A DNA stretch of 44,245 nt from NCBI GenBank assembly GCA_020051775.1, contig JAGVQJ010000067.1, positions 1 through 44,245 of the forward strand. The letters are read 5' to 3'. The position numbers and the translations under genes were made by a program. Under the pieces are notes generated by a model. The model was not told where the DNA came from. It did not search any database and was given only the letters and a program-made list of their open reading frames with translations. This stretch comes from Calditrichota bacterium (GTDB taxonomy: Bacteria; Electryoneota; B3-LCP). Shown one piece after another: positions 1 through 44,245 of the stretch (position 1 is its first letter; every line of letters begins with the position of its first letter).

Positions 1-1
1 C

Positions 2-1300
2 GAAGTAAAGTTGCCTCGCGATAGTTTTCTCACTTGGTTCATGCCTTTGAAGTTTCTGGGCCAGCAAGACGACTCGATCAAAATTGGTGTGCCTAATCAG
101 TTTTTTTACGAATTTCTGGACAGTCATTACCGAGAACAGATCCAATCGGCGTTGCACCAGGTAACTCAGGGCGCATTGCAGTTGAAATATCAGATCTTGG
201 AGAACGGTGAGTATGAACCGACCGCGGTTGAACCTGCGGTAGCGGAACCTTCTGCGAACGAAGGCGGATTCGATAAGCGCACCCAACTGAATCCTCGCTA
301 TACTTTCGAGAATTTCATCGAGGGCGAAGGCAACAAATTCGCCAAGGCGGCTGCGCTGGCGGTGGCGGAAGCTCCGGGGAAGACGCCTTTCAATCCCCTA
401 TTCGTCTATGGCGCCAGCGGGCTGGGGAAAACCCATTTGATTCAGGCCGTGGGCAACTTCTCCCTGGCGCGCAATAATTCTCTGCGGGTGATTTACATCA
501 GCAGTGAAAAGTTCGTCAACGATTTCATCTATTCGATCAAAACGACCAAAACTACCGACTTTTCCAAATTCTATCGCTCGGTGGATCTGCTGCTGTTGGA
601 CGACATCCAATTTCTGGAGGGCAAGGAACGAACTCAAATGGAGTTCTTCCACACCTTCAACACCCTGTATCAGACCGGCAAGCAGATCGTGCTCTCGTCC
701 GATCGGCCTCCTAAGGATCTAGACGACTTCGATACGCGATTGACCAGCCGCATCGGCGGGGGGTTGGTGACCGACATCCAGGCTCCCGATTATGAAACTC
801 GGCTGGCCATCTTGCAGCGCCGCTCGGAAACAGAAGGATTTCCACTGCCGGAGGATGTGGCTCAGTTCTTAGCCGAAATCATCACTGATAATGTCCGCGC
901 GTTGGAGAGCGCTTTGATTCGTCTGATGGCGCACTGTTCCATCATTGGGCAGGATATTTCGGTAAAGTTGGCGCAGAAGATTCTGCATGAGTATATTCCC
1001 CCACCGCGTGCTGCCATCAACCTGAAGACTGTCCATTTAATCGTAGCAGAGCATTATCGGCTGGCGCCGGAAATTTTGCTAACTCGAAATCGCCGCAAGG
1101 AGATCGCCTGGGCGCGGCAAGTTGCCATGTTCCTGTGCCTGGAATTAACCGATGCTTCCCTGCAAGTCGTGGGTGATTATTTTCACCGGGATCATTCCAC
1201 CGTGATTCATGCTCGTGATCTGGTGGCGCAGATGGCGGCCGGGAACGAAGAGATTGCCAGACAAATTAGTAAACTAAGGGCTGAGTTGTCAACCCCTTAA
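2..1300 (+). CDS. dnaA: DnaA, chromosomal replication initiator (5' end cut by window)
   Basis: DnaA binds DnaA boxes at oriC, forms an ATP-bound filament and melts the origin. The reading frame is open from base 2, and the residues at the edge match the middle of domain I (TWFMPLKFL, VPNQFFYEFL), so the true start lies upstream; the TTG at 11 is not a start. Visible in order: the end of domain I, a short variable linker, the AAA+ domain with Walker A (GASGLGKTHL, about residue 136 of the visible chain), Walker B (LLLLDDIQF), sensor I (LSSDRPP), an arginine-finger region (RLTSRIGGGL, where RLxSRFxWGL is usual), and domain IV with the box-recognition signature DHSTVIHARD. It lies directly upstream of a DnaA-box-rich intergenic region and dnaN, the classic origin arrangement. 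Confidence 0.97.
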   Translation, partial: EVKLPRDSFLTWFMPLKFLGQQDDSIKIGVPNQFFYEFLDSHYREQIQSALHQVTQGALQLKYQILENGEYEPTAVEPAVAEPSANEGGFDKRTQLNPRYTFENFIEGEGNKFAKAAALAVAEAPGKTPFNPLFVYGASGLGKTHLIQAVGNFSLARNNSLRVIYISSEKFVNDFIYSIKTTKTTDFSKFYRSVDLLLLDDIQFLEGKERTQMEFFHTFNTLYQTGKQIVLSSDRPPKDLDDFDTRLTSRIGGGLVTDIQAPDYETRLAILQRRSETEGFPLPEDVAQFLAEIITDNVRALESALIRLMAHCSIIGQDISVKLAQKILHEYIPPPRAAINLKTVHLIVAEHYRLAPEILLTRNRRKEIAWARQVAMFLCLELTDASLQVVGDYFHRDHSTVIHARDLVAQMAAGNEEIARQISKLRAELSTP

Positions 1301-1595
1301 TGTGGATAGTTTGTTTATATAGAGATTTCCTGTGGATAACTATTAACTTATCCAGTATCATACAAAATTACTAGAAATTGTGGTATTAACATTACACTTA
1401 TGCACCAAGTTATCCACTCTTGTATTTATGATGTGCACATGGTTACCTCGCATAGAAATATTGAGTTTGGCCACTTTTCAACAATTTCACAGACCCTACG
1501 AGTGTTGCTAAGTTTTCTTTTTTATTAAAATATATAGTCATCATAATTTCCTTGTTTAACCGACCGGCAAAACCGGACCGACACAGGAGCATCGC
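1301..1595. other. oriC: oriC candidate: dnaA-dnaN intergenic region with DnaA boxes and AT-rich DUE
   Basis: DnaA-box matches are at 1331-1339 (TGTGGATAA, perfect on the minus strand), 1301-1309 (TGTGGATAG, 8/9), 1410-1418 (TTATCCACT, 8/9) and 1348-1356 (TTATCCAGT, 7/9). A strongly AT-rich stretch at about 1508-1558, just before dnaN, is a plausible duplex-unwinding element. Location between dnaA and dnaN, box clustering and AT-richness agree with a bacterial origin. The boundaries are inferred. Confidence 0.8.
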
Positions 1596-2723
1596 ATGAA
1601 ATTCAAAGTCTCCCAGGAACCCCTCTTACAAGGTGTTTCCAAAGTATCCGGCGTCGTGCCCTCGCGGACGCCTCTGACGTTCCTCTACAACATCCACGCT
1701 GTGCTCTCGGGCAACGAGCTTAAGCTGACTGCTTCTGATGGCGACGTATTTTTAATCACAACCGTGGCAGTGGAAGGCTTGGAAGATGGTTCGGTTTTGG
1801 TGCCTGCTCGACCTCTGCAAGATCTGTTGCGCGAATTACCCACAACCGAATTGTCCCTGGAAACTTCACCGGAACAACACCTGGTGGTCAACACCTCCAA
1901 AGGGCAGTTTGTTATCCCCGGCGAGGAGCCTTCTAAATTCCCGCCGGCTCCGGCGGAACGACCGCCCCAGCAACTCTCTTTTTCCGCCGATGATCTGAAG
2001 AGTATTTTAGACCAAACTACTTTTGCCGTTTCCCACGATGAGCTGCGTCCGGCATTGACCGGTTTGTTGATGCAATTCCGCAGCGGTGAAATGCGCGCCG
2101 TGGCCACCGATGGTCACAGATTGGTTAAGCTGGTCAAGACCGGTTTCCAGACTAGCGTAACCGCGGAAGCAGAAGTCGAAGTTATCGTTCCGTTGAAGAC
2201 GCTATCGCTGCTAACGCGCCATCTTTCCGGCGACGATGTGGCCAAAGTGGACGTGTATCTGGCTTCCAATCGCGTCGTGTTCGACACCGAGAAGCTCATC
2301 ATCACCAGCAAGGTTGTTGAGGGCCGTTTTCCCGCCTACGACGCCGTTATCCCCAAGGATAATCCGCAGTTGTTGAAGGCAGACGTCGAACGCCTCAGTT
2401 CCGCGGTTAAGCGCGTGTCCATTTTCGCCAATCAGATCAACCGCCTGGTGGTCATGCAGTTGAACCCCGGGAGTATGAAGATTTTGGCCGAAGACCCTGA
2501 TTCCGGCCGTCGCGGCCAGGAAGAGATCGAAGCCACTTTTGATGGGGAACCCTTCGAGATTGGCTATAATGCCGCTTACCTGTTGGAGGCGCTGCGCCAC
2601 GTCCCCTGCCAAGAGATGGAGATGATGTTGGGATCACCCACGGCCGCTGGCATTCTAAAGCCGGCCAAGCCCAGGGAAGGCGAAGACCTCATCATGCTGC
2701 TGATGCCTATTCGGCTGCATTAA
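1596..2723 (+). CDS. dnaN: DNA polymerase III beta subunit (sliding clamp)
   Basis: The beta clamp is a ring dimer that tethers DNA polymerase III and many repair enzymes to DNA. The 375-residue length is normal for the family, and the three-fold repeated clamp domains are recognisable: an N-terminal MKFKVSQEPLLQGV segment, a middle ATDGHRLV motif, and the C-terminal LIMLLMPIRLH that forms part of the protein-binding pocket. The ATG at 1596 has an AGGAG Shine-Dalgarno at 1585-1589. It follows the origin region after dnaA, as in most bacteria, and is followed 17 bp later by a small lipoprotein gene. RecF, often the next gene, is absent here. Confidence 0.97.
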   Translation: MKFKVSQEPLLQGVSKVSGVVPSRTPLTFLYNIHAVLSGNELKLTASDGDVFLITTVAVEGLEDGSVLVPARPLQDLLRELPTTELSLETSPEQHLVVNTSKGQFVIPGEEPSKFPPAPAERPPQQLSFSADDLKSILDQTTFAVSHDELRPALTGLLMQFRSGEMRAVATDGHRLVKLVKTGFQTSVTAEAEVEVIVPLKTLSLLTRHLSGDDVAKVDVYLASNRVVFDTEKLIITSKVVEGRFPAYDAVIPKDNPQLLKADVERLSSAVKRVSIFANQINRLVVMQLNPGSMKILAEDPDSGRRGQEEIEATFDGEPFEIGYNAAYLLEALRHVPCQEMEMMLGSPTAAGILKPAKPREGEDLIMLLMPIRLH

Positions 2724-2740
2724 TAATTACAGAAGCTCCC

Positions 2741-3130
2741 ATGCTGCGAAAAGTAGTGGTCATTATAACCTTGGTTAGCTTTGTTTTCCTGCAGGCCTGC
2801 ACCACCACGCTGTATATGCCTATGGATGAATTCCAACACAAAACCAAGAGCAAAAAACACATTATCTCGGGTGCAGAAACTCTGGATGGCCAAAGGTACA
2901 AGTTCGACATTACGGCTGATAACCATGCCGTGATTCAAGCTGACAGCATCAAAGCGATGCTGGTCGATGGTAGCGTAGTAAACCTCCCCCTCTCCCAAGT
3001 GAAAACCGTGTATATCGAACGATTCAGTCCAGGCAAGACGATCGGTTTGACTTTGGGAATTTTAGGGAGTGTCGCCGTGGTTTTGATCCTGGCGTTTATA
3101 AATTCACCTATAGCCGCTCCCGGATCGTGA
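2741..3130 (+). CDS. Small lipoprotein with C-terminal membrane segment, unknown function
   Basis: I do not recognise the family. The 129-residue protein starts with a lipoprotein signal (MLRKVVVIITLVSFVFLQAC): hydrophobic core, lipobox LQAC, lipidated Cys about residue 20. A short polar domain follows (about 40-105) and then a strongly hydrophobic segment (TIGLTLGILGSVAVVLILAF, about 100-120). The combination of lipid anchor and late hydrophobic helix suggests an envelope protein. It sits between dnaN and dciA with short gaps and may be co-transcribed, but nothing ties it to replication. The predicted start ATG has only a weak ribosome-binding site. Confidence 0.7.
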   Translation: MLRKVVVIITLVSFVFLQACTTTLYMPMDEFQHKTKSKKHIISGAETLDGQRYKFDITADNHAVIQADSIKAMLVDGSVVNLPLSQVKTVYIERFSPGKTIGLTLGILGSVAVVLILAFINSPIAAPGS

Positions 3131-3140
3131 GAAATATCTG

Positions 3141-3560
3141 ATGGGCAAATTATCCGATCACATCTTCGATAACCTGGAGCACGGTCGAGGCAAGCGGCTA
3201 CCGGTCAGGAAGAAGGAGCGAGTCGTAGTTGCATCCGGCGCGGATCGCCACCGGGAAAAGCGGCACCAGCATAAGCCTTTCCCATATTTAACCTTAGCGG
3301 CAGCCTTAAAAAAGGCGCTGGCTACACCGGCGCTTAAAAGACGATTCAGCGTGCTCGACATCGCCGGCGAGTGGGAGAATTTGGTTGGCGAAAGCATGGC
3401 GTTGCACGTCCAGCCCTTCTCACTGGAAAAGGGAGTGCTGGTTTTGCAAACCGACTCGTCTGTGTGGCGTCATCAAGTCAGCTTGCTGCGGCCAGAGATT
3501 CTGAGCAAGCTGCAGGCGCATCTCGGCGTAGAATTGGTCAAGCAGGTGCGGGTAAAATAG
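3141..3560 (+). CDS. dciA: DciA-type helicase loader (DUF721)
   Basis: DciA is the widespread ancestral loader of the replicative helicase DnaB in bacteria that lack phage-derived DnaC or DnaI. The 139-residue protein has a basic N-terminal tail (about 1-50) and a C-terminal DUF721 domain with the usual pattern: GEWENLVGESMALHVQPFSL (W-x-x-L-V-G-E, H, P), then LQTDSSVWRHQVSLL and a final LGVELVKQVRVK strand. Its place in the dnaA-dnaN neighbourhood matches many genomes. The next gene starts 17 bp downstream. Confidence 0.85.
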   Translation: MGKLSDHIFDNLEHGRGKRLPVRKKERVVVASGADRHREKRHQHKPFPYLTLAAALKKALATPALKRRFSVLDIAGEWENLVGESMALHVQPFSLEKGVLVLQTDSSVWRHQVSLLRPEILSKLQAHLGVELVKQVRVK

Positions 3561-3577
3561 CATTAGCGGATGATTCA

Positions 3578-4210
3578 ATGAGTAACTTCATATTAAGAAC
3601 CAATCGAATTTCGCGTGGCGGGCTTCTCCTACTGTGGTTATTCATCTGTCTCGCTACAACGGGGTTCCTCTACGCCCAGGAAAAAGCTATGGACACCATC
3701 GAGACTCAGGGATTAGTCAAGGCGGGCGATAAGTCTTTAACCCTGATGGGACCGCAATTGCAGATCGGCCAGAAATTACCGGAAGCCATCTTAGTGGACA
3801 ATGCGATGAAAGAAGAGATGCTCGCCGAACATTTCGGCAAGGTATTGATCATCGCCACGGTACCTTCACTGGATACGAAAGTATGTGCGACGGAGACGAG
3901 GCGCTTTAATCAGGAAGCTTCCGGCATGGGCCCGGACGTTCAGATCCTGGTTATTTCCAATGACTTGCCGTACGCGCAGAGACGGTACTGTGCGGCGGAA
4001 GGGATTGACCGGGTGAAAACGTTGTCTGATTATCGCGGCCAACAGTTCGGCCGATCGGCTGGGCTTTTCGTAAAAGAAACCTACCTTTTGGTCCGCGCGG
4101 TAATCGTAGCCGACCGCCAGGGAATCGTCCGTTATCTCCAGATTGTACCGGTAGCGGGCCAGGAACCGGATTACGCACCGGTTTTGCAGGCTGCGAGGTC
4201 ACTCCTGTGA
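3578..4210 (+). CDS. tpx: Thiol peroxidase (Tpx), with N-terminal export signal
   Basis: Tpx reduces hydroperoxides using thioredoxin. The peroxidatic cysteine lies in PSLDTKVCATETRRFN (Cys about 103) and the resolving cysteine in DLPYAQRRYCAAEGIDRVKT (Cys about 138), with the 34-35-residue spacing typical of atypical 2-Cys Tpx. Starting at ATG 3578 the protein has a basic N terminus followed by a hydrophobic segment (GGLLLLWLFICLATTGFLYA, about residues 14-33) resembling a signal peptide with cleavage near LYA-QEK. An upstream in-frame start inside dciA would hide that signal and is less likely. Well-studied Tpx proteins are cytoplasmic and about 165-170 residues, so the extra ~40 residues are notable. 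Confidence 0.9.
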   Translation: MSNFILRTNRISRGGLLLLWLFICLATTGFLYAQEKAMDTIETQGLVKAGDKSLTLMGPQLQIGQKLPEAILVDNAMKEEMLAEHFGKVLIIATVPSLDTKVCATETRRFNQEASGMGPDVQILVISNDLPYAQRRYCAAEGIDRVKTLSDYRGQQFGRSAGLFVKETYLLVRAVIVADRQGIVRYLQIVPVAGQEPDYAPVLQAARSLL

Positions 4211-4493
4211 GACTCGAAAAGGCAGGTATTTTTTAACCTCCTGTGGTGGTGGTTGTCTTCAGATATATTTATCGGAAAGTCTAAAAAAACATTTATTTGC
4301 GGGATATTTTTAGACGTGCAAGAGTATAATATTAGATGGCTTCAAGCCAACCTACGATCCTGCATTCCCTAAAACTGAAAATACCCGTAAATTTCTAATG
4401 GATCAAGTCCCACATCTCAGTGGCATAAAGTGTACGTTTGGGCAGATATATTTCGTCACGACTTAGAACCAGTAACTTGAGGTCAATCCATTA

Positions 4494-5387
4494 TTGTCTG
4501 AGCCGGGGAAAGGATACACCTTCGCCATTCTCTCGGCGCTGTTGTCGGGAATCAACTACGTGCTGGGCAAAGCGGTGCTGGCGGACATGTCCCCGACTCA
4601 CCTGGTGGCGTTGATCTTTACGCTGGCGGCGATCATTCAGGGAGGGTGGATGCTGCACACCGGCCAGTGGCGGTCCGTGCGGCATTGTTCGCGCCGCGGG
4701 TGGTGGGCGGTAACATTTTTCAGCGCGCTATCCATTCTGGCACTGTGGTCATTATGGGCCGGCATCAAGTATCTGGACCCTACGGTGGCGTCCTTCATCA
4801 GCCGCTTGCAGACGTTGGTCACCGTTTTCTTGGGAATCTATCTGCTGCGCGAACGCTTTCGGTTCATCGAAGCGGTGGGCGGATTCGTAGTGATCTCCGG
4901 GTTGGTGCTCATCGGATTTTCGCCCGAAGTGAAGCTCTCCCTGTGGTTCTGGGTTATGGTGGGCAGCGCGATCTGCTGGGGCATCACCGAAGTTCTCGCC
5001 AAGATCGCTCTGCGGCACTTGGAGGCCACGCCCTTAAGTTTCGTGCGCACGGTCGTCGTGGCGATCTTCTTCCTGATCTGGGCGGCCTTCGACGGCACAC
5101 CAATGTTTAATTTGGGCAAGCTCTGGTGGGGAGTGGCGGCCATTGCCCTTTTAGGTCCAACTCTGGCGCGCTGGTTTTATCTCTTCGCGTTGCAGCGGCT
5201 GGATGTGTCCAAGGCGGTTTTAGTCAGCCAGGTGCAGCCGCTGTTCGTCTGGCCGCTGGCTTTCGCGTTCATGCACACTATCCCTAGCATTCGTGAATGG
5301 ATAGGCGGGTTTCTGATTCTTTCCGGGTGCGTGGCCATGATCGCCGGAGAGAAGAGGATCAAGAGGTTGCTGGCGAAGGTGGGGTAG
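4494..5387 (+). CDS. EamA/DMT-family transporter
   Basis: A member of the drug/metabolite transporter superfamily, which exports small metabolites across the inner membrane; the substrate cannot be read from sequence. The 297 residues and about ten hydrophobic helices in two repeated halves fit two EamA domains: the first half ends near VISGLVLIGFSP (about residue 143), and the second contains GITEVLAKIALRH and ends in GFLILSGCVAMIAGEK. The start is a TTG at 4494 preceded by TGAGG at about 4478-4482. The gene is separate from tpx, with 283 bp of AT-rich DNA between them. Confidence 0.88.
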   Translation: MSEPGKGYTFAILSALLSGINYVLGKAVLADMSPTHLVALIFTLAAIIQGGWMLHTGQWRSVRHCSRRGWWAVTFFSALSILALWSLWAGIKYLDPTVASFISRLQTLVTVFLGIYLLRERFRFIEAVGGFVVISGLVLIGFSPEVKLSLWFWVMVGSAICWGITEVLAKIALRHLEATPLSFVRTVVVAIFFLIWAAFDGTPMFNLGKLWWGVAAIALLGPTLARWFYLFALQRLDVSKAVLVSQVQPLFVWPLAFAFMHTIPSIREWIGGFLILSGCVAMIAGEKRIKRLLAKVG

Positions 5388-5405
5388 GTTTTTGATCCCC
5401 CCCGC

Positions 5406-5424
5406 CCCCCCTTGATAAGGGGGG
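5406..5424. repeat. G/C-tract palindrome (C6-TT / AA-G6)
   Basis: A perfect inverted repeat, CCCCCCTT and AAGGGGGG around a 3-nt GAT loop, just before the DUF4258 start codon. A degenerate relative (CCCCCCTTGTCGAGGAGGGA) lies near 34766. This resembles the small dispersed intergenic palindromes found in many genomes. Because it abuts the ATG at 5432, it may also hide or replace the ribosome-binding site. Confidence 0.55.
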
Positions 5425-5431
5425 TGACCAC

Positions 5432-5797
5432 ATGGCAGCGAAATCAACAATCTCCAAGGGTAGGATTGACCAAGTGAAATCCGAATATTTGCTAGAAATT
5501 CGAAAGGCAGCAAGCCAGAAAATACTTTTTCTGCCACATGCGATTCACCAAATGTCCAGAGTAGAGAGGATGATTTCCGCACGGGCAGTTGTACAAGTTA
5601 TTCAAAAAGGTGAGATTATTGAGGATTATCCTGACGATCCTAGGGGCCATAGTTGCCTACTGTTGGGAAATGACTTTGAAGGAAGTCCTATTCATATTGT
5701 TTGTGCAGTAAAGGTGAATTACCTCGCTATTATCACAGCATACCGCCCCATTAAAGAAGAATGGTCCGCAGATTACAAAGTGAGGATTTTAAAATGA
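5432..5797 (+). CDS. DUF4258 protein, probable RelE-fold toxin
   Basis: The 121-residue protein carries a DUF4258-like domain from about residue 33 to the end: LPHAIHQMSRVERMISARAV, then EIIEDYPDDPRGHSCLLLG, and IHIVCAVKVNYLAIITAYRP. In that family the H-A-x-x-R/Q-M segment, Y-P-D-D-P and the final strand with TAY(R/E)P are characteristic, and many members are toxins paired with zinc-finger antitoxins. It overlaps the next gene by 4 bp (ATGA), and the partner is a YgiT-type zinc-finger protein, which supports a toxin-antitoxin pair. Toxic activity is inference. Confidence 0.72.
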   Translation: MAAKSTISKGRIDQVKSEYLLEIRKAASQKILFLPHAIHQMSRVERMISARAVVQVIQKGEIIEDYPDDPRGHSCLLLGNDFEGSPIHIVCAVKVNYLAIITAYRPIKEEWSADYKVRILK

Positions 5798-6009
5798 AAT
5801 GCATGTACTGCCAAGGTGAGATGCGTAAAGACACGGCGCCTTTTCATGTGGATAGAAAGGGTTACCACGTCCTCTGGGATAGTGTTCCAGCCTGGGTGTG
5901 CGCTCAGTGTGGCGAAGCATACTTTGAAACAGAAGATGTGGAATCCATCCAGGAAGCACTGAAGGAACTTGATAAGCGAAGTGCGGAATTGTCGGCGCAT
6001 GTAGCATGA
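5794..6009 (+). CDS. YgiT-type zinc-finger antitoxin-like protein
   Basis: A 71-residue protein with two CxxC pairs (Cys3/Cys6 in MKCMYC; Cys36/Cys39 in VPAWVCAQCGEAYF), the zinc-binding module of the MqsA/YgiT N-terminal domain. The DNA-binding HTH of full-length MqsA is missing; instead there is a short C-terminal helix (about 44-65). This short form is commonly encoded directly after DUF4258 genes. The start at 5794 overlaps the upstream stop codon (ATGA), implying translational coupling. The likely role is neutralising the upstream DUF4258 protein. Confidence 0.75.
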   Translation: MKCMYCQGEMRKDTAPFHVDRKGYHVLWDSVPAWVCAQCGEAYFETEDVESIQEALKELDKRSAELSAHVA

Positions 6010-6039
6010 TGTTTTAATCATTATCCGAATTGCGGATGA

Positions 6040-6116
6040 AACGGATTGCGCTGATTACACAGATTTAAACATTGTCGGAAGCACAGGTTCAACGGATTGG
6101 ACTGGTTACGCAGATT
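6040..6116. repeat. Imperfect direct repeat, two ~26-bp copies
   Basis: The copies at 6040-6065 and 6091-6116 match at 22 of 26 positions (AACGGATTG..CTG.TTAC.CAGATT) and are 51 bp apart. Immediately after lies a short near-palindrome, CCGTAGGTTTAACCTGCGG (6145-6163). The function is unknown, and the 6010-6210 interval has no convincing gene. Confidence 0.55.
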
Positions 6117-6210
6117 ATCATCCTTAAGGATGACAATGAAATACCGTAGGTTTAACCTGCGGAAGTGACAGGCCTGACGACCCGCACGACCCTGTGGGGG
6201 CGGATGAACC

Positions 6211-6366
6211 ATGAAAAAGCAAAACAAAACGAAGAAAATAAAAGCAGCCGACAAGATCACCAAAAAGCTCGATTTGAACACACTCCACGGCGCAGGTATG
6301 GATTTGTGGAATGAGGATGCTCAGGAGTATGTTAATCGGTTAAGGAAAGATAGAAAAACCGAATAG
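6211..6366 (+). CDS. Small VapB-like antitoxin candidate (51 aa)
   Basis: An intact short ORF with a very basic N terminus (MKKQNKTKKIKAADKITKKL) and a C-terminal segment GMDLWNEDAQEYVNRLRKDR. The pattern of an acidic stretch followed by YVxxLRxxR resembles the C-terminal toxin-binding tail of VapB-type antitoxins that partner PIN-domain toxins. No PIN gene follows, only a damaged hicB 12 bp downstream, so it would be an orphan antitoxin. Function is inferred from the tail alone. Confidence 0.4.
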   Translation: MKKQNKTKKIKAADKITKKLDLNTLHGAGMDLWNEDAQEYVNRLRKDRKTE

Positions 6367-6378
6367 TCTGGCCCATTG

Positions 6379-6587
6379 ATGAGTAAATACGAAATTATCA
6401 TCTACTGGAGCGAGGACGACCAGGCGTTCATCGCCGAGGTCCCGGAACTGCCCGGCTGCGCGGCAGACGGCGCCACGCACAAGGAGGCGCTGACCATGTG
6501 GAGGTGATTATACAGGAATGGATCGAAACCGCCAAAGAACTGGGGCGGCCGATTCCAGAACCGAAGGGGAGGTTGGTGTTTGCGTAG
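6379..6587 (+). pseudogene. Frameshifted HicB-family antitoxin remnant
   Basis: From the ATG at 6379 the frame encodes a typical HicB N-terminal half (SEDDQAFIAEVPELPGCAAD) and runs into a TGA after EALTMWR. The remaining expected part (VEVIIQEWIETAKELGRPIP and a final PKGRLVFA) continues in another frame and stops with TAG at 6585-6587. A single missing base (or two extra) near 6495 explains this. HicB is a partial-RNase-H-fold antitoxin; no HicA partner is visible. The frameshift may be real decay or a sequencing error. Confidence 0.8.
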
Positions 6588-6649
6588 AATAGAAGCGGCT
6601 TGGCAAGCAAGCCGGGCCATATACCGGGCATATTAAGGAGCGGAAATAA

Positions 6650-6668
6650 ATATCGACAATCTCGATAT
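6650..6668. promoter_or_regulatory. Palindrome upstream of AbiU2-like gene
   Basis: A perfect 7-bp inverted repeat, ATATCGA and TCGATAT with a 5-bp spacer, ends 23 bp before the start codon at 6692. Position and symmetry suit an operator for a small dimeric regulator, but no regulator is known. Confidence 0.35.
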
Positions 6669-6691
6669 ACGGAATTGGATCAAAAGGAATA

Positions 6692-7354
6692 ATGTTACAA
6701 CCAGTTGATAAAGCAGAGGCATTTGAAGACCTTCGAAAGGTAGTAGTCGAGGAGATGATAAAGTTAAAAGACTTCATCATGTTGTATGATCATCTCTACG
6801 AAATAAGACAGCGTGAACCAGGAGTTTTTGATTTTGCTCCAGGCTTCTTTCTTACGCTATCTCAATCATTTTTTAGCTCTGCAATAATCTGGACATGTAA
6901 ATTGATAATTGATAAAAATTCGTACGGAGTATTAACATATTTGGAGTTCGTTACGAATAATAAAGCACTCTTCACGAAGTGTAAAATTGATGCAAGCGCT
7001 CTCGATAACTTAATACTTAAAGATAATACTGAACTTTCTAGAATTGATCCAATACTTCGGAATATCAAGAGGAGAAGAAATAAATACCATGCACATTTTG
7101 ATAAACCTTTTTTGTTGAATAAAGCTCGATTAAACAAGCAATTTAATCTGGATCGCAATAGCTTGTTGGATGCGGTAAAAGTTACTGAAAATATTATTAA
7201 CAATTATTCGAATGCTTACGACCGAATTTCACATATCTTTGATCCACTTAATCAATTGGATGTTGATAGAATTATAGATTTAATTAGGCAAGAAAATAAG
7301 AGAGTCGAAGAAGGAATTCTATTACTTAGAACAAAACATAATGACTCTCCATAA
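6692..7354 (+). CDS. HEPN-domain protein, AbiU2-like
   Basis: A 220-residue, almost wholly helical, AT-rich gene. The key feature is IKRRRNKYHAHFDK (about residues 125-138), with Arg, Asn and His spaced as in HEPN RNases (RN-x-x-x-A-H, RX4-6H). AbiU2-like proteins, an abortive-infection subset of HEPN, share the R(D/N)KYxAH form. The expected action is RNA cleavage during phage infection. The gene stands alone between the hicB remnant and gyrB and has lower GC than either, suggesting acquisition by transfer. An AAAGG ribosome-binding site lies very close to ATG 6692. Assignment to AbiU2 is moderate; HEPN is firmer. Confidence 0.65.
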   Translation: MLQPVDKAEAFEDLRKVVVEEMIKLKDFIMLYDHLYEIRQREPGVFDFAPGFFLTLSQSFFSSAIIWTCKLIIDKNSYGVLTYLEFVTNNKALFTKCKIDASALDNLILKDNTELSRIDPILRNIKRRRNKYHAHFDKPFLLNKARLNKQFNLDRNSLLDAVKVTENIINNYSNAYDRISHIFDPLNQLDVDRIIDLIRQENKRVEEGILLLRTKHNDSP

Positions 7355-7373
7355 TTGTTGATCCGGAACCCAC

Positions 7374-9383
7374 ATGCCCAAAAACAATTCCAAAGACGAA
7401 GTCATCGAACAAGAAAAATACTCTGCTGAACAGATCACGGTCTTAAAGGGTCTGGAGGCGGTGCGCAAGCGCCCGGCCATGTACATCGGCGACGTCTCTT
7501 CGCGCGGGTTGCACCACCTGGTGTACGAGGTGGTGGACAACGCCGTGGACGAAGCCATGGCCGGCCACGCCACGGAAATCGAAGTCACCCTGAAGCCGGA
7601 TGGATCCGCCGAAGTCTTCGACAACGGCCGCGGCATCCCCGTGGACATGCACAAGACCGAAGGGATTTCCGCCCTGGAAGTGGTCATGACCATGCTGCAT
7701 GCCGGCGGCAAATTCGACAAGCAGAGCTACAAGGTGTCCGGCGGTCTGCACGGCGTGGGCGTATCCGTCGTCAATGCGCTGTCCGAATGGTTGTGGGCCG
7801 AGGTCTGCCGCGACGGGAAGCTTTACCGACAGAGCTACCAGCGGGGCTTGGCCGACGCTCCGGTCAAGCAGACCGGCAAGTGCGCCCAGCGAGGCACGCG
7901 GGTGCGTTTCATGCCGGATTCCGAAGTTTTCAAGACCACGCAATTAAGTTTTGACACGGTGTGCACGCGGTTGCGCGAGCTGGCCTTCCTGAACAGCGGC
8001 CTGAAGATCACCGCCAGGGATGAGCGTCAAGAAGAACCAGTCGAGAACGTTTTCCAGTACAAGGGCGGGCTGGCAGCTTTCGTCGCTTATCTGGATGAAT
8101 CCCGTCAGGCCATCCAGCCGCAGCCGATCATCGTCAGCGGCGACAAAGACAACGTCTATGTGGACGCCGCGTTTCAATACAATGACTCCTACCAGGAAAA
8201 CATCTTCACCTACGTGAACAACATCTACACCCTGGAAGGCGGCAGCCACTTGTCCGGCTTCAAGACCGCGCTGACCCGGACGCTGAACAATTACGCCATC
8301 AAGAACAACCTGTTCAAGAATGAGAAATTCACCCTGTCAGGCGAAGACACGCGCGAGGGTTTGACGGTCGTGCTCTCCGTCAAAGTGCCCGAACCGCAAT
8401 TCGAAGGCCAGACCAAAACCCGGCTGGGCAATTCCGAGGTCAAGGGGATTGTCGAGTCGGTCATCGGCGAACGCCTGGCCGAATTCATGGAGGAGCGGCC
8501 CGGCATCGCCCGGCGCATCATCGAAAAGTGTACGTCCGCCGCACGCGCTCGCGAGGCGGCCCGTAAGGCCAAAGATCTGGTGCGGCGCCGCGGCGCGTTG
8601 GAATCGGGATCACTGCCCGGCAAGCTGGCGGATTGTTCCATCAACGAACCGGATCACTGCGAACTGTTCCTGGTAGAGGGCGATTCCGCCGGTGGATCGG
8701 CCAAGCAGGGCCGCGACCGCCGCTTCCAGGCGATCCTGCCGCTCCGGGGCAAAATCCTGAACGTCGAGAAGGCGCGCCTTGACAAGATCCTCTCCAACGA
8801 GGAGATCCACACGATCATCCAAGCCATCGGCACGGGAATTGGCGAAGAGGAAAAAGAGGAAGTCGAAGGCGCGGAAAATGGCCACGGCAACGGCAATGGC
8901 AACGGAGCGGACAGCTTCAATTTCAACCTGGACCGCTTACGGTACGGCAAGATCATCATCATGACCGATGCGGATGTGGATGGGGCGCACATTCGTACTC
9001 TGTTGCTGACGTTCTTCTTCCGCCACATGCGCAAATTGGTGGAGACGGGTCACGTCTTTATCGCGCAACCACCGCTATACCGCGTCAAGAAGGGCAAGGA
9101 AGAATATTACGTATACGACGAGCGTGAACGCGAGGACGTGATGAAGCGCATGGGGGGATCTTCGGGCGTGCAGACGCAACGCTACAAGGGTTTGGGCGAG
9201 ATGAATCCCGAGCAACTCTGGGCCACTACCATGGATCCTGAACGCCGCACCGTTATGCGCGTGGAACTGGAAGACGCCGCCATTGCCGATCACATGTTTA
9301 CGACGCTGATGGGCGATGAAGTCGAACCGCGCCGCGCTTTTATAGAACAAAACGCGCGTTACGTCAAGAATTTGGATGTGTAA
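7374..9383 (+). CDS. gyrB: DNA gyrase subunit B
   Basis: GyrB is the ATPase subunit of gyrase, which introduces negative supercoils. Seen in order: the GHKL ATP-binding domain (EVVDNAVDEAMAG, DNGRGIPVDM, GGLHGVGVSVVNALS), the transducer, the TOPRIM domain (LVEGDSAGGSAKQGRDR near residue 435; MTDADVDGAHIRTL near 530), and the C-terminal tail (QRYKGLGEMNPEQLW). The 669-residue length is near the short-form GyrB typical outside enterics. A small Gly/Asn-rich insertion (NGHGNGNGNGADS, about 501-515) interrupts the TOPRIM region. It is separated from gyrA by 5.7 kb of accessory genes. Confidence 0.97.
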   Translation: MPKNNSKDEVIEQEKYSAEQITVLKGLEAVRKRPAMYIGDVSSRGLHHLVYEVVDNAVDEAMAGHATEIEVTLKPDGSAEVFDNGRGIPVDMHKTEGISALEVVMTMLHAGGKFDKQSYKVSGGLHGVGVSVVNALSEWLWAEVCRDGKLYRQSYQRGLADAPVKQTGKCAQRGTRVRFMPDSEVFKTTQLSFDTVCTRLRELAFLNSGLKITARDERQEEPVENVFQYKGGLAAFVAYLDESRQAIQPQPIIVSGDKDNVYVDAAFQYNDSYQENIFTYVNNIYTLEGGSHLSGFKTALTRTLNNYAIKNNLFKNEKFTLSGEDTREGLTVVLSVKVPEPQFEGQTKTRLGNSEVKGIVESVIGERLAEFMEERPGIARRIIEKCTSAARAREAARKAKDLVRRRGALESGSLPGKLADCSINEPDHCELFLVEGDSAGGSAKQGRDRRFQAILPLRGKILNVEKARLDKILSNEEIHTIIQAIGTGIGEEEKEEVEGAENGHGNGNGNGADSFNFNLDRLRYGKIIIMTDADVDGAHIRTLLLTFFFRHMRKLVETGHVFIAQPPLYRVKKGKEEYYVYDEREREDVMKRMGGSSGVQTQRYKGLGEMNPEQLWATTMDPERRTVMRVELEDAAIADHMFTTLMGDEVEPRRAFIEQNARYVKNLDV

Positions 9384-9392
9384 TATCATCCC

Positions 9393-9410
9393 GTGTGATA
9401 TGAATCACAC
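9393..9410. promoter_or_regulatory. CRP/FNR-type palindrome
   Basis: A perfect inverted repeat GTGTGAT-ATGA-ATCACAC that contains TGTGA-N6-TCACA, the consensus of Crp-family regulators. It lies 10 bp after the gyrB stop and about 160 bp before the DUF3800 gene. No Crp/Fnr gene is in the window, so the regulator is unknown. It could alternatively be a weak gyrB terminator stem, but it lacks a T-run. Confidence 0.4.
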
Positions 9411-9570
9411 AAGTTTGCGTTGAATTAGTGTTGATTTTAAACGGAGGCATGCGCCCAGCAAATGAAGGGTGGTTTTACCCTTTAACCTGGATTGGGAGGA
9501 CTCCATCCTCGCATCCAAACCTACGACAAAATGAGCGGTTAGCTTAGGGCGGGAAGCCAAGATCAACGTG

Positions 9571-10356
9571 ATGGATGAGCGCATGTCTATGCTACTATTT
9601 TTGGAATCGAGCCGGTGGGATCGAGCCGGCACGGGGGAGTATTTCGCCACGTACGCCGGGACGGCTTTCGAAGAAACTTCGTATGGAGACTTCTGCCGTC
9701 GGCTTTTACGCTTGAAGGAGAAGTTCTTTAAGGTGTCCGGGGTGGCGCAGTACGAACTTCAGGGTCGGCACCTGTTGAACACTCGAGCGCTGGCCACCGG
9801 CTATCGCAAAGTTGAATTCGTGCGTGAAATGCTCAGCCTGTGCCGGATGCAGAAGGTGGTGAGCTTTGCCGCGACGCGATTATTTACAGCTGCGGAGCAG
9901 AATCAGTTCGCAGGCCAAGGGCATATACCGATGGCGGGTGGGGCTATTTCCCAAAACGACCAGTTCGGTTCGCAATCGGTGTCCGTTCTGTTGGCTTGGC
10001 TGGTGGAACGCGCCAACTGTTTCATGTTGGAGATTCACCCCGGCGACCAGGCCAAGCTGATATTCAAGACGCAGGATGCGAAGCAGGATTTTCTGCTTTG
10101 TTCAGGCGTCATGAATTTTTTCTATCGCACACCGTTTGGAGGAGGTTTTCACGGCATCCTGGGATCGCCTCTGCTGATGCCCACACCCTTGTCGCCGGGT
10201 TTGCAAGTGGCGGACATTTTCGCCTACGTGGTGAATCAGCACTATGCCGGACGCCGCGACCTTAACGACCTGTTCGCCGAAATCGAGGAGATGCAGTACG
10301 TTTCCAGCATCGAACGCGATGAGTTTCAATTGCGGGGGATGAATTTGCTGGAATGA
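9571..10356 (+). CDS. DUF3800-family protein
   Basis: DUF3800 proteins have an RNase-H-like fold and are frequent in defence and mobile regions; their activity is largely uncharacterised. This 261-residue protein begins with a strand at the expected place (SMLLFLESSRW), has the middle YELQGRHLL and VVSFAATRLF segments, and ends with LQVADIFAYVVNQHY, matching the family's C-terminal Q-x-A-D-x-x-A motif. The usual N-terminal F-x-D-E-S is here FLESS, so the first catalytic-type Asp seems lost. The start is uncertain: GTG 9568, ATG 9571 and ATG 9583 are all in frame, and the last would place the first strand right at the N terminus. Confidence 0.6.
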   Translation: MDERMSMLLFLESSRWDRAGTGEYFATYAGTAFEETSYGDFCRRLLRLKEKFFKVSGVAQYELQGRHLLNTRALATGYRKVEFVREMLSLCRMQKVVSFAATRLFTAAEQNQFAGQGHIPMAGGAISQNDQFGSQSVSVLLAWLVERANCFMLEIHPGDQAKLIFKTQDAKQDFLLCSGVMNFFYRTPFGGGFHGILGSPLLMPTPLSPGLQVADIFAYVVNQHYAGRRDLNDLFAEIEEMQYVSSIERDEFQLRGMNLLE

Positions 10357-10386
10357 GGCCGGGTTGTCGAACTTGCCTTGGGAGGG

Positions 10387-10425
10387 AGGCGCTGTTCGCT
10401 CGGTGTGGGAGGCGGAGCAGCGCCT
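10387..10425. repeat. Inverted repeat AGGCGCTG/CAGCGCCT with long loop
   Basis: Perfect 8-bp arms (10387-10394 and 10418-10425) enclose a 23-bp loop. It is followed at about 10440-10480 by a stretch I would expect to be a dispersed repeat, judging by its G/C-rich, non-coding composition. It lies on the path of the minus-strand promoter at 10509-10537. Confidence 0.45.
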
Positions 10426-10508
10426 TCGTGCGTCATAAAAACGGGGTAGCGGTCCGCCTTGCGACAGATTAGCGCGACCGATCAGGCCGTGCCCGCAACC
10501 CCGAGTAC

Positions 10509-10537
10509 AATATAAGCAAAAAAAAGGGGATTGTCAA
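10509..10537 (-). promoter_or_regulatory. Strong sigma70-type promoter on minus strand
   Basis: Read on the minus strand: TTGACA (10532-10537), 17-bp spacer, TATATT (10509-10514), followed by GT. The same hexamers and spacing occur at 35521-35549, also minus strand. No minus-strand gene lies downstream; a transcript would run through the palindromic 10380-10480 region and antisense into the DUF3800 gene. Confidence 0.6.
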
Positions 10538-10547
10538 GAGGCTTGCA

Positions 10548-10826
10548 GTGGCGGACAAGGAAATAGACAGTCTGGATTTGATTCCCAAAGATACGACACT
10601 GGAGGCTTATCGCTTCCTGATTCAAGTCTGGAGACGACTCGGACCCGAAGGACGTCTTCGCGTTTCCTTTGAAGCCAGCAACAGATTGCACGAGTTGTCC
10701 GCTGCTGGTGTTCGAAGGCGACATCCCAGCTACTCGGATGATCAAATGCAATTGGCGGTCACCAAACTGATGCTTGGCGAGGAAGTCTTCAGGAAGCTCC
10801 TGCCAGACATGGAGATAGAAGTGTGA
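10548..10826 (+). CDS. Conserved small protein coupled to a nucleotidyltransferase
   Basis: A 92-residue, mostly helical protein. I do not recognise a named family, but the pattern LEAYRFLIQVWRRLGPEGR, then VSFEASNRLHELSAAGVRRRHP and MLGEEVFRKLLP looks like a conserved small protein seen beside AbiEii-like nucleotidyltransferases. It starts with GTG at 10548 (AGAGG at about 10538-10542) and overlaps the nucleotidyltransferase gene by 4 bp (GTGA), so the two are translationally coupled. By analogy with AbiE and MntA/HepT this may be a two-component toxin-antitoxin or abortive-infection module; that is inference. Confidence 0.6.
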   Translation: MADKEIDSLDLIPKDTTLEAYRFLIQVWRRLGPEGRLRVSFEASNRLHELSAAGVRRRHPSYSDDQMQLAVTKLMLGEEVFRKLLPDMEIEV

Positions 10827-11401
10827 ATGATTTTCAGGCATTTCTAACTCGAATCATTACCGCCCTTGAGAAAGCTGGTATTCCTTATCTGATTACAGGC
10901 TCCGTCGGCAGCAGTCTATATGGTGAACCTCGCGCAACACGAGATATTGATTTTATCATTGCGCCAACCGAGGTACAGTTAAAGAACTTTATCTCAGAGG
11001 TGGAAACGGATTACTACGCCAATCTGGATTCGGCTCTGGAGGCATTTCGAAATCGCTCCATGTTTAATGTGATCGAAGGAGCCACCGGATGGAAAGCTGA
11101 TTTGATCCTGGTGAAAAATTCCCCCTATGAAAAAGAGAAGTTCAAGCGCCGCCTTATAAACGTCTATCAGGATGTTTCCATCGTCGTGGCCACACCCGAA
11201 GACATGATTCTGAGCAAATTGGTGTGGGCCAGAGCGAGTATGTCTGAAATGCAATTGCGAGATGTATTAGGAATAGTCGTTACTCAGAAAGAACGGTTGG
11301 ATCGAGCCTACCTAACTCGATGGGCCAAATCGTTGGGAGTGAATGATACATTAGAGAAGATCCTGGTGGAAGCGCAAAAGGTGTGGGGAGAAATAGGATA
11401 G
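10823..11401 (+). CDS. AbiEii/DUF6036-like nucleotidyltransferase
   Basis: The 192-residue protein has a polymerase-beta-type nucleotidyltransferase fold: ITGSVGSSLYGEPRATRDID supplies the G-S motif (about residues 26-27), the conserved R-x-T-R and the metal-binding D41-x-D43; a third acidic residue is in GWKADLIL (Asp about 94). The ATPEDMILSKLVWAR segment is typical of AbiEii/DUF6036 proteins. Such enzymes can modify tRNA or proteins and act as toxins or antitoxins. It starts at GTG 10823, overlapping the upstream small gene. The next gene (DUF433) begins 38 bp after its stop. Confidence 0.75.
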   Translation: MNDFQAFLTRIITALEKAGIPYLITGSVGSSLYGEPRATRDIDFIIAPTEVQLKNFISEVETDYYANLDSALEAFRNRSMFNVIEGATGWKADLILVKNSPYEKEKFKRRLINVYQDVSIVVATPEDMILSKLVWARASMSEMQLRDVLGIVVTQKERLDRAYLTRWAKSLGVNDTLEKILVEAQKVWGEIG

Positions 11402-11439
11402 GCAGAAGCATAAGATATCCCATAACCGAAGGAATAGAG

Positions 11440-11652
11440 ATGCTGAAAAATTGGACTCGAATAATCTGTGATCCCAAAATGATGGACGGCAAACCCTTCA
11501 TCCGCGGTTCGAGCATCACGGTGGGGACGATTGTGGATTTGGCTTCCACGGGGACTACCACCGCGGACATCATCAAAATCCATCCGGATTTGGAAACAGA
11601 AGACGTCAAGGAAGCATTGTGGTCTGCGGGTAGGCAGGAAGTCAAACCCTGA
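11440..11652 (+). CDS. DUF433 protein, antitoxin-like
   Basis: A 70-residue protein with the DUF433 pattern: IICDPKMMDGKPFIRGSSIT then VGTIVDLASTGTTTADIIKI and DLETEDVKEALWSAG. The family has a winged or homeodomain-like helical fold and is often the antitoxin for a DUF5615 (PIN-like) toxin. The toxin gene is absent; a hairpin and then the MntA/HepT module follow. ATG 11440 with AAGGAA at 11429-11434 is the best start; an earlier in-frame start inside the previous gene has no support. Confidence 0.8.
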   Translation: MLKNWTRIICDPKMMDGKPFIRGSSITVGTIVDLASTGTTTADIIKIHPDLETEDVKEALWSAGRQEVKP

Positions 11653-11671
11653 CGGCTTGATTAAACTGCGC

Positions 11672-11694
11672 AGGCCGGATCAAATCGGCCTTTT
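11672..11694 (+). terminator. Short intrinsic terminator candidate
   Basis: A 6-bp stem AGGCCG / CGGCCT around an 8-bp loop, followed by TTT. It is 19 bp after the DUF433 stop and before mntA, so it would end the upstream operon. The T-run is short. Confidence 0.5.
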
Positions 11695-11746
11695 CAAGCA
11701 GTTCAAAAGGTCGCCTTGAAAGAGGTGAAACTCAGGCCATTCTCTA

Positions 11747-12037
11747 ATGAAAAAGCGAACGGAAATAGAGACGATTCTTCGGCAGCTCAAACCCGAGCTG
11801 GCGGAAAAATACCATGTCAAGGAGATCGGCATCTTCGGATCGTATGCGCGAGGAGAAGAACGGGAGGGGAGCGATGTGGATATATTGGTGACGCTTTCCG
11901 AACCGATTGGGTGGGAAATCGTGGATTTGAAAGATTTGTTGGAGGACAATCTGGGATTGCGCGTGGATTTGGCCACAATGGGAGCTATTCGACCCAAAAT
12001 GCGAACTGAAATATTAAAGGAGGTCGTTTACGCATGA
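11747..12037 (+). CDS. mntA: MntA-type nucleotidyltransferase antitoxin (copy 1)
   Basis: MntA proteins AMPylate (polyadenylylate) a tyrosine of the HEPN toxin HepT to neutralise it. The 96-residue protein has the minimal nucleotidyltransferase signature IGIFGSYARGEEREGSDVDI: Gly31-Ser32, then Asp43-x-Asp45, with the third acidic residue Asp74 in LRVDLAT. It overlaps hepT by 4 bp (ATGA) and precedes it, the standard order. This copy is only loosely similar to the second MntA at 14409 (a different N terminus and linker), so the two modules are probably not a recent duplication. Confidence 0.9.
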   Translation: MKKRTEIETILRQLKPELAEKYHVKEIGIFGSYARGEEREGSDVDILVTLSEPIGWEIVDLKDLLEDNLGLRVDLATMGAIRPKMRTEILKEVVYA

Positions 12038-12381
12038 CCAAGCGATCGGTTAAACTCTACGTGGAAGATATTCTGGTTTCGATGGAGAAGATCGAACGTT
12101 ATGTAGCCGAGAAAGGTTTTAAGCAATTAACCCAAGATGAATTACTCGTAGATGCAGTCGTCCGAAATCTGGAAATTATCGGCGAGGCATCGCGAAATGT
12201 CCCGGATGAAATCCGTTTGCAATGGCCGGAAATCCCTTGGCATCGCATGGCAGGTTTGAGGAATGTCATCATTCATCAGTATTTCGATGTGGATTTAGAA
12301 GCATTGTGGAAAGTAGTCAGCGAAAATCTACCGGAAACCAAATTGAAGATTGAAGAGATGCTGGCGAAATTTATTGAATGA
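12034..12381 (+). CDS. hepT: HepT-type HEPN RNase toxin (DUF86, copy 1)
   Basis: HepT is a HEPN ribonuclease toxin counteracted by MntA. The 115-residue helical protein carries the full RX4HXY motif in GLRNVIIHQYFDVD (Arg76, His81, Tyr83): Arg and His cleave RNA, and Tyr is the residue that MntA modifies. EIIGEASRNVP is the other conserved block. All key residues are intact, so an active toxin is expected. It is translationally coupled to mntA. Confidence 0.92.
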   Translation: MTKRSVKLYVEDILVSMEKIERYVAEKGFKQLTQDELLVDAVVRNLEIIGEASRNVPDEIRLQWPEIPWHRMAGLRNVIIHQYFDVDLEALWKVVSENLPETKLKIEEMLAKFIE

Positions 12382-12417
12382 TAAGTGGCTCGACGGCGCG
12401 GGTGCGGAGAAATAACT

Positions 12418-12630
12418 GTGCATCGATTTTTGGTTATAATAGAAAAAGCTGACGGAAATTATTCGGCCTATTCGCCGGATCTGCCGGGTTGTGTAGCTAC
12501 CGGCAAGAGCCGCCCGGCAGCCGAACGCGCCATGCACAAAGCGATCCAGATGCACCTGCACGGATTAAAAGAATACGGATTGCCTATCCCGCAGTCGCAG
12601 ACGACAGCGGAGGTTATGGCGGTGGGGTGA
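12418..12630 (+). CDS. HicB-family antitoxin (solo)
   Basis: A 70-residue protein of the partial-RNase-H HicB fold: FLVIIEKADGNYSAYSPDLP, GCVATGKSR, then AMHKAIQMHLHGLKEYGLPI. The C-terminal DNA-binding domain of full HicB is missing, as in many solo family members. I take GTG 12418 as the start because GGAGA lies 7 bp upstream; the longer frame from 12385 adds unconserved residues. No HicA toxin is adjacent. It is 36 bp after hepT copy 1 and before the SLATT/CD-NTase operon. Confidence 0.8.
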   Translation: MHRFLVIIEKADGNYSAYSPDLPGCVATGKSRPAAERAMHKAIQMHLHGLKEYGLPIPQSQTTAEVMAVG

Positions 12631-12645
12631 GGTGGAGTGGGTGTG

Positions 12646-12673
12646 ACCATTTTGCGCATTTCCGCAAAATGGT
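12646..12673. repeat. Perfect 11-bp inverted repeat
   Basis: ACCATTTTGCG (12646-12656) and CGCAAAATGGT (12663-12673) enclose a 6-nt loop. The stem is perfect but has no T-run. It sits between HicB and the SLATT operon and may be a transcription terminator, an operator or a dispersed palindrome. Confidence 0.6.
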
Positions 12674-12740
12674 GGAGGTGAAACCGCAGCGGAGGGGTGT
12701 GGGGCGCACAGGCGAGGGTATTGGAGTTAGGATATTAACT

Positions 12741-12762
12741 CACAGCAGAGCTGTGGGGCACC
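12741..12762. repeat. CACAG/CTGTG hairpin repeat, copy 1
   Basis: CACAG, a short spacer, then AGCTGTGGGGCACC. The same element with a 1-bp shorter spacer is at 34808-34828. Two copies 22 kb apart in intergenic positions suggest a dispersed repeat family. Confidence 0.55.
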
Positions 12763-12776
12763 AGGCGGAGTAGACG

Positions 12777-13319
12777 ATGAATGAAGTTAAGGAAATCCAA
12801 ACTCTTATCGCTGTGAAAAAATTACGCGTAGATTCTTTATTTGGAAAGAGAAAACACTACGCTGCCTCAAATCGAAAAAGTAAATATCACAATCGGCTTG
12901 GAATATCGGCTATAGTGCTCAATATCTTTGTCGGCTCTATTTTATTTGGGTATTTATGCGAGGCAATTCCAAATACATTTAAATGGGTTGGTGCGATAAT
13001 GGCTCTGGGATCTGCGACATTGGCGGCAATTCAAACTTTTTTTAACTTCGATAAAATGGTGGAAGGACATAGTAGAATTGCCTCCAGTTATTTGGAAATT
13101 GCTAAAGAGTGTATCAGAGTAATAGGATATTACGAGGATAATATAATTGACAAAGTAATTTTAAAAGACGAACTAGAGAAACTTGCTTTAAAATATAATA
13201 AAGCAGTTGCGGATGCAGTAGCTTTCCCAACTGAAAATAGGGATTACATAAGGGCAAAAGAAAATTTTGCGCAAGAAGAAGGTTATACAGACGCGGAGCT
13301 AAAAATTGGAGGAGTTTAA
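12777..13319 (+). CDS. SLATT-type two-transmembrane effector
   Basis: The 180-residue protein has a charged N-terminal helix, two close transmembrane helices (GISAIVLNIFVGSILFGYLC, about 42-61; WVGAIMALGSATLAAIQTFF, about 70-89) and a cytoplasmic C-terminal helical region with ASSYLEIAKECIRVIGYYED. This is the layout of SLATT domains, predicted pore-forming effectors that accompany cyclic-nucleotide synthases (SMODS/CD-NTases). The cell-killing role by membrane disruption is known or predicted for the class. It is followed immediately by a CD-NTase gene with a GGAGGAG ribosome-binding site inside its 3' end. Markedly AT-rich compared with gyrB and gyrA. Confidence 0.78.
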   Translation: MNEVKEIQTLIAVKKLRVDSLFGKRKHYAASNRKSKYHNRLGISAIVLNIFVGSILFGYLCEAIPNTFKWVGAIMALGSATLAAIQTFFNFDKMVEGHSRIASSYLEIAKECIRVIGYYEDNIIDKVILKDELEKLALKYNKAVADAVAFPTENRDYIRAKENFAQEEGYTDAELKIGGV

Positions 13320-14300
13320 ATGGAATTAGTATGTAACGCGCTAAGCACTTACATTGATCAAGAGATAAGATTGACGAAAACAGACATTTCCAGCGCCGTT
13401 AATAGTAGGGAATGGTTTTTAGCTAGAATCAAATCAGTTATTGCACAACGAAAAGACGAACCTGTCTTGTACGCCGCCGAACCATTTGTATTTTATGGCA
13501 GCTATATCAAAGGAACAAAAGTAAAGCAAGTCGATGAATTGGATATTTTAGTAGTTATAGATTCTAACCAAGGGCAGTTTACAAAGGGTGAGAATTTAAT
13601 CGGCAGTGGAATTGGAAAAGCAGATCCAAACCCGAAATATAATAATAAATACTATAAAGAAGATAATTCTGGAATAAGCCCAAATAAATTATTAAATTGG
13701 CTAAAAGGGGTAACTGAAGAAGTCATGGATCCTTACGGAGGACAAGCCCCAATAAGAAATTGTCAGGCTATAACTGCTCTTATTTCATCAAAGGATCTTC
13801 AAATCGACTTAGTTCCTGCTGGTATATTCTTACGACCAGATGATAGAGAAATATTCTATAATATCCCAAAAGGTAATCGCAATAATGGTTGGATTGAAAC
13901 TGCACCTAAATCGGATATAAATCGGCTAGTAGAAGTTTCTCAATATAAAAACAATTTTAAAAATATTATAAAAGTTATTAAAAATATTAAGGACAAATAC
14001 AATTTTCTCGTTAGTTCATTTGCTTTAGAAAGTGCTGTAGTGGATTATGGAGAGACCCATTATTGGTATAACAATTTGCATTGGGATCTTCAAGAGACTT
14101 TAAGATATTTAAGTGGAGTATTTAAAAACGGTCGAGTAAATGATCCATTAAGTGGTTCAAACCTATTAGATGGAGTTGAGAACCTAACTTGGTACGCTGA
14201 TAGACTCGAGAATATCTTAAGTGCATTTGACAATTGCTTAAGCCAAACTGATCAAAATAAGGTATATAACGATCTAAAAAATATTTTAAATAATGTTTGA
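13320..14300 (+). CDS. CD-NTase / cGAS-like nucleotidyltransferase (CBASS signal synthase)
   Basis: The 326-residue enzyme probably makes a cyclic oligonucleotide that activates the adjacent SLATT protein. Active-site features: FYGSYIKGTKVKQVDELDIL gives Gly60-Ser61 and the metal pair Glu73-x-Asp75 (with Asp72 just before), and LQIDLVPAG gives the third acid, Asp163. The E-L-D form, the K-V-K spacing and the DLVPA strand recall cGAS/Mab21-type enzymes. The C-terminal helical half (about 215-326) is divergent. The ATG at 13320 directly follows the SLATT stop, with GGAGGAG at 13308-13314. No cap2/cap3 regulators are present, consistent with a minimal (type I) CBASS. The product nucleotide cannot be predicted. 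Confidence 0.8.
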   Translation: MELVCNALSTYIDQEIRLTKTDISSAVNSREWFLARIKSVIAQRKDEPVLYAAEPFVFYGSYIKGTKVKQVDELDILVVIDSNQGQFTKGENLIGSGIGKADPNPKYNNKYYKEDNSGISPNKLLNWLKGVTEEVMDPYGGQAPIRNCQAITALISSKDLQIDLVPAGIFLRPDDREIFYNIPKGNRNNGWIETAPKSDINRLVEVSQYKNNFKNIIKVIKNIKDKYNFLVSSFALESAVVDYGETHYWYNNLHWDLQETLRYLSGVFKNGRVNDPLSGSNLLDGVENLTWYADRLENILSAFDNCLSQTDQNKVYNDLKNILNNV

Positions 14301-14328
14301 ATGCAGTCGAATATCCTATTTCTAGGGC

Positions 14329-14385
14329 GTCATGGACCATTCCATGACACCGCCGGAACCAGTGGCACGGTATGGACCGTGCCAC
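14329..14385. terminator. Twin perfect hairpins after the CD-NTase gene
   Basis: Hairpin 1 has arms GTCATGGA/TCCATGAC (14329-14348, 4-nt loop); hairpin 2 has arms GTGGCACGGT/ACCGTGCCAC (14362-14385, 4-nt loop). Both are perfect. They lie between the CBASS-like operon and the second mntA. They could end transcription or be dispersed palindromes; no clear T-run follows. Confidence 0.6.
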
Positions 14386-14408
14386 CCCAGAGAATGGCAT
14401 AATGTATT

Positions 14409-14699
14409 ATGAGAATTGAACAACAATTAAAATCCAGCCGCCTGGCCATCCTTCGTCTCGCCGCACAGCATGGCGCACGGAATGTGCGCATTTTCGGATC
14501 GGTGGCTCGGGGAGAGGCTGACGAACGCAGCGATGTTGACTTCCTGGTGGAAATGGAGCCGGGGCGAAGTCTATTCGATATGGGCGGTCTGCTGATGGAT
14601 CTGCGCGAGTTGCTGGGCCGAGATGTAGATGTTGTGACAGAGCGGGGGTTAAAACAACGTATCCGTGAGCGGGTATTGCGGGAGGCAATCCCACTATGA
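14409..14699 (+). CDS. mntA: MntA-type nucleotidyltransferase antitoxin (copy 2)
   Basis: A second 96-residue Mnt[21 protein letters not shown] contains Gly30-Ser31 and Asp42-x-Asp44; the third acid is in [11 protein letters not shown] (Asp74). It should AMPylate the HepT partner that overlaps it by 4 bp (ATGA at 14696). The start ATG 14409 lies 24 bp after the second hairpin. Its GC content is closer to the chromosomal genes than the CBASS operon beside it. Confidence 0.9.
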
Positions 14700-15031
14700 G
14701 AGATCCAAAGGAACGGTTGCAAGATATTCTAGATGCCATTGTCAGGATCGAACGTTATGCAGTACAAGGCAAAGCGGCATTCGAAGATGATGAACTGGTT
14801 CAAAATTGGATTGTCCGGCATCTCCAAATAATAGGAGAAGCATCACGAGTTTTACCTGACGATCTCAAAAAACAAGCTCCGGCTGTGCCGTGGTCAAAGA
14901 TTATTGGAATGCGGCACATCATTGTCCACGATTATTTCTATATTGATTTTGATGTCGTTTGGGAAGCGGTCGAGAAAGATTTGCCCTTTCTTCGCGATGA
15001 AATCAATAATATCCTTAAACGACTAGATTAA
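14696..15031 (+). CDS. hepT: HepT-type HEPN RNase toxin (DUF86, copy 2)
   Basis: The 111-residue HEPN toxin partner of MntA copy 2. The catalytic motif RX4HXY is intact in [14 protein letters not shown] (Arg73, His78, Tyr80), and the [12 protein letters not shown] block is conserved. It ends 44 bp before gyrA; the gap is filled by a heptamer repeat array. Similarity to HepT copy 1 is clear in motifs but modest elsewhere, suggesting independent acquisition or old divergence. Confidence 0.92.
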
Positions 15032-15040
15032 TCTCATCAA

Positions 15041-15075
15041 CTAACCACTAACCCCTAATCCCTAACGACTAATTT
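15041..15075. repeat. Heptamer tandem array (CTAAYNN)5 abutting gyrA start
   Basis: Five consecutive 7-bp units share the core CTAA (for example CTAACCA and CTAACCC), filling 15041-15075 exactly up to the gyrA ATG at 15076. Degenerate heptamer arrays of this style resemble the short tandemly repeated repetitive (STRR) sequences known from cyanobacteria. The array replaces any Shine-Dalgarno for gyrA. Confidence 0.75.
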
Positions 15076-17610
15076 ATGTCTTTCATTCCCGGTGAGAAGA
15101 TCACCCCTGTGAACATCGAGGAGGAGCTGCGGGATTCCTACCTCGACTACTCGATGTCGGTCATCGTATCCCGCGCGCTGCCGGACGTGCGCGACGGCTT
15201 AAAACCCGTGCACCGGCGCGTCCTTTTCGGCATGTCAGAGCTGGGCTTGCAGCCCGGTCGCGCCTACAAGAAGTCCGCCCGCATCGTCGGCGACGTCATG
15301 GGTAAGTATCATCCCCACGGCGACTCGGCCATTTACGATACCCTGGTGCGCATGGCTCAGGATTTCAGCCTGCGTTACCCCTTGGTGGATGGGCAGGGGA
15401 ACTTCGGGTCGGTGGACGGCGACGGCGCCGCGGCCATGCGATACACCGAAGCCCGCATGACGGCCTTGGCCGCCGAAATGTTAGAAGACATTGACAAAGA
15501 AACGGTGGACTTCGTCCCCAATTACGACGATTCCATGACCATGCCTTCGGTGTTGCCGGCCAAGATCCCGAACCTGCTCATCAACGGGACGGCGGGCATT
15601 GCCGTGGGTATGGCGACGAATATCCCTCCGCACAACCTGCGCGAGGTCATCAGCGGCCTGACGTACCTGCTGGAACGCTACGGCGAAAAATTCGACGACG
15701 GTGTCTGGATCAAGAAGCCAGAAGAGATCGAAGACGTAATCAAAGAGCTTTCCCGGCGGATCACCGCGCCCGACTTTCCCACCGGCGGCATCATTTACGG
15801 CAGCGAAGGCGTGCGCGAAGCCTACCGCACCGGGCGGGGGCGCATTGTCGTGCGCGCTCGGGCCAGCGTGGAACTGGGCAAACTGCGCGACCGCATTGTT
15901 GTGACCGAGATTCCCTACCAGGTCAACAAGACCCGTTTGATCGAAAAGATCGCGGAGCTGGTAAACGATAAAAAATTAGAGGGGATCGCCGACATCCGCG
16001 ACGAATCCGACCGCGACGGCATGAGACTGGTTCTGGAATTGAAGCGGGACGTCATCCCCGGCGTGGTGATGAACAACCTCTACGCTCACACGCAGTTGCA
16101 GACTACCTTCGGAGTGATTTCGCTGGCGCTGGTGGGCGGAGTGCCCCGCGTCTTGAATCTGGCGCAGCTCCTGATCGAATATCTGAAGCACCGCCACGAA
16201 GTGGTGGTACGGCGCGCCACCTTCGACCGCAAACAGGCCAAAGCGAGGCTGCACATCCTGGAAGGCCTGCGCATCGCGGTGGACAACATCGAGCGGGTGG
16301 TGGAGATCATTCGTACCAGCCGCACGGTGGAAAACGCGCGCACGGCCTTGATGGCCGAATTCAAGCTCTCGGAAGAGCAGGCCAAAGCGATCCTCGATAT
16401 GCGTTTGGCGCGACTGACCGGGTTGGAGCGCAGCAAGCTCTTAGATGAAATCAAAGCGCTAACAGAGCTCCTGGTCGAACTGGAAGCGTTGCTGGCTTCC
16501 AAGGCCAAGCGCGTCGCCTTGATCGTGGAAGAGCTTAAGGAGATCGGCGATAAATATGGCGACGAACGCCGCACCGAGGTCGTGGCCGACTACCGCGAGT
16601 TCACCTTAGAGGACATGATCGCCGAAGAGGAGATGGCCATCACAGTGTCCCATCAGGGATACATCAAACGCTTCCCGGTATCGGGTTTAAGACGGCAGAG
16701 ACGCGGCGGCAAGGGATCGACCGGCGCCAAGACCAAGGAAGAGGATTGGATTGACCATCTCTTCGTGGCGTCAACGCACAACTACCTGCTCTTCTTCAGC
16801 AACCGAGGCCGCTGCTACTGGTTGAAGGTGCACGAGGTGCCGCCGATGGCGCGCGGATCCAAGGGGCGTCCCATCGTCAATTTAATCAACATGGAACGAG
16901 ACGAGCAGGTGCGGGCTATCGTCACAGTCGCCGACTTCCCCGAAGACAAGTACATCATCATGGCTTCACGCGAAGGCATCGTGAAGAAGACGCCTTTATC
17001 CATGTACGGCAATCCGCGCAAGGCCGGCATTATCGCTATTAATATTCGCCCCGGGGATGAACTGATAGGCGCCAAGATTACCGATGGGACCAACGACGTC
17101 ATCTTGGGCACGCACAACGGTCAGGCGATTCGCTTCCCCGAGAACAAGGTGCGGCCCATGGGCCGTGCAGCCTCCGGCGTGCGGGGCGTCAAACTACGGG
17201 CAGGTGATTATGCTGTGGGGATGGTCGTGGTCAAGCGCGAAGGCACCCTGTTGGTCGTGTCGGAAAAGGGGTACGGCAAGCGCAGCAATATCCAGGATTA
17301 CCGGGTGACCAATCGCGGAGGCGTGGGTATCATCACCTTGCGGGTCACTGAGAAGGTCGGCCCCATGATTGCCATCATGGAAGTCGTGGATCAGGACGAC
17401 CTGATGATCGTCACCATAGGCGGCATGGTGATCCGCCAGCCGGTGGCGCAATTGCGCACCATCGGGCGCGCCACTCAGGGAGTGCGCCTGATTCGCATAG
17501 ACGAGGACGATAAAATCGCCGACATTGACAAGCTCATCAAATCCGAAGAGGACGACGAGGGTGGACCGGACGATCCTACCGGACCCGACGATCAGGAGGT
17601 ATTATTCTGA
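15076..17610 (+). CDS. gyrA: DNA gyrase subunit A
   Basis: GyrA cuts and rejoins DNA in the gyrase complex. The catalytic tyrosine is Tyr123 ([11 protein letters not shown]). The quinolone-determining region is intact with Ser84 and Asp88 ([15 protein letters not shown]), the sensitive-type residues by homology. The C-terminal beta-pinwheel has the GyrA box QRRGGKG, a feature separating gyrase from topoisomerase IV. Length is 844 residues, with an acidic C-terminal tail ([17 protein letters not shown]). No Shine-Dalgarno precedes the ATG; a heptamer array directly abuts it. A sensor kinase gene follows after 12 bp and could be co-transcribed. Confidence 0.97.
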
Positions 17611-17622
17611 AAGAGGATTATC

Positions 17623-18756
17623 GTGTGTATCAGTGAATTCGACCGCGCCGAAACTGTCGGACTGAATATCCCCAGTCTATGTCACCAGGCTCTCGAAGCC
17701 GTTCAACACGCCGTGTTGATCACGGATCTTTCCGGGATGATCCGGTACGCCAATCCAGCATCGCACCAACTCTGCGGCCTTCTCCCGAAGAATTTGGTGG
17801 GTCGAAGCGTGCTCGAGATAGCGGCTGAATCCGACCGCCGGACTCTGGCCGATCTCCTTGAAAATCCGATATCTGAACCCCGTCGCGCCGAGCTCTCCTT
17901 TCTCTGCGGTGACCAAGGTTCACCCTTCCGCCTGTCTCTGCACGCTTTAAATGATCCTCAAGGGAATGCCTGTGTTTACGTTTTTACCAGTCACGACCTA
18001 AGCGAACGTCAGCTCCTGGAAAAGAACCTGCGGCAAGCGCAGAAACTGGAAGCCGTGGGGCTTCTGGCTTCCGGATTGGCGCATAACATCAATTCGCCTC
18101 TGGCCGCCATTATCGTCACCGCCGAGATGGCCCAGGCCCGCTATCCGGCGATCAAAGAATTTCGCGATATCATGCAGGCCGCCGACCGCATTCAGGAGAT
18201 CGTGGCTAATTTGATGACGAAAAGCCGTCAGGAACAGTCCACCGAAGAAATGGACATTGACTTGAATCAATTGGTGAAGACAGAGCTGAAGTTCCTGGAA
18301 GCCAATCTGTTCTTCAAACACCAGGTTTCGACCGATGTCACCTTAGATCCGAATTTACCCCGGGTCAGAGGATTGTACAGCGACTTTTCACAATGCTTCT
18401 ACAACCTGGTGCAGAACGCCCTGGATGCGATGCAGGAAGTCGAGAACCGCAACTTGACCGTGAAAACCGCGTTACTGGATCACGGGCAAGGCATTTTGCT
18501 CAGTGTTCGCGATTCTGGTTGCGGAATACCCGCAGAGCATTTACCCCGCATATTCGAGCCATTTTTTACTACCAAGCAAGAGATTACCGGTGATCTGGAG
18601 CAGTGCCGGCCTTCCGGTACGGGATTGGGACTCTCTACGACCAAGCACCTGCTCTCTCGCTACGGAGCGCAAATGGACGTTATCAGCGAAATGGGCCGGG
18701 GAACGGAGTTCAGGATAAGCGTCCCTATCCCCGTTGCCGTTACCACACAGACGTAA
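17623..18756 (+). CDS. Soluble PAS-domain sensor histidine kinase
   Basis: A 377-residue kinase with a PAS domain (about 20-125), an HisKA dimerisation domain and an HATPase catalytic domain. Motifs: H-box GLLASGLAHNINSPLAAI (phosphoacceptor His154), N-box NLVQNALDAM, G1 DSGCGIP, F-box FEPFFTTK, G2 GTGLGLSTTK. The residue after the His is Asn where Glu or Asp is usual. No membrane segment is seen, so it senses an internal signal. It starts at GTG 17623 with AGAGGA upstream, 12 bp after gyrA, and is followed 73 bp later by rex. No response regulator is nearby, so the partner is unknown. Confidence 0.88.
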   Translation: MCISEFDRAETVGLNIPSLCHQALEAVQHAVLITDLSGMIRYANPASHQLCGLLPKNLVGRSVLEIAAESDRRTLADLLENPISEPRRAELSFLCGDQGSPFRLSLHALNDPQGNACVYVFTSHDLSERQLLEKNLRQAQKLEAVGLLASGLAHNINSPLAAIIVTAEMAQARYPAIKEFRDIMQAADRIQEIVANLMTKSRQEQSTEEMDIDLNQLVKTELKFLEANLFFKHQVSTDVTLDPNLPRVRGLYSDFSQCFYNLVQNALDAMQEVENRNLTVKTALLDHGQGILLSVRDSGCGIPAEHLPRIFEPFFTTKQEITGDLEQCRPSGTGLGLSTTKHLLSRYGAQMDVISEMGRGTEFRISVPIPVAVTTQT

Positions 18757-18829
18757 AAATTGCATAAAAGTTGCTTAAATTTGTGAAAAAGATCGTATAA
18801 AATAGAAACCTCCTATCCTTGAGACCTCT
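18757..18829 (+). promoter_or_regulatory. rex leader with possible -10 and Rex half-site
   Basis: A TATAAAAT element (18796-18803) lies 26 bp before the rex start. A TTGTGAA half-site at 18781-18787 matches half of the Rex operator (TTGTGAA-N6-TTCACAA), but the second half is poor (3/7). Autoregulation by Rex is possible, not demonstrated. Confidence 0.35.
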
Positions 18830-19495
18830 ATGATCAACCAAAGAGAAACAGCCAGGACCAAATATGGGCAAAAAATCGCCGATGCTACGGTGGGTCGGCT
18901 GTCGCGTTATTATCGCACCTTGAAACAGCTTGAATCCTTGGGAGTCGCTACGGTGTCATCCGATGAGTTAGCCAAGCGCAACAACGTCACTTCGGCGCAA
19001 GTGCGCAAGGATTTTTCATTTTTTGGGGCTTTCGGACGACGCGGCTTAGGGTACAATGTGCGCGACCTGAAACACAACATCGCCCATATTCTGGGGTTGG
19101 ATTTGGAATGGCACTTAGCCTTGGTCGGCGTCGGAAATATCGGTCGGGCGCTTTTAAATTTCCGGCAATTTCAGGAGCAGAATTTTTACTTCACGCTGCT
19201 GTTGGACAGTGATCCTCGCAAGATCGGGACACGCTTCAACAACCTGGAAGTCAAGAACCTGGACCATTTAGCCGAAGAGATCACAAAAGCCCATGTGGAC
19301 ATTGTCGTAATCTCGGTGCCGGTTGAAGCTGCCCAGAAGGTGGCCGATCAATTGGTTGCGACCGGTATCAAGGCCATCCTGAATTTCGCACCCACCTCAT
19401 TGCACGTGCCTTCTGATGTGGTCGTGCGCAATGAGAACATGGTCATTGAAATCGAACATTTATCCTTCGCTTTAGCGCAGACCGAGCGGGTCTGA
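18830..19495 (+). CDS. rex: Redox-sensing transcriptional repressor Rex
   Basis: Rex represses fermentative and respiratory genes when NAD+ is high and releases DNA when NADH binds. The 221-residue protein has an N-terminal winged helix (VSSDELAKRNNVTSAQVRKD, followed by FSFFGAFGRRGLGYNV, the signature linking to the Rossmann domain) and an NAD-binding fold with GVGNIGRAL (100-108) and an acidic residue at the end of the second strand (LLDSDPRKIG). Length and motifs are standard. The upstream kinase and downstream secreted protein are not obvious Rex targets. Confidence 0.95.
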   Translation: MINQRETARTKYGQKIADATVGRLSRYYRTLKQLESLGVATVSSDELAKRNNVTSAQVRKDFSFFGAFGRRGLGYNVRDLKHNIAHILGLDLEWHLALVGVGNIGRALLNFRQFQEQNFYFTLLLDSDPRKIGTRFNNLEVKNLDHLAEEITKAHVDIVVISVPVEAAQKVADQLVATGIKAILNFAPTSLHVPSDVVVRNENMVIEIEHLSFALAQTERV

Positions 19496-19514
19496 ACTAA
19501 AAATTGGACCTTTC

Positions 19515-21644
19515 ATGCCTTCAGGCATTCTCCCATGCAAATCCTCTCCCCATACGAGGGGATTTGTTCTCCTGCCGATCATTCTTCTTCTCGCTCTACC
19601 GGCTATGGGGCAGTGGGGCGACCAAGTCGAACGGGTGAGCGAAAGTCTGATCTCCGGCTCCTACCATGATCTGGACATCTACGAAGATTATGCCTTCGCG
19701 GCTATGGGCTATGGTTTGGCGGTCTTCGACGTATCCGATTCCAGTCAGATCCGAGCGCTATCCTTTCTGGGCACACCCGGGCAGGCTGAGGGGCTGTGCC
19801 TGGAAGGTGATTACCTTTACTTAGCCTCAGGCAGCGGTGGACTCCAGATTGTGAACGTTTTCGATCCCGCCTCTCCGGCATGCGCGGCCGACTTACATCT
19901 CCCCGGTTATGCTTACGAAGCGGTAAAGAGTGGTAATGTTCTCTATGTGGCGGCTGGCTCCGCTGGCTTGCGAGTCATTGATGTCTCGCTGCCTGACGAT
20001 CCGCAGGAGGTCGCTTCGCTTTCTTTGGGTGGTTGGGTTCTGGATCTGAGCCTTGAGGACACCCTCCTTTACGTAGCGGCGCAGAGCTCAGGCTTGAAAG
20101 TGGTCAGCGTAGCCAATCCTACCCAACCCCATACCATTGGAGAATACAATACCGCTGGTATAGCTCAAGGGGTGAAAAAGGTCGGCAACCTGGTGTATGT
20201 TGCGGATGGTCCCGGAGGTCTTGAAATCCTGAACGTCGCCGATCCAACCGCTCCGACCCACGTGGGGCAGTGGCCCACCACGAGTTCTCTTCACGAACTG
20301 GAGATCTACGACAACTATGCCTACGCCGCCAATGATGATCGCGGCTTAGCCGTGTTGAACATATCCAATCCGCAAACTCCTTATCAAATGAGCCAGCATG
20401 ACACGCCCGGTCTGGCTTGGTCGCTGGCCATTTCGGGGCAGGCACTCTATCTGGCGGATGATGCTCAGGGATTGATCAGTTTTTCCCTGGTGAATCCAGT
20501 GACGCCAGACACTATGGGGTTGTTTCGAAATCCCGGTGAAGTCGTCAGTGTGTGGGTGGAAGGCAGCTACGCCTATACGGCGCGCGGATTTCAAGGGAAG
20601 ATCACGATTCAGGACGTAACCGATCCCATCTTGCCTGAAACCATTTCACAGGTGGAGTTTCGCAACGATGTGGTCGAAATCAGAGTGAGAGACAACATCT
20701 GTTATTCAGCTCAACTGACTGGCGGCATCGCCTATACCAACGTCACCGATCCTGAGTACCCGCAACCCTTGGGGCGTAGTAACACAGAAGGCGAAGCTCG
20801 AGACATGATTCCCCAACTTCCCATTATCTATGTGGCGGACGGTTCGGAGGGCTTGGTATTCCTCTCCTCCAATCCGGATTCCGCCTGGCAACTGCTCACG
20901 GACGGGTGGGCGCGCAGCCTGCTGATGCGCAGCGACACCATGTATGTCAGCCAGTGGGATGCCGGCGTTGCGCTGGTGGACGTGTCGTCTCCGACGCAGC
21001 CGCAATTATTGGCGCAGTATGACACTCCGGGGCTGGCTCATCACCTCGCCGTCTTCGGAGACTATATATATGTGGCCGACGATTTGGCCGGATTGACCAT
21101 CCTGCACAACGGCATTTTAGCGGGTAATTATCCCACTCCCGGCCCCGTATGGGACGTTCAGGTATCCGGCGATCACGCTTATCTGGCCGCCGGTTCCGCT
21201 GGCTTGATTATTCTGGACATGACCGATCCTCTGGATCCGGTGTATGCCGGATCTTATCAGACGCCCGGCTTCGCGCAGAGAATTTTCCTGGACGGGGGAA
21301 GCATTTACGTGGCCTGCCAGTTCTGCCTGGGGATTTATCGGTTTCTCCCCACAGGTGTGAGTCCCGAAAATCCTTTGGTTCCAAGCAGCTTCGATTTAAC
21401 GATTCATCCCAATCCCTTCAACGCTGTAACCGTTGTGAATTTCGAGTTAAGAGTGCCGAGCCTTGTCAACCTGAATGTCTATGACCTCTCGGGCCGGTTG
21501 GTTGCCACCTTGGTCAACGGTTTCTTGGAGGCGGGGTTTCACCAGGCAACCTTCAACGGAAAAAATCTTCCTTCCGGGCTGTATTTCGTCCAGATGCGCG
21601 CCGGGGAGTATTCTGCGGTTCGGAAGATGGCGCTGGTGAAATAG
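19515..21644 (+). CDS. Secreted LVIVD-repeat protein with type IX-style sorting domain
   Basis: A 709-residue exported protein. After a signal peptide (about 1-32: GFVLLPIILLLALPAMG), roughly twelve to thirteen tandem LVIVD-type repeats of about 42-45 residues run to about residue 610. Each repeat has the form Y(V/A)YVA...GL.V.(D/N)V.DP..P. They should form beta-propeller blades. The C terminus (about 630-709) is a type IX-like sorting domain: HPNPFNAVTVVNFEL, VYDLSGRLVATLVNG, NLPSGLYFVQM. Such proteins are exported to or anchored at the cell surface in FCB bacteria. The ligand is unknown. A hairpin terminator follows. Confidence 0.85.
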   Translation: MPSGILPCKSSPHTRGFVLLPIILLLALPAMGQWGDQVERVSESLISGSYHDLDIYEDYAFAAMGYGLAVFDVSDSSQIRALSFLGTPGQAEGLCLEGDYLYLASGSGGLQIVNVFDPASPACAADLHLPGYAYEAVKSGNVLYVAAGSAGLRVIDVSLPDDPQEVASLSLGGWVLDLSLEDTLLYVAAQSSGLKVVSVANPTQPHTIGEYNTAGIAQGVKKVGNLVYVADGPGGLEILNVADPTAPTHVGQWPTTSSLHELEIYDNYAYAANDDRGLAVLNISNPQTPYQMSQHDTPGLAWSLAISGQALYLADDAQGLISFSLVNPVTPDTMGLFRNPGEVVSVWVEGSYAYTARGFQGKITIQDVTDPILPETISQVEFRNDVVEIRVRDNICYSAQLTGGIAYTNVTDPEYPQPLGRSNTEGEARDMIPQLPIIYVADGSEGLVFLSSNPDSAWQLLTDGWARSLLMRSDTMYVSQWDAGVALVDVSSPTQPQLLAQYDTPGLAHHLAVFGDYIYVADDLAGLTILHNGILAGNYPTPGPVWDVQVSGDHAYLAAGSAGLIILDMTDPLDPVYAGSYQTPGFAQRIFLDGGSIYVACQFCLGIYRFLPTGVSPENPLVPSSFDLTIHPNPFNAVTVVNFELRVPSLVNLNVYDLSGRLVATLVNGFLEAGFHQATFNGKNLPSGLYFVQMRAGEYSAVRKMALVK

Positions 21645-21675
21645 ACAATTACGATAAACGTGCAGTGATTAGCTA

Positions 21676-21706
21676 CGAAGGGGCGCAGATTGGCTACGCC
21701 CCTTCG
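21676..21706 (+). terminator. Intrinsic terminator
   Basis: Perfect 10-bp stem CGAAGGGGCG/CGCCCCTTCG with an 11-nt loop, followed by CTTTATAATAAA. It is 31 bp after the LVIVD gene stop. Confidence 0.7.
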
Positions 21707-21787
21707 CTTTATAATAAAGTCCGGTAATTTTACCAGACTACTTGTATACTTGTTCACTTGGACAGCATTTCTTACGTATTACAAACC

Positions 21788-23857
21788 ATGAACTACAACG
21801 AATTGGATAACTGGTGCGTCAACACTCTGCGTTTCCTGGCGGTGGACGCCATACAAAATGCCGATAGCGGCCATCCCGGAATGCCGCTGGGCGCCGCGCC
21901 GATGGCTTATGTGCTCTGGTCGCGCTTTTTGAAAGCCAACCCCAAAGATCCAGCTTGGTTCGACCGCGACCGCTTCATCCTTTCAGCGGGACATGGTTCG
22001 GCGTTGCTCTACAGTTTGCTGCATTTGGCAGGCTACGATTTACGCTTGGAGCAACTACAGAACTTTCGGCAGTGGGGGAGTCACACGCCCGGCCACCCCG
22101 AACGGGATCTAGCACGAGGGATAGAAACCACGACCGGGCCGTTGGGACAAGGGTTCGGCAACGGAGTGGGCATGGCTATAGCGGAAGCCCACTTAGCAGC
22201 CCGATACAACCGTCCCGGTCACCAAGTCATTGACCACTATACTTATGCCATCGTCAGCGACGGCGATCTGATGGAGGGCGTTGCAGCAGAAGCCGCTTCG
22301 TTGGCCGGGCATTTGAAATTGGGCAAGCTGATCTACCTTTATGACGCCAACAGCATCACGCTGGCGGGTTCAACCAGTTTGAACTTCAGCGAGGATGTGG
22401 CCGGACGTTTTCAGGCTTTCGGCTGGCATGTGCAGTCCGTTTCGGACGGCAATGATTTGGAAAGCATTGATCTGGCCTTGCGCGTCGCTAAAAACGATAC
22501 CGAACGACCCTCGCTGATTATCGTGTCCACCCATATCGGCTTCGGATCGCCGCACCGGCAGGATTCATTCGAGGCGCATGGATCGCCGCTGGGGGAAGAA
22601 GAGGTGAAGCTGACCAAGCAAAATCTCGGTTGGCCAATCGAGCCACTCTTCCATGTGCCGGAATCCGCAAAGGAGTTCTTCCGGGGGATGATGGTTAGAG
22701 GAAGTCGCGCTCAGGAAGAATGGAATGCCAAGCTGGGTGAGTATCAGCGAAGTTTCCCACAGCTTTATGAAGAACTCCAATACCTGATGCGGGCAGAATT
22801 GCCGGAAGGTTGGAACGCCGGGATCCCGCAATTTCCTCCCGACTCCAAAGGGATGGCTACCCGAGTGGCCTCCGGCAAGGTCTTAAACGCTATCGCTGCG
22901 CGTCTGCCGCATTTGATGGGAGGGTCGGCGGACTTGAATCCTTCCACCCAAACCGCGTTGAAAAATCTGGGTGATTTTCAGAATCCGGCACTGCCGTCAG
23001 AAGACGCTCAGGGAGCGGTGGGTGGTGGCTGGAACTATGCCGGACGCAACCTGCACTTTGGGGTGCGGGAACATGCCATGGGTTCACTTATGAACGGCAT
23101 GGGGGCGCACGGCGGATTGATTCCCTTCGGCGCGACGTTTTTGATCTTCTCAGACTACCTGCGTCCCGCCATCCGCCTGGCCGCGTTGATGGGCTTGCAG
23201 GCAATCTACGTGTTCACGCACGACAGCATTGCGTTGGGGCAGGATGGGCCTACTCATCAGCCAGTGGAACAGCTACCGGCACTGCGGGCTATACCCCAAC
23301 TAACAGTTATCCGTCCTGCCGATGCCAACGAAACTGCCGTTGCCTGGCAGGTGGCCATAGAAACCCGCGACCGGCCTACCGCACTGGTGTTGACACGACA
23401 GAATCTGCCGGTGCTGGATCGGACTCGATATGCGGTGGCTGAAGGGCTGCGCCGGGGCGCCTATGTCCTGGCGGATTCCCCAAACGGCAAACCGGACATC
23501 ATTTTAATCGCGTCGGGGTCGGAAGTGCCGCTCATCATAGAGGCAGGGAAACTCCTTGGGGAACAGGGAGTACAGGTGCGATTGGTGTCCATGCCGAGTT
23601 GGGAGCTTTTCGAAGCGCAGACATTAGCTTACCGACAAGCCGTGTTGCCGCCTCAAATTAAAGCTCGATTGGCCGTGGAAGCCGCTTCCCCAATGGGTTG
23701 GAGCCGCTATGTCGGTGATCAGGGGGAGGTAATAGGCGTGGAACGCTTCGGCGCTTCAGCGCCAGGTGAAATCGTGCTGCGCGAATTAGGTTTCACTCCG
23801 CAGAATGTGGCCGCGTGCGCGCTAAAACTGATGCCCGGTAAACCGGCTTCGCCCTGA
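21788..23857 (+). CDS. tkt: Transketolase
   Basis: Transketolase moves two-carbon units between sugar phosphates using thiamine diphosphate (pentose phosphate or Calvin cycle). Features: [20 protein letters not shown] near the N terminus, the TPP-binding [20 protein letters not shown] (around residue 158) with the following N, the catalytic Glu region FGVREHAMG, and [20 protein letters not shown]. The 689-residue length is typical. The start ATG 21788 gives the conserved N terminus; an upstream TTG at 21758 adds ten unsupported residues. An MFS transporter gene begins 20 bp after the stop. Confidence 0.96.
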
Positions 23858-23877
23858 GGGAGAATACGGACCTCGCC

Positions 23878-25197
23878 ATGAACCACCCCGCGATCTTGCC
23901 CCTCGATCCCCAAACCCAAAGTCAGGCTACTGATCCGCACGCTTACCGGATGATTCTGGACGCCGCCTCGATTGGCGCGCTGATGCTCTCTCTGGATGCA
24001 ACCATGGTAACGCTGGCGTTGCCGTCCATCATGAACGACTTGCACGCCAACATGTGGCAGATGATCTGCGTGGTCGGGGCGAATGTCCTGGCCGCTAAGA
24101 TTATGCCAATAACTTTAAGGCGCCTGACGAATACCCTGGGACGGGTGCGAATGTACCATGCCGGGACGACGCTGTTCATCCTCGGGTCGGCGCTCTGCGG
24201 CATGGCGACAACACCCCTGGATCTGATTATATTCCGACTGGTGCAGTGCAGTGGATTGGCATTGGCTCTGCTGAACGGCTTCACTCTCATTATGGAGGCT
24301 ATTCCGACATTCCACCCAAACCGAACCAGGGGGTTGTTCACTCTTACCTGGGCAATGGTTGGAATTGTGGGGCTGGTGCTGGCGGGTTTGTTTCTCTCGC
24401 TTGCGAATTGGCGCTGGCTTTTTTTCCTCAATGTGCCATTGGGGTCGGCGGCGGTGATTTGGGGTTATCTAACCCTTAAGGAATCTCCCGTTCACACCCT
24501 GAATCAGAAATTTGACCCCAGAGGCGTTGTGCGGTTCAATTGGGAATTGGTAAAGTTTCGAGCCTACAGATTTTCGGCTCTGGCGGCGATGTTGCAAGCG
24601 GCGGCAACATTTTCGGTTCCATTTTTACTCATAATCTATCTACTGACAATTCGCGGATATGATCCGTTGTCCGCCGCTCTGACGATTATCCCACTACCAT
24701 TTTTGAGTGTAGTGGCAGCTCCCCTGGCCAATTGGATGTCCCGCCATGGGGAGGCGCGGATTCCTGCTGCTGCCGGGTTAATTCTTCAGGCGTCGGGATT
24801 AGTCTGGATGGCTCAGTTGACGCCAGAATCGTTTTATATTTACATCATTTTTGGATTAGGTTTGATGGGTGTGGGAGTGGCGCTGTTTTTCTCGCCGAAT
24901 CTCGGTGCGGCTATGGCCGCGGTGCCCTCTCATCTTCGGAGTGGAGCGGCGGCGAGCTTGACGACTTTCCGGCTGATCGGCATGTTGGCCAGTTTCATTC
25001 TAGCCATGGCGGTGGTCTCTTCATCGCTGCACCGGCCAATCACCGCCGCACTTTTCGCTTCCCACGTCACCACGATGAGTCCAATCTTGGCCGAAGCGTT
25101 TACCGAAGGGATGCACAAGCTCTTTTATGTTTCCATGGGCTTGTGCCTGCTGGCGGCCGGACTTACTTTTGTGAAAGACCGGACGAAAATAATTTAG
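23878..25197 (+). CDS. MFS transporter (DHA2/EmrB-QacA-like)
   Basis: A 439-residue membrane protein with about twelve or more helices. The opening SLDATMVTLALPSIMNDL is a hallmark of DHA2 drug:H+ antiporters, and NWRWLFFLNVPLGSAAVIWG matches the conserved sixth-helix motif of the same family. The usual loop 2-3 motif A (G-x-x-x-D-R-x-G-R) is eroded here (LRRLTNTLGRVRM). Substrates are unpredictable. It is directly downstream of transketolase; co-transcription is possible. Confidence 0.85.
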   Translation: MNHPAILPLDPQTQSQATDPHAYRMILDAASIGALMLSLDATMVTLALPSIMNDLHANMWQMICVVGANVLAAKIMPITLRRLTNTLGRVRMYHAGTTLFILGSALCGMATTPLDLIIFRLVQCSGLALALLNGFTLIMEAIPTFHPNRTRGLFTLTWAMVGIVGLVLAGLFLSLANWRWLFFLNVPLGSAAVIWGYLTLKESPVHTLNQKFDPRGVVRFNWELVKFRAYRFSALAAMLQAAATFSVPFLLIIYLLTIRGYDPLSAALTIIPLPFLSVVAAPLANWMSRHGEARIPAAAGLILQASGLVWMAQLTPESFYIYIIFGLGLMGVGVALFFSPNLGAAMAAVPSHLRSGAAASLTTFRLIGMLASFILAMAVVSSSLHRPITAALFASHVTTMSPILAEAFTEGMHKLFYVSMGLCLLAAGLTFVKDRTKII

Positions 25198-25279
25198 TGA
25201 TTTCCCCACTCAGACGGATAATTTGCGTATTAATTATCTGCGAAATAATCGTTACTTATTGTTATATGGGAAACTACTT

Positions 25280-26644
25280 ATGACTGAAGTTGACAAACTG
25301 GCCGCCTTCTCGTCCCAGACCCGGTATGAAGATCTATCCGAAAATGCGCGTCAGCAGGTCAAGATGCGCATCCTGGATTCGCTGGGGTGCGCCCTGGGAG
25401 CTTTAGAAGGCGAACCCATTAGAATGATCCGCGAGCAGATACAGGACTTCGGCGGGTCCGGCAGATGTTCATTGATCGGAGGGGGGAACAACGCTCCCGA
25501 CCGCGCGGCTCTGTACAATAGCGCTCTGGTGCGCTATCTGGATTACAACGACAGCTACTTGGCCAAAGGCGAAACTTGCCACCCGAGCGACAACCTTGGA
25601 GCCGTGCTGGCTGCTGCCGAATACGCCGGACGCACTGGCCGCGACCTGATGACCGCCTTCGCAGTGGCTTATCAGGTGCAGTGTCGCCTGAGCGATTTGG
25701 CGCCGGTACGCGCTAAAGGTTTCGATCACACCACGCAGGGATCGTTTGCAGTGGCGGCAGGAGTGTCCCGAGCCCTGGGTCTGGATGCAACCAAAACCGC
25801 CAACGCTCTGGCCATTTGCGGTACTGCCTTCAATGCGCTGCGCGTGACTCGCACAGGCGCCCTTTCAAACTGGAAAGGGCTGGCCTATCCCAACACCGCC
25901 TTTGCCTGCGTGCATGGGACTTTTCTGGCGATGCGCGGCATCACCGGCCCGCCGGAAGTCTTCGAAGGCAACAAGGGCTTCAAGGAAGCCATTTCCGGGC
26001 CGTTCGACATTGATTGGTCAAGGGAGGATTTGGAACGGATTACCCGCACCATCATCAAGCAATACAACGCCGAGATTCATTCTCAATCTGCGCTGGAGGG
26101 CATCCTGGAACTCAAAGCCGAACAGCCTTTCAGCGGCAAGGACGTGCAACGCATAGATCTGGAAATTTTTGAGGTGGCTTATAACATCATCGGCGGAGGC
26201 GAGGAGGGAGAGAAATACACGGTGCGCACCAAGGAAGAGGCAGACCACAGCATCCAGTACATGATCGCTGCGGCCATTCTGGACGGCAACGTTCTGCCGC
26301 CGCAGTACCTGCCCGAACGCATCGTGCGGGAGGATATTCAGACTTTACTGCGTAAAATACAGGTGCGCCCCAACGAGGATTACTCGCGGCGTTTCCCGAA
26401 TGAGATGCCCTGCAAGTTGACCGTGACATTGAGAGACGGACGTACCCTAATCAAGGAAAAGCGGGATTATGAGGGCTTCATCACTCACCCCATGAGCTGG
26501 GAGACGGTGGCACAGAAGTTCGAACGGCTTGCAACGCCATTCACCAGCGCTGAAACTCGTCGGGCGGTTATTCAGACGGTCATGCGCCTGGAGGAGGTTT
26601 CGGTCAGTGATCTAACCAGCTTGCTGGTGAAGGTAAAAGTTTAA
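25280..26644 (+). CDS. MmgE/PrpD family protein
   Basis: The MmgE/PrpD fold includes 2-methylcitrate dehydratase, cis-aconitate decarboxylase and related lyases; which applies here cannot be told. The 454-residue protein shows the family's DSLGCALGA segment, YLDYNDSYLAKGETCHPSDN (D-x-N-D and H-P-S-D) and later GFDHTTQGSFAVAAG. No methylcitrate-cycle genes (prpB, prpC) accompany it. Start ATG 25280 is chosen because the conserved N terminus (TEVDKLAAFSSQTRYEDLS) begins there; the extension from 25223 is unconserved. It heads a run of same-strand metabolic genes. Confidence 0.85.
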   Translation: MTEVDKLAAFSSQTRYEDLSENARQQVKMRILDSLGCALGALEGEPIRMIREQIQDFGGSGRCSLIGGGNNAPDRAALYNSALVRYLDYNDSYLAKGETCHPSDNLGAVLAAAEYAGRTGRDLMTAFAVAYQVQCRLSDLAPVRAKGFDHTTQGSFAVAAGVSRALGLDATKTANALAICGTAFNALRVTRTGALSNWKGLAYPNTAFACVHGTFLAMRGITGPPEVFEGNKGFKEAISGPFDIDWSREDLERITRTIIKQYNAEIHSQSALEGILELKAEQPFSGKDVQRIDLEIFEVAYNIIGGGEEGEKYTVRTKEEADHSIQYMIAAAILDGNVLPPQYLPERIVREDIQTLLRKIQVRPNEDYSRRFPNEMPCKLTVTLRDGRTLIKEKRDYEGFITHPMSWETVAQKFERLATPFTSAETRRAVIQTVMRLEEVSVSDLTSLLVKVKV

Positions 26645-26691
26645 CCTATATTAAGTGGAAGAACCAACAGTCATATTTAAGGAGACGAAAA

Positions 26692-27102
26692 ATGAAACCA
26701 ACATTGACACCTTATTTGATTTTCGACGGGCATACCGCCGAAGCCATGAAGTTCTACCAAGCCATTCTCGGCGGCGAGCTTCTCATGCAATCGTATGGTG
26801 AATCTGGCATGGCCAAAACACCCCAGCAACAAGATAGAATCATCCATGCGGCTTTAAAAAACGATCTGCTTTCTTTCATGGCCAGCGACTCCAATCCCGA
26901 ACAGCCGGTGACATTCGGCAACAATCTCCACATGAGCATTGTGGGTACGGATCAAGAGATACTCACCGGATTTTTCAATAAACTTGCCCAAGGCGGCAAG
27001 GTAATCATGCCCCTCGACAAACAATTCTGGGGCGACATTTTCGGCATGACGATTGACAAATTCGGGGTTCACTGGATGATCAACATTTCATCTCAAACGT
27101 AA
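26692..27102 (+). CDS. PhnB-like VOC (glyoxalase-fold) protein
   Basis: A 136-residue vicinal-oxygen-chelate-fold protein: LTPYLIFDGHTAEAMKFYQA at the start, then ILGGELLMQSYGESGM, and the closing KFGVHWMINIS. This is the PhnB/DUF1428-like branch of the glyoxalase superfamily, whose members often lack a defined substrate. It has a strong AAGGAG ribosome-binding site (about 26680-26685). The gene is 47 bp after MmgE/PrpD and 18 bp before the phosphosulfolactate-synthase-like gene. Confidence 0.85.
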   Translation: MKPTLTPYLIFDGHTAEAMKFYQAILGGELLMQSYGESGMAKTPQQQDRIIHAALKNDLLSFMASDSNPEQPVTFGNNLHMSIVGTDQEILTGFFNKLAQGGKVIMPLDKQFWGDIFGMTIDKFGVHWMINISSQT

Positions 27103-27120
27103 ATCACTGGAGGTTTTATA

Positions 27121-27966
27121 ATGGCGCAAAAAATACGAGGATCGCAACCCGAGAGGGCCTTCTCATTTCTTAAAGTCAACGAACGCATGGGCAAACCCCG
27201 CACTCGGGGCATCACCGAAATCCGCGGACCCTACTACACGCCTATGGGGCGCCGGTATCTGGAGGACGTTCTGGAGACTATGGGCGTTTATGTAGATTCA
27301 CTGAAATATGCCGGCGGATCTTTTAGCCTCATGCCGCGCGATAAAATAAAAGAGCTGAACCAATTAGCTCACGATCACAACGTCCTGGTGTCCACAGGCG
27401 GGTTCATCGAATACGTGCTGACGCAAGGACGCGAGGCGGTGGACAAGTACATCCAGGAATGCAAGGCGTTGGGATTCGATATTGTGGAACTATCCAGCGG
27501 TTTCATCACCATCCCCACTGACGACTGGTTGCGGCTGGTGGAGAAGGTGCAGAAAGCGGGCTTGAAACCCAAACCGGAAGTGGGCATACAATTCGGAGCG
27601 GGAGGGGCCACTTCGGCGGAGGAGTTGAAAGCCGAGGGCACTCGCGACCCGCAGGCGGCCATCGCTCAGGCCAAGCGCTTTATTGACGCTGGAGCCTATA
27701 TGATCATGATCGAATCCGAAGGCATCACCGAAAATGTGGAACCGTGGCGCACCGACGTGCCCGCCAAGATTGTGCAGTCCCTGGGGTTGGAAAAGGTCAT
27801 GTTCGAGGCCGCCGATCCGGAGGTATTCGCCTGGTACATCAAGAACTATGGCCCCGAAGTCAACCTGTTCGTGGATCACAGCCAGATCGTACAATTGGAA
27901 TGCCTGCGTTCGGGCATCTGGGGCACCAAGAGCCTATGGGGGCGGGTGGTAACGTATAAAGGGTAA
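27121..27966 (+). CDS. Phosphosulfolactate synthase (ComA)-family protein
   Basis: A 281-residue TIM-barrel protein of the ComA family. Archaeal ComA joins sulfite to phosphoenolpyruvate in coenzyme M synthesis; plant (HSA32) and bacterial homologues have other or unknown roles. Visible family motifs are TEIRGPYYTPMG, DSLKYAGGSFSLMP, STGGFIEYVLTQG, FDIVELSSGFITIP and IESEGITENVEPWRTD. No comB/comC genes are beside it, so a coenzyme M pathway is not indicated. It is co-directional with the pterin genes, which begin 48 bp downstream. Confidence 0.85.
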   Translation: MAQKIRGSQPERAFSFLKVNERMGKPRTRGITEIRGPYYTPMGRRYLEDVLETMGVYVDSLKYAGGSFSLMPRDKIKELNQLAHDHNVLVSTGGFIEYVLTQGREAVDKYIQECKALGFDIVELSSGFITIPTDDWLRLVEKVQKAGLKPKPEVGIQFGAGGATSAEELKAEGTRDPQAAIAQAKRFIDAGAYMIMIESEGITENVEPWRTDVPAKIVQSLGLEKVMFEAADPEVFAWYIKNYGPEVNLFVDHSQIVQLECLRSGIWGTKSLWGRVVTYKG

Positions 27967-28014
27967 GACGAGGATAGTCAGATTTTGCAGTATGAGAAAT
28001 TCGAGGCATTAATC

Positions 28015-28359
28015 ATGAAATTAGCAGAACGACATTGTGAACCCTGCACCGCGGGTGGTAAGCCACTGTCGCAGGCAGAATCTCTGGAATTAATTCGCCA
28101 GACGTCGGGCTGGGTCTTAAAGGAAAATCAGATCGAACGCGAATTCAAGTTCAAAAACTTCCGCCAGGCGATGGATTTTGTCAACGAAGTCGCGGATATA
28201 GCCGAAGAACAGGGACATCATCCGGACATCTACATCTATTATAATCGGGTGCGGATGACTCTGTCCACGCACAAGATCGGCGGATTGTCCCACAACGATT
28301 TCATCCTGGCGGCAAAGATTGACGAGCAGGTGGGTGCGCCGCAACCTGCAACCCTTTAG
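28015..28359 (+). CDS. phhB: Pterin-4a-carbinolamine dehydratase (PCD/DCoH)
   Basis: PCD regenerates dihydropterin after aromatic amino-acid hydroxylation; in bacteria lacking that pathway it may have other pterin roles. The 114-residue protein has the diagnostic EEQGHHPDIYIYYNRVRMTL (active-site H-H-P at about 68-70) and STHKIGGLSHNDF. ATG 28015 with GAGG upstream gives the usual N terminus (MKLAERHCEPC); the TTG at 27985 is less likely. It begins a compact pterin operon with FolM-, FolB-, FolK- and FolE-like genes; no phenylalanine hydroxylase is in the window. Confidence 0.92.
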   Translation: MKLAERHCEPCTAGGKPLSQAESLELIRQTSGWVLKENQIEREFKFKNFRQAMDFVNEVADIAEEQGHHPDIYIYYNRVRMTLSTHKIGGLSHNDFILAAKIDEQVGAPQPATL

Positions 28360-28370
28360 AGAGGTAATTA

Positions 28371-29129
28371 ATGCCCGAGACCCGTTTGCAAGGGCAAACG
28401 GCCCTGGTGACGGGAGCCGCACAACGTGTGGGCCGAGAAATCGCTCTGACCCTGGCGCGTGAAGGCGTCAATATCGTGATTCATTACCGCAGTTCCAAGG
28501 ACGAGGCGGAGTCGCTGGAACGCGAGTTGAAAGAAACAGGGGTGAATTCGTGGCTGGTTCAGGCTGATTTTGAGCGGAGTTTGGAGTATGAAAATCTGAT
28601 CAACCGGACTGTCGAAGTGGCCGGATCGCTAAACATGCTGGTCAACAATGCCTCTGTTTTTCCCTCTGATACTCTGAAGAGTCTGTCACGGCAGAATCTG
28701 GTTCAAAGCCTGGAATTGAATGCCTGGGCGCCGTTTTCCCTGTGCCGTCAGTTTGCTACAGCGGTGGGCAGAGGGAAGATCGTCAATCTTTTGGACACTC
28801 GCGTCAACAGTTACGACTGGACGCATGTGAGCTACATCTTAAGCAAACACGTTCTTTCCGAATTTACCCGGATGATGGCAGTGGAATATGCGCCGGATAT
28901 CACCGTCAACGGCGTATCGCCAGGTTTGATCCTACCGCCGCCGGGCAAGGATAGGAGCTACCTCAAGCGCCTGGAGCACACTGTGCCGTTGAAACGCCAC
29001 GGCAATCCCAATGACGTTGCCCAGGCCGTTCTCTTCCTGCTGAAATCAGATTTTCTGACCGGTACGATCATCGCAGTTGACGGTGGTCGTCACCTGATGG
29101 AGTATGCCCTTGGACCGCATCCTGATTAG
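28371..29129 (+). CDS. folM: FolM-like SDR (dihydromonapterin / pteridine reductase)
   Basis: A 252-residue short-chain dehydrogenase. Its cofactor motif is TGAAQRVGREIA (TGxxxRxG, residues 14-21), the form used by pteridine reductases and FolM, rather than the usual TGxxxGIG. Active-site Tyr155-x-x-x-Lys159 lies in VSYILSKHV; VNNASVFPSD is also FolM-like. FolM reduces dihydromonapterin (and weakly dihydrofolate). Location between PCD and FolB supports a pterin role. It overlaps folB by 26 bp, so expression is coupled. Confidence 0.82.
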   Translation: MPETRLQGQTALVTGAAQRVGREIALTLAREGVNIVIHYRSSKDEAESLERELKETGVNSWLVQADFERSLEYENLINRTVEVAGSLNMLVNNASVFPSDTLKSLSRQNLVQSLELNAWAPFSLCRQFATAVGRGKIVNLLDTRVNSYDWTHVSYILSKHVLSEFTRMMAVEYAPDITVNGVSPGLILPPPGKDRSYLKRLEHTVPLKRHGNPNDVAQAVLFLLKSDFLTGTIIAVDGGRHLMEYALGPHPD

Positions 29130-29466
29130 CGATTTGACGACGAGCTGCATTATCGGCATCAATGAAGCAGAGCGCCACACAAAGCAGGAAGTCGTCATCA
29201 ATCTGACCGTCTGGGCTGACTTAGGTCGCGCAGCGCAAAGCGATCGTTTCGAGGATACGTTAGACTACCGGGCTATCAAGAAACGCATCCTCGCGCTGGT
29301 GGAAGGCTCGCAATTTTTTCTTCTGGAAGCGCTCGCCGAGGCCATTGCCAAGGTCTGTCTCGAACACCCCCTGGCGGAACAGGTTCAGGTTCGGGTGGAC
29401 AAGCCCTTGGCGTTGCGCCATGCCCGCAGCGTGGCGGTGGAGATCAACCGATCACGCCGGGATTAA
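29104..29466 (+). CDS. folB: Dihydroneopterin aldolase (FolB; FolX epimerase possible)
   Basis: FolB splits dihydroneopterin to hydroxymethyl-dihydropterin and glycolaldehyde in folate synthesis. The 120-residue protein shows CIIGINEAERHTKQEVVINL, DTLDYRAIKK and LLEALAEAIA, and the C-terminal catalytic lysine motif VRVDKPLALRHARSVAVEI. The related FolX (epimerase) has the same fold and cannot be excluded by sequence alone. It starts inside the 3' end of folM and is followed 3 bp later by folK. Confidence 0.88.
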   Translation: MPLDRILISDLTTSCIIGINEAERHTKQEVVINLTVWADLGRAAQSDRFEDTLDYRAIKKRILALVEGSQFFLLEALAEAIAKVCLEHPLAEQVQVRVDKPLALRHARSVAVEINRSRRD

Positions 29467-29469
29467 TCC

Positions 29470-30000
29470 ATGCCACAAGCCTTTATCGCGCTGGGGTCGA
29501 ACATGGACCCCGAACGAAATCTCGAATTAGCTCTGCAACGGTTGGCGCAGCGAGAGCGATTGCTGGCGATTTCCACGGTATGGCGAACGCCGCCGCTGGA
29601 TCGCCCGGAACAGAGCGATTATTTAAACTGCGTCGCACTGATTGAGACCTCACTACCACCCTTGGATTTAAAATTCGGGGTTTTGCGGGAAATCGAAGCA
29701 GAGCTGGGTCGAGTGCGCAGCGAAGATAAATGTGCCTCGCGCACGATAGATCTGGATCTGATAGGCTACGACGACCTTCAAGTTGAATCCGAAGAATTGG
29801 TTTTACCTGATCCGGATATTCGACAACGGCCCTTTCTGGCGGCAGGGCTTTTAGAACTGGCGCCGGAACTGAGACTGTCGGGTTGGCATGTGAGCATTGC
29901 TCAGGTGGCGGCGGTTCTGCCTCGCGGCCAGATGGCGCCTCTTGGAACATTCACCAGGAATTTGAGGGAGAAGATCTTCCATGAATCACGATCGGATTGA
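29470..30000 (+). CDS. folK: HPPK (hydroxymethyl-dihydropterin pyrophosphokinase)
   Basis: FolK transfers pyrophosphate from ATP to hydroxymethyl-dihydropterin, the step after FolB. The 176-residue protein has the N-terminal [14 protein letters not shown], the middle [19 protein letters not shown], and the metal-binding [13 protein letters not shown] (R-x-I-D-x-D). All key residues are present. It overlaps folE by 20 bp at its 3' end. Confidence 0.94.
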
Positions 30001-30547
30001 GCAGTTAGTCACGGAGCTCTTAGTGGAGCTCGGCGAGGATCCGCAACGCGAGGGGTTGTTGAAGACTCCGCATCGGATTGCAGCTTCGATGGAATTCCTG
30101 ACTTCAGGATACCGCGCCGATCCCAAGAAGCTGATCAATGGCGCGGTTTTCACCCAGGAAACCAGCAGTCTGGTCATCGTCAAAGATATCGAAATTTACA
30201 GCCTGTGCGAACATCACATGCTGCCTTTTTTCGGGAAATGCCATGTTGGCTACATCCCCGACGGTAAGGTGTTCGGCGTCAGTAAGCTGGCGCGGCTGGT
30301 GGATATGTACGCTCGCCGCCTGCAGATCCAGGAACGGTTGACAGAACAGATTGCCTATATTATCCGGGATTCAATCGGCGCCAAAGGCGTAGGAGTCATT
30401 ATTGAAGCACAACACTTGTGCATGATGATGCGCGGTGTCGAGAAACAGAATTCCACGCTCTTGACGTCTTCCCTCTTGGGAAGTTTGCACGACTCACAAG
30501 CGACTCGGCAAGAGTTCTTGTCTTTGATCGGAAGGGGCAATAAATAG
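29981..30547 (+). CDS. folE: GTP cyclohydrolase I
   Basis: FolE converts GTP to dihydroneopterin triphosphate, the first step of folate and pterin synthesis. The zinc ligands are present: Cys76 and the His pair in [11 protein letters not shown], and Cys147 in [15 protein letters not shown]. The 188-residue length is normal. The gene order places the first pathway enzyme last in the operon (PCD-folM-folB-folK-folE). folP, folC and folA are not in the window; the FolM-like reductase might partly replace FolA, which is inference. Confidence 0.95.
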
Positions 30548-30590
30548 GGCTGCGAACAGAGGATACAACGGTTGATCTGGAGGTCAGGCG

Positions 30591-31124
30591 ATGAGCAGCG
30601 CATACTTTGTGAGGGTGATGGGGCTGGTGATTCTGGCAGCATGGCTGGCGGGATGCGCCTATCCTATCTCCAACGAATTGCAGCGCGAGGCTTCGCCGAA
30701 GCTGCCTTTTCCGCTGGTGAAACAAGCACCAAACGACTACTTGGGAGCCACAGTAATCTGGGGCGGATTTATCCTTAACACGGTCAATTACCAGGATTCC
30801 ACGGACTTGATCATCCTGGAGACGCAATTGGATTACACTCAGGAGCCGACTGCGGCGCGGCATTCGCGAGGCCGGTTCATCATCCGCAGCCGCAATTTTT
30901 TGGATCCTGAAATCTATAAACCCGGCTTGAGAGTCACAGTAGCAGGAAAGATCCTGGGAAGCCAATCCGAACCCTTGGATCAGGGGCAGTACACCTACCC
31001 GATCCTCTCAGTCAAACAACTCTATTTATGGCGAGCACAACGAGATCGGGTCAATCGCCATCCCTATTATAACAACTGGCCGGGCTTTAACTGGTGGGGG
31101 CCGCCTCCTCCGCCGAGATGGTGA
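30591..31124 (+). CDS. Slp-family outer-membrane lipoprotein
   Basis: A 177-residue lipoprotein: signal peptide with lipobox LAGC (Cys about 22), then the Slp domain. Typical segments are LGATVIWGGFILNTVNYQDS, GRFIIRSRNFLDPEIYKPG and VTVAGKILGSQSEPLDQGQY. In E. coli Slp is starvation- and acid-inducible and sits in the outer membrane. The C-terminal Pro/Trp-rich tail (GFNWWGPPPPPRW) is unusual for the family. It closes the + strand gene run; the next gene is convergent. Confidence 0.88.
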   Translation: MSSAYFVRVMGLVILAAWLAGCAYPISNELQREASPKLPFPLVKQAPNDYLGATVIWGGFILNTVNYQDSTDLIILETQLDYTQEPTAARHSRGRFIIRSRNFLDPEIYKPGLRVTVAGKILGSQSEPLDQGQYTYPILSVKQLYLWRAQRDRVNRHPYYNNWPGFNWWGPPPPPRW

Positions 31125-31139
31125 CCTTAGAAGGACTCA

Positions 31140-31613
31140 TTAGCGCCGGACAATCTCGAGTACGCGATTGATTCTTTCCCCGGTGTTTTTCGGCAACTCG
31201 GGGATATCGTTGAAATCTCCGCGCAACACCTTAAGGGCATAACGCTCTTCGTCAATCTCTGCTTTCGTGCGAAGCTTCAACCGCCGCAACAGATTCATGG
31301 GCGGATTCCAGCCAGTGATGGCGGCTTGCAGCAGGAAGCCGGCTGCGACCAAGGCCGGAATAACCAGAAAGCGACGCCGCAAAAGGCTCATGGCGATCCA
31401 GAACAAGATCGCGCCGGAAGCTCCGGCTTGTGCCACTCTCTCTAAACTCCACTCCCTGTCCAAATCTTGCAGACGGCGGGAGATTTCTTCCGAATCGGCG
31501 CTGGCATAACAACTCAACTGCCGGCGCAAATTTCTGCGAATTTCCTCGCTGACCTCGCCGTTGGTGCGCCCGCGAACGTTCTCCCCAACCGTCGAAAATG
31601 TTGACGCGCTCAT
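31140..31613 (-). CDS. DUF2892-like membrane protein
   Basis: A 157-residue protein with a helical N-terminal half (about 1-60), two close hydrophobic segments (ASGAILFWIAMSLL and FLVIPALVAAGFLLQAAI, about 65-103) and a conserved tail NPPMNLLRRLKLRTKAEID followed by ERYALKVLRGDF. Proteins with this W(N/C)PP...LRR layout are usually labelled DUF2892 and have no known function. A GAGG ribosome-binding site precedes the ATG at 31613. It is convergent with slp, 15 bp away, and tandem with the Rieske-FAD gene upstream. Confidence 0.68.
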   Translation of the reverse strand: MSASTFSTVGENVRGRTNGEVSEEIRRNLRRQLSCYASADSEEISRRLQDLDREWSLERVAQAGASGAILFWIAMSLLRRRFLVIPALVAAGFLLQAAITGWNPPMNLLRRLKLRTKAEIDEERYALKVLRGDFNDIPELPKNTGERINRVLEIVRR

Positions 31614-31681
31614 TTCAACCTCACTAATGTAATCGAATAGATGGTATGATTCATACAGCCAACGTTTTGTAATTACATATT

Positions 31682-33286
31682 TTATACCGAGGCATTTTCA
31701 CTCTCGATCATGCCTATAAGGTCCATTTCGGGATTGGCGCGCAGCTCGTTGCCGGAAGGCATGCGGTTGGCGAGCATCAACAAATGCACCGCATCCATGA
31801 ATTTATCGCGCTTGTTACCGGCAGCGGCCAGCACCCGGTTATCTTTAACGTAAAAAACGACGAATTCCTGCGAGGAAATGCTGCCCTGGATAATCGTCTC
31901 ATCCCAGTGCTTACAATATCCTACATAACGCAACCCCAGACCAACTTGTGAAGTCCAGAAGAAGGGGAGACCTTCATACGGGGTTTCCTTGCCGGTTATA
32001 TGATCGGCGGCGTGGCGACCCTGCTGCAGGGCCGTGCGCCAGTGTTCAATACGAATATCCGCACCGGTGCGCCAATCGGTGAACATGGCAACGTCACCGA
32101 CGGCATAAACGTCCTCATTCACTCGGAAAAAGCGATCAACCTTCAGGCTGCCATCAGGCTGTTTCGGGAGATCATGTAGAAAATCCGTTGCCGGCCGCAC
32201 CCCGATGCCCACGATCACCAGATCGGCCTCAAGACGCTGGCCATCATCCAGAATTACGGCCTGGACTTTGTCTTTCCCCTCGAATTTCTGGACGCTGCGA
32301 CCGAGCTTGAAGGTGGCGCCGTTTTTCTCGTGCAGATTCCGCACTAATGCGCCGATCTCCGGGCCGAAAACCTTCTCGAAGGGGATAGATTCCGGACTGA
32401 TAATCGTCACCGGGATCTTCTTGCGCTTAATCATGCTGGCGGTAGATTCCAAGCCGATAAAACTGGATCCCACCACGACGGCATGGCGGGCCTCGTTCAA
32501 AGCAGCGATAATGGCTTCACAGTCGCTTAACGAGCGCAGCAAAAATACGTTGCCCAGTTCAGCGCCGGGTACGTCCAGCGATCGAGGAGTTCCACCGGAA
32601 GCGATGACCAACTTATCGTACCTTAAGGTTTCACCACCGTTTATTTTGACCGTCTTCGACCTGGTGTCTACATCGTCCACGCGGCGGTTTAACCTCAGCT
32701 CGATATCGTGATCGCGGTAAAACTTATCCGGGCGAAGCGGTAAAGATTCCCTTTCCATGCTGCCCTGGAGATAGGCCTTGCTTAAGGTGGGGCGGTCATA
32801 GGTGGGTTGCGCTTCATGCGTGATCATGATGAGACGACCTCGAAAGCCGTTTTCGCGCAGGGTCTGGGCGGCCGCATAGCCGGCAGCGCCGGCCCCGATG
32901 ATCACAAAGCAGCGGCTGTCGGCGTCGCGATCATGCTTGACCATGCTTGACAGACGATTCGATTCGATTTTTTCCGGCAGAAGCACGAGGATATCCTCGC
33001 CTTCGATTTTCACTTCGTAAGAAGGCAGTGCGTCTAGAGCGGGCGGGTCCTGCAGATCGCCGGTGACGACATTGAATATCGCGTGGTGCCAAGGGCAAAT
33101 CACGCGGTCGCCCTGCAGAATGCCTTCATCCAAGGGCGCGCCATAATGGGTACAGTGCCCAGCCACGGCGTGGATTTTACCGTTCACCTTGGTCAACAGG
33201 ATGTCATGGCCCTGAAAGGAGAACATTTTTTTACCACCTTCCATCAGGTCGGTGATCCGGGCGGCGCGGAGTTCTCTCAGTTTCAT
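31682..33286 (-). CDS. Rieske-FAD/NAD oxidoreductase (AIFM3-like)
   Basis: A 534-residue fusion. N-terminal Rieske 2Fe-2S domain (about 1-105): Cys45-x-His47 in AGHCTHYGAPL and Cys64-x-x-His67 in VICPWHHAIF. Then a pyridine nucleotide-disulfide-type FAD/NAD reductase: FVIIGAGAAGYAAAQTL (FAD), AVVVGSSFIGLEST (NAD), and VYAVGDVAMF near the FAD-binding end. The same domain order occurs in AIFM3 (apoptosis-inducing factor 3-like) proteins, a family of ferredoxin/rubredoxin-type reductases in bacteria. It has a good AGAGGAG ribosome-binding site and lies beside cupredoxin and OsmC genes, a redox cluster. Confidence 0.92.
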   Translation of the reverse strand: MKLRELRAARITDLMEGGKKMFSFQGHDILLTKVNGKIHAVAGHCTHYGAPLDEGILQGDRVICPWHHAIFNVVTGDLQDPPALDALPSYEVKIEGEDILVLLPEKIESNRLSSMVKHDRDADSRCFVIIGAGAAGYAAAQTLRENGFRGRLIMITHEAQPTYDRPTLSKAYLQGSMERESLPLRPDKFYRDHDIELRLNRRVDDVDTRSKTVKINGGETLRYDKLVIASGGTPRSLDVPGAELGNVFLLRSLSDCEAIIAALNEARHAVVVGSSFIGLESTASMIKRKKIPVTIISPESIPFEKVFGPEIGALVRNLHEKNGATFKLGRSVQKFEGKDKVQAVILDDGQRLEADLVIVGIGVRPATDFLHDLPKQPDGSLKVDRFFRVNEDVYAVGDVAMFTDWRTGADIRIEHWRTALQQGRHAADHITGKETPYEGLPFFWTSQVGLGLRYVGYCKHWDETIIQGSISSQEFVVFYVKDNRVLAAAGNKRDKFMDAVHLLMLANRMPSGNELRANPEMDLIGMIESENASV

Positions 33287-33394
33287 GACAATTCTCCTCT
33301 TATAATCGGCCTAGTAATGATTGCCGGGCGATTTTTGTGGGCGGACACTGAACTCCAAAACCCGTGAACGGCGCGGATGTTTATGGAACCCAGA

Positions 33395-33790
33395 TCACTG
33401 CGCCGTGACTGTGCCGGTCATGCCAGAATGAAGGGTGCAGTGATAAGCGAACGATCCCGCGGTGCTGAAGGTATGCGTGAAACTGCCGCCTCCAGCGATG
33501 TTCCCGCTGCTGAACAGACCCGGTGTGTTGCTGGTGACGGTATGGGTATAGCCGTCCTTATTGAGCCAGGTTATCGTCGTGCCCGCAGCCACGGTTTTGG
33601 TGGCGGGATTGAAGGTATTGTTCTGCATCCAAACTTCATTGGGTCCGGGGCTTCCCGGAGCCGTCGGGCCGGTGCTGCTGTAGGCATTATCCTTGCCGCA
33701 GCCGGATATTATGGTCAGCAGCAGAATAGAGAGCAGCAGGATGGGAAACCACTTCACATTTTGAGAAATTGGTGATTTATTCTGTTTCAT
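33395..33790 (-). CDS. Plastocyanin/cupredoxin-type lipoprotein with intact Cu ligands
   Basis: A 131-residue lipoprotein (lipobox ISGC, Cys31) with a cupredoxin domain from about residue 50. The four type-1 copper ligands are recognisable: His83 (GYTHTV) and Cys118, His121, Met124 (AYHCTLHSGM). It should be a small periplasmic or membrane-anchored electron carrier. The start at 33790 has GAGGTAAACA before ATG. It is adjacent to OsmC and the Rieske-FAD oxidoreductase on the same strand, and a paralogue lies 1 kb away at 34829. Confidence 0.88.
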   Translation of the reverse strand: MKQNKSPISQNVKWFPILLLSILLLTIISGCGKDNAYSSTGPTAPGSPGPNEVWMQNNTFNPATKTVAAGTTITWLNKDGYTHTVTSNTPGLFSSGNIAGGGSFTHTFSTAGSFAYHCTLHSGMTGTVTAQ

Positions 33791-33830
33791 TGTTTACCTC
33801 GCTAATGGCACAAACCGAGCGATTTTTCCT

Positions 33831-34256
33831 TTATTTCAGCACGGCTTGTAGTTTAATTTCAACGCCCTTCAGCGCCTGAGCCACAGGACAGTTGACGCGC
33901 GCGTCTTCGGCTGCCTTTTGGAATTCCTCGCCGGAGATGCCAGGGACGTCGGCCTCGCAGTTCAACTCTATGGTAGTGATACGAAAGCCGGCGTCGCCCT
34001 TGTCCAGGTGGACTTTGGCGGTAGTACTGACGCGGCGGGGCGTATGTCCGCCTTGCGCCAGACCGTGCGAAAGGGCCATCGAAAAACAACCCGCGTGGGC
34101 GGCCCCGATCAGCTCTTCAGGATTAACGCCTTTGCCTTCCTGGAAACGAGAGGCGAAAGTGTAGGGGCCTTCAAAAGATGCGGTAGCAGTGCGCATGGTA
34201 CCGTGGCCGTGGGCCAAGTCGCCTTCCCAAACGGCGTTCGCGCTGCGGATGGGCAT
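33831..34256 (-). CDS. OsmC-family peroxiredoxin
   Basis: OsmC/Ohr proteins reduce organic hydroperoxides with two reactive cysteines. The 141-residue protein shows NPEELIGAAHAGCFSMAL (Cys57, with the conserved Glu of the family upstream) and the second cysteine in VNCPVAQALKG (Cys123). The arrangement is nearer OsmC (NPEEL-AAHAGC, NCPV-AL) than Ohr. A GAGGAG ribosome-binding site precedes the ATG at 34256. It complements Tpx (3578) as another peroxide defence in this window. Confidence 0.92.
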   Translation of the reverse strand: MPIRSANAVWEGDLAHGHGTMRTATASFEGPYTFASRFQEGKGVNPEELIGAAHAGCFSMALSHGLAQGGHTPRRVSTTAKVHLDKGDAGFRITTIELNCEADVPGISGEEFQKAAEDARVNCPVAQALKGVEIKLQAVLK

Positions 34257-34403
34257 GGATTTCTCCTCGGTTTATTCTGATGGGTATTAATTCTTTATAG
34301 TTATTTCGAGGAAATAGGCCTGTAAGTTTGCGTATTTCGACATTTTCTTTTCCGTACAGCCCAATCGGAACCCAACGATCATTATTTCAGTATTACAGTT
34401 ACT

Positions 34404-34631
34404 ATGCCCATCTACGAATTTCAATGCACCCAATGCGCCGGCCGCTTCGACGAGCTGGTGCGCGCCTCCGTGAATCTGGAGGATATCATCTGCCCGCAGT
34501 GCGGGGCGAAATCGCCTAAAAAGCTGATGTCGGCATTCGGGTTCGCCTCCTCCGGGAAATCAGTGGCTTCGACCTCCTCCGGCCACAACTGCGGCAGTTG
34601 CCACTCCGGGCACTGCTCGACGTGTCACTGA
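34404..34631 (+). CDS. FmdB-family zinc-ribbon protein
   Basis: A 75-residue protein with an N-terminal FmdB zinc ribbon: MPIYEFQCTQCAGRFDELV and IICPQCGAKSPKKL give two CxxC pairs. The FmdB domain is found in regulatory or scaffold-like small proteins of uncertain function. The C-terminal tail is Ser/Cys/His-rich (SGHNCGSCHSGHCSTCH) and could bind an extra metal. It is the only + strand gene in the 31-44 kb stretch and is divergent from osmC. A heptamer array begins 2 bp after its stop. Confidence 0.88.
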   Translation: MPIYEFQCTQCAGRFDELVRASVNLEDIICPQCGAKSPKKLMSAFGFASSGKSVASTSSGHNCGSCHSGHCSTCH

Positions 34632-34632
34632 A

Positions 34633-34667
34633 TTAGGATTCAGGAGACAGGATACAGGAAACAGGAG
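34633..34667. repeat. Heptamer tandem array (NNAGGAN)5 after fmdB
   Basis: Five 7-bp units sharing the core AGGA (such as ACAGGAT and ACAGGAA) run from 34633 to 34667, starting 2 bp after the fmdB stop. Same unit length and copy number as the arrays at 15041 and 44178, but different core. Confidence 0.7.
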
Positions 34668-34680
34668 AAAACGACATGTC

Positions 34681-34711
34681 ATTCCGGCTGGGTGTTCACC
34701 GGCATCGGAAT
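34681..34711. repeat. 31-bp palindromic element, copy A
   Basis: Outer arms ATTCCG and CGGAAT (34681-34686, 34706-34711) with an internal near-palindrome. The element at 41630-41660 has the same length, arms and following CCA, so both are one family; 44224-44243 is a shorter relative. Confidence 0.6.
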
Positions 34712-34731
34712 CCAAGAATCTGGAATAATCC

Positions 34732-34759
34732 AAAGGCGCTCCCAAACCGGAGCGCCTTT
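34732..34759. terminator. Bidirectional intrinsic terminator
   Basis: Perfect 11-bp stem AAAGGCGCTCC/GGAGCGCCTTT with a 6-nt loop; A and T flanks fit termination from both strands. It serves fmdB on + and the cupredoxin-like gene (34829) on -. Confidence 0.75.
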
Positions 34760-34807
34760 AATATATCCCCCCTTGTCGAGGAGGGAGGATTTTAACTCAG
34801 AGGATCC

Positions 34808-34828
34808 CACAGAAAGCTGTGGGGCACC
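34808..34828. repeat. CACAG/CTGTG hairpin repeat, copy 2
   Basis: Same element as 12741-12762, with arms CCCACAG (34806-34812) and CTGTGGG (34817-34823), then GCACC. It directly follows the stop of the minus-strand cupredoxin-like gene. Confidence 0.55.
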
Positions 34829-35227
34829 TCACTCCACGATGACTGTGCCGTGTAAATTCGCGAAATAGACGCAGCGATACGTAAATGTCCCCCGGGTTTC
34901 GAACATGTACTCGAAGGTCTCGTTGTTGGTGATTGTGCCGCTGTCGAACAAGCCATCATTGCTGGTCACCGTGTGGCTTCCGAGGTCAGTGTTGAGCCAG
35001 GTGATTCTGGTGTAGCGCTGGACGATGACGGTGTCCGGGTAGAAGGTGTTGTTCAGAATCCTGATGTCATCAATGCCCACATTTCCAGGGCCGGTGAATC
35101 CCGGGGCCACGGGACTGGGGAGACCCGGGTAGGTATCGCAACCGGAAATGAGGCACAGTGCAGCGACCGAGAGCAGGAGAGCAAGCAAACCCGCGCGACT
35201 TCGTAAAGATTTTTGCAGGTGTTTCAT
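34829..35227 (-). CDS. Cupredoxin-like lipoprotein with lost copper ligands
   Basis: A 132-residue paralogue of the gene at 33395. The start is ATG 35227 with AAGGAG upstream; the longer frame to 35332 is not needed. Lipobox ISGC (Cys30), then a cupredoxin domain. The copper-site His85 (GSHTVT) and Cys119 (YRCVYF) are kept, but alignment with the sister gene puts Phe122 and Leu125 where His and Met should be (YRCVYFANLHG against YHCTLHSGM). A type-1 copper site is therefore doubtful, though His126 is nearby. It may bind another metal or act structurally. A strong promoter lies about 290 bp upstream. Confidence 0.82.
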   Translation of the reverse strand: MKHLQKSLRSRAGLLALLLSVAALCLISGCDTYPGLPSPVAPGFTGPGNVGIDDIRILNNTFYPDTVIVQRYTRITWLNTDLGSHTVTSNDGLFDSGTITNNETFEYMFETRGTFTYRCVYFANLHGTVIVE

Positions 35228-35520
35228 CTGTTTCTCCTTCTTGTTAAAGAATGCGGAGGCGTTTTGCACGCAGTCCGCAGTGGTGATAGGCCCATATAAA
35301 TACAGCAGGTGAAGCCTATTCAATAAGGGCACGAAAGGCGCTTCCGCAACCGGGGCGCCTGACTTAAAATGTTTTGAGCTTATGTTTTAATAAGTGGTTG
35401 GCGAGCAGAGCTGAGAAGAATTCTATGGCACTATTTATAAAAGAATAAAGCCGATAAGAATTCGGTGGCAGCTATAATTTAGTGGAATTGAGGTCTGTTG
35501 CTTTACACGAATGGGGCGAC

Positions 35521-35549
35521 AATATACTGAATAAAATGGTATTTGTCAA
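35521..35549 (-). promoter_or_regulatory. Strong sigma70-type promoter for the cupredoxin-like gene
   Basis: Minus strand: TTGACA (35544-35549), 17-bp spacer, TATATT (35521-35526) with GT after it. It is identical in hexamers and spacing to the element at 10509-10537. The leader to ATG 35227 would be about 290 nt. Confidence 0.7.
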
Positions 35550-35682
35550 GAGGTGGAATAAAATATTTCAGATTTTTTTTAATGTAGCACTCCATAAATA
35601 ACAGTGACTTAGATGGGATTATGGCAAAATTTATCCCTATCGAATATTATTGACGGCGAAATAATTCAGTATATTCGTGAAA

Positions 35683-35709
35683 AAATGGGCAGGATCTACC
35701 TGCCCATTT
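35683..35709 (-). terminator. Intrinsic terminator of the FG-GAP gene at 35769
   Basis: Perfect 11-bp stem AAATGGGCAGG/CCTGCCCATTT with 5-nt loop; on the minus strand it is followed by six T. It lies 59 bp past the stop codon of the minus-strand gene. Confidence 0.85.
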
Positions 35710-35768
35710 GTATACGCTAATCCTTAACTCTCAAAGCCCTATCCGTCAGCAGACGGATGGCCTTCGGC

Positions 35769-37547
35769 TCATTTCAGCAGCACCATTTTGCCGGTGGCGG
35801 CATTTTGCCCGGCGGTGAGGTGGTAGAGGTAGAGGCCGGAGGGGAGGGAGGAGCCGTCAAAGGTAACTTGATGTTGACCTGCTTCTCTCAATCCGTTCCC
35901 TAATTGTGCTACCTGGCGGCCACTCACATTATAGACGGTGAGGTTGATCATGGAAATCTCAGGCAGCACGAAGCTGATTTTGGTGATGGCATTGAAGGGA
36001 CTGGGGGTGGCATTCGTACTGAATGCGACATGCTGCGATGGCGAGATAACCAAACCAGGGCCGTTGCTCTGGGGATGATACAGACCGCGGAAATTGATAG
36101 TATCCGAAGGCTCAGATTGGTTGTCATTATTGTCCACAGCAGTCACATAGTACCAGATCATATAATTGAAAGTCGGTTGATGCAGGAATACGTCTTCATC
36201 AGTGAAGTGATTAGTCGGATGATTAACTTCGCCTATCTGCTCAAAACCATCGAGCGGTATCTCAGGCGACAAGGTCAAAGCCCGCCAAATTTTATAACTG
36301 GAGATGTCATCTTCCTCGTTTAATGTCCAGGACAAATACGGATTCTCGTTTGGATCGGCCTGAACAGTTAGATGCCGGGGAGGAATAGGAGGTTGGTCGG
36401 TTTGGTCTTTGCAGACATAGAAACCGTACAAGTTGGCTTGTGGTTCAGGCATATCCCTCAATCCTGCGCAAATGAGACTGTTAGCCCCGTTGGTGGTCAA
36501 GCTGGCGGCGATCAAACGGCTAGGGTACATATATGAAGGTTGTGCAATAGTAGCAATGGTTGACCAACTTGGATCCTCGAAATTGCCGTTGTGATCGTTG
36601 GCAAGGACCTGCAAGTAATTAAATCCACTACCCCATGCTGGTGACATGGCCAGGTCGGGATATCCGTCATAATCGGCTTCAATAAGGGCGATATTTAGGG
36701 GGGTGACGATTCTTGGAACTTCCTCAAAGCTAACATCATCAAACATACCGTTGCCTAGATTGTGATAAACCCTGAGGCGGGTTGGAATAAAATTAGGCTT
36801 CGTTAGGACAAGGTCATTATAACCGTCCTGATCAACATCACCGATGGCGATGTCCGTAATACCGCCATTGATACCGAGATCAAGCGACTGCCGAGGGGGG
36901 ACAATGAATGAGCCTTGTGCATTATTCGTGAAGATTCTGACATATTGACCATTAGAAGAAACCGTAATCAGATCATTAAGATGTGGTATCGCCGTTTGGT
37001 ATAAATTGGCCAATCTTACCAGGCGACTGCCTTCATGGACATTGACCTGGACAGGATTCCCCAGATTACCGTTCCCATCGTTATAGTAGATATAAATGTA
37101 ATTTGTGGCAATTGTGCCGCCCACCAGATCATCATAGGAATGTAACCAAACCTTTCCCCAAGCGATCTGATCACACCATTCGTTAAAGCTTTGGAGCTGT
37201 GTCAAGCTGCCGTCATTATCATTTTGGTAGATAGTGACACCGGCATAAGCTATTGCTAAATCTTTAACCGGAGATTCTCCTCGTAATTGGCCGAACTGCA
37301 CATCATACCCCGCTGGCGGCAAAGTGAAGGCCTGAGTGAATACTTGGGCATTATTGAACCAACAGGAACTTCCGATCGAACAACCGACAACGATATCCTG
37401 CAGGAGGGTCCCACTAATTTTTTCGGCTCCAAGCCCATAGGCATCTGAAGTAGTATTGTACCAATCGGGATTTTGCAACGCAGCGGTAGCCGAAATTGAA
37501 AGCAGGAGGATAACAAGCACTCCATGAAGTGTTTTTGATGATTTCAT
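35769..37547 (-). CDS. Secreted FG-GAP/VCBS protein with type IX-style sorting domain
   Basis: A 592-residue exported protein. Start ATG 37547 with AGGAGAAGG upstream gives a clean signal peptide (MKSSKTLHGVLVILLLSISA...). The body contains FG-GAP/VCBS-type repeats with Ca-binding-like loops (DIAIGDVDQDGYNDLVLTKP; ALIEADYDGYPDLAMSP), then a fibronectin type III-like domain (about 395-490: PPRHLTVQADPNENPYLSW, SSYKIWRAL), and a C-terminal sorting domain (TPSPFNAITKISF, VYNVSGRQVAQLGNG, SLPSGLYLYHL). Probable role: cell-surface adhesion or binding. It is tandem with a similar gene upstream at 37607. Confidence 0.85.
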   Translation of the reverse strand: MKSSKTLHGVLVILLLSISATAALQNPDWYNTTSDAYGLGAEKISGTLLQDIVVGCSIGSSCWFNNAQVFTQAFTLPPAGYDVQFGQLRGESPVKDLAIAYAGVTIYQNDNDGSLTQLQSFNEWCDQIAWGKVWLHSYDDLVGGTIATNYIYIYYNDGNGNLGNPVQVNVHEGSRLVRLANLYQTAIPHLNDLITVSSNGQYVRIFTNNAQGSFIVPPRQSLDLGINGGITDIAIGDVDQDGYNDLVLTKPNFIPTRLRVYHNLGNGMFDDVSFEEVPRIVTPLNIALIEADYDGYPDLAMSPAWGSGFNYLQVLANDHNGNFEDPSWSTIATIAQPSYMYPSRLIAASLTTNGANSLICAGLRDMPEPQANLYGFYVCKDQTDQPPIPPRHLTVQADPNENPYLSWTLNEEDDISSYKIWRALTLSPEIPLDGFEQIGEVNHPTNHFTDEDVFLHQPTFNYMIWYYVTAVDNNDNQSEPSDTINFRGLYHPQSNGPGLVISPSQHVAFSTNATPSPFNAITKISFVLPEISMINLTVYNVSGRQVAQLGNGLREAGQHQVTFDGSSLPSGLYLYHLTAGQNAATGKMVLLK

Positions 37548-37606
37548 TTTACCTTCTCCTTTTTTAAAAACACTTTTCATAGCAGGATCGAGATTTTTAT
37601 TCCCGA

Positions 37607-39508
37607 TTATTTCAGCATGATTGCTTTTTGCACTTGCGAATGGCCGTTGGCGGTTAAATTAATTAAATATATTCCTGATGAAAATCTTGAAGCATCCCAG
37701 TAAAATTGATATATACCAGGTGGCACAGTTCTTTGTATATTTTTAAGAATTTCGCCACCCGCGATATTATATATTCTAAGTATTACATTATTAGCTAAAT
37801 TTTCAAGCTCATATGTAATGATGGTTTGGGAGTTGAAAGGATTTGGTTTTAAAGGAAAAAGACGGAAATCTCCCGGTAGGGTAATTGAAGGGTTTCCCCA
37901 TACAGCGCTGGAAGGCTGCTCCCAGTTGTAAACATAATTCGGCAAATAAATGCCACCCAATTCTCCCCCCATAATGATGTCCATTTTTTCATCCTCATCA
38001 ATATCAATTAAATGCGGATCTAATATTCCCATTCGATCAATAGAAGGAGTCTGCCAAAGACAGACGTATTGGGAATCTTGCGAACCGAACATGTAGACGA
38101 GAGAATTTCCAACTGAATCGACATAAAGGGCTGTGCTTAAGACTACCGGTGTCTGATCCACAATGCCCGATATGGATTCATTCGGTCCGGCAATAAGAGT
38201 GCAGTCCGTCCAGGCTACGGTTCCTGAATCCGGTCCCAGCGAATTCCAAATAAATGCTGATCCACCATAGGGGGATAATCCTCCAGCGAAGAGCTCATTC
38301 AATCCATCGCTGTCCAAATCGGCAATAACTGGCGTAGCGCAAGAATAGGGTATACCCGTTTCCAGCCAATGCTGGCTGATACCCGAACTCGAGGTAGTAT
38401 CGCGGCGGAAATACTGGATGTCTACCGGATCATACCCATACACATAGGCGAAATTGCCAGACACAATTTCCTGCACGCCGTCATTGTCAAAATCGCCCAC
38501 CGCCAGGCGGTCGTCTTCCCACTCCTGCCACCAGATTACGATTTGATTAAAAAAATACGCTGTGCTGGTTTTTCCCCAATATTCATTGATCTGATAATAA
38601 GTCGGGTAGGGGGAATAGTCATTGGCAGTAACCGTAGCGATTTCGGGAATGCCATTTTGGTTGAAATCGGTGAGGCTGGCATCGGCCACAGGCGGCCCCT
38701 GGGGACTGACGTTGCTATAATAATAATGGTAAACCCCCGTTGATGAAAATTCCAGAAAGTAAAACTTGTTAAGGATATAGATGATCTCTTTCTGACCGTT
38801 TTGATCCATATCGCCAATCATCAGAGCAGCAATGGCACTGGCATTGATGTTGTAAAATTGCAAAATGGTATCCATATAAAATTCATAGAAATTATCTCCA
38901 GTGCATTTATAAATCAACAGGTGCACCGGGCCGGTATACATATTTTCCGTCCACCATGTGACAAGTTCATTGGTGCTGTCATTATCTACATCCCCCACTG
39001 CGCAATTCCACATGCCGAAGGGTCGAGGATCACTGGACCAGACGACTTGAAAATCAAACTCATCCACGTAACGGGGGATCTCTTTTACTGGCTCTTGAGG
39101 CAGAAATCCCGCGTTCTCCTGCAAATCCAGACACCCGCCGTGATGGCGCAAGGTGTCAGCGCTGCCGTCAGCCAGGGTTACGGTCAGATCCTTCAGCGTA
39201 GCCCAGCGGTCACCGGTTAAAGCCAGAGATTGGATGGGTTGACAATAGGTTTTCACTCCCTGAGGCTTGGGAGAGTAACCCTGTCCCAGGAAGACATAAA
39301 CCTCCAGCATGTTGCCGGTGAACCGTGCAATGTCGGGATAGGAATCGTTATTGAAATGGCCGCAGAGGATGTTGGGCGGGGTGTGCTGGTAGTCAATCCG
39401 GCCGTGGTCGGCTTGGTGCAGGCCGAAATCGAATGGAGTTAGGTAGCCTTGAGCCGAAAGGGTTGTGCAGAGGATCAGCAGGGAAAGCAGGTATAGGAAG
39501 AACCGCAT
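37607..39508 (-). CDS. Secreted FG-GAP-type protein with type IX-style sorting domain
   Basis: A 633-residue exported protein of the same class as its neighbour. Signal peptide MRFFLYLLSLLILCTTLSAQ; several FG-GAP-like repeats with D-x-D-x-D-G loops (GDVDNDSTNELVTWW; GDMDQNGQKEIIYIL; GDFDNDGVQEIVSGN; DLDSDGLNELFAGG); C-terminal sorting domain FPLKPNPFNSQTIITYEL, IYNIAGGEILKN, FSSGIYLINL. These loops often bind calcium. GAGG lies before ATG 39508. Sequence identity with the 35769 protein is low outside the shared architecture, so the pair is ancient. Confidence 0.85.
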   Translation of the reverse strand: MRFFLYLLSLLILCTTLSAQGYLTPFDFGLHQADHGRIDYQHTPPNILCGHFNNDSYPDIARFTGNMLEVYVFLGQGYSPKPQGVKTYCQPIQSLALTGDRWATLKDLTVTLADGSADTLRHHGGCLDLQENAGFLPQEPVKEIPRYVDEFDFQVVWSSDPRPFGMWNCAVGDVDNDSTNELVTWWTENMYTGPVHLLIYKCTGDNFYEFYMDTILQFYNINASAIAALMIGDMDQNGQKEIIYILNKFYFLEFSSTGVYHYYYSNVSPQGPPVADASLTDFNQNGIPEIATVTANDYSPYPTYYQINEYWGKTSTAYFFNQIVIWWQEWEDDRLAVGDFDNDGVQEIVSGNFAYVYGYDPVDIQYFRRDTTSSSGISQHWLETGIPYSCATPVIADLDSDGLNELFAGGLSPYGGSAFIWNSLGPDSGTVAWTDCTLIAGPNESISGIVDQTPVVLSTALYVDSVGNSLVYMFGSQDSQYVCLWQTPSIDRMGILDPHLIDIDEDEKMDIIMGGELGGIYLPNYVYNWEQPSSAVWGNPSITLPGDFRLFPLKPNPFNSQTIITYELENLANNVILRIYNIAGGEILKNIQRTVPPGIYQFYWDASRFSSGIYLINLTANGHSQVQKAIMLK

Positions 39509-39602
39509 ATTAACCTCGGGATGGTGTTCTGGAGATTAAGATAGAAGAATTAAATCACAAAAACAAGTGCAATTAATTGCATATTTTTAGATATAAAACC
39601 AA

Positions 39603-39623
39603 GGGCGGCCTAATCAGCCGCCC
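39603..39623 (-). terminator. Intrinsic terminator of the M24 peptidase
   Basis: Stem GGGCGGC/GCCGCCC with 7-nt loop; on the minus strand it is followed by a T-rich tract. It lies about 28 bp past the peptidase stop codon. Confidence 0.65.
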
Positions 39624-39626
39624 CTT

Positions 39627-39654
39627 CTGTTCCCTGCCTATTGTTCCCTACCTA
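39627..39654. repeat. Heptamer array as a 14-bp dimer at the peptidase stop
   Basis: Four 7-bp units arranged as two 14-bp copies (such as CTGTTCC then CTGCCTA, repeated with two changes). The last unit includes the stop codon of the minus-strand peptidase gene. Confidence 0.6.
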
Positions 39655-40791
39655 AAAATACATCGCCCGCGAGTGCGTCAGCACTTCCACGCCGGTAGCG
39701 GTGACGAGCACGTCGTTTTCCAGGCGGGAGCCGCCCAGGTCGCCGACGACGCCCGGTTCCACGGTGAAGACCATGCCGACTTCCAGCGGCGTGGGTTTCC
39801 AGTATTTCAACACGGCCGGATCTTTTGGCTTGCGGCCCAGGAGCGGCGGGTCATGCACTTCCAGACCGATGCCGTGCCCCAAGCTGTAGGGCATGTTCAA
39901 CCCCGCCGATTCGATCACGGCGATGGCGGCTTCGGCTACTTCATGCGCCAGGGCGCCCGGCTTGATCAGAGTCAGCGCCTTCTCGTAGGCTTCCAGGGTT
40001 TTGTCCAGGATCTTCTGCTTCTCCGGCGGCAACTTGCCGAAAATCAGCGGGACGGTGACGTCGGTGGCATAGCCTTTCCACCACAAGCCCATGTCAATCA
40101 AGGCCAGACCGGGTAGATCCAGCTTCGCATCGGAAGAGGACGGTACCTGGTGGATCATGCCGGAACGGTCGCGATTGGCTGTCAGTGTCTCGAAGCTGGG
40201 GCCTTCGGCGCCGCGCTTCTTCATTTCGGTTTCCATGTAAATGGCCAGGTCGATTTCCCTTAAGCCCGAGTGGGATTTGACAAACGGTTCGATCAGGTTG
40301 ATGATCTCGTCGGTGACCTTGGCGCCTTCCTTCAAGATGGCGATTTCGGCGGGAGTCTTCACTGAGCGCAAGCGGCGCAGACCGTCTTCGGCTCCATCCG
40401 GACGGCAGACGACCTTGGCTCCGGAAAATTCTTCCTGCACTTGCACCACGGTGAAATGCTTTTCGGAAGGGAGGACTTCCAACGTGAAGGCCGCGCCTAG
40501 TTTATCGCGCAGAGCGTACACCAAAGCGGCGCGGTAAGAGCGGTCGAAATTGGCGACGTCCAGCAGCACATCCACTTGAGCCTCGTTTTTGGCCATCACC
40601 TGATCCCAGGGGATCAACGTCATGCTGCCGTCGGAAAAGAGCAGCAAGTGAGCGTCCGAAGGCTGGCCGGACAGGTAGCGCAGGCTCTTGTTGCGGTTGG
40701 GCTCGAAATCTGAGACCAACAGGGCGTCAACGGCGCGGGATTTCATTTCCGCGACCAGGGTGTTCAGTTTTTCGGGGGTAATAATTCTCAT
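39652..40791 (-). CDS. M24-family Xaa-Pro dipeptidase/aminopeptidase
   Basis: A 379-residue pita-bread-fold metallopeptidase. Start ATG 40791 with AAGGAA upstream; the longer frame would overlap the methyltransferase. The N-terminal half is a creatinase-type domain (about 1-140). The catalytic half has all five metal ligands in conserved blocks: LALIDMGLWWKGYATDVTVP (two Asp), SLGHGIGLEVHD (His), FTVEPGVV (Glu) and SRLENDVLVT (Glu). Enzymes of this family cleave Xaa-Pro bonds in dipeptides or at N termini. A solo methyltransferase gene lies 10 bp upstream on the same strand. Confidence 0.92.
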   Translation of the reverse strand: MRIITPEKLNTLVAEMKSRAVDALLVSDFEPNRNKSLRYLSGQPSDAHLLLFSDGSMTLIPWDQVMAKNEAQVDVLLDVANFDRSYRAALVYALRDKLGAAFTLEVLPSEKHFTVVQVQEEFSGAKVVCRPDGAEDGLRRLRSVKTPAEIAILKEGAKVTDEIINLIEPFVKSHSGLREIDLAIYMETEMKKRGAEGPSFETLTANRDRSGMIHQVPSSSDAKLDLPGLALIDMGLWWKGYATDVTVPLIFGKLPPEKQKILDKTLEAYEKALTLIKPGALAHEVAEAAIAVIESAGLNMPYSLGHGIGLEVHDPPLLGRKPKDPAVLKYWKPTPLEVGMVFTVEPGVVGDLGGSRLENDVLVTATGVEVLTHSRAMYF

Positions 40792-40801
40792 GTGCAATTC
40801 C

Positions 40802-41521
40802 TTAAGGTTTAATAAATGATTCTGGGGATATTCTCTCAAGGGCAATCCGGTGGTATTCCGGATCGATTTCGCTCAGAATGTAGCGCCGGCCTTCCAAAAT
40901 GCAGGCGACGGCGGTAGATCCCGATCCGCCGTAGGGATCCAGCACGATCTCATCGGGTTTGCTGGAAGCCTGGATGATCATCTGCAAGAGTTCCACCGGC
41001 TTGGTGGTGCCGTGGTTGAAGCGGTAGTTGGAAACCTTGGGGAACGGTTCGAGCAAGCCTTTCCCCGGGCGGCGTCCCAGGACATTAGACTGCCGCCGAC
41101 CCCGCAAAGGTTGCGGCTTCCCCTTCGATACAAAGATGATAAATTCATGCTGCGGCGCCCAGTTCCCGCGCAGGTCGCCACTGCCGTGATTGTTCTTGAC
41201 CCACACCAGGCAGTTGCGGTACTTGAAACCGGCCTCCACTAATGCTGTACGGATGCCGGGGAAGGTGAGATGGTCGCAGAAGCAGTAAAGATGGCAACCC
41301 GATTTCAGCACCCGATACGATTCTCGCGCAAACAGTTCCACGTCGAATTGGCCGTGCTGAATCCGCTTTAAGATCGGATGCGCCGTGGGACGGTTGCTGC
41401 GGTAATTCTTATAGGGCGGATCGGTCAGCACCAGATCCACGGAGTCGTCCGGCAGCCGGGCGAACAGGTCGCGGTTGTCGCCCAGGTAGATGAGGTTTGG
41501 CAGGTCGGGAGGTGGTTGCAT
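40802..41521 (-). CDS. Solo DNA methyltransferase (DPPY-type, N4/N6)
   Basis: A 239-residue AdoMet-dependent DNA methyltransferase. The catalytic motif IV is DPPY (LVLTDPPYKNYR, residues 34-37), and the AdoMet-binding motif I DPYGGSGSTAVAC is near the C terminus (about 195-201). Motif IV before motif I is the beta-class order typical of N6-adenine/N4-cytosine enzymes. No nuclease is adjacent on this side; a type II pair with its own methyltransferase lies 0.3 kb away. Possible roles are orphan regulatory methylation or defence against a cognate nuclease. The target sequence cannot be inferred. Confidence 0.9.
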   Translation of the reverse strand: MQPPPDLPNLIYLGDNRDLFARLPDDSVDLVLTDPPYKNYRSNRPTAHPILKRIQHGQFDVELFARESYRVLKSGCHLYCFCDHLTFPGIRTALVEAGFKYRNCLVWVKNNHGSGDLRGNWAPQHEFIIFVSKGKPQPLRGRRQSNVLGRRPGKGLLEPFPKVSNYRFNHGTTKPVELLQMIIQASSKPDEIVLDPYGGSGSTAVACILEGRRYILSEIDPEYHRIALERISPESFIKP

Positions 41522-41531
41522 GTCACTTCCA

Positions 41532-41660
41532 CCCCGCCCTAAAGGACGGGGCTACGTCTTTTCCAAGCCCCCTGAAGGGGGCTGATTGGTTAGTCGGGGT
41601 CGTTGTTACTCCGACCGCATGTTTGTGTCATTCCGGAAGGGCTTCAGCCCTATCCGGAAT
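41532..41660. repeat. Cluster of three intergenic palindromes
   Basis: Three consecutive hairpins: 41532-41551 (CCCCG..CC/GG..CGGGG with one mismatch), 41566-41583 (AGCCCCC/GGGGGCT, TGAA loop), 41630-41660 (31-bp palindrome of the 34681 family, arms ATTCCGGA/TCCGGAAT). The strip between the solo methyltransferase and the next gene is otherwise empty. Confidence 0.65.
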
Positions 41661-41674
41661 CCAGATTATAATCT

Positions 41675-41848
41675 TCAGGCGGATTTCTGTTTGCGGCTCT
41701 GTTTCCAGACGCGTCGGGTATGCGGATTCTTCAGGATCGCTTCTTCCATGAAGCGAGCTTGTTGTTCAGGAGATAATCCTTCCATCTCTTTCATCAACTT
41801 CTCCTGGATCTTGCGCTTCATCTCTACGGCGTCGAATTTCTTGGTCAT
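41675..41848 (-). CDS. Small antitoxin-like protein (57 aa)
   Basis: A 57-residue, highly charged helical protein (MTKKFDAVEMKRKIQEKLMK, then MEGLSPEQQARFMEEAILKN). The DAVEMKRxIQ...MEGLSPEQ pattern is common in small proteins often annotated near toxin-antitoxin and VapB-like genes; function is inferred only from that resemblance. Start ATG 41848 is chosen over the frame from 41890, which overlaps the nuclease gene. It is directly downstream of the TdeIII-like nuclease on the same strand. Confidence 0.5.
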   Translation of the reverse strand: MTKKFDAVEMKRKIQEKLMKEMEGLSPEQQARFMEEAILKNPHTRRVWKQSRKQKSA

Positions 41849-41858
41849 ATAACGGTTG

Positions 41859-42641
41859 TCAGTGATTAAATGATTTAAATTTTTCATCAATCTCGGGTTT
41901 TAACTGTAAACCTACTTGTTCAAAAACATTAAGTAAATCATTGTAAGTATTAGAACCCCCTAAGAAGTTCCAGAATTCATCTGCAACTTTCAATTCATTT
42001 TTTATATCAAACATTCCTTTGAATGTCCAACGATCATAAGGATTTGGCTCATACGGATTATAAGGAATCGCAAGTTCAGTATGGATTTTACAAGCAGGAT
42101 CTTGTGCTCCTCGAATCGCTACCCATTCCAATAAAGTTCTTTTAAATCCAATTATTTCACCTCGATTTGCTTTCACAGTTTTCAGATCAATATAGTATTC
42201 ATCACCGTCATGTGTTTCTAAAAAGAGATCAATTCTCGGCTTCTTAATTTTTTTAATTATGCCTGTTTGTGAAATCTTTAATATTTCTCTTGTCTCAAAA
42301 GGCTTATTTGGTTCTACTATCGCGCCCTTGAGATTGTCAATAATATTTTGTATTGCTTGATGTGAATTTTCGCTTATTGTATTGTTAAAATCTTTATATT
42401 GGCTAATCGCAATCTTAAAATATGGTTTTGCAATGATCACCGCAACTTGCTCAAAAACTGAGGTCCCCAAAGTAGTATTAATCGACTGAACAAACGAAAA
42501 TATTGCCATCCTATCTCTTCCGAGAAGCCTTATATGGAAGGGCATATTGTTCGTTTCAGGATTATAATCGGTTAACTTGCGTCTGATTTGTTGTTTAAGC
42601 AAATCGGAAATCTCTCGCTGTTGATCGGCCGTTAACGCCAT
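41859..42641 (-). CDS. Type II restriction endonuclease, TdeIII-like
   Basis: A 260-residue PD-(D/E)xK-fold nuclease. The N-terminal region NMPFHIRLLGRDRMAIFSFV followed by QSINTTLGTSVFEQVAVIIA matches the TdeIII family. The catalytic motif is visible as PRIDLFLE (Asp138), a 14-residue gap, then YYIDLKTVK (Asp152-x-Lys154). Strongly AT-rich. It starts 2 bp after the methyltransferase stop, with AAGGAAAATTAAA as ribosome-binding region, so the two are co-expressed with the methyltransferase first. The recognition sequence is not predicted. Confidence 0.82.
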   Translation of the reverse strand: MALTADQQREISDLLKQQIRRKLTDYNPETNNMPFHIRLLGRDRMAIFSFVQSINTTLGTSVFEQVAVIIAKPYFKIAISQYKDFNNTISENSHQAIQNIIDNLKGAIVEPNKPFETREILKISQTGIIKKIKKPRIDLFLETHDGDEYYIDLKTVKANRGEIIGFKRTLLEWVAIRGAQDPACKIHTELAIPYNPYEPNPYDRWTFKGMFDIKNELKVADEFWNFLGGSNTYNDLLNVFEQVGLQLKPEIDEKFKSFNH

Positions 42642-42642
42642 T

Positions 42643-44073
42643 TTAATTTTCCTTTCTCATAAGAAAGATCGTTTCTTGGTATGGATTATCGCCTTGTTCA
42701 GTTCTTTTAGTGACTGCACGAAGAAATTGGTCAACAATTTTCATCCCACTTTTTTTGGCAATTTCGGGGTAAATTTGGAAACGATCATTCGCAACAATGA
42801 AGATATTTGCCTCGTTTTTCAAGAATGGTAGGGCATTTTTAAAAACAGCGACGATACCATCAATATAATCGGACTGTGCTTGCCTCGATTTCCCCTTTTT
42901 CTTTGGCCCAATTTCTAAATTATCATTTCGTGGAAACCCAAAAAGTTCATAAGCATAGTTATGCTGATCATGATAATCAATTTGCCCGACATACGGTGGG
43001 GATGTAAAGATCCCGTCAATTAATCTGCCCTTTATGACAGTATCTTCCGTCTTCTCCGCTAGATTAACATATCGGGAGTCGGCTTGAATCACAGTCACCA
43101 CTTTGTCTGAGCGAAGTTCATTAAATTGCTCCAAACGCCGTGCAGTATCTTCGCTATAAGCATGAATTTTGGTGAGGCAATTATCAATTGGCGTACAATT
43201 GCGATTATGTTTCCTACACCAGTATATCTCACCAACAGGAAGAGGAGCTTTTGGCGTTGCCAAATCATAATGCGGGATTAATCTTGAGGATCGAACGGCT
43301 CTGCTAAGCACGACGCGAAGTAAATCTTTATAATAATAATGAGGTATAAGCCGACGATAATATAACATTTCTAATAACGCCCTTGGCGCGAACCACGTCT
43401 TAAGATATTCACTTTCACATTCATGTAATAGGCTTGAATTAAGGTTTTCCATCCTTTCTTCAGGGAATAATATTAAATCGGCCTCATCTGATTTCGTTAA
43501 ATATTTCGAATATTGAGTCACCCTATATTCCACTTCAAGGATTTCTGATCTCGCTTTTTCAATATTGTAGTTTGATGTTTTTACATTCGCAATTAAACAA
43601 TTGAAAGGTGATATGTCTATCCCGATAGAATGCATTTTCATTTCATTGCTTTGAACAAGCGTAGTTCCAGATCCCATAAAAGGGTCCAAAATAATATCAT
43701 CTTCTTTAAAATAACGGCCTAAAAACCATTCCACGAGTTGAGGTATAAATTTACCAAGATAGGGGTGAAGGCGATGAACGTGTTTAGTTCTTTTATACTC
43801 TGGTAGGCTATGAAACCCAAGCTCTGGATGTAAACCTGCATGGTGATGTTTTTCTAATCCCTGGTCAATTAGCGATAAAAAAGTTCTTAATTCCTTCATG
43901 CTGACTCGGAGCTCACCATTTTTCGCTCTATAAATTCTTTCTCCATTCTCATTGAATTTGGCGATCCTACCGCGTTGAATATAGTCTCGGATATTGTGAG
44001 GGGTTTTCCCCACAAGATTCGCTGCTTCGTCGAGTGAAACTAATTCTTGATCTCTAGTCTCTATGTCTGTCAT
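42643..44073 (-). CDS. Type II DNA methyltransferase with N-terminal HTH
   Basis: The 476-residue modification partner of the nuclease at 41859. Residues 1-70 form an excisionase/MerR-like HTH (VSLDEAANLVGKTPHNIRDY; ELRVSMKELRTFL). The catalytic part has motif I DPFMGSGTT (130-138) and motif IV TSPPY (357-361), the latter typical of N4-cytosine enzymes; I before IV with a long region between suggests the alpha-type order with a TRD in the middle. A Cys-rich loop (IYWCRKHNRNCTPIDNC) might bind zinc. The HTH could let the enzyme control its own promoter, replacing a C-protein. AT-rich, so likely acquired. Confidence 0.85.
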   Translation of the reverse strand: MTDIETRDQELVSLDEAANLVGKTPHNIRDYIQRGRIAKFNENGERIYRAKNGELRVSMKELRTFLSLIDQGLEKHHHAGLHPELGFHSLPEYKRTKHVHRLHPYLGKFIPQLVEWFLGRYFKEDDIILDPFMGSGTTLVQSNEMKMHSIGIDISPFNCLIANVKTSNYNIEKARSEILEVEYRVTQYSKYLTKSDEADLILFPEERMENLNSSLLHECESEYLKTWFAPRALLEMLYYRRLIPHYYYKDLLRVVLSRAVRSSRLIPHYDLATPKAPLPVGEIYWCRKHNRNCTPIDNCLTKIHAYSEDTARRLEQFNELRSDKVVTVIQADSRYVNLAEKTEDTVIKGRLIDGIFTSPPYVGQIDYHDQHNYAYELFGFPRNDNLEIGPKKKGKSRQAQSDYIDGIVAVFKNALPFLKNEANIFIVANDRFQIYPEIAKKSGMKIVDQFLRAVTKRTEQGDNPYQETIFLMRKEN

Positions 44074-44177
44074 GTTTCATGTCCAAGTAATTTTTAAATA
44101 CTTAGTTGTGTTTTATTTACGTAACGTAACTCCTTTGGTTTCAGGTCAAGCCCGGAATGACACCATTCCTTTAAAAG

Positions 44178-44219
44178 CTAAATGCAGAATGGAGAATGAA
44201 GAATGACGAATGAAGAAGT
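44178..44219. repeat. Heptamer tandem array (NNGAATG)n
   Basis: Four clear 7-bp units with core GAATG (for example GAGAATG and AAGAATG), flanked by two degenerate units, between the methyltransferase start and the window end. Same period as the arrays at 15041, 34633 and 39627. Confidence 0.65.
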
Positions 44220-44223
44220 CTGG

Positions 44224-44243
44224 ATTCCCGCTTGCGCGGGAAT
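44224..44243. repeat. 20-bp palindrome ATTCCCGC/GCGGGAAT
   Basis: Perfect 8-bp arms (44224-44231 and 44236-44243) with a 4-nt TTGC loop, directly after the heptamer array. It is a shorter relative of the 34681 and 41630 elements and resembles Neisseria dRS3-type repeats in form (ATTCCC..GGGAAT). Confidence 0.65.
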
Positions 44244-44245
44244 GA

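Follow-up and report, generated by a model that had tools for sequence, protein, structure and literature searches.

The gyrB–gyrA interval of a Calditrichota bacterium contig (JAGVQJ010000067.1; the whole analysed stretch of 44,245 nucleotides is here called the window) contains two adjacent genes, coding for a membrane protein of SLATT family 4 and for a CD-NTase, and this cassette is likely to be a type I (two-gene) CBASS phage-defence system. The kind of system is already known; the cyclase of the window, judged from its sequence, is an unusually divergent member. The cassette is probably a real and functional minimal CBASS, in line with its first reading as a CBASS-like operon pared down to a SLATT effector and its cyclase, and this agrees with the family models, the predicted fold and a neighbourhood pattern that recurs in other genomes. 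It would add a very divergent two-gene CBASS with an effector of the SLATT_4 class.

Gene layout of the cassette

The features of the region are the following.

7374–9383: gyrB
9384–15075: gyrB–gyrA interval, containing orf9568, an AbiEii/DUF6036-like NTase (10823–11401), a DUF433 gene, two MNT/HepT pairs and a HicB-like gene
12736–12770, no strand: REP-like palindrome CACAGCAGAGCTGTGGGGCACC, immediately preceding the SLATT gene, with at least eight further copies in the genome
12777–13319, plus strand: SLATT family 4 protein, putative membrane effector, 180 aa (ORF, family models, hydropathy)
13308–13319, plus strand: strong GGAGGAG ribosome-binding site of the cyclase, within the 3′ end of the SLATT gene (direct reading)
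13320–14300, plus strand: CD-NTase (oligonucleotide cyclase), 326 aa, with GS / E73-x-D75 / D163 (ORF, PDLC00802, AF2, Foldseek)
14329–14387, no strand: double hairpin GTCATGGACCATTCCATGAC ... TGGCACGGTATGGACCGTGCCACC, directly after the cyclase gene, with two more copies in the genome
15076–17610: gyrA, with the cassette lying between it and gyrB

Two tightly coupled, AT-rich genes had been described here from the sequence alone, and their coordinates, junction and composition are as claimed. Read directly, the SLATT stop codon (TAA, 13317–13319) abuts the cyclase ATG at 13320; the two genes are therefore likely co-translated. When the region was shuffled 2000 times at the mononucleotide level, the longest stop-free run was of 132 codons (mean 61.5), so that the 326-codon cyclase frame is not a product of chance, and neither ORF owes its length to chance. 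GC content is 0.355 in the SLATT gene and 0.332 in the cyclase gene, with 0.59 in gyrA/gyrB; at third codon positions the corresponding values are 0.28, 0.25 and 0.77. From this composition, the AT-rich cassette has probably arrived here recently. The adjacent stop/start junction with a ribosome-binding site internal to the SLATT gene, the foreign base composition and the location among toxin–antitoxin genes all argue for the CBASS reading.

The cassette is flanked by HicB-like, MNT and HepT genes. The absence of cap2/cap3 accessory genes, already remarked on, is borne out by family models and translations, which revealed no Cap2/Cap3, HORMA, TRIP13 or QueC-like genes among the neighbours; with no Cap2/Cap3, HORMA or TRIP13 nearby, the cassette reads as type I. 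The same neighbours invite the explanation that the two genes form an addiction module unrelated to phages, resembling the adjacent MNT/HepT pairs, in which the nucleotidyltransferase controls a membrane toxin. Indeed, the cassette sits between HicB-like and MNT/HepT genes in an interval rich in toxin–antitoxin genes; however, its nucleotidyltransferase is a full CD-NTase of 326 aa with a confident cyclase fold, as against 96 aa for the MNT, and belongs to a family whose partners in plasmids and genomes are effectors of the CBASS type, which makes such a module quite unlikely.

Sequence, fold and ancestry of the cyclase

The nucleotidyltransferase motifs first noticed, namely G-S, ELD and a third aspartate in LQIDLVPA, are all present, as G60-S61, E73-L-D75 and D163; the protein has both the nucleotidyltransferase fold and the GS / [DE]x[DE] / D metal site. 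The best family model is the PADLOC oligonucleotide cyclase PDLC00802 (E 2.8e-34), with a score of 116.8 bits over residues 3–276, while typical members reach 366–496 bits. The protein falls below the 200-bit cut-off of the NCBIfam models CBASS_cyclase_a and CBASS_cyclase_b (29.7 and 56 bits, respectively) and slightly under that of Pfam SMODS (23.6 vs 26.5), and these low scores, including that on PDLC00802, count against the CBASS reading. On the other side, the AlphaFold model, built with 46 relatives in the input, is confident (pLDDT 86.8, pTM 0.85) except for residues 86–105, and every position that is invariant in the 47-row alignment of relatives keeps its residue; a confident CD-NTase fold with its invariant residues kept argues in favour of CBASS.

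The structural comparison suggested for 13320–14300 gave the CD-NTase fold: the Foldseek matches listed from the PDB are all CD-NTases (mouse cGAS, Bacteroides fragilis CdnB, Pseudomonas aeruginosa CdnD and Escherichia coli CdnC; E about 1e-11, TM 0.65–0.80), in a rank order that is uninformative, the scores being nearly equal and cGAS being present with many chains. A tRNA or antibiotic nucleotidyltransferase was considered and rejected, since every one of the best models is an oligonucleotide cyclase and every one of the best fold matches a CD-NTase. In the viral structure library BFVD, the cyclase model found one strong match, A0A3G5A6S9, an uncharacterised Hyperionvirus protein of 389 aa (Foldseek E 5e-10, TM 0.65), which is likely, as far as predicted models tell, to be a CD-NTase-fold protein in a giant virus.

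Single-sequence phmmer searches of the PDB gave no match. When profiles were searched against solved structures, CdnD was best (4e-32), followed by 9sa4 (a CD-NTase), CdnC, the cyclic AMP-AMP-GMP synthases, cGLR1, CdnE, cGAS and, last, DncV; as to a place among clades A–H, the nearest solved structures by sequence are CdnD and then CdnC.

Distant relatives of the cyclase are present in 913 plasmid records, mostly from Enterobacterales (tblastn); the best relatives are about 25% identical (25–26% over about 290 aa). In addition, 68 loci were fetched from a collection of species-representative genomes and three from viral contigs, 71 in all. Scans of genomes and viral contigs with peptide patterns taken from the window cyclase alone, which detect close relatives only, found no relative. 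In most relatives the cyclase is immediately followed by a gene of 250–330 aa with several TM segments, annotated in the plasmid records as an S-4TM pore-forming effector, and this arrangement is a further argument for CBASS. The known system of this type, a type I CBASS with CD-NTase and S-4TM (PDLC00802; e.g., QTN38_RS24270-24265 on the Enterobacter plasmid NZ_CP130343.1), has two genes, as in the window, and shares with it the broad cyclase family and the catalytic and conserved residues; however, its effector is of the 4TM type and lies downstream, whereas that of the window is a SLATT protein and lies upstream, and its cyclase relatives carry D-x-D (71 read) and score 366–496 bits, in contrast to E-x-D and 117 bits. 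The gene order of the window, effector and then cyclase, is the reverse of that in most relatives, a point against the CBASS reading.

The glutamate is peculiar to the window: D-x-D is found in 71/71 relatives and E-x-D in none, and this does not reflect selection by the genome scan, since its patterns omitted that position. With all relatives carrying D-x-D, E-x-D reads as a conservative D-to-E change. The cassette might instead be a decayed copy, its long branch and D-to-E change being signs that cyclase activity was lost; the end branch measures 4.2 changes per column, and the genome and viral contig scans returned no close relative. Both frames, however, are intact, the invariant residues are all kept, a glutamate at the metal position conforms to the signature [E/D]h[E/D]...[E/D] (PMC12424679), and other cyclases linked to SLATT_4 have E at the third position; decay is thus very unlikely.

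The E-x-D pair and the DLVPA strand had led to the proposal that the protein is closer to cGAS/Mab21 than to DncV. The profile scores agree, with E-values in profile A3 of 1e-8 for cGLR1, 1e-4 for cGAS and 0.04–0.1 for DncV, but by sequence no solved structure matches better than CdnD. The segment GSYIKGTKVKQVDELDILVVID aligns with GSYYERSKVGEPDEFDLMLVMD of cGLR1 with 12/26 identical residues, and among 47 members the window cyclase alone shows a match of any kind to Mab-21 PF03281 (15.9 bits, below the cut-off of 24.1); a search for bacterial Mab-21 in 386 genomes gave nothing over the cut-off. With a profile of cGAS, cGLR1 and Mab21L1 the window cyclase ranks first, by 0.5 bits only (the cGAS and Mab21L1 queries with which reference sequences were retrieved match the PDB chains fully over the aligned range), while animal cGLR proteins, taken singly, score other D-x-D relatives from bacteria equally high or higher. 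Likewise, the bi-lobed fold (TM about 0.72–0.74) and the E-x-D pair are common to animal cGAS/cGLR and the window cyclase, but the resemblance to cGLR is about as good in its bacterial relatives with D-x-D. As a cGAS trait, then, E-x-D is a real and unusual residue choice, but it is a conservative change and the animal proteins favour other relatives.

In the tree, the window cyclase is on a very long branch and its nearest rows are 4TM-linked cyclases; a constraint that groups it with cGLR has a cost of 1.1 log units (AU p 0.41), and one that groups it with the 4TM-linked clade a cost of 6.7 log units (AU p 0.12), values to be read with the possibility of attraction between two long branches. 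In a published tree, cGLR is nested in bacterial clade D, within the uncharacterised subclade D12 (PMC10732462). It is improbable that the cyclase represents an undescribed bacterial CD-NTase lineage near the origin of animal cGLR (cGAS), in which the cGAS-type E-x-D was already present and a SLATT pore is driven instead of STING, and the label "cGAS-type" is not established by these comparisons. If a position near D12, the published root of animal cGAS (PMC10732462), were true, the cyclase would be a test case for the origin of the active site.

The SLATT_4 effector, its partners and a proposed mechanism

The two-TM SLATT protein of the sequence-only reading was recovered by curated models: SLATT_4 NF033632 gives 106.3 bits (NCBIfam cut-off 55) and SLATT_4 PF18186 30.3 (Pfam cut-off 27), PADLOC 2TM effector models match the product of 12777–13319, and hydropathy indicates two TM segments at about residues 38–66 and 67–91. 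Membership in SLATT follows from the passed cut-offs and the two segments; the AF2 model (pLDDT 46, from three sequences) is too poor for interpretation, and the C-terminal part is helical only in that low-confidence model. The match of PADLOC cyclase and 2TM-effector models to two adjacent genes and the SLATT_4 scores above both curated cut-offs are arguments for the CBASS reading.

Among 386 genomes, seven loci have SLATT_4 above the cut-off, and a CD-NTase adjoins six of them, the window included, although at one of the six only a remnant of the CD-NTase is left. This recurrence both argues for CBASS and implies that the pairing is not new. The view that this exact pairing is little described did not hold; the association is reflected in the Pfam family name, "SMODS and SLOG-associating 2TM effector domain family 4". 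Sampling is sparse for this divergent cyclase, and not for the SLATT_4 and CD-NTase pairing. The two of these SLATT_4-linked cyclases that were tested in full, together with that of locus L006, have PDLC00823 as nearest PADLOC cluster, and in three SLATT_4-linked cyclases the third metal residue is E.

The closest effector found in plasmids (36.7%, E 3e-28) belongs to the pair SD427_RS18930-18935 of the Chryseobacterium sp. JJR-5R plasmid p1 (L007:3989–5319), which has the effector-then-cyclase order and abutting genes of the window; its cyclase, however, belongs to the PDLC00769 cluster and shows no significant blastp similarity to the window cyclase. The pairing is thus recurrent, with partners that appear to be exchanged: since the kin of the window cyclase pair with 4TM-type effectors, and the closest relative of its effector with another cyclase family, the nearest kin of each half has a different partner, and cyclases and membrane effectors seem to be reshuffled.

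At other loci (L008, L009, L085, L086 and L090) SLATT_4 has no cyclase beside it, which counts against the CBASS reading. A search of viral contigs with the window SLATT alone gave no match, and with a SLATT_4 alignment two matches, neither with a cyclase. At 3935–4444 of L085 and L086, two related viral contigs, the cyclase-free SLATT_4 gene has phage-type genes adjacent to it.

SLATT proteins were predicted to be nucleotide-responsive, pore-forming effectors by Burroughs in 2015, as cited in PMC7159879, and DRT10, a different system, needs its SLATT protein to defend against phages (PMC12632851), a requirement which also favours the CBASS reading. The CD-NTase would be silent or low in activity before infection; upon an infection cue it would make a cyclic oligonucleotide through the E73/D75/D163 metal site. 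This product would bind the SLATT protein, which may then oligomerise in the inner membrane and open or disrupt it, with growth stop or cell death ahead of phage release. Expression and activity, the identity of the signal, SLATT as receptor, pore formation and the phage trigger are parts that we infer; in studied cases, clades C and D produce cyclic trinucleotides (PMC10732462). The staphylococcal type I-B CBASS with CdnE03 and Cap15 (PMC10686824), which also consists of two genes with a two-TM effector and causes membrane damage in infected cells, provides a model for this mechanism; however, its cyclase is of clade E and its 2TM effector is a beta-barrel protein, whereas the effector of the window is SLATT. 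Among the papers searched, none reports an experiment on SLATT_4 together with a CD-NTase, which counts against the CBASS reading.

The main rival is an inhibitory logic as in Panoptes: nucleotide made constantly by the cyclase would hold the SLATT pore shut, and interference of the phage with this signal would free SLATT. Indeed, the Panoptes effector OptE, a 2TM protein, is under inhibitory control (PMC12657218), inhibition by cDNA was proposed for the DRT10 SLATT (PMC12632851), and the abutting stop and start codons with the effector first suggest a fixed stoichiometry. However, the known inhibitory synthase is mCpol and not a CD-NTase, and the CBASS cyclases studied in PMC10686824 and PMC10419184 activate their effectors; inhibitory control is therefore unlikely, and activation of SLATT by the cyclase is the preferred reading.

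Repeats and neighbouring genes in the gyrB–gyrA interval

The region 12631–12776 folds moderately better than its shuffles (z -2.6), but part of it is a palindromic repeat that is dispersed in the genome, and a structured stretch upstream, comparable to the DRT10 ncRNA, is not claimed. Rfam searches around the island gave only a snoRNA match, by chance. Among the copies of the double hairpin that follows the cyclase gene, the first stem varies in a compensating manner, ATGG/CCAT vs ACGG/CCGT.

In this bacterial family the gyrB–gyrA interval (9384–15075 in the window) is a variable site, rich in toxin–antitoxin genes, whose mix differs among relatives, although some genes are common to them. 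Neither SLATT nor CD-NTase was found in the corresponding stretch of five relatives, three of which stop short of gyrB; in G002 and G005 the gap between the NTase and MNT genes is about 150 bp, compared with 3 kb, cassette included, in the window. At 10548–11401, a gene of 92 aa overlaps the AbiEii/DUF6036-like NTase gene, and a similar small gene precedes this NTase in three relatives (L104, L105 and L106); the two are possibly an undescribed toxin–antitoxin-like pair.

Follow-up and report, generated by a model that had tools for sequence, protein, structure and literature searches.

The degenerate heptamer arrays found in the 44,245-nt stretch of DNA analysed here (hereafter, the window) probably belong to a genome-wide class of period-7 repeats that also forms the inverted arms of elements carrying an IVP gene (23S_rRNA_IVP, PF05635); arrays standing alone would represent single arms, and paired arms would loop out the sequence between them. 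To our knowledge, no cause has been given for the heptamer repeats described in bacteria over several decades; the fold of IVP proteins is solved, but they have no assigned function; and no mechanism of movement is known for rRNA intervening sequences (IVS). Inverted arms with matching heptamers connect these three subjects, and they caution against taking IVP genes in cas and other operons for functional partners, since such genes may be hitchhikers.

The window is contig 41 of a 196-contig draft genome (LCP-89-like; G000 below), and its relevant features are the following:

14696-15031, plus strand: HepT-like (HEPN) gene directly upstream of the first array (Pfam PF01934, E 6e-26).
About 15040-15072, no strand: solo period-7 array, core CTAANNN, 5 cores; matches IVP arms of its own genome.
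15076-17610, plus strand: gyrA (DNA gyrase subunit A); its product, which served to place the genome, shares 78% identity with that of candidate division LCP-89 bacterium B3_LCP.
34404-34631, plus strand: short zinc-ribbon-like ORF, read from sequence, whose stop precedes the second array.
About 34633-34668, no strand: solo period-7 array, core AGGANNN, 5 units.
39627-39654, no strand: 14-mer dimer (TGTTCCCTRCCTAT x2), not a heptamer array.
About 44172-44219, no strand: solo period-7 array, core AATGNNG, 5-6 units.

The first-pass annotation described four exact 7-bp arrays in the window, placed at a gene start, after a stop, at a stop and next to a palindrome. Inspection of the sequence bore out all these placements. 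The first array lies between the stop of the HepT-like gene (15031) and the start of gyrA, ending 3 bp short of the ATG at 15076, and is C-rich on the gyrA sense strand (“right-arm” type); the second begins 1 bp past the TGA ending at 34631 and, being G-rich on the strand that is sense for the preceding gene, is of the “left-arm” type. At 39627-39654, the repeat borders on the stop codon of the minus-strand gene 39652-40845 and overlaps it, and the last array is located 4 bp ahead of a palindrome (44222-44244) at the contig end. The palindrome itself, GGATTCCCGCTTGCGCGGGAATGA, is REP-like. As for the periodicity, the arrays placed by the annotation at 15041, 34633 and 44178 are real: a score-based scan of the window returned exactly three period-7 arrays (15040, 34633 and 44172), versus a mean of 0.05 and a maximum of 1 in 150 order-2 Markov surrogates. 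The fourth had to be discarded as a heptamer array, its identity being 0.86 at 14 bp and only 0.29 at 7 bp. Among periods 4-22, none equals the level of period 7 in the window except 14 (that is, 2x7) and one period-6 site. The window arrays have no IVP gene (PF05635 ORF) between arms, and no set of four G-tracts of 3 or more; a search of the surrounding 2.5 kb for inverted partners gave nothing convincing, apart from one weak match for the array at 44172.

The same kind of repeat is abundant elsewhere in the genome. In the scanned part of G000 (1.08 of 4.07 Mb), 71 period-7 arrays were detected versus 0 in order-2 shuffles, and other periods gave 0-8 arrays, except for the multiples 14 (31) and 21 (11). 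The heptamer arrays were to be given up if shuffled sequence produced a similar number of them, or if no further ones existed in the genome; with 71 against 0 and the other periods low, neither is the case. A period of exactly 7 beyond chance, as in STRR-type repeats, is thus a property of three window arrays and of the genome, and not of the repeat at 39627. The dispersed arrays occur in many copies and with numerous cores, partly common within the genome, in keeping with the earlier description of an equal period combined with different cores. Their density is 66 per Mb in G000, 28 in other genera of the same family (G001-G005), 26 in genomes with no detected IVP and 4 in diverse genomes. 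The third value derives from 8 arrays in 0.31 Mb, five of which, TTTCGGATTTCGG-type, lie within one 20-kb stretch (L280, genome G023), and a dependence of array abundance on IVP presence across genomes was not established.

The first clue to the affinity of the arrays came from two pairs on contig 6 of G000, whose members are mutually inverted and 370-380 bp apart. The DNA between them encodes a four-helix-bundle protein of the 23S_rRNA_IVP family (PF05635), of which a Xanthomonas member, XCC0516, has a solved structure (2gsc). Nearly all the intact IVP loci of G000 are flanked by inverted arrays, each locus having its own core (AAGTTGC, CAGGACA, AGGATTC, AGGGATT, AATTATA, GTTATGA and the 8-mer CAAGTNNN). 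When the upstream flank was compared with the reverse complement of the downstream one in 33 IVP loci from G000, its phylum and other phyla, the median score was 20.0, versus 8.0 for both swapped arms and random windows (p 5e-19). Inverted arms were also found in 12 of 12 IVPs located on named plasmids (median 22.75 vs 9.0) of Geminocystis, Calothrix, Nostoc (three), Pseudanabaena, Stanieria, Picosynechococcus, Leptolyngbya, Azospirillum, Riemerella and Anabaena, which represent Cyanobacteriota, Alphaproteobacteria and Bacteroidota. At these 33+12 loci the PF05635 ORF lies between the arms. Among control genes of up to 900 bp in G000, only 3 of 337 have flanks so strongly inverted, and none of the three (0/3) has heptamer arrays. 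The cores are specific to each element, yet they match between its two arms.

Each element is a cassette of about 450 bp with a loop of mostly 350-480 bp. In most of the 33, the 5' arm starts between -10 and +13 nt relative to the stop that ends the preceding gene; it is G-skewed in 27 of 30. Rather than residing inside 23S rRNA, 28 of the 33 elements are located between co-directional protein genes; the terminal inverted repeats typical of IVS/IVP elements are present at the IVP loci and absent from the solo arrays of the window. The period of the arms is mostly 7, with 8 in L226, L248, L252, L253 and L254 and 9 in L242; these 8- or 9-bp units are usually equal in both arms, which makes unit length a property of the element that is not always 7. 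RNA folding was predicted to join the arms of two examples in a stem that encloses the ORF (L019, z -4.4; L266, z -2.1). Mismatches between arms exhibit no G-U wobble preference (23:27), so that selection for pairing at the RNA level, sought through such a bias, found no support. Some loci depart from the common layout. At L134 (G000, contig C42, 10976-11576) the IVP gene is split by a GIY-YIG endonuclease-like ORF, with ACCTCTG-type arrays around it; genome G045 stands alone in harboring 19 partial IVP matches that form divergent pairs with a spacing of about 200 bp (e.g., C7:104028-104554 and C2:122174-122711); and IVP-less hairpins of the GTTATGA/TCATAAC type, with short, AT-rich, AAAACAAAT-like loops, lie behind stop codons at L159 (13675-13735), L162 (9124-9205) and L170 (2268-2334).

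The solo arrays, such as those of the window, share several features with these arms. They lie flush with stop codons in 21 cases out of 29, where 7.1 are expected (P<5e-5), and those placed after stops are mostly G-skewed (18:6). Moreover, 39% of their cores match IVP arms of their own genome at a score of 14 or more, versus 9% for the arms of other genomes and 8% for column-permuted arms; the array upstream of gyrA reaches a score of 21 against the IVP arms of its own genome. Stop-codon placement, G-skew and common cores lead us to read the solo arrays, those of the window among them, as arms of the same element class devoid of an IVP. We infer this with moderate confidence, since solo arrays far outnumber IVPs in the sample and some genomes without a detected IVP also hold a few arrays. 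The idea that every solo array might have an inverted partner was abandoned: within 0.5-2.5 kb one was found for only 10 of the 42-43 arrays outside coding sequence, and four of these 10 are IVP arms.

The gap upstream of gyrA carries arrays in three genera of one family (window 15040-15072; L175, 1431-1461; L176, about 1475-1495). The core is CTAANNC in G000 and GTAGCCA/GCAGCC in G002; G004 has roughly three units of GCAACNN, and no array occurs in this gap in G001 and G003. A comparable situation is found at one IVP site, whose arms are of the CTAAYCC type in G000 and of the TGAATCC type in G001. The occurrence of different cores at the same site suggests a shared process and not plain copying, as the first-pass annotation had argued in proposing a shared generating mechanism instead of copy dispersal; the second half of that proposal needs to be softened, since solo arrays reuse arm cores of their own genome and, therefore, some dispersal or common source exists. 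The same comparison bears on the possibility that a protein binds the heptamers in RNA or DNA and that selection has placed these sites where genes begin and end. This would account for arrays adjoining stops and starts, and it has been proposed for the TAACTGA repeats of Beggiatoaceae (PMC4679880). However, cores that differ wholly between sites, even orthologous ones, do not suit one binding protein; furthermore, the arrays in type 9 secretion tails (see below) are coding, and the neighbouring genes have no noted common function. A regulatory origin thus appears improbable to us, and the reading of the arrays as element arms is the one we retain.

The comparison of occupied and empty sites suggests that the elements are mobile. 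The gap orthologous to the second contig 6 IVP is empty in G001, G003 and G005, and in cyanobacterial plasmids, including those of Nostoc, homologous gaps are either occupied or empty at four sites. At the TraM site of two plasmids the element is 99.4% identical, with 84% in the upstream flank and 94% in the downstream one; at a second plasmid site the values are 99.05% for the element and 92% for the flanks. These values show that IVP elements are transferred as a unit, although a short tract exchanged by homology between equivalent sites may also account for them. One plasmid (L293) harbors only the arms at its TraM site, without the IVP, while its relatives have either the IVP or an empty site, and the tree of the flanks is mixed, fitting neither loss nor a precursor state clearly. 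As for the mode of movement, several known ones were considered and rejected. Membership in the DNA transposon or MITE class is contradicted by arm cores that differ from element to element, so that fixed terminal inverted repeats do not exist, and by the lack of a target-site duplication of constant length in 42 elements. A duplication equal to the 7-bp unit is exact in a single case, Nostoc N6, where the direct repeat ATTCTAA stands on both sides of the element, outside the arms; in the 42 elements no general excess emerged (5.12 vs 5.13 permuted). The Nostoc N6 element (L300, plasmid pNPM1) is interrupted by about 180 bp. A reverse transcriptase acting as mobiliser in a DGR-like manner, suggested by a resemblance to Avd, was likewise set aside, RVT_1 not being found in G000-G005, each of which has 5-10 IVPs. 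Hence neither target duplication nor reverse transcription explains the period of 7.

A further explanation to be weighed arises from the arrays located within genes. According to our own simple gene caller, 29 of the 71 arrays of G000 are coding and the other 42 fall in intergenic gaps or at their margins. Of the coding ones, 27 of 29 (L121, L125, L126, L127, L135, L153, L159, L166, L170 and others) map to the type 9 secretion C-terminal sorting domain or to the stretch immediately ahead of it (Por_Secre_tail, assigned through a PNPFNP-type motif and, for three examples, by Pfam). They occupy either the first strand of the domain (PNPFNP..AISYELRAAS) or the preceding linker (LITHNSSLITSLSPNPFNP), and the usual strand or linker is replaced there by SYELRAAS, SYQLSAFS or LITHNSSLITS. 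The original ISYQL coding already contains two near-copies of 7 bp and, therefore, ISYQL-type coding may have been the seed of these arrays. One might then suppose that all the arrays are slippage hot spots, at which chance pairs of near-identical 7-mers expand, and that IVPs pick up arrays already in place. The in-frame growth of arrays inside genes, the near-copies preceding it in ISYQLP-type coding, the whole-unit differences in right-arm copy number between strains (6 vs 7 in L263/L295) and the presence of arrays in some genomes without detected IVP all speak for such a process. However, slippage alone leaves unexplained the near-exclusive 7-bp step, the matching of inverted cores 350-480 bp apart in almost every IVP element, and both polarity and stop-codon placement; the arrays-first order is at odds with the empty sites of Nostoc and Picosynechococcus (L294, L296-L299 and L302), which look array-free before the arrival of the element. 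In our opinion, slippage as the sole origin of the arrays is unlikely, although less so than a regulatory one.

An IVP element consists of a G-rich array at the stop of the upstream gene, the IVP ORF, and a reverse-complement array before the next gene; under the preferred reading, in which the arrays are IVP arms, it would insert just behind a stop codon. In the transcript, the arms can pair as a stem that loops out the IVP ORF and brings the flanking stop and start codons together, so that the operon might be little disturbed; the IVSs inside 23S rRNA, whose stem is cut by RNase III, are arranged likewise (PMC4990558). The arms may act by such looping or as an RNase III stem, and each solo array might be a single arm that an IVP element has left behind or has yet to join. 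That arms pair although their sequence differs at every site points either to recognition of structure or to continual copying from arm to arm, neither of which fits the usual transposon. The matching might be upheld at the DNA level by copying one arm from the other, through template switching at the quasi-palindrome, alongside slippage in 7-bp steps; given the absence of a wobble bias, arm copying at the DNA level appears to suit better than selection on the RNA. A broader proposal can be advanced tentatively, and we would place it short of probable: IVP would be the protein of widespread small mobile elements that insert behind stops in operons, with inverted, element-specific arms of degenerate 7-9-bp repeats kept matched by arm-to-arm copying; STRR, TAACTGA and GGGNATC repeats would be their solo arms, and the rRNA IVSs would be their rRNA-inserted members.

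As far as known systems are concerned, the 23S rRNA IVSs of Leptospira and Coxiella burnetii encode the same PF05635 family and, at about 430 nt, have terminal inverted repeats forming a stem. In C. burnetii, tandem GACAGAT heptamers with strain-variable copy number lie upstream of the S23 ORF, and a 28-bp stem undergoes RNase III cutting, excision from the transcript by this enzyme having been published only for rRNA IVSs (PMC4990558). In contrast, the elements described here are located between protein genes of operons, just past the stop, at many sites per genome, with arms having their own core at each site.

The likeness to cyanobacterial STRR arrays, already noticed by the first-pass annotation, gained substance, in that the IVP arms of Nostoc, Anabaena, Calothrix and others are such arrays. 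Like ours, the STRR and GGGNATC repeats have a period of 7, a short copy number and tens to hundreds of intergenic arrays (PMC4692102); the published work, however, deals with fixed consensus cores and a possible quadruplex, and a link to IVP genes is not reported there. The GGGNATC repeats of Xanthomonas and Nostoc have the G strand downstream of stops and the C strand upstream of starts (PMC4692102), which is the polarity of the two IVP arms. A quadruplex, as proposed for those repeats, agrees with this rule in our arrays (G-rich after stops, C-rich before starts) and with the presence of GGG in some cores (GGGAACA, GGGATTA). However, most cores lack GG runs (GTTATGA, AAGTTGC, CAGTTAA, AATTATA), so it cannot be their common feature, and we consider this explanation very improbable, the least so of all being that of element arms. 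The TAACTGA direct repeats of Beggiatoaceae (MacGregor 2015, PMC4679880) are also heptamers near starts and stops: they are found just upstream of starts, with some reversed after stops, and are patchily distributed across Beggiatoaceae, Cyanobacteria and Bacteroidetes. They differ in having one dominant core, read as the binding site of a translational regulator, instead of many.

Lastly, earlier work lists IVP genes inside cas operons among the possible cas accessories (PMC3936711, PMC10910872). Of our 12 plasmid IVPs, three are likewise located between cas6 and cas4 or between cas10 and cmr3 (L264, L267 and L272), but they are flanked by arms, and the cas10/cmr3 gap of PCC 7002 is empty; both findings suggest that IVPs in cas operons are hitchhiking elements rather than cas components. 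A general rule of inverted heptamer arms with element-specific cores on IVP genes was not found in the open literature searched. What is known already are the heptamer arrays (PMC4692102, PMC4679880) and the IVP genes in 23S rRNA and cas loci (PMC4990558, PMC3936711); what appears to be new are the inverted, core-matched heptamer arms as a general feature of IVP elements, for which Coxiella provides a one-case precedent.
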